This document shows, in pieces, positions 1 to 25,878 of a DNA stretch of 25,878 nt. The position numbers and the translations under genes are program-made. The notes under the pieces are model-generated. The model saw only the letters and a list, made by a program, of their open reading frames with translations, did not search any database and was not told the origin of the DNA. The DNA is taken from IMG/VR virus record IMGVR_UViG_3300011013_000075, positions 1 through 25,878 of that record, one strand, 5' to 3'. Positions within the stretch are counted from its first letter, which is position 1. Each line of letters starts with the position of its first letter. Source of the stretch: a virus.

Positions 1-218
1 GATGGAGCAAATACTTTTACATCACGTTTAATTTTTTCTGCTGTTGTAGAAGTGTTTGGATCATCTATGTCAGCTTGAGCTGCTTCTTCTGAATCATACT
101 CAGCGCCAGTATCTACATGTGTAATAGTAGTTTCTGTTTTTACATTATATTTAGGAACTACTCTGCCATCCTCTAATGTGGCAGTTCCTATTTGTTCGGC
201 ATTTTTAACTATCGGCAT
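1..218 (-). CDS. N-terminal part of a hypothetical phage protein (runs off the left edge)
   Basis: The open frame reads MPIVKNAEQIGTATLEDG and continues for 72 codons without a stop to the window edge, so the C-terminus is missing. The ATG at 216-218 is preceded by a GGAG-type ribosome binding site about nine bases upstream. It overlaps the 3' end of the upstream oxygenase-like gene by 14 bases, which implies translational coupling and places it last among the visible genes of the late minus-strand block. The visible part is hydrophilic, rich in Thr, Asp and Glu, with no signal peptide, membrane segment or catalytic motif. I do not recognise a functional family. Position beside virion genes suggests a small virion or tail-associated protein, but this is only inference. 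Confidence 0.7.
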   Translation of the reverse strand, partial: MPIVKNAEQIGTATLEDGRVVPKYNVKTETTITHVDTGAEYDSEEAAQADIDDPNTSTTAEKIKRDVKVFAP

Positions 219-798
219 CTTCTTTTCTCCAATTAATATTAAAACTTAAAATAACTCTGTCTTCATCAGAATTATTTATTTTCACTTCATGTTGTAACCA
301 TGATGGAAAAAAAATCAAGGCATTCTCTTTTGGCTCGTAATCTACGCTGTGAGCTACGTGTATAGAGGCGTCTTTTTTCATTGGGGGTGATAGTACCTCA
401 GCCTGTGGTTTAGGTTCTAGAAACACTAAATTACCGCTTTTAGGAGGTACTTTTAAATAGTACACTCCTGATAAGTAATTATATGGGTGAGTATGTACAT
501 TATTTCTTGATCCTGGTGGATTAATCATACCCCATAAGCCAGACATTTCTGGCACATATATGTCTTGTATATCCAAGTGTTTAAAACACTCATTTGCTTG
601 AAATAATATGTCAGCCACAGTGCTCTTAAATTCTTCATCTTTGTATAATTCATCATGACTATGCCAGCCACCCACGTTAGATCTTGGCATACCTTTTTCG
701 TCTTCAGCTTTTAACTCATAAAGTCTGTCCACCAAATGACCGTGGCCCTTGGCCTCCGTCATCATAATGGGTGTAATAAATAATGATTGTAATTGCAT
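205..798 (-). CDS. 2OG-Fe(II) oxygenase-like protein (2OG-FeII_Oxy_5 / TIGR02466 type)
   Basis: This 197-aa protein has the layout of the putative 2OG-Fe(II) oxygenases common in marine phages. HTHP at 102-105 leads into LSGVYYLKVP (109-118), a hydrophobic strand follows, then LIFFPSWLQHEV (161-172) with the distal His170, and Arg181 before a final strand. By family analogy the histidines bind Fe(II) and Arg181 could hold the 2-oxoglutarate carboxylate. The first metal motif is H-x-H rather than the textbook H-x-D, as is usual in this subfamily. The substrate cannot be read from sequence. The start ATG has an AAGGAG six bases upstream, and the gene follows the 227-aa oxygenase-like gene with a 1-nt gap. 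It is one of four such genes in the first 6.2 kb. Confidence 0.8.
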   Translation of the reverse strand: MQLQSLFITPIMMTEAKGHGHLVDRLYELKAEDEKGMPRSNVGGWHSHDELYKDEEFKSTVADILFQANECFKHLDIQDIYVPEMSGLWGMINPPGSRNNVHTHPYNYLSGVYYLKVPPKSGNLVFLEPKPQAEVLSPPMKKDASIHVAHSVDYEPKENALIFFPSWLQHEVKINNSDEDRVILSFNINWRKEDADS

Positions 799-799
799 T

Positions 800-1483
800 T
801 TATGCTCCTTGTTTTTTTCTAAATAATGGAAATTTTTTCATTCTTGTTATTGGATAATCACCTCCAATAATATCATCAAAAAAAGTTACAAGAGTAAGCC
901 TGTCTTTTTTATCATCAGAATTTTTTATTTCATGCCATAAATGACTATCAAAACCTATAAAACGATTATACTTATTTGCAAAATAACAATCTTCAATAAA
1001 ACCAGAATTATGTTTTTCTGCGTACGGTTTAAATTGTTCTTTTGTCATTTCTCCCTTTATGTATTTTCTGCTTTCATCAATATATAGTTCTGCTGTATAC
1101 ATGTCTTTTTCTTTATAGATTGCTGTGCCTGATTTAGGGTCAGCATTAGGGGTAAGATAAATAATACTTGTGTGCATGAATGGATAATCACGGTGAATTA
1201 CACCTGGTGCATGTTTGTTTGATATTAGTGAAAACTGACTATTTCCTAAAAATCTCACACCTTTACTTTTCATTTCTTGTTCAGACCAAAAAATGTGAAA
1301 ATATTTAAAAAGAAAATAATCCCAAAACTCTTCATCTAATACATGTAAAGGCTGAGATCTAAATCCAGGAAATCTGCCTTCAGGTGATGGTCTCCATTCT
1401 ATTTTGTCAGACGCAGCCATCTTTACGACTTCATCTGGATTATCAAAAAAATTATCTATTACAGTTGTTGGAAAATTAATCAT
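800..1483 (-). CDS. 2OG-Fe(II) oxygenase-like protein (DUF6445-like)
   Basis: This 227-aa protein shows a jelly-roll oxygenase pattern. HRD at 97-99 is a canonical H-x-D iron motif and is followed by HTSIIYLTPNAD and a conserved SGTAIY turn (118-123). Near the C-terminus are GFDSHLWHEI (177-186), giving a distal His181 or His184, and Arg195 in DRLTLVTFF, the expected 2-oxoglutarate-binding region. I recall this arrangement in proteins labelled DUF6445 from marine phages and bacteria; the label is from memory. Activity and substrate are unknown. An AAAGG lies about nine bases before the ATG. The gene sits between a probable minor virion protein and a second oxygenase-like gene and is clearly cotranscribed with both. 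Confidence 0.75.
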   Translation of the reverse strand: MINFPTTVIDNFFDNPDEVVKMAASDKIEWRPSPEGRFPGFRSQPLHVLDEEFWDYFLFKYFHIFWSEQEMKSKGVRFLGNSQFSLISNKHAPGVIHRDYPFMHTSIIYLTPNADPKSGTAIYKEKDMYTAELYIDESRKYIKGEMTKEQFKPYAEKHNSGFIEDCYFANKYNRFIGFDSHLWHEIKNSDDKKDRLTLVTFFDDIIGGDYPITRMKKFPLFRKKQGA

Positions 1484-1496
1484 TCTTTTTGCCTTT

Positions 1497-1880
1497 CTAT
1501 AGTTGACCTTTTGTAACCTCCATATCAGCCACAGTTATGTGAACTTGATTCGCTGCATTAGCTTGTACTTTCAACACGTCAGATTCTTGCAAGACAATCA
1601 TGCCTCCAGTAATTCCGTCGTGCTGATTTAATAAATCCACTGTTGCTCCTGCAGCTATGCTTTTTTGGTGAAACTGTTTAAATGTTGCAGAACTTCTAAC
1701 TGTTTGCACATCTAGAAGTGTAGCACTACCAGAGTCATTACAAACAATTAAAGATTTAATTATTATAGTAGTTGGTGGAACAGGTGGAGTTGCACCAGGA
1801 TTAGCTGTTGGCACAGTTATCAAAGTTGTTAGGTCTGTCGTAGTGACATCTAACATAGGTCCTCTAAATGTATTAGCCAA
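1497..1880 (-). CDS. Hypothetical small virion-type protein, 127 aa
   Basis: The predicted protein begins MANTFRGPMLDVTTTD and is rich in Thr, Val, Ala and Ile, with alternating polar and hydrophobic residues typical of all-beta virion proteins. No enzyme motif, signal peptide or membrane helix is seen. The start is TTG at 1878-1880, overlapping the last eight bases of the upstream 55-aa gene. I prefer it to the ATG eight codons later because the overlap fits the tight spacing of this operon and a GGAG lies upstream. Similar MANTFxGP openings occur, as I recall, in uncultured marine phage contigs beside tail genes. Function is unknown; a head-tail or tail accessory role is inferred from position alone. 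Confidence 0.7.
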   Translation of the reverse strand: MANTFRGPMLDVTTTDLTTLITVPTANPGATPPVPPTTIIIKSLIVCNDSGSATLLDVQTVRSSATFKQFHQKSIAAGATVDLLNQHDGITGGMIVLQESDVLKVQANAANQVHITVADMEVTKGQL

Positions 1881-2040
1881 GGAAAAATGTCTCCGATTCT
1901 GATTCTTCTTTTAAGTCTTGTTGAAAGTTTGTATTTAATAAAAATACTATTTGTTCAAGTAGTCTAATCATTTGATCAAATTGAGCAGCGTCATACTCTT
2001 GTGTAGCATTGGGTAATCTAGTTATATTTATTTTAGCCAT
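1873..2040 (-). CDS. Small hypothetical protein, 55 aa, between tail genes
   Basis: This 55-codon gene reads MAKINITRLPNATQEYDAAQ, then a helical FDQMIRLLEQIVFLLNTNFQ segment and an acidic Ser/Glu tail ending in FFLG. Its ATG shares one base with the stop of the upstream 615-aa gene (TAATG), and its end overlaps the next gene by eight bases, so it fills exactly the space between two clear genes. Residues 20-36 form an amphipathic helix that could oligomerise. It is too short for a domain assignment. Small proteins of this kind are common in marine podovirus tail modules, where they may act as connectors or assembly factors; that role is inference. Confidence 0.7.
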   Translation of the reverse strand: MAKINITRLPNATQEYDAAQFDQMIRLLEQIVFLLNTNFQQDLKEESESETFFLG

Positions 2041-3887
2041 TATCTTCTTCCATCAGGTCTTATCTGCAGCTTCTGTGAACCAAGTCTCCAAGGTGTATCA
2101 TCCACAGTGTTAGTTGTATATCTTATTTTCACTGCTCTACCTCTACCTCTAACATTAATTTTTTCTGTACTGCTTGTTATACTGCCAGATGTTTGTACAT
2201 TTGCAGATGATTGTGGATACTGCTCCAACGTTAGTCTTGCAGTCATAGTGTTTGTTAGGTTATCAAAGTCTGGCACTAATTTACTTACAGACATTAATTG
2301 ATCACCATCAGCTATTTCTACTGAACCAGTCTCTAAAAAAGCATTAATTGCAGAACCGTCTGCTTGATTGTTACCTATTTCATGTTCGTATAAAAAAGAA
2401 GCACCGTTTGTTAATCCTAAAATTGTTGAAACGTTACCAGCAACGTTAGTTTTGTATTCTGTAGCTATAGGGTTTTCATAAACATAAGCACCTAACCATG
2501 TTGATCTTGCAAGATTAATTGTGTACCAAGTTCCTTCTAAATAATTGTAAGCAACACCTCTATCTATTTGTGTAGCATTGGCTGAAGGATAGTACCAAAT
2601 AATTTCGTTAAAAGCTGTATTAAGCCCAACAGCTATATCTGCTTTGTTAGTGTAGCTCATATCATCAAATACATAATCTTGTACTGAACAAGGCATTTTT
2701 TTGACAACACCATCATATAAATAAAAAGCATTATCGGACATCCAATATGCTTTACCATTTACTTCTATAGCTGCGTGCTGTGCTATTAGGCCAGCGTTTG
2801 CACCGAGTTGTCTAAGACCAAACGTAAAAGGTGTACCAACAAATTGTATCCCGTGTAATGATGTGTCTGTCCAAACTAGTATTTGACCCGTAGATTTAAC
2901 AGCGCCAACAATTCTAGAACCATCAGTTATTCTTAAAGAGCCAGCTTCGTTTGTAGCAACTGGTGTGTAATCAGTTGCATCTTCTCTGTCTGAAAATCTA
3001 AATAATAAATCGTCTTGTGTAGCCGAGTTACCAATAGTTGTTTCAGTACCAAAAATTAATAAATGTCTTGTGTCAGTAGATACCAAACTAAATCTAGATG
3101 CTGTTGGAGCATTACTTAAAGCAGTGGCTCTATTACTAAGGCCGCCTGACGTGTCCCATATAAAAGTTCCACCATTTAAAACAGTGGCTATCAGGTCCTC
3201 ACCAAAATTGTCTAGTGACCAGTTTCTTGCAGCAACGACAACACTTGATGCTGATCTTGAAGTATCCCAAGTGCTATCTCCCCAAGCAAGTGTTCCCCAA
3301 CCATAACCATAAGTTGATGTGGCTGGTCCAGTCGTAATTTGATATTTAGCATTACCACTACCACCACCACCAGAAGTAGACCCAGTAGCGTTACTTGAAT
3401 GTGTAATAGTATATGTGCTAGAAGATGGCACTGTGGTTATTTCAAATTCCTGATTCATGTCCAAACCATCTAATGTAGAAAAAGAATCAAATGTTACAAA
3501 ATCACCCACGGCTGCTCCATGAGCAGCGTCAGTTACTGTGATTGTCGCTGATCCGTTTGTTGTAGTAAAAGGATTTGTTAGTGATTCTGTTGATCTTATA
3601 GGAGTGATGTCAGAAATTGCACCTTCAGAGTAAATATAAAGTTTTCTATCCGTGCCCAAAGCTATATACCTTGTGCCATCTAATGCTACCCAAGAATGTG
3701 TATCTCTAACGACACCAACCATAACTCTGTTAGGGTTAGGTAAATTTTGCCACCCTCCCCATCTTTCTGGTTTTCCGTAGTGAAATCTTACAAAGTCAGA
3801 ATCCACATATTTACGTTGATCCCCGGCAGAATAGGCGGTATCTTGCTTATCAACACCCGGTTTAAATTTAAGATCCACTAATTTCAT
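2040..3887 (-). CDS. Large virion protein, probable tail nozzle / DNA stabilisation protein (P22 gp10- or T7 gp12-like fold suspected)
   Basis: This 615-aa protein is the largest gene of the left minus-strand block. It opens with MKLVDLKFKPGVDKQDTAYS and then YVDSDFVRFHYGKPERWGGWQ, a pattern I associate with a widespread marine phage tail protein. The body is dominated by short beta strands with Trp, Gly and Tyr turns (HSWVALDGTRYIALGTDRKLYIYSEG, 64-89; the AYWMSDNAFYLYDG region), suggesting a beta-propeller. A Gly/Ser-rich linker near residues 169-178 separates an inserted Ig-like segment (about 100-165). Fold resemblance to P22 gp10 or T7 gp12 nozzle proteins is my inference and has not been tested. 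It has no obvious Shine-Dalgarno sequence and lies 14 bases after the glycosyltransferase gene. Confidence 0.75.
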   Translation of the reverse strand: MKLVDLKFKPGVDKQDTAYSAGDQRKYVDSDFVRFHYGKPERWGGWQNLPNPNRVMVGVVRDTHSWVALDGTRYIALGTDRKLYIYSEGAISDITPIRSTESLTNPFTTTNGSATITVTDAAHGAAVGDFVTFDSFSTLDGLDMNQEFEITTVPSSSTYTITHSSNATGSTSGGGGSGNAKYQITTGPATSTYGYGWGTLAWGDSTWDTSRSASSVVVAARNWSLDNFGEDLIATVLNGGTFIWDTSGGLSNRATALSNAPTASRFSLVSTDTRHLLIFGTETTIGNSATQDDLLFRFSDREDATDYTPVATNEAGSLRITDGSRIVGAVKSTGQILVWTDTSLHGIQFVGTPFTFGLRQLGANAGLIAQHAAIEVNGKAYWMSDNAFYLYDGVVKKMPCSVQDYVFDDMSYTNKADIAVGLNTAFNEIIWYYPSANATQIDRGVAYNYLEGTWYTINLARSTWLGAYVYENPIATEYKTNVAGNVSTILGLTNGASFLYEHEIGNNQADGSAINAFLETGSVEIADGDQLMSVSKLVPDFDNLTNTMTARLTLEQYPQSSANVQTSGSITSSTEKINVRGRGRAVKIRYTTNTVDDTPWRLGSQKLQIRPDGRR

Positions 3888-3901
3888 AGTTTAATAATAA
3901 A

Positions 3902-4684
3902 TTACTTATTGTTTTGAGGCAAGAATTGAGTTCCAACATTGCCTTTAAAAGCATAGTTTCCGTAGTGAGTCATGCCAGATAATATGTCCGCGTATATTTT
4001 GCCCCCCATATTTTGCCATAAACGACAAAAAGCGTAGTCTTCTGACAAATATCTTCCTGACTCTATCATTGTGTCAAAAAAAGCGTAGTTCCAATCAGAC
4101 GTTTCATGGTAATTAAATTCTGTGTCATGTGATTGATTTATGTGTTGATCAGGAGTAAATTTTAATTCGGGATATGTACCTGCCATTCTTTCAAAAACAT
4201 CTCTCTTAATCATCATAAATCCAGTTGCACCATCCAACACCTCAATAAACCCATTTCTTACTTCTATTTTATTAGGATTTTTTACGTTTAAATTATATTG
4301 TAGAGACGCAGCAACTAATTCATTTTCTGAAATTTCTGGTTTATCTTTTATTCTTTTCTTTACTTTAATCCAGTCTATTGTTTTTCTTGGATAAACACCG
4401 CAAACAACATCTTTATCGAAGTCAAGCATTCTTAAAACCGTATTTGAATCAAAAGCTATATCTGCATCTATAAACATTAAATGTGTATAATCACCATCCA
4501 TAAATAATTGCACCAAAGTATTTCTAGCTCTAGTTATTAAAGACTCATTACCTATTGTACCGAACTGTAATTCTATTTTTTTTGATGCAGCTAAAGCAAC
4601 AAGTTGCATGCAGCTTTTAAAATAATCAGCCGTTATCATGCCCCCATAACAAGGAGTTCCTATAAAAATTTTATTGTGTTGCAT
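3902..4684 (-). CDS. GT-A fold glycosyltransferase-like protein
   Basis: This 260-aa protein begins with a beta strand, KIFIGTPCYGG (5-15), has an ARNTLVQLFM helix (53-62), then THLMFIDADIAF (67-78). The DAD at 73-75 matches the metal- and sugar-nucleotide-binding DxD motif of GT-A glycosyltransferases. DKDVVCGVYPRK (90-101) and a late HYGNYAFKGN segment resemble phage GT2-like or Anp1-like relatives. Such enzymes transfer a sugar from a nucleotide donor; the acceptor here is unknown and could be a virion protein, phage DNA or a host surface polymer. The gene overlaps the upstream small gene by 14 bases and precedes the large tail protein. No membrane helix is seen, so it should be cytosolic. 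The family call is fairly firm, the function is not. Confidence 0.75.
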   Translation of the reverse strand: MQHNKIFIGTPCYGGMITADYFKSCMQLVALAASKKIELQFGTIGNESLITRARNTLVQLFMDGDYTHLMFIDADIAFDSNTVLRMLDFDKDVVCGVYPRKTIDWIKVKKRIKDKPEISENELVAASLQYNLNVKNPNKIEVRNGFIEVLDGATGFMMIKRDVFERMAGTYPELKFTPDQHINQSHDTEFNYHETSDWNYAFFDTMIESGRYLSEDYAFCRLWQNMGGKIYADILSGMTHYGNYAFKGNVGTQFLPQNNK

Positions 4685-4943
4685 ACTCTACTTTTAGATA
4701 TTCTATTTTTCTTACCCAGCCCCTTGGTATGGCTATTGCACCGCCCCCGTGATTATCATCTTTATCTATGCACCAAGATCGCATGATTACAATTTTATCA
4801 TCATTGTTTACAACTAAATAACCAACCTCCTGACACACGGCCAACGGAGCATCTATAATTTCTTTTATTGATAGCCAACCTGTTTCCATATCCCTGGCGT
4901 CAAGCCAAGTGATTCGAACCATTGGAACTTTATTAATGTCCAT
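4671..4943 (-). CDS. Conserved hypothetical phage protein, 90 aa
   Basis: I place the start at the ATG at 4941-4943 (MDINKVPMVRITWLDARD) rather than at an upstream TTG at 4962-4964, because ATG is preferred and an AGGATGG-like sequence lies just upstream. The protein continues ETGWLSIKEIIDAPLAVCQEVGYLVVNNDDKIVIMRSW, a small beta-rich unit that I recall in many marine phage genomes with no assigned role. It ends with a basic KVEYATQ tail. It overlaps the upstream P4H-like oxygenase by 11 bases and the downstream glycosyltransferase by 14, so the three genes form a coupled cassette. A function in modification or virion assembly is conceivable from context only. Confidence 0.7.
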   Translation of the reverse strand: MDINKVPMVRITWLDARDMETGWLSIKEIIDAPLAVCQEVGYLVVNNDDKIVIMRSWCIDKDDNHGGGAIAIPRGWVRKIEYLKVEYATQ

Positions 4944-5517
4944 ATGAATACCATCCTGTAACAATATATTTTTCTTGTTCTTTGCAAATATTACCGCGAT
5001 GTATGTATTCCCATGTAGCAGGCCATATTAAAGTTAAACCTTTTTCTGGTTTTACTTTTAATTTTTGATAAAAAAATTCAGTTTCTCCGTTTTTTTCAAC
5101 ATCATTTAAATATGTCATAAAAACTAAATGCCTGTTTATTGTCTCTTTACCACAGTTTTCATAATGCCAAGCAGGATAACCACCACCCTTTGGATATTTT
5201 TGTATGTTAAAGTTTTCATGTAAACCCCATTTGCTTTGTAGTACGTCACAATATTTATATTTATTTTTATAAAGCTCTAAAACAGCGCCAAGGTTGTTTT
5301 TATATGAAACTAAAATAGGTCTATTATCATCTTCATTAAAATTAAGGTCAAAAGAGTGCTTCTTATTTAATTCTACTCCTTTTCCTGTAATACCTACTTC
5401 AGCATATCGTGAATTTTGTTCATAAAAATTTATTAAATCGTCACATACAAAAGCATCTTCAATGTACCAACCTGCAATAAAATTATTATTTTTATTATTT
5501 TTGTGGGCTCTTAACAC
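4933..5517 (-). CDS. Prolyl 4-hydroxylase-like 2OG-Fe(II) oxygenase
   Basis: This 194-aa protein matches the catalytic core of P4H-type dioxygenases. Metal motif H118-Y-E120 lies in YPAWHYE, followed by MTYLNDVEKNGETEF (134-148), whose GETEF is a P4H hallmark, then a P-x-K-G turn (157-160), distal His173 in YIHRG, and Lys183 in KYIVTGWY, where the 2-oxoglutarate-binding Lys is expected. Family members hydroxylate Pro, Lys or other residues, or small molecules; the substrate here is unknown. The first acidic ligand is Glu instead of the usual Asp. The start is GTG at 5515-5517, overlapping the TAG of the upstream gene, with no clear Shine-Dalgarno sequence. This suggests reinitiation after the neighbouring oxygenase. 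Confidence 0.82.
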   Translation of the reverse strand: MLRAHKNNKNNNFIAGWYIEDAFVCDDLINFYEQNSRYAEVGITGKGVELNKKHSFDLNFNEDDNRPILVSYKNNLGAVLELYKNKYKYCDVLQSKWGLHENFNIQKYPKGGGYPAWHYENCGKETINRHLVFMTYLNDVEKNGETEFFYQKLKVKPEKGLTLIWPATWEYIHRGNICKEQEKYIVTGWYSYGH

Positions 5518-6179
5518 TATTTGTCAATTGGCTGTTTTCTTTTTAAATGTAAATTAAAAGAAACGGATCTACGTTCCTCGTTTAAAGTTCTAAAGGGGTA
5601 TACACCATGAGACAGCCAAGCTGGAAATAAAAATATTGAACCTACCTCGGGAGTAGCTTGATGTTTGTGTCCACTAAATGTTGCAGCTTGTCCATGATGC
5701 CAAGATATGTCACCCACACAAGGATAATGATCTTCTTTTGCATACTCATCTTTTAAACTAGGAGGAACACGTAAATAGATTACACCAGACAATTCGCCTT
5801 GATGAACATGAAAAGGATTAAAATCTCCTGCCCACTGGCTTACAATCCACATTGATTCAACCACCATTGAACCAACAAACTCTGGTGATATAGTATCACT
5901 AGCTGGAGGTATGGATATATATTGTTTGACTATTTGAGCAAAAGCACCAATGATAGGTTTAAATTTTTCACTATCAAGATCCTCCATGGGATACCTAACT
6001 TCTTGTTTTACATTACCAGCTAAGTTCATAGAATGGTCGTATTTTTTAGAAAGTTTATCATCATCTAACAACTCTGTTGCACGATCATCTAAAATTCTAA
6101 TCATATCATCAGTTAGTTTACCTTGTAAAATGGTTGGCCCAAAAGGCCTAATTGCGTGAAAATCTATTTTGGTTGACAT
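5517..6179 (-). CDS. 2OG-Fe(II) oxygenase-like protein (2OG-FeII_Oxy_5 / TIGR02466 type)
   Basis: This 220-aa protein is the first gene of the left minus-strand block. NPFHVHQGELSGVIYLRVPP (121-140) carries H124-x-H126. A 40-residue insert with two His-rich patches follows (WHH at 160-162, HKH at 171-173), then GSIFLFPAWLSHGV (180-193) with distal His191 and Arg203/Arg204 before the last strand. It is a paralogue or cousin of the 197-aa oxygenase at 205-798, with the same HxH...LSGV and FP-W-L-x-H pattern. Fe(II)/2OG oxygenase function is inferred from this layout; the substrate is unknown. The start ATG has a weak GAGAG six bases upstream and lies in the divergent control region shared with the plus-strand virion genes. 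Confidence 0.8.
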   Translation of the reverse strand: MSTKIDFHAIRPFGPTILQGKLTDDMIRILDDRATELLDDDKLSKKYDHSMNLAGNVKQEVRYPMEDLDSEKFKPIIGAFAQIVKQYISIPPASDTISPEFVGSMVVESMWIVSQWAGDFNPFHVHQGELSGVIYLRVPPSLKDEYAKEDHYPCVGDISWHHGQAATFSGHKHQATPEVGSIFLFPAWLSHGVYPFRTLNEERRSVSFNLHLKRKQPIDK

Positions 6180-6202
6180 TAGTATCTCTCATTCTTTTTC
6201 TA

Positions 6203-6231
6203 TTGTCATATAGCAATAATTTGCCTATAAA
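6203..6231 (+). promoter_or_regulatory. Predicted sigma70-type promoter for the internal virion protein operon
   Basis: TTGTCA (6203-6208) and TATAAA (6226-6231) are separated by exactly 17 bases, each matching the consensus hexamer at five of six positions. Transcription would start near 6238 and give a leader of about 70 bases before the ATG at 6307. The 6180-6306 gap separates divergent blocks, so promoters are expected on both strands. On the minus strand I see only a weak extended -10-like element. Functional use is inferred. Confidence 0.6.
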
Positions 6232-6273
6232 TATACAATTAAATAGGCTTAATTCACAAGGCCCGCCTCCTTG
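6223..6273. repeat. Inverted repeat over the -10 region, plus a GC-rich hairpin in the leader
   Basis: GCCTAT at 6223-6228 is mirrored by ATAGGC at 6243-6248, with 14 bases between. The left arm overlaps the predicted -10 box and the right arm follows the predicted start site, the usual place for a repressor operator. A second element, CAAGG (6257-6261) and CCTTG (6269-6273) with a seven-base loop, is a short GC-rich hairpin in otherwise AT-rich DNA inside the predicted leader. No T-tract follows it, so it is not an ordinary terminator. Both are short and could be chance. Confidence 0.35.
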
Positions 6274-6306
6274 CACTAAAACAATCATGATTTGCAGAAG
6301 GAGAAC

Positions 6307-7140
6307 ATGCTAAAAAAAATATTTAAAGCTGCAAAAAAAGCAGCTCCAATCATTGGTGCAGGACTAGGATTTCTAGCTGGTGGACCTGTATTAGGTTCTG
6401 CTTTAGGTGGAGGTTTAGGTAGTTTGATTGCAGGTAAAAGCCCAAAAGATGCACTTAAATTTGCAGCATTATCTGGATTAACAGGTGGAGCACTAAGTAA
6501 ATTTGGTGGACTACAGGCTGGACAAGGTCTAGGGGGTTTATTCCCTAAAGCCACAGCCGTGCCGGCAAATGTTCTTCAAGCAGCAGGAAGTGGCAATCCA
6601 ATTATACTTAAAGATGCAATCATGAAAGGGGCGGTTCAAAGACCTAGCGTGTTAGGGTCAATAGTTAATTTTGCAAAAGCCAATCCTCTTAAAACGGCAA
6701 GTGCGGTGTTAGGACTAGGAGCTTTATCTGGAGCGGGACGAGAAGAAGAAAAGAAAAAATCACAGTTTGAAGATGTATATGGAACAATGGACCCACTTAG
6801 AGATTTAGATGACGCTGGCATAGGTGGTGTAACAACAGTGCCATTTTCTCAATACGGACCTAATTTACAACAAAGAGCTATGGGTGGAGAGATAAATGGA
6901 TTAAAACAAATTGGTTTAAATGAAGGTGGTTTCCCACGTAAAAATGGTAAGATAGCAGGACCGGGAACAGAAACAAGTGATGACATACCAGCGATGTTAA
7001 GTGATGGTGAATTTGTTGTTAATGCAAAAACTGTTAGAGGACTTGGACGAGCTATGGGTGGCGAAGGAACAAAAGAGAGTAGAGACAGAGGGTCAAAATT
7101 CTTGTATAGTTTACAAAGTAAATATGGAAATAGAACATAA
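6307..7140 (+). CDS. Glycine-rich virion protein with a GPGT...SDGEFV motif, 277 aa
   Basis: I set the start at the ATG at 6307, which has AAGGAG five bases upstream, rather than at the in-frame TTG at 6292. The N-terminus is a basic amphipathic helix (MLKKIFKAAKKAAP) followed by a Gly/Ala/Leu-rich hydrophobic stretch to about residue 65, the kind of sequence that can interact with membranes. The C-terminal third holds GPGTETSDDIPAMLSDGEFV and NAKTVRG (about 218-245), a motif I recall as recurrent in virion proteins of marine phages. It heads the plus-strand block, and its stop shares a base with the next start (TAATG). I infer a structural or ejected virion protein. No catalytic motif is visible. 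Confidence 0.72.
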   Translation: MLKKIFKAAKKAAPIIGAGLGFLAGGPVLGSALGGGLGSLIAGKSPKDALKFAALSGLTGGALSKFGGLQAGQGLGGLFPKATAVPANVLQAAGSGNPIILKDAIMKGAVQRPSVLGSIVNFAKANPLKTASAVLGLGALSGAGREEEKKKSQFEDVYGTMDPLRDLDDAGIGGVTTVPFSQYGPNLQQRAMGGEINGLKQIGLNEGGFPRKNGKIAGPGTETSDDIPAMLSDGEFVVNAKTVRGLGRAMGGEGTKESRDRGSKFLYSLQSKYGNRT

Positions 7141-8168
7141 TGGTTGAGGAAGTAATACAACGAACGCAACAAGCTCCTTTTATTGAAAAGAGATCAGAAC
7201 AACTTCTTGCATCTGTGTTTGGTGATCCAGACGCAGTAAAAAGAGCAGGTGAAAGCGATGCTGATTTTAACTTACGTAAGTTTGGTCGAGCAGGCATTGC
7301 TCAAAATATTCCAGCATTTCAATTTGCAGGTTTTACACCTGAACAATCAAGAGCTTTTGGATTAGCAAGTCAAAACGTCGGGGCTTTTCAACCTGCCTTA
7401 CAACAAGCAGGGGGCACTATGGGTCTTGCGGGTGCTGCTTTAACAGGAGCAGGGCAACAGGCTCTCGGTGCAACACAAGCATTTGATCCAACACAATCAC
7501 AACGTTTTATGGACCCATACCAACAGAACGTTACACAACAAGCTTTACAAGAATTTGATCGTCAGGCTCAAATTGCACAGTCTAATTTAGCAACACAAGC
7601 ACAAAGAGCAGGAGCTTTTGGTGGCTCACGTTTTGGTGTGCAAGAAGCAGAACTAGGTCGTAATTTACAGGACATAAAATCAAGAAGAATATTTGAAGAT
7701 TTATCACGAAACTTTCAACAGGCTCAAAGAGCTGCGATGGGTGCACAAGAATCACAACAAAGAAGGCAGTTGGCTGCAGCACAGCAATTAGGTGCTACAG
7801 GTCAAGGTCTTGCTAGTCTTGGACAAAGACAAGCTGGTCTCGGTGCTCTCACTCAACAACTAGGTCAAGCAGATATACAATCTCTTTTAGGTGTTGGTGG
7901 TATCCAACAGCAACTAGGACAAGCTCAATTAGAGGCTCAAAGAAGGCAACAATTAGAAGCTCAACAAGAGCCGTTTAGAAGACTAACATTTGCTAGTGAC
8001 ATCTTACGAGGCACTCCAAGCAGTGCAATTCAGTTTACTCAACAGCCTTCTGTTAATCCATTTGCACAAGCTCTTGGTCTTGGTATTGCTGGTATTGGTG
8101 CTCTTGGTCAGTTTGGTCAAGGCTTTGGAGGTATATCAGACGCTTTTAGTGCATTTGGAGGTAATTAA
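7140..8168 (+). CDS. Gln/Ala-rich probable internal virion (ejection) protein, 342 aa
   Basis: The protein is strongly enriched in Gln, Ala, Gly and Leu and is mostly predicted helix. A conserved-looking core reads FMDPYQQNVTQQALQEFDRQ near 122-141, then NLATQAQRAGAFGGSRFG, a segment I have seen in many marine phage structural proteins. The middle (about 200-270) consists of repeated Gln-rich helical stretches likely to form coiled coils. The C-terminus, LGLGIAGIGALGQFGQGFGG, is hydrophobic and Gly-rich. The ATG overlaps the previous stop and the stop overlaps the next ATG, so it is expressed in step with its neighbours. Composition and position resemble P22 or T7 ejection proteins; sequence homology to them is not claimed. 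Confidence 0.7.
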   Translation: MVEEVIQRTQQAPFIEKRSEQLLASVFGDPDAVKRAGESDADFNLRKFGRAGIAQNIPAFQFAGFTPEQSRAFGLASQNVGAFQPALQQAGGTMGLAGAALTGAGQQALGATQAFDPTQSQRFMDPYQQNVTQQALQEFDRQAQIAQSNLATQAQRAGAFGGSRFGVQEAELGRNLQDIKSRRIFEDLSRNFQQAQRAAMGAQESQQRRQLAAAQQLGATGQGLASLGQRQAGLGALTQQLGQADIQSLLGVGGIQQQLGQAQLEAQRRQQLEAQQEPFRRLTFASDILRGTPSSAIQFTQQPSVNPFAQALGLGIAGIGALGQFGQGFGGISDAFSAFGGN

Positions 8169-9253
8169 TGGTTCTTCCAATAGTAGCAGGTATAGCAGGA
8201 TTAGCCCTAAGAGCTGCACCTTACGCAATAAGAGGCGCTAGAGCCGTTGTTAATCCAACTAATTTAAGAAATTATTTTTTAGGTAAACCTGTATTTACAG
8301 CAGGAAAAGAAGGTATAAAAAGATCCGTAGGTATTGGTGGTATTGGAAGAAGAACAAGGCCAGGGGCACTAAAATTTAATTTTAAAAATATAGCAGGACA
8401 AAGTGCTGTTGGAGCTGGAGGTTTTGCGGCTTATGATGCCTTAACAGATAGTGCTGAACAAAGTGTTGAAACACCAGCAGGATCGGGTGGAGCAACAGGT
8501 GATAGAGGCGAGGGAAGTTATGGAAGAAGAGAGCAACGCTTTGATGAAGAATCAGCAGTGCCACAAGATCAAAAAGAAAAAGCGACTGACACCGCAGCCG
8601 ACACAACAAATAAAAATATTCAAGGTGGTGATTTAGATGATTTTATAAAAGAACGTATAGACTTGTTTGAAAAATATATTGGTGATGACACAAGAAAGAA
8701 AACAAAGAGTGCAGGGTACAATGCCATGATACAGTTTGGTTTAGAACTAGCTACAAAGAGAGGTAATTTAGTAGAAGCTATTGCAGAATCTGCAAAAGAA
8801 CCTTTGAAAGAATTTGCTAAACTAGGTAATCAATTAGCAGATAGAGCTGCCGCTATTAAGAAAGCTGGTATTGAATCAGGTGTTGAAGCATTTGAATCTG
8901 CAGAAGAAAGAAAATTAGAAGAAAAGAAAATTGCAGGTGATATTGCAGAAGCACAAATAAGATCTCAAGCACAAAAATTATCCCCGGGTGAGTTTATAAC
9001 TGGTCAGATACAATCAATCATAGCTGATCCGAATCTTGTAGCAAGTATTACGGCTTCAAACTATGACGAAAACAATAAAAAAATTAATCCTAATATTTCT
9101 GATGAGTCACTAATACAAGCTTATGCAGCTAATCAGTACGAATATTACAATGCTAAAGAAATACCAGACACTGCGGACGGAAAAGAATTATATGAATCAT
9201 TACCTTCAGGGACAATGGTTTACTTTAAGGGACAAATATTTCCAAAACCATAA
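8168..9253 (+). CDS. Probable internal virion protein with hydrophobic N-terminus, 361 aa
   Basis: The N-terminal 35 residues (MVLPIVAGIAGLALRAAPYA and on) are hydrophobic with scattered Arg, like a membrane-active helix. A Gly-rich stretch (about 55-82) leads into a charged low-complexity linker (95-155) containing GSGGATGDRGEGSYGRR. From about 155 to 260 the sequence is strongly helical and charged (FIKERIDLFEKYIGDD; AESAKEPLKEFAKLGNQLAD; ESAEERKLEEKKIAGDIAEA), probably coiled coil. The last 90 residues look globular. The TAATG overlap links it to the preceding gene, and ten bases separate it from the 1382-aa gene. I infer a virion or ejection protein. No family was recognised. Confidence 0.7.
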   Translation: MVLPIVAGIAGLALRAAPYAIRGARAVVNPTNLRNYFLGKPVFTAGKEGIKRSVGIGGIGRRTRPGALKFNFKNIAGQSAVGAGGFAAYDALTDSAEQSVETPAGSGGATGDRGEGSYGRREQRFDEESAVPQDQKEKATDTAADTTNKNIQGGDLDDFIKERIDLFEKYIGDDTRKKTKSAGYNAMIQFGLELATKRGNLVEAIAESAKEPLKEFAKLGNQLADRAAAIKKAGIESGVEAFESAEERKLEEKKIAGDIAEAQIRSQAQKLSPGEFITGQIQSIIADPNLVASITASNYDENNKKINPNISDESLIQAYAANQYEYYNAKEIPDTADGKELYESLPSGTMVYFKGQIFPKP

Positions 9254-9262
9254 GGAGAGATT

Positions 9263-12200
9263 ATGGCTGACAAAATAAGAGATCCTCTAGGAAATCTGGT
9301 AGAGGTTCAAAACGTAAAGCCAGGTGATCCTGTAAGAACTACAATAGTAAATAACGTATTTAGAGATCCATCAGGAAATGTAATTCAAGTAGACAAGCCA
9401 ATGGACACTGGCTTAAATTTTAATTCTGTATCTCGTAATCCAAAAAAAGATCAAAGAGGTTTTTTTGAAAAGTATGTAACAGACCCTGTAACTGCAGGAC
9501 TCGCAGGTGTCGGAGAGGGTGGTTTTAAAATAGCAGAAGGAACACTGTCTCTTGGAACTATACTTCTTGACCTTGGTGTAGGCACTGACTTAACAAGAAA
9601 AGTAGAAAAATATTTTGATGATAATAAAATTTTAGATGCCTTAGAAGACAAGGCTGACGAATCATGGACCGGTACAGTTACATCTGTTCTCACACAATTT
9701 GGTTTGCCCGGGGGTGTTGCACTTAAAGCAGCTAATGGATTAATTAAAGCTAGAGGTATTGGTGGTAAACTAGCGGGTAAAACAGATTTTATTTCTAGAA
9801 GACCAAATGTTACAAAAGCTGCACTTGCAGGTGGCGCAGAAGCTGCAGTGGCTACAAGTGACATGGGTACACTTGGTGATTTAATTGGCATGGGTCCTAC
9901 TCAAACAGATGATAGTGATGATATTAATGCAACTGGACGTGAGGTAGCTTTTCAAAGACTAAAAAATAAATTTAAGTTTGGTGTTGAAGGTGCACTCGGT
10001 TTTACATTGTTTGACAATGTTATATTCCCTGCGGGTAAAGTTTTATTTAAAGGCACTGTTCCGGCATTCACCGGTATGTTGAAACATGTAGGAGTGAATA
10101 AAAATAATGTTAAGTTTTTAGAATTTGATCCAAAAGCAAACGCTAACGTTTTAAAAGAAGAAGCTCTAGAAGAGGGTTTTCAATTTAATAAAAATAATAT
10201 TTTACGGTGGGTGGATAAAAATGTTTTGTCTCCTTTTCGTGCAAGAGGAAACTTACCAAAAGAAGTCTTTGAAGCTAACAGAGAAAAGATAAACACATTA
10301 AGATCCGTAGCCGAAAGAGTTAGAGTAGAAACTTTAGATTTAGAAAAAGCTGTGCAAGAAGCAATCGATCCTAATGTAGGTAATTTATATAATAAACTAG
10401 ACGCAATGGGGCTGCGAAGAAGAGAAAAGATGATGGAAAACATTTATGATTTTCTAACAAGCGGTGCATACAAAGCAAAAGTGGATGTTAAAACTGGTGC
10501 AAAGATTCCAAAGACAGCAGAAGAAATAGCAAAAGCTTTGCCTGATGACATACCAAAAGAGTTATTACCTTCAATAACAAAGATAAGAAACTCAATCGAT
10601 GAAATGAGTAAGTCTCTTTCTGAAATGCCAAACTTTACTTTAAAAGGTGGTGCAGATTTTCAAAACGTTGTAGCTGCTAACATAGGTGAATACATGACAA
10701 GATCATATAGATTGTTTGGCACTAAAGTAGAAAGAGAACAATGGATTAACACTTTAAATAATACACCAGAAGGACAGAAGATAGTAGAAAAAGCAAAAAC
10801 ATATATCAGAAATAATAATAAAGACATGACTGAAGAGGCTGTTGAACAAGAATTTAGAAGTATGTTAGCAGACGAAAAAGAAAGTGTTTTAGGTGGTGCC
10901 ATAGCAAAGTATTCCAAATATGATAACGCAATTAAACAAGTAAGACAGGACATACCTGAACCGCTCAGAGACTTACTTGGTGAGATAAAAGATCCTATAA
11001 AACAGTATATGAGAACTGCAGCTAAAATAAATACGTACGTAGCTGACACAAACTTTTTTAATACATTACTAAAAAAAGGAAAGAATAGATTTTTCTTTGA
11101 GCCACCAAAACAAATAAGAGGGCAACAACCTGGTGGTGTTCCAATAGGTGAAGGTGGTTTAGAGTTTGGATCTACTATTGTTTCTGATGGTCCTTTGAAC
11201 GGTTTTAAAACAACTCCTGAGATTGCAAAAGCATTAGAAAACATAAGTAATTCAAGAAAAAATGCAGATGAATTATCTAACTTGTATTATAAAGTTTTTC
11301 TTGCGCCAAAAGCATGGACACAAGAAGCAAAGACAACCTTATCTCCTATCACACACGCTCGTAACATAATCAGTGCAGCATCTTTTACAGGTATGAATGG
11401 TAATTTTTTTACAAACCCACTTCGTTTTGCAGAAGATTTTAAAGAGGCTTACAAGGTTGTTACAGCTAGATCTAAAAGTGCGATTGAATCTGACATGGGT
11501 AGAAAATATTTTAAAAATGCTGATGATTATGAAAACTACAAAGATGAATATATGAAATTACAAAATCTTGGTGTTGTTAATACTAGTGCAAGATTGGGAG
11601 AACTAACACAAAGTTTAGATGAAGTAACTGCAGGGCTACAAAATCTTACAGAAACAGGAAAAGTTTTTACAATACTACGTGGGTGGGGAGACAAAACAGG
11701 ATTTAATAAAGCACGTGGAATAGCAAGAACACTGTATCAAGCAGAGGATGACTTATACAAAATACAAAATTTTTATTCTGAATCACGTAAATTTAGAGGT
11801 GTATATGAAAAAATGTACAAAGAAAATCAAGCAAAGTTTTTGGACGATTTTGGTGACGAGATTGCAAGAGTAAATCCTACTCTTACAAGAGACGAGGCTC
11901 TCGCTTCAATGCGAACTCAAGAAGGCTTTAACAGATTTATAGATTTAAAAGCTGCAGACACAGTTAAAAACAATATTCCTAACTATGATTATATTGGTTC
12001 GTTTGGTCAAACATTAAGAAGACTTCCTGTAGGTAACTTTGTATCTTTTCCTTTAGAAATTATTCGTACTAGTTTTAACACACTAAAACAAGGTATTAGA
12101 GAAGTTACAGATCCAAGTGGTAAACTTGTTGGAATAGGAACAACTAGACTTGCAGGGGTGGCCACATTTGGTGTTGCTTTAGGTAAAGGATTAGAAGAAG

Positions 12201-13411
12201 GAGCACAACTAGTTGCTGGTGTATCTAACGAACAACTAAATGCGTTAAGAGAATATCTTCCTGATTGGTCTAAAGATTCTACTCTCATACCTATCAAACA
12301 AGGTAATCAATTATACTACATAGATTTTTCTCACACTAACGCATATGATATTTTAACGTTGCCTCTTCGAGCTGCTATGAATGGTTTTGATGAATCAAGG
12401 GACAAAGGTGCAGGTGTTCTTGCAAGTTTTGATGATGCAGCCATAAGAGCAGCATCTAAGTTTGCAGCGCCTTTTGTCGAAGAATCAATAGCAACACAAT
12501 TTCTTGCAGATGTGTTTGTTCGTGGTGGTTCTACTGCAGAGGGCAGAAGACTATGGAATCCAGAAGATGAGATAGGAACAAAAATATCTAACACTCTTGC
12601 GGAATTATTTAGAACAGCTTCACCAGGATCTATCAAACAGTTTCAACGTTTGTATCTATCAGGTATCGGACAGAAAGATCAGTATAACAGAGGTTATAAG
12701 TTTTTAAATGAAACATCTGGCTTGCTTGGATTTAGAATTCAAAACCCTTTTGTTCAAGATGGTATAAACTTTAAAATATCTGACAACAAAAGAGCTTTAA
12801 CTAACTCTAAAAAATTATTTACAAGTGTTGCTTATAGAGCAGATGCCACGTCAGCAGAAATTGTGGATGCATACAACAAAGCAAACGCAGCTAAATTAAG
12901 AAATGATCAAAAATTATTTAAACAAATACAAGCAGCTAAAATATTAGGTGTATCTGATAGAGAAATTAGAGCGGTAATATCTGAAAGATTTTCTAAGAAT
13001 GAATCTGCTAATTTACTTACAAATCGTTTTACACCAATAAAAGTATCTGATTTTGCTTTTCAAAGAATGAGAGAGAACTCACAGGCTAGAGATGGCAGTG
13101 ATGTTAGTAGATCAGTTAGAAGAATAACCAACGGTATATACAGAAACTTATTTAGAACTAATATATTTGATGATGTAAGCGGATTATTTGAGGATCAGTT
13201 TAATATTATAGAGTCACAGCCTCTTACAGCAAGGCCTAAAACCTCGGATGCTGGTCCTATAATAGGTGGTCAAAGCAATCTAACAACACCTGTTACTCCT
13301 GTTGCACCAATAGAACTACCGGGTGGAGGAACTTTATCACCAACAGATAGATCTCAACTTGCCAAAACCGGAGATATTGATATAACAGAAACACTATCAA
13401 GGAGAACATAA
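9263..13411 (+). CDS. Giant internal virion (ejection) protein, 1382 aa
   Basis: This is the largest gene, with AAGGAG a few bases before its ATG. It begins MADKIRDPLGNLVEVQNVKP, with hydrophobic Gly-rich patches near residues 75-110 and 960-985 and long charged helical regions between. A compact conserved-looking section around 694-715 (SPITHARNIISAASFTGMNG) recalls very large internal proteins of marine podoviruses. I see no lysozyme, lytic transglycosylase or protease signature. The C-terminus is a Pro/Thr-rich tail. Size, position after three smaller virion-type genes and composition fit a protein like T7 gp16 that is ejected to help carry DNA across the envelope; this is by analogy only. 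A 194-codon antisense open frame inside it is a composition shadow. Confidence 0.75.
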   Translation: MADKIRDPLGNLVEVQNVKPGDPVRTTIVNNVFRDPSGNVIQVDKPMDTGLNFNSVSRNPKKDQRGFFEKYVTDPVTAGLAGVGEGGFKIAEGTLSLGTILLDLGVGTDLTRKVEKYFDDNKILDALEDKADESWTGTVTSVLTQFGLPGGVALKAANGLIKARGIGGKLAGKTDFISRRPNVTKAALAGGAEAAVATSDMGTLGDLIGMGPTQTDDSDDINATGREVAFQRLKNKFKFGVEGALGFTLFDNVIFPAGKVLFKGTVPAFTGMLKHVGVNKNNVKFLEFDPKANANVLKEEALEEGFQFNKNNILRWVDKNVLSPFRARGNLPKEVFEANREKINTLRSVAERVRVETLDLEKAVQEAIDPNVGNLYNKLDAMGLRRREKMMENIYDFLTSGAYKAKVDVKTGAKIPKTAEEIAKALPDDIPKELLPSITKIRNSIDEMSKSLSEMPNFTLKGGADFQNVVAANIGEYMTRSYRLFGTKVEREQWINTLNNTPEGQKIVEKAKTYIRNNNKDMTEEAVEQEFRSMLADEKESVLGGAIAKYSKYDNAIKQVRQDIPEPLRDLLGEIKDPIKQYMRTAAKINTYVADTNFFNTLLKKGKNRFFFEPPKQIRGQQPGGVPIGEGGLEFGSTIVSDGPLNGFKTTPEIAKALENISNSRKNADELSNLYYKVFLAPKAWTQEAKTTLSPITHARNIISAASFTGMNGNFFTNPLRFAEDFKEAYKVVTARSKSAIESDMGRKYFKNADDYENYKDEYMKLQNLGVVNTSARLGELTQSLDEVTAGLQNLTETGKVFTILRGWGDKTGFNKARGIARTLYQAEDDLYKIQNFYSESRKFRGVYEKMYKENQAKFLDDFGDEIARVNPTLTRDEALASMRTQEGFNRFIDLKAADTVKNNIPNYDYIGSFGQTLRRLPVGNFVSFPLEIIRTSFNTLKQGIREVTDPSGKLVGIGTTRLAGVATFGVALGKGLEEGAQLVAGVSNEQLNALREYLPDWSKDSTLIPIKQGNQLYYIDFSHTNAYDILTLPLRAAMNGFDESRDKGAGVLASFDDAAIRAASKFAAPFVEESIATQFLADVFVRGGSTAEGRRLWNPEDEIGTKISNTLAELFRTASPGSIKQFQRLYLSGIGQKDQYNRGYKFLNETSGLLGFRIQNPFVQDGINFKISDNKRALTNSKKLFTSVAYRADATSAEIVDAYNKANAAKLRNDQKLFKQIQAAKILGVSDREIRAVISERFSKNESANLLTNRFTPIKVSDFAFQRMRENSQARDGSDVSRSVRRITNGIYRNLFRTNIFDDVSGLFEDQFNIIESQPLTARPKTSDAGPIIGGQSNLTTPVTPVAPIELPGGGTLSPTDRSQLAKTGDIDITETLSRRT

Positions 13412-14925
13412 TGCCTAGAGGACGCGGACCAAGAAAAGTAAATCAAGCTAAACGTAGACGTGTACAACGTAATGTTAAAAAACGTGCTAATGAAAGACGC
13501 GCTCGTATAAGAGAAGAGGCTAGAGTTGGTGGTAGCGGAGGCGGAGGCGGAGGAGCTGACGTTAGACAAGATACCGGTGGTCAAAATACAGGTAGAGAAG
13601 CTGGCATCGCTGCTGCATCAACAACAAGCAGAGCTGATAAGAAAAAAAGTTTTGAACAAAGTATTGGTAGCCTTGATAGAAGAGTACAACAAGCCCTAGC
13701 AGATGGTAATATAGCTTTAGCAAAAGATCTTCGATCAAGACAAAACAAGTTTGTAAAACAATTAGGATATTTTAATGCAACAAACACTGCTGGCGGTGTT
13801 GCAAGAACCAATGATGGTAGAATACTTAGAACTAGTGACGGAAGTCCAGTGCTTACTAATAGAGGTTTAGCTGCGTTTGAAAACACAGTTGATAGAGATT
13901 TTTTAGATCCAACAAGGAAACTTATAAACGAAAACCCAGAAGCATATGGTCAAATGTATCCTATCACTAATCAATTAAGACAAGGACTTCCGGGAACTAG
14001 ATTTGCAAAAGGTTTTCTTGGTATCGAAGATAAGAAAACACCCTACACAGATGATCAAATGCCGGGGCAAAGATACACTTTAGATAAAGACTTTGGTAAA
14101 GGTAAAACAGTAGATCTTCCCACAGAGATAGAAGGTATCATGGATGATGAAATAGTAGCAGATGACTTTGATAAATCATTAGATGTTGCACCGCCCGGTG
14201 TGCCTTTAAATGAACAAGATGCAGGGTTTCAAGTTGAACCACCAAGATTTAGAAATCCAGCCATAGAAACAGGTCTTTTTGAAGTTGGTGACAACTTAAA
14301 AAACCCAGACATGGTAGATGCAAGAGTAAGAGGTCCAGAAGATTTTACAGCTATGACAGGTGAACAGGTTAGGTTCCCGGGTTCAAATCAATTTGATTTT
14401 TCAAGTATTAATAATTTATTTAAAGGTCTTGGTGCAAACTTAAAAACTACTGACGGTGCGAGAGCACAAGGACCCACTGAAAGAACAGGTTTTCTTGACA
14501 TGGGTGCAAACCTAAGAAACCAAACTACATCAGGTGAAGACTTTGCTAATCAAGTGGCAAACAATGCAACTGTAATGAAAGAAAATATATCTAACGCTCC
14601 AAATTTAAACGCGGATCAAAAGCAAGTATTGATGAATGAAGTAGACAGACAGATGACACAGTTTCAGCCTTCAAGTGGACTTGACATGCTTACATCTGAT
14701 GCTCCAATATCGCTTCCACAAGTAGTGGATCAACAACTCGATACTAATAATGTATCAAGAGTAAGAGGTCCAAATGATGCAAGTGAAGCTGCAGCTTTAG
14801 AAGTATTGAATTCACTAGATAATCAGAACCAAGGATTTAATTTACTTGATTTTTTAGGTGAATCATTTGATGCTAACCCAGATCAGCAGGGCTTTCAGTT
14901 ATTTAATTTGAATCCTAATCGATGA
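13411..14925 (+). CDS. Hypothetical virion-associated protein with Arg-rich N-terminus, 504 aa
   Basis: The first 40 residues are extremely basic (MPRGRGPRKVNQAKRRRVQR and on), suggesting DNA or RNA binding, and are followed by a run of six Gly (43-48). A helical segment (80-120) is followed by a hydrophilic, acidic and Pro/Asn-rich remainder. Residues 285-375 carry degenerate repeats: TGLFEVGDNLKN, FKGLGANLKTTDGARAQGP and TGFLDMGANLRN, with related RVRGP elements at 306-308 and 450-453. The ATG overlaps the preceding stop, and its TGA overlaps the next ATG (ATGA). It closes the run of large virion-type genes. A packaged DNA-binding or tail-associated role is possible; no family is recognised. 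Confidence 0.7.
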   Translation: MPRGRGPRKVNQAKRRRVQRNVKKRANERRARIREEARVGGSGGGGGGADVRQDTGGQNTGREAGIAAASTTSRADKKKSFEQSIGSLDRRVQQALADGNIALAKDLRSRQNKFVKQLGYFNATNTAGGVARTNDGRILRTSDGSPVLTNRGLAAFENTVDRDFLDPTRKLINENPEAYGQMYPITNQLRQGLPGTRFAKGFLGIEDKKTPYTDDQMPGQRYTLDKDFGKGKTVDLPTEIEGIMDDEIVADDFDKSLDVAPPGVPLNEQDAGFQVEPPRFRNPAIETGLFEVGDNLKNPDMVDARVRGPEDFTAMTGEQVRFPGSNQFDFSSINNLFKGLGANLKTTDGARAQGPTERTGFLDMGANLRNQTTSGEDFANQVANNATVMKENISNAPNLNADQKQVLMNEVDRQMTQFQPSSGLDMLTSDAPISLPQVVDQQLDTNNVSRVRGPNDASEAAALEVLNSLDNQNQGFNLLDFLGESFDANPDQQGFQLFNLNPNR

Positions 14926-15077
14926 AGAAGAAGACAAAACAAGATAAAAAGATAAGTAAAGTTATGCGCGAGTTTAAGAAAGGTAAACTTCCAATTGGTA
15001 AATCCAAAAAGAAAGTTAAATCTAGAAAACAAGCAATAGCTATTGCTTTGAGAGAGGCTGGGGTTAAAAGAAAATGA
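14922..15077 (+). CDS. Small highly basic protein, 51 aa (DUF6496-like)
   Basis: The frame reads MKKKTKQDKKISKVMREFKK, then GKLPIGKSKKKVKSRKQAIA and IALREAGVKRK. The order VMREFKxGKL, K-K-V-K-S-R-K-Q-A-I-A-I-A-L-x-E-A matches what I recall as the DUF6496 family of short basic phage and bacterial proteins. More than a third of residues are Lys or Arg, so nucleic-acid binding is plausible but not shown. The gene overlaps both neighbours by the four-base ATGA arrangement and fills the gap exactly, which supports it as real despite its size. Its position at the end of the virion operon suggests a late product, perhaps packaged. Confidence 0.82.
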   Translation: MKKKTKQDKKISKVMREFKKGKLPIGKSKKKVKSRKQAIAIALREAGVKRK

Positions 15078-15277
15078 ACTTGTCAATGCGTGATTGGATA
15101 TGGATCATGGGTATTGTAGCTGGTATTGCTACAACGTACGGTATGATGTCATCACGAGTCACGGCTCTTGAATCAAGCATAAAAGATTTAGACATGCTGC
15201 GCATAGACTCACGGCTCTCGGTCATTGAGATACAAGTCATAGAAATAAACGAAAAATTGGATAAGCTACTAGATTAA
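15074..15277 (+). CDS. Small membrane protein, 67 aa (holin- or spanin-like candidate)
   Basis: Residues 8-25 (WIWIMGIVAGIATTYGMM) form one membrane-spanning helix, followed by a polar region with heptad-like spacing (VTALESSIKDLDMLRIDSRL, 29-48) that should form a coiled coil. A single N-terminal transmembrane segment plus coiled coil is seen in several small phage lysis proteins, but also in unrelated membrane proteins, and no endolysin gene lies nearby to settle it. The start overlaps the preceding gene (ATGA). Its TAA shares bases 15275-15276 with the stop of the convergent gene on the other strand. Lysis function is inference; membrane location is well supported. Confidence 0.75.
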   Translation: MNLSMRDWIWIMGIVAGIATTYGMMSSRVTALESSIKDLDMLRIDSRLSVIEIQVIEINEKLDKLLD

Positions 15278-15492
15278 GTACCAATATTATTATACATCTT
15301 AGTTTCTACACATTTTACTTCATAATAAAACTGCTCAATACCGTTCTTCAATGCCCACTGCTCTGTAAATACAGATTTTAGTTCCTTCTTTACTTGGCAT
15401 TCTTGTTCAGAATAAGTAATTTCACTAATGTGTTTAATACCAGGAGTGTTAGGTAATGATAGAAATACAAATAAAACCCAAATTTTAATCAT
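15274..15492 (-). CDS. Small secreted or membrane-anchored hypothetical protein, 72 aa
   Basis: I choose the ATG at 15490-15492, which overlaps the TAA of the upstream nuclease gene by eight bases, over a GTG ten codons earlier. The protein starts MIKIWVLFVFLSLPNTPGIK, a short hydrophobic stretch after one Lys that looks like a signal peptide or signal anchor. The rest is polar, with two Cys (EQECQVKKEL; EVKCVETK) that could form a disulfide outside the cytoplasm. It is the last gene of the replication operon and meets the plus-strand block tail to tail. I recall similar uncharacterised proteins in marine phage genomes. A periplasmic or envelope role is suggested; function is unknown. Confidence 0.65.
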   Translation of the reverse strand: MIKIWVLFVFLSLPNTPGIKHISEITYSEQECQVKKELKSVFTEQWALKNGIEQFYYEVKCVETKMYNNIGT

Positions 15493-15787
15493 CCTTATAG
15501 AAGTAGCATTTTCCTGTCTCACTTACCATGAGTAATTTGACGCCCATTTTTTCTTGTGAATTAGAAACTTGTCTCGTAATTTTATATCCAGCAAATTTCC
15601 CTGTTTTTCTGGTGCTTTCGCTTTTGACATCTATTTTAATAATCTCACCATCTTCTCCCAGCGCTATCAAGTCACAAGGTCCAAGGCCACTAATGTTATC
15701 GAAAACGTAATACTCTTGAGCTGTTAACCACTCTATTGCTCTAAGGTGATTTAAAAATCCTTTTTGATGTTTCTTATCCAATCTCAC
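15485..15787 (-). CDS. Small PD-(D/E)XK nuclease-like protein (candidate resolvase/endonuclease)
   Basis: This 100-aa protein has the signature of small PD-(D/E)XK nucleases: a helix with Glu19 (LRAIEWLTAQ), GLGPCDLIAL (34-43) with Asp39, and KIDVKSES (51-58) giving D53-x-K55. A basic stretch (RKTGKFAGYK) and beta strands follow. The order E...D...DxK fits metal-dependent endonucleases of the PDDEXK_5 / archaeal Hjc-like group, and T7-like phages have a comparable endonuclease I next to replication genes. It might resolve branched DNA or degrade host DNA; which one cannot be told. The start is GTG at 15785-15787, overlapping the polymerase 3' end by 14 bases; a TTG two codons later is an alternative. 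Confidence 0.72.
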   Translation of the reverse strand: MRLDKKHQKGFLNHLRAIEWLTAQEYYVFDNISGLGPCDLIALGEDGEIIKIDVKSESTRKTGKFAGYKITRQVSNSQEKMGVKLLMVSETGKCYFYKDD

Positions 15788-17654
15788 CCCAAGAAGGACC
15801 TACCTCACAATCTATTTGTGATGGAACTCTTAGGGGAACGGTGTTCTCCATAATTTCAATAATCCTTTTCTTCTGATCTTCATCATATATCGAGATATCT
15901 AATTCATCATGAACTTGTATCAAAGGTGTTATGCCTTCTTTAAAAATATCCACCATGGCTTTTTTTGTTTGATCCGCAGCCGAACCTTGAATCAACCTAT
16001 TTAAAGCCCTGTATGTAAAAGCACGACGTATTCTATTCATCCCTCCGTGTTTTCTTTCTGCTTCTTCTTTTTTTAATGCTTGATGAAGACCATACATGTT
16101 TGGTTCCCACATATCAAAACGACAAACACGACCAAGTAAAGTTCTAATCTCCCCTACATCGGCAGCTTTTCTTTGTGTTCCCTCCGTTAATGCTTTTACA
16201 AATGGAACTGTAGCATGATATTTTTCAAAAACCTCTTTAGCATCATCCATATCCAATCCTAATTGAGACCCAAGCTTACCTCTGCCCATACCATACATCA
16301 TGCCAAGATTAATTGTCTTGGCTTGTTTACGATCTATGCCAGCCATGTCAGCAACAACTTGATGAAAGTCTGTGTCTGGATTTTCATTATAATCTTTTAC
16401 TAATTTATTTACCGAGCTGACCTCCCACGATGTTGTCTCACTAACAAGTGCACCGTAGTGTGCAAGAAGTCTAGGCTCTTGTTGTGAATAGTCAAAGCAG
16501 CCCCATTGCTCGCCCTCTTCAGGAATAAAAAGCTCTCGTATTTTAGGACCAATATTTTGATTACGTGTTGGCATTTGTTGTAAATTAGGATTCTGCATAC
16601 TTAATCTACCAGAGATAGTGCCACCTGTTTCAGATCGCATTTGATTTACATCTGCATGAATACGACCGTTGTGTGCATGTTTTAAAATAGAATCTACAAA
16701 TGTTGTTCTTGCTTTATTAAACTCTCTTGCCTTCACTATATCTTGTGCAAACTTAGATGGTTGATTTAATAAAAAGTTTTTATCAAACGCAGGTAATCCT
16801 GTTGGTGTTTTGCTGTATTCTATTTTTAATTTATCAAAAGCTTTTGCAATAGATAGTGGTGATAAAATCTCAAGATCAAACCCACATGTTTTATTTAAAC
16901 TGCGTCGTACTTTGTTCTCTTCTTTTTCAAAATCAATTTTAATTGTTGCAGCCTTATCTAAATCTATTCTTACACCTTTCTTTTTCATGGCAAACAAAAC
17001 ATGAAATAGTTCTGACTCTAAATTAAAGATATCTGTTAAGTCTCCTTGAATTATCTTTCTTTGTAATGCTTTCCATAACTTTAAAGTAACCGCAGCATCT
17101 TGCTCTGCATAAGGACCAACATACATTGGAGGTAGTTTCCACATTTCACTCTTTGGATTTACACCATACTCAGCCGCAGCTTCGTATAATAAAGTTTCTG
17201 ATTTTGTTTCTCCAACATAGTGCCTAGATAATTCTCGTAAAGAATAATTACGTCTGTTCTCATCTACTAAAGGAGCTGCAACCATTGTGTCAACAACACG
17301 GCCATGAACTTTTAAACCCATAGCATCGAGCCATCCAACATCATAGATAGCATTGTGAAATATTTTATCGCAAGGTAATTCTAAAATAGGTTTAAGTGCA
17401 TTAGTAAAAACTTTTGCATCTAGGTTATGTCCTCCTTCGTGTGCAATAGGATAATATCCTTCCCATCCCTCGACAGCTATGGCAACACCTATGACTCTAC
17501 CACTTTTTGTGGCCCAGCCAGGACCCATACTTTTATTTAAACCATCATCTTTTGTTTCTAAATCTATTGCAATTTCTTTCGCATCCGTAAGATCAGGAAC
17601 TACTTCTGGTGGCACCCATTCACTTGGAGTTTGAAAAAAATTACCTTGGCTCAT
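15774..17654 (-). CDS. polA: Family A DNA polymerase with 3'-5' exonuclease domain
   Basis: This 626-aa replicative polymerase has a DEDDy exonuclease domain: D31-x-E33 in AIDLETKD, HNAIYDVGWLD with D105, and Y182xxxD186. The polymerase domain carries motif A with D388 (FDYSQQEPRLLAH), motif B at 442-455 (RKQAKTINLGMMYG) and motif C at 581-584 (VHDE, catalytic D583). No 5'-3' exonuclease domain is present, as is usual for phage enzymes. In motif B, counting from the invariant Arg and Lys, the E. coli Phe762 position is Leu450. The ATG overlaps the stop of the upstream 47-aa gene (ATGA). With primase, SSB-like protein and helicases in the same operon, it should replicate the phage genome. Confidence 0.97.
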   Translation of the reverse strand: MSQGNFFQTPSEWVPPEVVPDLTDAKEIAIDLETKDDGLNKSMGPGWATKSGRVIGVAIAVEGWEGYYPIAHEGGHNLDAKVFTNALKPILELPCDKIFHNAIYDVGWLDAMGLKVHGRVVDTMVAAPLVDENRRNYSLRELSRHYVGETKSETLLYEAAAEYGVNPKSEMWKLPPMYVGPYAEQDAAVTLKLWKALQRKIIQGDLTDIFNLESELFHVLFAMKKKGVRIDLDKAATIKIDFEKEENKVRRSLNKTCGFDLEILSPLSIAKAFDKLKIEYSKTPTGLPAFDKNFLLNQPSKFAQDIVKAREFNKARTTFVDSILKHAHNGRIHADVNQMRSETGGTISGRLSMQNPNLQQMPTRNQNIGPKIRELFIPEEGEQWGCFDYSQQEPRLLAHYGALVSETTSWEVSSVNKLVKDYNENPDTDFHQVVADMAGIDRKQAKTINLGMMYGMGRGKLGSQLGLDMDDAKEVFEKYHATVPFVKALTEGTQRKAADVGEIRTLLGRVCRFDMWEPNMYGLHQALKKEEAERKHGGMNRIRRAFTYRALNRLIQGSAADQTKKAMVDIFKEGITPLIQVHDELDISIYDEDQKKRIIEIMENTVPLRVPSQIDCEVGPSWGEIG

Positions 17655-17794
17655 TTTTTTAACTTTTCTCTTTTGTTTCGTCTCTTTGTCATATTTTCAT
17701 ATGCTTTCTTCCAATCTTTTTCTACACCGAGCTTAACTAAATGTTTTGCCGCTTTTAAATTTAAATCATCAAACCAGTCTGGTTTTCTTTTCAT
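17651..17794 (-). CDS. Small basic protein, 47 aa, between helicase and polymerase
   Basis: The frame reads MKRKPDWFDDLNLKAAKHLV, then KLGVEKDWKKAYENMTKRRN and KREKLKK. Its ATG overlaps the helicase TGA and its own TGA overlaps the polymerase ATG, both as ATGA, so it exactly bridges two clear genes. The protein is helical and strongly basic at the C-terminus, with several aromatic residues near the start. No domain is recognised. Context suggests a replication accessory factor, perhaps binding DNA or the polymerase, but that is inference. Reality of the gene rests on the two coupled overlaps and the complete filling of the gap. Confidence 0.68.
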   Translation of the reverse strand: MKRKPDWFDDLNLKAAKHLVKLGVEKDWKKAYENMTKRRNKREKLKK

Positions 17795-19332
17795 AGTAAA
17801 TCTGTGAACTCCCTATCTGTTTTGCTTGCAATAATGTGTAATGATTTTTTTGCCCTAGTGGCACCAACATAAAACACTCTCCGTTCATCATCCCTTTTTT
17901 TAGAAATGCTGATATCAGCTTTTCTTGGTAAATCTGTTAGTAACATAACATTTTCTGCTTCGCTACCCTTAGATGCATGTATGGTAGAAACCCTTATATT
18001 GCTTGCAGAATTAAAGCTTGATCTACGTAAAGCCACATTCATATACAATCTCATAGATTCAGGAACATCATCTAAAGCTACGTCCCAAGGTAAATTAATA
18101 TCTACGTTTAACCCATGATGCATAGTTAAAGATTCATGATCATACATAGCAGCAGGGTCCATTTGTTTAAGTTTTTCTTTGTATCCATGTTGTATTCTGC
18201 CACTACCACTTATGTAATAATAAATATCTTTTACTGTTTGAAGATCTACTGCTCCTTCTTTTAGTCTATCCCAACCTTGGACAGCTCGAATCAAACGATC
18301 AGAAACAGATGATCTATTTTTAAATGTATAAAACATGCCTTCTTGTTTTAATCGATTTAATACTTCTTCTAACATGTAATTAGTTCTTGCTAAAATTAAC
18401 CACTCGCCCTGTGATAGGTCAGTGTGATTATTAAAACGCATACGGTGACGCATGACAACTCCTTCTTCTTTTTTTGGGTTCCAATCTTTTTGTACCCGGT
18501 CATTTACTTTACTAATCAAGTCACTTGCCACATGATGCACGGCCCTTGGTATTCTATAAGATTGTTTTAATACATGTCTTTCGCCACCAATTTGTTGTAA
18601 TCTTTTTGTATCTGCACCAGCCCAATCAAAAATTGCTTGGTCATCATCTCCTGCGATGTGTGCTTTCTGTGAATTGCGAACAAGTATCTCAACCATTTGC
18701 CATTGTATAAAACTTAAATCCTGTGCTTCATCAATAATGACAACATCAAAAGCAGGACAACCTTGTTGTGCAATAAATTCTATTATCATATCTGTAAAAT
18801 CAAGCTTTGCTTTTCTGCCTTTGTATCTTGTTAATCCCGAATCTATTTGTTCTAATCTTTCTAAACCAAATTCAAGATGCTCTGTGCAATTCATAAACTC
18901 ATTTGACAAGCTCACCCCTTTTATTTTTGCTTGATCAATTAATTTTAAATACGGATCTTGTGGTGTCGATATGCCAAGGTAGTCAACATTTTTATTTGGA
19001 TTAATTAATTTTATTTGTAGTGACTCGGATACCTCTTGATAATCTTTGTCTCCCATTACATCATCGGTTGCTAATCCTAATGTTAGGTAAGCCATGCTAT
19101 GCAATGTCCTAAAATATTTTAAATCTTTTCTATTTAAATTAAACTTTTTCATTGCTCTATCAATGGCTTCTTTCGCAGCTCTTTTTGTAAAAGCAAAATA
19201 TCCTATTCTATCCGGGGGAGTTCCTCTTTGTAATTCAGATTCAACAATACCAAGTAGGTGTGTAGTTTTACCGGTGCCAGGTGGACCAAATATTATATCA
19301 ATCTTTTTGCTTTGGCTGTCTTGTAATATCAT
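17791..19332 (-). CDS. UvrD/Rep-like superfamily 1 DNA helicase
   Basis: This 513-aa protein has the SF1A helicase motifs in order: GPPGTGKT (16-23, Walker A), AFTKRAAKEA (47-56, motif Ia), DEAQD (201-205, Walker B), AGDDDQAIF (227-235, motif III), LKQSYRIPRA (255-264, motif IV), STIHASKGSEAENV (motif V) and YVGATRAKKS near the C-terminus (motif VI). This predicts ATP-driven 3'-5' unwinding or translocation on single-stranded DNA. It is shorter than UvrD or Rep (about 670-720 aa), as is typical of phage versions. It probably acts as, or assists, the replicative helicase, since no DnaB-like helicase is seen in the window. The ATG at 19332 overlaps the upstream 57-aa gene by 35 bases and lacks a clear Shine-Dalgarno sequence. 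Confidence 0.93.
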   Translation of the reverse strand: MILQDSQSKKIDIIFGPPGTGKTTHLLGIVESELQRGTPPDRIGYFAFTKRAAKEAIDRAMKKFNLNRKDLKYFRTLHSMAYLTLGLATDDVMGDKDYQEVSESLQIKLINPNKNVDYLGISTPQDPYLKLIDQAKIKGVSLSNEFMNCTEHLEFGLERLEQIDSGLTRYKGRKAKLDFTDMIIEFIAQQGCPAFDVVIIDEAQDLSFIQWQMVEILVRNSQKAHIAGDDDQAIFDWAGADTKRLQQIGGERHVLKQSYRIPRAVHHVASDLISKVNDRVQKDWNPKKEEGVVMRHRMRFNNHTDLSQGEWLILARTNYMLEEVLNRLKQEGMFYTFKNRSSVSDRLIRAVQGWDRLKEGAVDLQTVKDIYYYISGSGRIQHGYKEKLKQMDPAAMYDHESLTMHHGLNVDINLPWDVALDDVPESMRLYMNVALRRSSFNSASNIRVSTIHASKGSEAENVMLLTDLPRKADISISKKRDDERRVFYVGATRAKKSLHIIASKTDREFTDLL

Positions 19333-19471
19333 CTTGTATCATCATTAAGTTTAATTTTATCATTTTCAAATCATTCACTATCATTCGTTTTGTTAGCTTT
19401 GCTGATTTGTTTTCTGCTTTAGATACTAACTGCGCAGCTATACCTAAAGTTTCTTTAATTAGTTTTTCCAT
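19298..19471 (-). CDS. Small helical protein, 57 aa
   Basis: The ATG at 19469-19471 has an excellent GGAGGTG site four bases upstream, the strongest ribosome binding site in this operon apart from that of the methyltransferase. The product reads MEKLIKETLGIAAQLVSKAE, then NKSAKLTKRMIVNDLKMIKL and NLMMIQDDITRQPKQKD. It is almost entirely predicted helix with a Met/Leu/Ile-rich second half. It begins inside the end of the methyltransferase gene and ends 35 bases into the helicase gene. No family is recognised. It may be a helicase- or DNA-associated accessory factor, or its translation may feed ribosomes to the poorly initiated helicase; both ideas are inference. Confidence 0.6.
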   Translation of the reverse strand: MEKLIKETLGIAAQLVSKAENKSAKLTKRMIVNDLKMIKLNLMMIQDDITRQPKQKD

Positions 19472-20348
19472 TCATCACCTCCAAAATTATTGTTCCGATG
19501 TGGTAGGGGATTTGTGGGACGAGACTGTTTCCGAGACACTTAAGTCTGTCCACCCTGTTGGATATCCCATCAGCCACTCTACCCACGTTGGGTTCAACTG
19601 CCCAGTTGTTTTCTCTCTTCCACCCTCTGTATCGATCACTATTGTTGATAAACTTTTTTGTGTGCCCTTCTTCCCGGTATCCCTTCTTTGATAACCCAAT
19701 CTCGCTTCGTGAGCTGCCGGGGTTGGCCACAGTCTTGGCTCTCTTACTTGATCCGCCAATCTGATTTGTATTGTGTGACCACTTTTTCGTTTTAGATGGC
19801 CCTCGGCCAACGACTCTTTGATCTTGTTCAGATTGCTCCCCCCGGAGTATGCGTCTGGTGTTCGCCACAATCCAGACTCTTTCTCTTTTGTGTTTGGCAC
19901 CGACGCTAGAAGCTGAAATACTAAACGTCCTTGCGGAGTAGTCTTCACTTTCCAAGTTCTCGAGTACGGTGTCGAGACCGAGTTTAATGTGTCCACTAAC
20001 ATTTTCTCCAATAACCCAAGTTGGTCTGAGTTCTTTGATAAGTCTAAACATTTCTGGCCAGAGGTGTCTTGGATCTTCTTCACCTTTTTTTCTACCTGCG
20101 ACGGAGAAAGGTTGGCAAGGGTATCCTCCTGTGATGATGTCGATGGGAAAAAGTCCATCTGCTTTGAGTTTTTCATAATTCAATCCCTTAATATCTTCGT
20201 ACTGCTTAACATGTGGCCAATGTTTTTTCAGCACTTTTCTTGAATACAAATCTATATCACAAAAAGCTGCGGTTTCAAAACCACCAGTGGCTTCAAGTCC
20301 AAGACTAAACCCACCAATGCCACTAAATAAATCTAAATGTTTTAGAAT
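19455..20348 (-). CDS. C5-cytosine DNA methyltransferase (Dcm/HhaI type), apparent ATT start
   Basis: The 297-aa protein has motif I LDLFSGIGGFSLG (5-17), motif IV GGYPCQPFS (74-82) with catalytic Cys78, motif VI ENVSG (115-119), motif VIII KRERVWIVA (154-162) and the motif IX-X region ending CLGNSLVPQIPY (271-282). It should transfer methyl from S-adenosylmethionine to cytosine C5; the target site is unknown. The frame before LDLFSG has no ATG, GTG or TTG down to a stop at 20403-20405. The only well-placed candidate is ATT at 20346-20348, seven bases after AGGAGG, giving I/M-L-K-H-L-D. A TTG farther in (20247-20249) would delete motif I. The hydrophilic region 165-245 is also read in another frame. 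The role is probably protection from restriction. Confidence 0.93.
   Translation of the reverse strand: MLKHLDLFSGIGGFSLGLEATGGFETAAFCDIDLYSRKVLKKHWPHVKQYEDIKGLNYEKLKADGLFPIDIITGGYPCQPFSVAGRKKGEEDPRHLWPEMFRLIKELRPTWVIGENVSGHIKLGLDTVLENLESEDYSARTFSISASSVGAKHKRERVWIVANTRRILRGEQSEQDQRVVGRGPSKTKKWSHNTNQIGGSSKRAKTVANPGSSRSEIGLSKKGYREEGHTKKFINNSDRYRGWKRENNWAVEPNVGRVADGISNRVDRLKCLGNSLVPQIPYHIGTIILEVMNGKTN
19487..20176 (-). CDS. Overprinted 229-aa ORF nested out of frame in the methyltransferase gene
   Basis: This frame is open for 229 codons on the same strand as the methyltransferase and wholly inside it. It does not look like noise: it contains TWKVKTTPQGRLVFQL (74-89), SGLWRTPDAYSGG (101-113), LWPTPAAHEARLGYQ (149-163) and LNPTWVEWLMGYPTGWTDL (194-212). 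I recall a phage and prophage family with the same order of motifs (TWK...RLxFQL, LWPTP repeats, LNPxWVEWLMGxPxGWT), often found beside or overlapping cytosine methyltransferases; this is from memory. The ATG at 20174-20176 has AGGGA about seven bases upstream. Function is unknown. It could be a true second product, or a composition effect that recurs because both frames constrain the same DNA. Confidence 0.45.
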   Translation of the reverse strand: MKNSKQMDFFPSTSSQEDTLANLSPSQVEKKVKKIQDTSGQKCLDLSKNSDQLGLLEKMLVDTLNSVSTPYSRTWKVKTTPQGRLVFQLLASVPNTKEKESGLWRTPDAYSGGSNLNKIKESLAEGHLKRKSGHTIQIRLADQVREPRLWPTPAAHEARLGYQRRDTGKKGTQKSLSTIVIDTEGGREKTTGQLNPTWVEWLMGYPTGWTDLSVSETVSSHKSPTTSEQ

Positions 20349-21883
20349 GGTAAGTCCTCCTTTTCTGATTCCATATCCGGAACAGGGAGCTTTGAGATTC
20401 TTTCAAATGCTTCTGCGCCTATCTTCCACATTCTACTATTTTTCTTATCTGCTTTTCTAACTGCTTGATCAGCCCCAAGTTCTCTTAATCTTGCAGCGGT
20501 TCTTATTGTATCATAGCCTCTGAATCTTTGCTTATCTAAATATTGTGTTAAGAACTTCATTTTAAAATAAATGTATCCATCTTCATGATAACATTTGCCA
20601 TAAGCAACTTCATCCATTGTTTGAGCTTTACCTAAATCATTTACAAAAGAATGTAAGTGCTCATCAAATCTACCATCTAATGTTGTATCCTCTGCTAACT
20701 TTTCTATTTGTGCATTTTTAGCCAGCTCTGTTAATCTTGCTTTCCAATCTTTCTTTGTCATTTCAGGTAACACAATATTGATTTGATCAAAGCAGGCTTT
20801 TGCAAAAAGATTATATTCAAATAAATCGTTTGATCTTATGCGCACTTGTTTTTTATCTATCGTTATGTACCAATAAGAATTTTCAGTTTGATATTTTTTT
20901 ATATCTGTAAAGTCATATTCAATGTCTCCCTTGATACCAAACTTTCTTAATCTGCATTTTGGCTCTACACAGTAATTACACATGGGTCTTGTCTTACACA
21001 TGTAACCCTCGTATTCTTTGCCCTCATGAGATTTAATTGTTTTTGTTACCTCCTTATATTCCAAAGGTGGTTTCATGTATTTATTATTAAAATCATTTAC
21101 TTTGTTTTGCCAAGTGTCTGGCCATTTCTTTTTTGCATAAACAGAATAATGAAACAAAGCATTATCACGCCCTGCATTAGGAGTATCCGGGTCCATGCCC
21201 TGCAATACTCCAACCTCCATTAATTTTTCTATACAAGGTGGACCATCAAAACTATCTTGTTTTTTTGATGTCTTTATTTCTAAATTTTCAAGTTCTTCTT
21301 TTGTAACTTTATACTTGTCATATAGATCAAAGAACTGCTGCAGATCAGCACTACTACCATCGTCCAAATAAGCGTAGCGCATAGTACTAGAAGCATTAAA
21401 GTAAGGTAGATTAAGCCAAGACCCAACATCCCCACGATCTGAATTAACTTCGACTTGTTTAGGAAATATTTCACAGTTCCCATGACCCAAGCTTGCAGCT
21501 ATTTCCTGTAACTTGTCTACCACAAGTTTTGCCGGAACTAACTCCGAGACAAAAATAAATAAATGTGCACCACCACTTTTTGAACGACATGGTACTAATG
21601 GTAATTTATTTTTTCTGATTTCGGAAATTATTTTTTTAATATCTAAAGGATAAGTATCAATATCAATACAACCCCAAGTGCAATTGTTATCATCTCTAAT
21701 GGGGATACTGCCCAACGATGGCGCCTTACCCTCAAGATGATTTTCCCATAGTGCATCTGATAAAGCACCTCTTTTAGTAATTGCAACACCATCTACCTTC
21801 TTTCCCTTTGATCCACCTGCTGTGTACTGACCATATGCCCTGTCTAACCCTGCGAATACTTTTTTAAATTTGTTTATGTCCAT
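20342..21883 (-). CDS. AEP-type primase (primase-polymerase), TOTE/PriCT-like, 513 aa
   Basis: The N-terminal 170 residues show archaeo-eukaryotic primase motifs: CIDIDTYPLD with D74-x-D76 (metal ligands), RSKSGGAHLFIF (100-111) with His107, and CEIFPKQ (137-143) followed by GSWLNLPYF (154-162). A linker and a PriCT-like helical segment (GRDNALFHYSVYAKKKWPD, 238-256) follow, then four Cys (296, 302, 305, 310) in CKTRPMCNYCVEPKC that probably bind zinc or a cluster. The C-terminal 190 residues look helical, and the tail is acidic (DMESEKEDLPF). The enzyme would make primers for the polymerase encoded downstream. Its ATG lies directly after a structured leader (21884-21997), and the gene end contains the Shine-Dalgarno sequence of the methyltransferase. 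Confidence 0.88.
   Translation of the reverse strand: MDINKFKKVFAGLDRAYGQYTAGGSKGKKVDGVAITKRGALSDALWENHLEGKAPSLGSIPIRDDNNCTWGCIDIDTYPLDIKKIISEIRKNKLPLVPCRSKSGGAHLFIFVSELVPAKLVVDKLQEIAASLGHGNCEIFPKQVEVNSDRGDVGSWLNLPYFNASSTMRYAYLDDGSSADLQQFFDLYDKYKVTKEELENLEIKTSKKQDSFDGPPCIEKLMEVGVLQGMDPDTPNAGRDNALFHYSVYAKKKWPDTWQNKVNDFNNKYMKPPLEYKEVTKTIKSHEGKEYEGYMCKTRPMCNYCVEPKCRLRKFGIKGDIEYDFTDIKKYQTENSYWYITIDKKQVRIRSNDLFEYNLFAKACFDQINIVLPEMTKKDWKARLTELAKNAQIEKLAEDTTLDGRFDEHLHSFVNDLGKAQTMDEVAYGKCYHEDGYIYFKMKFLTQYLDKQRFRGYDTIRTAARLRELGADQAVRKADKKNSRMWKIGAEAFERISKLPVPDMESEKEDLPF
20356..20361 (-). promoter_or_regulatory. Consensus Shine-Dalgarno AGGAGG that fixes the methyltransferase start at ATT
   Basis: On the minus strand AGGAGG lies inside the last codons of the primase gene, exactly seven bases before ATT (20346-20348). 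The spacing is ideal, and no standard start codon stands in the right frame nearby. The primase TAA at 20342-20344 follows within two codons, so reinitiation by terminating ribosomes is likely. Confidence 0.7.
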
Positions 21884-21997
21884 TGTTTCTCAAGTAATGC
21901 AGCCCTACGACCATGCACGGGAGAAACACTTAGATTGCAGAACCATGCACGGTCTAACGAAGAGGGCTGAACTCCGCTCTTTACTCCTCTGCAACCT
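21884..21997 (-). ncRNA. Candidate structured leader RNA / cis-regulator of the primase gene
   Basis: This 114-base gap between the SSB-like and primase genes is about half G+C by my count, well above its surroundings, and holds no convincing gene. Read on the minus strand, P1 pairs 21997-21988 with 21941-21932 (10 bp). Inside it, P2 is a hairpin at 21981-21960 (7 bp with one bulged C) and P3 a hairpin at 21953-21942 stacked directly on P1. Three bases later P4 pairs 21928-21921 with 21891-21884 (8 bp) and encloses P5, a second copy of the P3 hairpin (21920-21911). G-U pairs in P1, P3 and P5 would be A-C mismatches on the plus strand, supporting a minus-strand RNA. The 3' arm of P4 abuts the primase ATG and contains its GAG. 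Confidence 0.55.
21910..21952. repeat. Two direct copies of ACCATGCACGG, 32-base period
   Basis: Copies lie at 21910-21920 and 21942-21952 and are identical over 11 bases. On the minus strand each folds as CCG-TGCA-TGG, with a self-complementary TGCA loop, so the two could pair loop to loop in RNA. As DNA they could instead be a pair of protein-binding sites (iterons) next to the primase gene. Two copies are too few to call an origin. Confidence 0.6.
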
Positions 21998-22002
21998 GAC
22001 CT

Positions 22003-22782
22003 TTAAAATGGTGGGTTATCTTTTGATGTTTTATCTTCCTCCATTTCTGGTTGAAGCTTATCTTTAGCTGCACTCATATCTTTAGAAAAAGATGATGCCT
22101 CTTTAACATGCGCTTCACTTGAAAGTGTTGAGTCTAACTCAACCTTCCATTTGTACCAGGTTTTGTCTCCATTTTTAGCTTTCTCAGATTTAAGAAAGTA
22201 AGAATGGGACCACATAGGTGGTGTGAAATACTCTCCATTTGAACCTGCAATCTTAAGATTTTTCATCTTACTATTCCAGTTTCTACTTGGTGTCAGTTGT
22301 GATGACTTCATCGATACCACTGCTTGACTTGTTTCACCCTTTCCCCCAATGATCAACACAAAGTAATTAGCAGTCTCTTCGATGTAATTACCCGAGTTGT
22401 CATTCTTATAAAACTTTCCATCATCAGCACGTATCGTGTCATTCATGACTTCTTTAGATTGGTGCACGGACACTGGCCCTTTTGCACCACTCCCAACAGG
22501 AGCCCACTCAACATATGTTTTATGATAGACACAAGGTATAACCTTAACACCTTGTTCACTAGGCCATGAATCTCCTGTAACAGAATTAAGAATCTGACCA
22601 GCTCGTAGAGCTTCGTCATTTTCTATTTCTGGAGACATAGCTTGTAAAAGTTTTAATCGAGGAAGCTGCAGATCATCTGCACCCATCTCTTCAAACCCTG
22701 TATCAGCTCCTTCGAACTGAGACATGATCGCAACAGCAGCACTGCCATTACTCTTCGTTTGTACTTGTTTCTTTTTAGTCAT
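22003..22782 (-). CDS. Putative single-stranded DNA-binding protein, 259 aa
   Basis: The protein has a polar N-terminus, a conserved-looking LQLPRLKLLQAMSPEI (38-53), a beta-rich middle (GVKVIPCVYHKTYVEWAPVG; NYFVLIIGGKGETSQAVVSM) and an acidic, flexible tail ending EEDKTSKDNPPF. An acidic C-terminus closing with an aromatic residue is the hallmark by which SSB-type proteins recruit partners in bacteria and T7 (gp2.5). I do not see a classical SSB OB-fold signature, so the call rests on the tail, the beta-rich core and the place in the replication operon. A GAGGT six bases upstream supports the ATG at 22782. Alternatives are another replication or recombination accessory factor. Confidence 0.55.
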   Translation of the reverse strand: MTKKKQVQTKSNGSAAVAIMSQFEGADTGFEEMGADDLQLPRLKLLQAMSPEIENDEALRAGQILNSVTGDSWPSEQGVKVIPCVYHKTYVEWAPVGSGAKGPVSVHQSKEVMNDTIRADDGKFYKNDNSGNYIEETANYFVLIIGGKGETSQAVVSMKSSQLTPSRNWNSKMKNLKIAGSNGEYFTPPMWSHSYFLKSEKAKNGDKTWYKWKVELDSTLSSEAHVKEASSFSKDMSAAKDKLQPEMEEDKTSKDNPPF

Positions 22783-22805
22783 TTTTCATACCTCATTATT
22801 TAAAG

Positions 22806-23366
22806 TTACGATTGCTTGATACTGACTTTATTAAGCCTAAAGGCACCAAACAATTTCTCATCAAAGTCTATGCCATCTCTGGACTTTGCATTCAAATACG
22901 AACGTAACGTACTTGGATGTATTGATGAGTTTTCATTCGGGACTAACCCCGAATCCTCTGCTAGTGATTTGAATTCTTGAGCAACTTTGTCTTCGCCCTT
23001 TTTAAAATCCACACTAACGACATTCTTTATTATATCACCATCGCCTTGCTGACGCACCCATTTAAAAGCAGCATCTTTATTTTCTTCCTTAATGCTACAA
23101 TATAATTGTTCTTTCGTGGTGACTTTAGATCCGTCTGTAAGTTTTAATTCAGACACACCTTTTGATTGTAGAAGATCGGTGATGCTGTCAGCTAACACTT
23201 GCTCTTCTTCTTTTAATTTTTTTACCTTGAGTTCTGTCAATTCAATTTGTTCTTGAACTGATTGTATGCGCTCAATCTCTGATCCTAATTGACCGAGAGC
23301 CTCATCATCTATTTTATTAAATGATTCGGTTGATACATCTTCAAATAGTTTTGTTATTTTATTCAT
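22806..23366 (-). CDS. Conserved phage protein with N-terminal coiled coil, 186 aa, first gene of the replication operon
   Basis: I choose the ATG at 23364-23366, which has GGGAGAG three bases upstream, over an in-frame TTG at 23400-23402 that would lie upstream of the predicted transcription start. Residues about 25-65 (EIERIQSVQEQIELTELKVK and on) are a coiled coil. After it come LLQSKGVSELKLTDGSKV, then FKWVRQQGDGDIIKNVVSVDF and a C-terminal STLRSYL...LFGAFRLNKV. I recall this order in a widespread phage family of unknown function, often encoded near SSB or polymerase genes. As the first gene after the promoter it is probably made early and in quantity. A DNA-metabolism accessory role is inferred. 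No catalytic residues are apparent. Confidence 0.72.
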   Translation of the reverse strand: MNKITKLFEDVSTESFNKIDDEALGQLGSEIERIQSVQEQIELTELKVKKLKEEEQVLADSITDLLQSKGVSELKLTDGSKVTTKEQLYCSIKEENKDAAFKWVRQQGDGDIIKNVVSVDFKKGEDKVAQEFKSLAEDSGLVPNENSSIHPSTLRSYLNAKSRDGIDFDEKLFGAFRLNKVSIKQS

Positions 23367-23389
23367 GTCTCTCTCCCATAATTTTGTAT

Positions 23390-23418
23390 TTAATACTTGC
23401 AATTTATCTCATAGTCAA
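23390..23418 (-). promoter_or_regulatory. Predicted promoter of the replication operon
   Basis: On the minus strand TTGACT (plus 23413-23418) and TATTAA (plus 23390-23395) are 17 bases apart. The -35 matches the consensus at five of six positions and the -10 at four. The start site would fall near 23383, leaving a leader of about 16 bases with GGGAGAG before the ATG at 23366. It is interleaved with the plus-strand promoter of the SNF2-like gene. Confidence 0.55.
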
Positions 23419-23425
23419 CTATAAA
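23397..23425 (+). promoter_or_regulatory. Predicted promoter of the SNF2-like helicase, leaderless geometry
   Basis: TTGCAA (23397-23402) and TATAAA (23420-23425) are 17 bases apart. The usual start distance puts the first transcribed base at about 23432, one or two bases before the ATG at 23434, so the mRNA would have essentially no leader. This agrees with the lack of a usable Shine-Dalgarno sequence. The TATAAA box is the same as at 6226-6231. Confidence 0.55.
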
Positions 23426-23433
23426 AAACCAGG

Positions 23434-24903
23434 ATGAGTGGATTAAATTTTAAAACAAAGCCTTATGCCCATCAGCTCAAGGCTCTAGAACAGTCATATA
23501 ACAAGGAATACTACGCATTTTTTATGGAGATGGGTACAGGTAAATCTAAAGTTTTGATAGATGAAATCGCTAATTATTATTTAGAAAAAAAAATTGATAG
23601 TGCAATAATCATTGCACCTAAAGGTGTGTATCGTAACTGGGAAAGAGGTGAGATACCCACACACTTATCCGATGATGTACCATGCAGTGTTGCAACTTGG
23701 AAAGCACCAAGCGAAATGACAAAGAATGATAAACAAACTTTAAAAGATATTGTGCAGCCGAATGGTAAACTTCGTATTGTGTTGATGAACATTGAAGCGC
23801 TTAGTGGATCTGTTGGGATAAAATATGCAACACATTTTTTACACAGAAACAACACACTCCTGGCTGTCGATGAGTCAACCACAATCAAAACACCTAATGC
23901 TGCAAGAACTAAGAACGCTTTAAAAATCAGTAAGTTAGCTAAGTTTAGACGCATCATGACAGGGTCTCCTGTTACAAAGAATCCACTTGATGTGTATTCA
24001 CAACTAGAATTTTTAAGCCCGGATATTACACGACAAAATTATTGGGCGTTTAGATCTAGGTATGCAATTTTAGTACGCAGGAATTTTGGCGCACGTGCCA
24101 CGCAACTTGTTGTAGGGTTTCAAAGATTGCCAGAACTAAATACAATTATAGATCAACATTCGTATCGAGTATTAAAGGAGGATTGTTTGGATCTACCAGA
24201 AAAAATTTATACAAAAAGATTTGTATCACTAACCAAAGAACAAGTTAAAGCTTACGAAGAGATGAGAAGATTTAACATGACACAAGTAGATGGTAAAACG
24301 ATGACAAGTTTATCAACACTATCTGCATTAATTCGTTTGCATCAGATTAGCTGCGGTCATATAACTTTAGATGATGGCGAAACAAAAGAAATAAAAAGTA
24401 ATCGCATGCAAGAGTTACTAAACGTACTTGATGAAGTAGATGGTAAAGTTATCATCTGGGCCAACTATAGATTTGATATTCAAAACATTCAAAAAACATT
24501 AGCAGAAAAATTCGGAGAAGAATCTGTTGCTACGTATTATGGTGATACAAAAGATAGAGATCGCCAAGACATAGTCGATAGATTTCAAGATAAAGATTCT
24601 AAATTAAAATACTTTGTTGGTAATCCATCAACAGGTGGTTACGGTTTAACATTAACTGCAGCTCACACTGTTGTGTATTATTCCAACACGTATGATTTAG
24701 AAAAGCGTATGCAATCAGAAGATAGAGCGCATCGTATTAGCCAAGTAAATAAAGTTACTTACATTGATATGATTGCTGAAGGTACGATTGATGAAAAGAT
24801 TGTGCAAAGTCTTCGTAGTAAGATTGATATCGCTACTGAAGTAATGGGTGAGCAAATTAAAAAATGGGTTATCGAACCTATTAAAAAAAGAAAGGAGTCC
24901 TAA
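23434..24903 (+). CDS. SNF2-like superfamily 2 helicase/translocase
   Basis: This 489-aa protein has a Q-like YAHQLKAL (11-18), Walker A MGTGKS (33-38), motif Ia APKGVYRNW (61-69), Walker B DEST (146-149), motif III TGSP (176-179), and in the second RecA lobe KVIIWANYRFDIQ, ATYYGDTKDRDR, GGYGLTLTAAHTVVYYSN (motif V) and QSEDRAHRISQ (motif VI). That set is typical of the SNF2 family, as short phage forms lacking accessory domains. Motif II is DEST rather than DEAH. Such proteins translocate on duplex DNA and could remodel protein-DNA complexes or help recombination. It is transcribed away from the replication operon from its own promoter. The stop overlaps the next ATG, with AAGGAG just before it. 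Confidence 0.93.
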   Translation: MSGLNFKTKPYAHQLKALEQSYNKEYYAFFMEMGTGKSKVLIDEIANYYLEKKIDSAIIIAPKGVYRNWERGEIPTHLSDDVPCSVATWKAPSEMTKNDKQTLKDIVQPNGKLRIVLMNIEALSGSVGIKYATHFLHRNNTLLAVDESTTIKTPNAARTKNALKISKLAKFRRIMTGSPVTKNPLDVYSQLEFLSPDITRQNYWAFRSRYAILVRRNFGARATQLVVGFQRLPELNTIIDQHSYRVLKEDCLDLPEKIYTKRFVSLTKEQVKAYEEMRRFNMTQVDGKTMTSLSTLSALIRLHQISCGHITLDDGETKEIKSNRMQELLNVLDEVDGKVIIWANYRFDIQNIQKTLAEKFGEESVATYYGDTKDRDRQDIVDRFQDKDSKLKYFVGNPSTGGYGLTLTAAHTVVYYSNTYDLEKRMQSEDRAHRISQVNKVTYIDMIAEGTIDEKIVQSLRSKIDIATEVMGEQIKKWVIEPIKKRKES

Positions 24904-25076
24904 TGGACACAAGTAAATATAAATCTGTAGCCACAAAGATGGATACATACAACAAAGCAAAAATAATTGCTAGTCATTCACATCGATCTATCGGAGCTGT
25001 TATCTCCATGTTAGTAGATCAAGAGTGGAACAAACAAAAACCAGGTGTGAAAAAAGAATTAAAGAGTGCTGCGTGA
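24903..25076 (+). CDS. Small protein resembling a ribbon-helix-helix DNA-binding protein, 57 aa
   Basis: The frame reads MDTSKYKSVATKMDTYNKAK, then IIASHSHRSIGAVISMLVDQ and EWNKQKPGVKKELKSAA. A short strand (KSVATKM), a helix (DTYNKAKIIASHS) and a second helix (SIGAVISMLVDQEW) match the order and length of Arc/MetJ-type ribbon-helix-helix domains, with HRS in the turn. Such proteins bind DNA as dimers and often regulate transcription. The assignment is by pattern only. The ATG shares a base with the helicase stop (TAATG) and an AAGGAG site lies upstream, so expression is well supported. It could regulate the nearby divergent promoters; that is inference. Confidence 0.7.
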   Translation: MDTSKYKSVATKMDTYNKAKIIASHSHRSIGAVISMLVDQEWNKQKPGVKKELKSAA

Positions 25077-25303
25077 TGTTTGACTTTTGGCATATAGCTG
25101 CAATCGTGTTGGTGTTTGTTCTTGGTTTCATGCTTGGCGAAAGATGGAAAAAAAACAAATCCAAAAAAGAAGCAATACATTATTTAATGGAAAGACTCTC
25201 ATACGATTTAAAAGAAAACAACATACAGATGTATAGAAAGAAACCTATCACGGATGAAGACCAAAAAAAATTTGAAGCGTTGCTTAAAGATCGAACACGG
25301 TAA
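25076..25303 (+). CDS. Small single-pass membrane protein, 75 aa
   Basis: I start at the ATG at 25076-25078, which overlaps the upstream stop (TGATG), rather than at a GTG 51 bases earlier inside the previous gene. Residues 6-21 (HIAAIVLVFVLGFMLG) form one transmembrane helix, followed by a strongly basic stretch (ERWKKNKSKKEA), implying a cytoplasmic C-terminus by the positive-inside rule. The rest is helical and charged (HYLMERLSYDLKENNIQMYR; DEDQKKFEALLKDRTR). It lies among tiny early-type genes, so an effect on the host membrane or anchoring of a replication factor is possible. A holin-like role is less likely here but not excluded. No family is recognised. Confidence 0.72.
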   Translation: MFDFWHIAAIVLVFVLGFMLGERWKKNKSKKEAIHYLMERLSYDLKENNIQMYRKKPITDEDQKKFEALLKDRTR

Positions 25304-25433
25304 GCTCCGAGCTGCAGCGCTCCGTGATCCACGGACCACGAAAGATGTTGCGATTCGTATGCGTTTACATCGTATTGAATCTATTATAAAAAGGAGATAT
25401 GGTAACGATTATTTGTTCGAGTTGCAAAGGTAA
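25272..25433 (+). CDS. Small basic protein, 53 aa, overlapping both neighbours
   Basis: In a frame different from the membrane protein, the sequence reads MKRCLKIEHGKLRAAALRDP, then RTTKDVAIRMRLHRIESIIK and RRYGNDYLFELQR. It is a compact, basic, mostly helical protein, and GKLRAAALRDPRTTKDVAIR resembles short proteins I recall from uncultured marine phages. The only standard start is TTG at 25272-25274, with a poor ribosome binding site, and a stop lies shortly upstream, so the exact start is uncertain. It overlaps the membrane protein gene by 32 bases and the Cys-rich protein gene by 35. The internal protein-like pattern supports coding; the function is unknown and may involve nucleic-acid binding. 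Confidence 0.55.
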   Translation: MKRCLKIEHGKLRAAALRDPRTTKDVAIRMRLHRIESIIKRRYGNDYLFELQR

Positions 25434-25527
25434 CGGTTATATAAGGCTGAAATTTGAAGCGGAAGAATACATACATCAATGTGAAATTTGTCATTCTCAG
25501 GGCGAAATTGAGGAAGAAGAAGAATAA
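25399..25527 (+). CDS. Tiny zinc-ribbon-like protein, 42 aa
   Basis: The protein reads MVTIICSSCKGNGYIRLKFE, then AEEYIHQCEICHSQGEIEEE and EE. Two Cys pairs, CSSCKGNG (6-13) and CEICHSQG (28-35), follow the CxxCxGxG pattern of DnaJ-type zinc centres, with a beta-hairpin-like spacer, so a single zinc site is likely. The tail is six Glu within eight residues. The ATG follows AAGGAG, but with only two bases of spacing, so initiation may be modest. Minimal zinc ribbons of this kind are frequent in phage early regions and bind proteins or nucleic acids. The specific role is unknown. It overlaps the preceding basic protein gene by 35 bases. Confidence 0.72.
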   Translation: MVTIICSSCKGNGYIRLKFEAEEYIHQCEICHSQGEIEEEEE

Positions 25528-25581
25528 AAGTTTACTTTTCCTATAAAATGGCATACACTTTTGCAGCAACAAAGGCTGCTT

Positions 25582-25785
25582 ATGAGTATTACATTGCCCA
25601 ATAGTCCTGTTAGTAGAATTAGCAGGTGTTTTAAGTGCAATCATCTATCCGTGGAGTTTTGGAATCCGAAGTATAATCGCAGCTACACGGTGGAAGAATG
25701 GTTGACTATCTGTGATGAGGGAAGAGAATCACTACGCAAGATTCTTAAGCCTATCGTAGAAGATCCTAAATGGTTCTTCGACTAA
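25582..25785 (+). CDS. Small Cys-containing hypothetical protein, 67 aa
   Basis: I choose the ATG at 25582, with AAAGG six bases upstream, over a TTG at 25561. The protein reads MSITLPNSPVSRISRCFKCN, then HLSVEFWNPKYNRSYTVEEW, with Cys in RCFKC and a third Cys in TICDEG, enough for a partial metal site. The second half is helical and acidic-aromatic, ending VEDPKWFFD. I do not recognise a family. It is the last gene of the early-type plus-strand cluster, and its TAA overlaps the TAG of the convergent gene. A TATAAA box at 25542-25547 lies upstream but has no convincing -35, so readthrough from the helicase promoter is more likely than a separate promoter. Confidence 0.65.
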   Translation: MSITLPNSPVSRISRCFKCNHLSVEFWNPKYNRSYTVEEWLTICDEGRESLRKILKPIVEDPKWFFD

Positions 25786-25878
25786 AATTTTTTCCCACCG
25801 ATTCTTTTTGAATTGATATGCCTTCTGATCTCTTCTATTTTCTGTGTATCCTCGGTGCTTTTTGTTTCTTGTATTCCA
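25782..25878 (-). CDS. C-terminal end of a minus-strand gene (runs off the right edge)
   Basis: On the minus strand an open frame enters from the right edge, reads GIQETKSTEDTQKIEEIRRH and INSKRIGGKKF, and stops with TAG at 25782-25784. The 32 visible codons are polar and helical with a basic end, a believable C-terminus. The stop overlaps the plus-strand stop by two bases, the same arrangement as at 15274-15277. Only one other frame is open here and it is less protein-like. The product cannot be identified from this fragment. Confidence 0.5.
   Translation of the reverse strand, partial: GIQETKSTEDTQKIEEIRRHINSKRIGGKKF

Follow-up and report, generated by a model that had tools for sequence, protein, structure and literature searches.

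Cytosine C5-methyltransferases (MTases) that recognize more than one sequence are encoded by the Bacillus phages SPR and phi3T, whose enzymes carry several recognition modules between motifs VIII and IX of a single chain. Other C5-MTases consist of two polypeptides. In M.EcoHK31I, the small subunit is encoded inside the alpha gene but in a different frame, and M.EaeI is a further two-polypeptide enzyme of the same kind. As described for M.EcoHK31I, the larger subunit contains motifs I–VIII and X, along with the predicted recognition domain, and the smaller polypeptide contains motif IX (PMC3404938). The same source presents M.AquI as a split C5-MTase in which two chains make up one enzyme (PMC3404938).

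The window, the whole stretch of DNA analyzed here, is a 25.9-kb virus record; among the ten larger frames scanned, PHROG matches include a DNA polymerase, two helicases, a primase, virion proteins, and a DNA ejection protein. All features given below lie on its minus strand. We use alpha for the C5-cytosine MTase frame (19455..20348) and beta for the frame nested at +1 in the same DNA (19487..20176). Alpha matches PF00145 (E = 1.5e-40, residues 3–235, over the Pfam cut-off) and phrog_363 (E = 2.1e-74, PHROG profiles). It carries motifs I–VIII and X, among them PCQ of motif IV with the catalytic Cys (20112..20120), ENV of motif VI (19998..20006), RER of motif VIII (19878..19886), and GN of motif X (19527..19532); in alignment A2 (31 sequences), PCQ, ENV, and GN are invariant, as are both Arg residues of motif VIII (RxR). 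There is no ATG, GTG, or TTG start near motif I in the window, and alpha most likely begins at an ATT (20346–20348) that follows, by 7 nt, an AGGAGG ribosome-binding site (20356..20361). An ATT is likewise placed after a G-rich site in L086–L089, L092, L095, and L171, where it is kept as TACCATT. This conserved, rare start may hold translation of alpha low.

Beta runs for 229 aa from an ATG to its stop, in a +1 relation to alpha that is conserved across loci, and a Shine-Dalgarno (SD)-like site, AAGGGA (20184..20189), stands inside alpha 7 nt 5' of its ATG. A sequence-only reading of this DNA had reported the nested frame, its ordered motifs, and an intact MTase frame across the same letters, and we recovered each of these, including all of the motifs it quoted. 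It had also placed the two proteins in fixed register, and rightly so: KRERVWIVANT lies over KEKESGLWRTP and VEPNVGRVADG over NPTWVEWLMG. Module families and the codon-position pattern in related genes point to a putative recognition region in beta, made up of modules that open WRTPDAYSGG and WPTPAAHEAR (19598..19870). It is followed by a motif-IX-like end, LNPTWVEWLMGYPTGWTDL (19541..19597), assigned from a pattern around MGYP and a weak hhalign match.

The locus shares with the SPR and phi3T enzymes a row of differing, exchangeable modules of ~40 aa between motifs VIII and IX; theirs sit in a single chain and a single frame, whereas the row in this locus occupies beta, an overlapping second frame, and not the catalytic chain. 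Compared by description rather than by sequence, it resembles M.EcoHK31I in having a large chain without motif IX (PMC3404938) and a nested small chain; it differs in that these are phage or prophage genes, with no restriction gene by Pfam in 10 neighbors, a recognition region apparently in beta, and modular cassettes. Alpha has motifs I–VIII and X without a recognizable IX, as does the large chain of the M.EcoHK31I type, and unlike a usual C5-MTase it does not combine motif IX and a recognition domain with the catalytic motifs in one polypeptide. The likeness to M.AquI is that two chains would make one enzyme; M.AquI is divided within its variable region, and its smaller subunit carries motifs IX and X (PMC3404938), whereas here motif X is in alpha and the genes are nested.

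We favor, with a probability of about 0.8, the reading that the locus encodes one C5-cytosine MTase as two polypeptides, a catalytic alpha and a recognition beta overprinted on it. Alpha, in frame 0, would bind SAM and perform catalysis through motifs I–VIII, would also carry motif X, and would have no folded recognition domain. Beta, in frame +1, would be started by its own ribosome-binding site inside alpha, dock on alpha, and supply the small domain in trans, as recognition modules closed by the motif-IX-like segment. We infer that methylation would need both chains, that the module set would decide the sequences methylated, and that methylation would shield phage DNA from restriction.

Beta belongs to a known phage protein family, as the sequence-only reading had suggested from its motif order: it is PHROG 1008, matched by beta of the window (E = 1.2e-29) and by 35/35 members of A1. 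The PHROG families that match beta (phrog_1008, phrog_31772, and phrog_10223) are named DNA methyltransferase, yet beta is without a catalytic motif. Records call members of the family DNA methyltransferase, putative methyltransferase, or hypothetical, and give no role. Beta is annotated in half of the phage records opened (5/10). It is called an 'internal gene' in Shelly and Lily and 'Mte8-like' in K1H and fTaEco03, and lies inside the MTase in all four; the annotation of PMG1 has beta alone. Three of the four E. coli RefSeq loci opened list alpha only, and the fourth lists two incomplete MTase pieces. A literature search returned no title or abstract on this overlap, although subscription journals were mostly uncovered, so that this is not proof of novelty. 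What was already known is the family, its annotation by some, and the M.EcoHK31I precedent; what is new is the spread of the arrangement, the frame handover, the recognition region assigned to beta, and the exchange of cassettes.

To collect loci, we queried viral contigs with beta and with alpha and then searched bacterial and viral contigs with the beta profile. Profiles of both proteins were then run against every open frame of 329 loci, a set that takes in the window and the named phage loci. Beta was found at +1 inside alpha in 329/329; this is the sole relation in 327, with other frames also matching in L220 and L228, both rearranged. Eighty of the loci were fetched with alpha and most others with beta, some being the same contig fetched twice. 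Since most came through beta, only the 80 alpha-query loci speak without bias on alpha lacking beta, and among these beta was at +1 in 80/80. The nested +1 frame is also present in 18 of 18 named loci from phages, plasmids, and E. coli, all of which were reached by way of beta or a gene carrying it.

From 296 complete alpha genes, with truncated genes, L220, and L228 left out, we obtained 245 unique ones, in which beta opens by about alpha residue 60 and reaches the alpha C-terminal part in all but L157. Strict limits on the extent of beta were passed by 224/245; 20 others missed them because the alpha tail is longer after the beta stop. Frequent stops in this frame, which the sequence-only reading had named as evidence against it, were not what we found: they are rare, amounting to the early end in L157 and a broken copy in L228.

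The family is broadly distributed. Searching with beta by tblastn, we found it in 198 of 50,697 phage records and 8 of 72,556 plasmids, and viral contigs contain at least 593 relatives. The beta profile gave 348 matches in bacterial and archaeal genome contigs; among the 80 of these that were listed, record titles name Bacteroidota, Pseudomonadota, Bacillota, Acidobacteriota, Nitrospirota, Chloroflexota, and Synergistota, and many are metagenome bins. No restriction gene was detected by Pfam in the 10 proteins neighboring bacterial members, whose domains were phage-like or unknown, and no annotated restriction enzyme was present in the plasmid and E. coli neighborhoods opened, most of which resemble prophages. 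We also considered a stand-alone family that invades MTases, and dropped it: beta without an overlying alpha occurs only as a short second copy in L289 and as modules beyond alpha.

The length of beta is not what alpha codons alone would produce. Across 300 synonymous resamplings of the window alpha, the longest +1 frame averaged 94 codons and never exceeded 224, against 230 observed. Among 83 representative homologues (MTase <80% identical), fewer than 1% of 300 resamplings reached the observed length in 79; the exceptions were L147 (fraction 0.063), L157 (0.027), L165 (0.023), and L168 (0.010). The other same-strand frame spans at most 67 codons in the loci listed. A chance open frame was dropped on the basis of this resampling. 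The beta SD, which is written in alpha codons, has at least 5 matching bases in 184 of 244 unique loci versus 27.8% of synonymous resamplings, and the first beta start codon in the 244 loci is ATG in 179, TTG in 35, and GTG in 30.

We compared codon positions between pairs of genes aligned on alpha, a procedure that favors alpha, using the 188 of 245 genes that had landmarks (57 without landmark patterns were left out). In pairs 70–85% identical, identity at alpha positions 1/2/3 was 0.946/0.982/0.804 upstream of the overlap. Position 3 identity rose to 0.918 where the overlap covers motifs IV–VIII, and in the variable region the values became 0.700/0.838/0.834, with residue identity of 0.765 for beta versus 0.644 for alpha. 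Over the motif-IX-like stretch, the same pairs had residue identities of 0.936 in beta and 0.823 in alpha. Pairs only 45–55% identical are saturated in the variable region, where alpha has a slight lead (0.263 versus 0.228 for beta, in an alignment made on alpha); in the motif stretch beta is still ahead (0.795 versus 0.668).

A set of 50 pairs using each locus once, in which shared ancestry is still present, gave the same picture. In the variable region, position 1 has more differences than position 3 in 46 of 47 untied pairs, and over the motif-IX-like stretch it does so in 31/34; position 3 differs more than position 1 upstream of the overlap (39/40) and downstream (30/35). As a control, the variable region of ordinary C5-MTases had more differences at position 3 than at position 1 in 25/25 pairs, which are not independent. 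The better-conserved frame hands over inside the gene, from alpha outside the overlap to beta in the variable region. Excess constraint on the second frame, a check proposed by the sequence-only reading, is evident in codon positions, residue conservation, and the SD. Its suggestion that the family was born by overprinting is arguable for the N-terminal half of beta alone, over motifs IV–VIII; across the variable region, conservation is higher in beta, so the passenger there may be alpha.

We next asked which MTases carry beta, using 58 bacterial PF00145 loci, 30 from 18 genomes chosen for holding beta and 28 from an even draw within one order, with only returned loci compared. The Pfam match ends at position 162–229 of 324 in all 15 loci with beta. 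Of the 43 without it, 42 reach the IX–X end (in some cases as two pieces), and L350 is truncated by the end of its contig. In this sample, beta therefore accompanies the loss of motif IX from alpha. In the 43 loci without beta, the length of the +1 frame is close to that expected from resampling (fractions 0.05 to 0.94), and a single partial match to the beta profile occurred, in L332 (E = 4e-7), an ordinary MTase whose longest frame is 62 codons.

A recognizable motif IX is missing from alpha: a broad pattern for it between VIII and X was found in 1/188 alphas versus 30/42 ordinary MTases. A motif-IX-like pattern around MGYP is present in 239 of 245 unique betas; the motif-IX-like end reads LNPxWVEWLMGYPxGWTDL. 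When beta was compared with ordinary MTases by hhalign, the sole alignment fell on their motif IX and was weak (P 0.18 and 0.16, from overlapping alignment sets). The position of this match is suggestive; its strength is not.

Between a hairpin and this end, beta is a row of units, each opening with a W-x-T-P-like step. Dropping units of fewer than 30 residues, we counted 614, with a median of 41 residues and one to six per beta; the clustering used sorts them into 113 families, of which 58 have a single member. Beta of the window has two units, from families of 40 and 17 members. The units behave as exchangeable cassettes: 137 unit pairs (85 loci) share 85% identity or more while the catalytic parts of their loci share no more than 65%, and in the extreme pair the units are 97% identical versus 41% for the catalytic parts. 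The eight largest module families occur at differing positions within the row. Repeats of a module inside one beta are scarce, with 5 observed versus 26.4 expected and a minimum of 12 in 2000 shuffles (an expectation that ignores relatedness among loci).

In L011, L022, L033, L047, and L057, units run past the alpha stop, where the alpha frame is closed. Differences between pairs of these tails beyond alpha fall 105/79/183 by beta codon position over 575 codons (pairs not independent), third-position-heavy as in an ordinary gene. This bears on whether the family could be an artefact of translating an MTase gene, a possibility that the sequence-only reading had raised against itself: beta modules are present also in DNA that the MTase frame does not keep open. 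In four long betas, the downstream tails matched no Pfam family over the cut-off. Short downstream frames that open with a WRTPTA module occur in L011 (4287-4733), L022 (4268-4726), L033 (4009-4446), and L057 (1053-1493); the part after the module is of unknown nature, possibly helix-turn-helix, and in L080 it lies inside the beta frame itself. L289 has, at 2120-2350, a second, short, non-nested beta of one module plus motif after its alpha/beta gene, possibly a spare specificity cassette.

An AlphaFold2 model of alpha is confident over the motif X helix and, apart from a dip at residues 78–86, over most of motifs I–VIII, and falls below pLDDT 50 at residues 169–275. By Foldseek, it resembles M.HhaI, M.HaeIII, and other C5-MTases over ~170 columns; likewise, matches of the alpha profile to solved MTases extend to about its position 171, apart from a weak second one at motif X. 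The beta model has a mean pLDDT of 57.7, best at 110–150 and in the hairpin at 72–92. It gave no PDB chain with Z of 2 or more in VIA-align, and a profile search of solved structures with beta returned a single meaningless match (E = 2.4). Both models derive from shallow alignments (32 and 28 sequences), so the low pLDDT in alpha may partly reflect variability. No Pfam or NCBIfam model matched beta, and 35 members gave scattered, unrelated weak Pfam matches, none to motif IX. Hydrophobic residues make up 20% of the alpha variable region, 29% of beta from the same DNA, and 42% of the alpha catalytic part; in the variable region, alpha and beta have the same aromatic share, 4.5%.

A few loci depart from the common layout. 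In mycobacteriophage Llama (L165, 905-1661), a frame change splits alpha into gp74 and gp75, and a short beta is without the half over motifs IV–VII; this is possibly a three-piece enzyme or a case of recoding. In Paenibacillus macquariensis (L228, 2658-3667), alpha motifs I–VIII and the motif-IX-like end of beta share one open frame, motif X is in another frame, and the N-terminal part of beta is interrupted, representing either decay or a natural single-chain form. L220 (1144-2774) has an HNH endonuclease-like stretch, recognized by eye, between motifs I and IV, open in frame with the alpha start and the beta body, perhaps an intron or homing insert. L291 (109-951) has a single stop in the alpha variable region, after which motif X resumes in the same frame, and beta is open throughout. 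L157 (3173-3643), the only complete locus in which beta ends before the motif, may represent an error, decay, or a real variant.

Several other explanations deserve consideration. In an arrangement strictly like that of M.EcoHK31I, alpha would hold the recognition domain, beta would add motif IX only, and the beta modules would be a linker. M.EcoHK31I is described in this way (PMC3404938), and nearly every locus keeps alpha open across the variable region, L291 being the exception. Codon positions and residue conservation nonetheless favor beta in that region, where the pLDDT of alpha is below 50, and the beta modules behave as cassettes and persist past the alpha end; we regard this arrangement as unlikely. 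We hold it still less probable that beta is a separate accessory protein, such as an inhibitor, regulator, or anti-restriction factor, that shares the gene by happenstance. The lack of a recognized fold for beta would suit such a protein, as would the fact that joint action with alpha is itself deduced. But an accessory protein would not track the loss of the IX–X end, and among the 58 bacterial loci beta is found only with MTases whose Pfam match lacks that end; moreover, beta finishes in a motif-IX-like segment. Of the roles proposed by the sequence-only reading, partner or specificity factor is the best fit, while we saw no sign of an inhibitor.

A single chain, produced by a ribosomal frameshift that leads from alpha into beta past motif VIII, would account for the division between a catalytic frame 0 and a recognition frame +1, and the L228 prophage joins alpha I–VIII and the beta end in one frame. 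Yet beta in L228 is itself interrupted, motif X returns to frame 0, and beta has its own SD and start. A late shift also needs no N-terminal half of beta over motifs IV–VIII, which is constrained (position 3 identity 0.918 versus 0.804 upstream). We dropped frameshift fusion given the SD and start, this constrained half, and motif X in frame 0, and consider it very improbable. There is hardly any chance that conservation of MTase codons generated this open frame and its motifs as a side effect. Part of the similarity in the nested frame does come from alpha, as the partial match in L332 illustrates, but resampling, the ordinary-MTase controls, beta modules outside alpha, and the flip in codon positions contradict this account. 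That a real protein family is kept as a dual-coding pair with the MTase, as had been proposed from the letters of this one locus, is strongly supported by the resampling, codon positions, SD, controls, and the 329/329 loci.

Returning to the two-polypeptide reading, we lean, by a modest degree, toward a wider proposal: that a widespread class of phage C5-MTases splits the enzyme over two frames, with beta a multispecific subunit of mobile cassettes whose exchange would rewrite the alpha linker and beta specificity together, and that some phages keep spare cassettes beyond alpha or in a second short beta. If so, these genes would constitute an unusually long and widespread nested same-strand pair in phages and, because the better-conserved frame changes within one gene, a clean test case for the upkeep of overlapping genes. 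Annotation that keeps one frame, as in E. coli RefSeq and PMG1, would lose half an enzyme. The reading would also give a role to an unexplained phage family, account for MTases that seem to have neither recognition domain nor motif IX, and offer a natural modular system for studies of DNA sequence recognition.

Follow-up and report, generated by a model that had tools for sequence, protein, structure and literature searches.

A conserved pseudoknotted RNA element at the junction of the SSB-like and primase genes in a marine phage clade

Gene context of the intercistronic gap

The window, that is, the whole stretch of DNA that was analysed, is a virus record of 25,878 bases. On its minus strand, a Pam3 gp33-like gene and a Pam3 gp34-like gene (22003-22782) precede a gap (21884-22002) and an AEP primase gene (20342-21883); a cytosine methyltransferase, a UvrD-like helicase, and a family A DNA polymerase follow in this order on the 3' side of the primase. 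The initial annotation had described a 114-base gap of about half G+C upstream of the primase. Both the gap and its composition were confirmed (G+C of 50% vs. 37% for the surroundings), with a length of 119 nt, i.e., five bases more than described. The gap was read on the strand that carries the upstream gp34-like and primase genes, and its last eight bases (GAGAAACA) abut the primase ATG.

20342..21883, minus strand: downstream gene, AEP primase (phrog_21866 primase, E 5e-90; PF22548, E 4e-11)
21884..22002, minus strand: intercistronic gap with the RNA element (119 nt; covariance model R1)
22003..22782, minus strand: upstream gene, Pam3 gp34-like protein, putative SSB (PF23977, Pfam E 4e-54)

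The gp34-like protein also matches phrog_2402 (unknown function), and its structure model bears a weak resemblance to SSB OB folds, the fold search having returned weak matches alone. We treat it as a putative SSB based on its acidic tail with a terminal PPF, an identity that is otherwise unproven. Acidic tails closed by PF occur on both the primase (EKEDLPF, 20342-20365, minus strand) and the gp34-like protein (DNPPF, 22003-22030, minus strand) and resemble the C-terminal tip of bacterial SSB; in locus L010, both proteins end in IPF. Beyond the primase, in the region 19455-20290 (minus strand), one strand carries two long frames that overlap: the first is a C5 cytosine methyltransferase (PF00145), and the second (19487-20176, 229 aa) matches phrog_1008, DNA methyltransferase (E 1e-29). 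This stretch has an unusually high G+C content (0.49), the overlap is also present in L010, and the arrangement looks like dual coding. At 20230-20420 (minus strand), the conserved start of the methyltransferase frame (KHLDLFSGIGGF) lacks an ATG, and the frame extends from inside the end of the primase gene; therefore, a rare start codon or translational coupling may be involved.

Architecture of the RNA element

Based on the comparisons described below, it is near certain that the minus strand of the gap specifies a conserved pseudoknotted RNA of four helices (P1, 11 bp; P2, 12 bp; P3, 7 bp; P5, 6 bp). The helix strands in the window, as derived from comparative pairing, and the other features of the element are as follows, in 5' to 3' order of the RNA.

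21987..21997, minus strand: P1 5' strand (AGGUUGCAGAG), which begins 5 nt past the upstream stop codon
21972..21977, minus strand: P5 5' strand (GCGGAG; GG invariant)
21963..21969, minus strand: P3 5' strand (CAGCCCU), within the P5 loop
21957..21962, minus strand: P5 3' strand (CUUCGU; UC invariant)
21955..21956, minus strand: UA joint between P5 and P2, with the A invariant and unpaired in the alignment
21943..21954, minus strand: P2 5' strand (GACCGUGCAUGG)
21932..21942, minus strand: P1 3' strand (UUCUGCAAUCU)
21921..21928, minus strand: clade-specific P4 5' strand (UGUUUCUC) in loop L3, 8 bp in L083, L084, and L087-L089 only
21909..21920, minus strand: P2 3' strand (CCGUGCAUGGUC)
21900..21906, minus strand: P3 3' strand (AGGGCUG)
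21898..21899, minus strand: CA immediately 3' of P3, invariant in the alignment
21884..21891, minus strand: clade-specific P4 3' strand (GAGAAACA), a weak primase SD, not significant across lineages

From 5' to 3', the element consists of P1, a purine-rich linker, P5, 2-4 nt, P3, P5', UA, P2, P1', L3, P2', two nucleotides, P3', CA, the leader, and the AUG. P2 and P3 are crossed by P1 and P5, which makes the fold a pseudoknot. The strand formed by P3, P5', P2, and P1' is nearly continuous, and its partners come in turn from the 3' side (P3', P2') and the 5' side (P5, P1). Positions that are invariant or nearly so include GG in P5, UC in P5', the A preceding P2, the outer C-G pair of P3, one U-A pair in the middle of P1 and another in the middle of P2, and the CA after P3. 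The upstream stop codon is followed by P1 at a distance of 0-5 nt in every case, and the distance from the end of the element to the primase ATG is 14-24 nt. In type B elements (L099-L116), loop L3, between P1' and P2', retains UCAUUUA or a near variant, and this sequence may make groove contacts; some type B elements (e.g., L105, L111, and L112) have an additional hairpin in L3.

This architecture retains parts of the fold initially proposed, which comprised a 10-bp outer stem enclosing two hairpins in a three-way junction and a further 8-bp stem enclosing another hairpin. The outer stem is real and conserved as P1 (10-11 bp), and the GCGGAG/CUUCGU hairpin is conserved as P5. The three-way junction was wrong: the small hairpins counted there are two near-palindromic strands (CCGUGCAUGG) that together form P2, a mutual pairing of 10-12 bp present in all homologues, and that show little self-pairing in most. 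The long-range helix P3 (CAGCCCU/AGGGCUG) was absent from that fold. The 8-bp last stem (UGUUUCUC/GAGAAACA) can form in the window, and otherwise it is confined to the nearest relatives, the five loci listed above for P4.

Comparative evidence for the fold

Homologues were gathered by primase and gp34-like searches in IMG/VR, and their primases are 100% to about 45% identical to that of the window. The loci that keep the element (27 listed, corresponding to 26 distinct sequences) formed the basis of the alignment. In all 27, the element lies in the same gap between the same two genes. Every element-bearing homologue can form P1, P2, and P3, even though the helix sequences differ widely; for example, P2 is formed by GACCGUGCAUGG/CCGUGCAUGGUC, GAUUAUACGUGU/GCACGUAUAAUC, GAUUAUAUAUAA/UUAUAUAUAAUC, and GAUUGUAUGCGU/ACGUAUACAAUC in different homologues. 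Changes on both sides were found in 22 of the 30 pairs of the MAFFT alignment (A1), with 190 double-change cells compared to 67.5 in shuffles and 10-50 with slid partners, P1 being undercounted in both tallies due to a shift of one column between types A and B. Within type A alone, 96.2% of cells were paired. With the shift corrected, the proportion of paired cells over the 26 sequences was 96.2% for P1, 92.9% for P5, 96.2% for P3, and 98.1% for P2, whereas a null model in which the inferred substitutions were placed at random on the tree gave a mean of 59-64%.

A check of related loci upstream of AEP primase genes for covarying pairs had been suggested, and they show such pairs: about 34 compensatory double changes were counted on the tree over all helices together, compared to about 3 expected (P1: about 6.5 vs. 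0.9; P5: 3.4 vs. 0.4; P3: about 10 vs. 0.6; P2: about 14 vs. 1.0). Within P5, L090 and L093 show changes from A-U to G-C and from G-C to U-G. Using a strict, tree-aware test of single pairs (a home-made G-test similar to R-scape), two pairs reached E<0.05, one in P3 and one in P2. So few pairs pass because the sequences are few and related, which lowers the power of the test, and the support therefore applies to each helix rather than to each pair. The cells of P2 include 31 G-U and 0 A-C combinations, identifying the minus strand as the RNA strand, and the initial deduction of a minus-strand RNA from G-U pairs was thereby borne out.

Folding energy gave a modest signal. The 114 bases initially delimited have a minimum free energy of -35.6 kcal/mol (z = -1.54), which was equalled by 15 of 200 shuffles, and the plus strand of the gap gave a similar value (z = -1.44). 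Three crossing helices of at least 10, 10, and 6 bp in the observed order arose in four of 3000 dinucleotide shuffles.

Distribution and RNA family searches

In the window, covariance model R1 matched 21898-22002 with 92.6 bits (next best: 8.1), and a single copy was found per genome, including a 60-kb record. A scan of IMG/VR viral contigs with a pattern of the core and P3 returned 20 matches, of which 19 were real and belonged to this clade and one was due to chance. The same pattern matched 39 sites in 84,980 species genomes. One of these is real (L171:4054-4224): it has the same flanks as L117 and lies on a contig of 8,445 bases assigned to a Bacteroidetes MAG (isolate Ww421), probably a misbinned phage contig. 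The other 38 served as chance-level controls, in which P2 has 3-7 bp, compared to 10-13 bp in real elements. A second search, using the SSB-like protein of L116, recovered the same phages. The element was found solely in one marine phage clade, always at the SSB-like/primase junction, and it is vertically inherited.

Rfam 15 yielded no matches at gathering thresholds in the window or in 16 homologous loci, and at E values up to 10 the matches were at chance level. The search of the element for tRNA and tmRNA found none, and isolate phages in the collection showed no DNA similarity to it. The initial claim of a structured mRNA region outside known classes is strongly supported, as is its conservation. 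By every test applied, the element is a new RNA family; the kind of role it plays is probably known, and its architecture is not.

Hairpins at the same junction in relatives

At the same site, five listed close relatives (L103, L106, L114, L115, and L118/L009) have a plain G+C hairpin followed by a U-run. The leader after this hairpin (L103, L106, L114, L115, and L118), AGCUGUCU(C/U) followed by the start codon, is nearly that of type B elements. A G+C hairpin also separates the gp34-like gene from the primase gene in nearly all of the more distant primase relatives; some of these hairpins have a U-tract, whereas those of L026, L028, L043, L045, and L051 have none. Among isolates, DSL-LC04, 023Pt_psg01, and HTVC027P have a hairpin in the gap as well, and the gap of HTVC023P comprises a few bases with no structure. 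Three isolate-phage hairpins (L132:7826-7870, from DSL-LC04; L198:1750-1801; L200:1816-1867) are unrelated in sequence and mostly without a U-tract; their phages are distant kin of this clade, and the hairpins lie between the gp34-like and primase genes. With hairpin phages as the outgroup of the primase tree, two changes are needed between pseudoknot and hairpin. One gain and one replacement would be likelier than two gains because the core is shared.

Proposed role and alternative explanations

The position of the element just past the SSB-like stop codon and its exchange for a simple hairpin point to a function at the 3' end of the upstream mRNA at least as much as to one in a primase leader. 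As the reading we favour, though tentatively, we propose an intercistronic mRNA element that sets the expression of the SSB-like gene relative to the primase operon, probably as a 3' structural barrier. Within a polycistronic phage mRNA, it would raise the SSB-like message over the downstream primase-helicase-polymerase message, mainly by leaving the SSB-like message, after the primase part has been cut away, with a 3' end blocked by a hard structure, as the hairpin of the relatives would. A ribosome terminating on the SSB-like gene must disturb P1, since this helix begins 0-5 nt after the stop codon; its opening would probably tie folding to translation of the SSB-like gene, which the element may thereby report. 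The simplest task shared by the fold and the hairpins is intercistronic structure, because they trade places and the hairpins often lack U-tracts. By stopping 3'-5' exonucleases, hairpins that lack U-tracts shield the upstream gene in E. coli operons whose parts decay at different rates (PMC5927463). A stable structure just past the upstream gene, with no U-tract required, is what such a 3' stabiliser calls for. Like intercistronic stabilisers of the malE-malF type, the candidate described here closely follows an upstream gene, in many cases lacks a U-tract, and lies between genes required in unequal amounts; those stabilisers are simple hairpins, whereas the element is a conserved multi-helix pseudoknot. 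Against a barrier, the gap of HTVC023P holds no structure, and four crossing helices with roughly twelve near-invariant positions, retained over a primase spread of 47% identity, exceed what a plain barrier needs. Conservation of both fold and core suggests a specific, fold-dependent activity. We give some weight, well below that of the barrier, to a new class of fold-dependent RNA, such as a phage ribozyme or a protein-sensing pseudoknot, with an order of four crossing helices not seen before, that would split or switch the replication mRNA at the SSB-primase boundary.

The same excess of conservation keeps two specific activities in play. It is rather unlikely, though plausible by precedent, that a phage replication protein (SSB-like or primase) binds the pseudoknot and blocks primase translation. 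SSB proteins of T4 and RB69 bind a pseudoknot 5' of the ribosome binding site, which for T4 gp32 acts as a nucleation site (PMC535899). The element shares with this operator its place in a phage replication mRNA, a pseudoknot 5' of the ribosome binding site (14-24 nt before the primase start), and an adjoining putative SSB gene, and some of its near-invariant positions are unpaired. However, the T4 operator comprises about 28 nt before the start of the SSB gene itself and is followed by UUAAA repeats, whereas the element has about 100 nt and four helices, follows the SSB-like gene and precedes the primase, and has a short leader without such repeats; moreover, close relatives manage without it, and the SSB identity of the gp34-like protein is putative. 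It is unlikely that the element is a new small ribozyme whose self-cleavage parts the SSB-like from the primase message. Its compact pseudoknot, near-invariant core (GG, UC, A, and CA), and phage intercistronic site are consistent with such an activity, and it interchanges with a hairpin that would also create a 3' end. The HDV ribozyme has the order P1-P2-P3-P3'-P1'-P4-P4'-P2', and the element (P1-P5-P3-P5'-P2-P1'-P2'-P3') differs from it. Although HDV, twister, and pistol ribozymes also combine compact crossing helices with conserved joints, their strand orders and core sequences are unlike those of the element, and no Rfam ribozyme was matched in the window or homologous loci. A hammerhead, permuted forms included, was rejected because the CUGANGA and GAAA core is absent as a conserved feature from the 26-sequence alignment. 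At about 100 nt, the element exceeds the 50-80 nt that the authors of one study expected of candidates, and none of the ten ribozyme candidates tested there cleaved (PMC10085705).

It is improbable that the fold acts as an attenuator or terminator that pauses or releases RNA polymerase and lowers primase transcription. In some relatives, the site is occupied by a typical intrinsic terminator, and 4-6 U follow P3 in several type A elements, but this U-run is absent in type B, short in the window, and missing from several of the hairpins at the site as well; an intrinsic terminator, in which a U-tract immediately follows a G+C hairpin, does not describe an element whose U-run after P3 varies from 0 to 6 and is not conserved, and none was called in the gap of the window. 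Riboswitches and DNA sites are less likely than the operator and the ribozyme. We consider it very unlikely that a ligand-sensing, riboswitch-like leader gates primase translation, as the initial annotation had inferred from its last stem. A conserved pseudoknot does lie directly 5' of the start codon, and in the nearest relatives of the window the GAG ahead of the ATG is masked by the 8-bp stem. Conservation does not extend to this stem, and pairing between the leader and L3 did not differ significantly from that of mismatched lineages (p = 0.07). In many homologues, no SD can be recognised in the leader (e.g., L093, L099, and L116), relatives with a hairpin share the SD-less leader (AGCUGUCU-AUG) without having the element, and the element is limited to one phage clade and one gene pair. 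H-type pseudoknot riboswitches (such as preQ1-II and SAM-II) have crossing P1 and P2 helices near the start codon; the element resembles them in this crossing and in an optional hairpin in the 3' loop (type B), but differs in its additional helices P3 and P5, its single phage gene pair, and the lack of an Rfam match. Least of all do we expect a DNA element (a replication origin or a protein site) whose inverted repeats merely resemble RNA helices. Although the gap lies among replication genes and contains two copies of CCGTGCATGGT, it is the pairing of these copies, not their sequence, that is conserved, and the excess of G-U over A-C cells in P2 is that of a minus-strand RNA, not of DNA. A frameshift or readthrough pseudoknot fusing the two genes was also rejected, since homologues differ in gap length modulo 3, with all three values represented.

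Significance

With this element, the known repertoire gains a well-supported RNA architecture missing from Rfam. Time and again, compact pseudoknots of this kind have proved to be ribozymes or regulatory switches. The junction also offers a natural comparison, because related phages differ in what they carry at this one site, a simple hairpin or an elaborate pseudoknot. This swap makes the benefit of the extra structure testable, whether it lies in stability, in cleavage, or in regulation through a replication protein.
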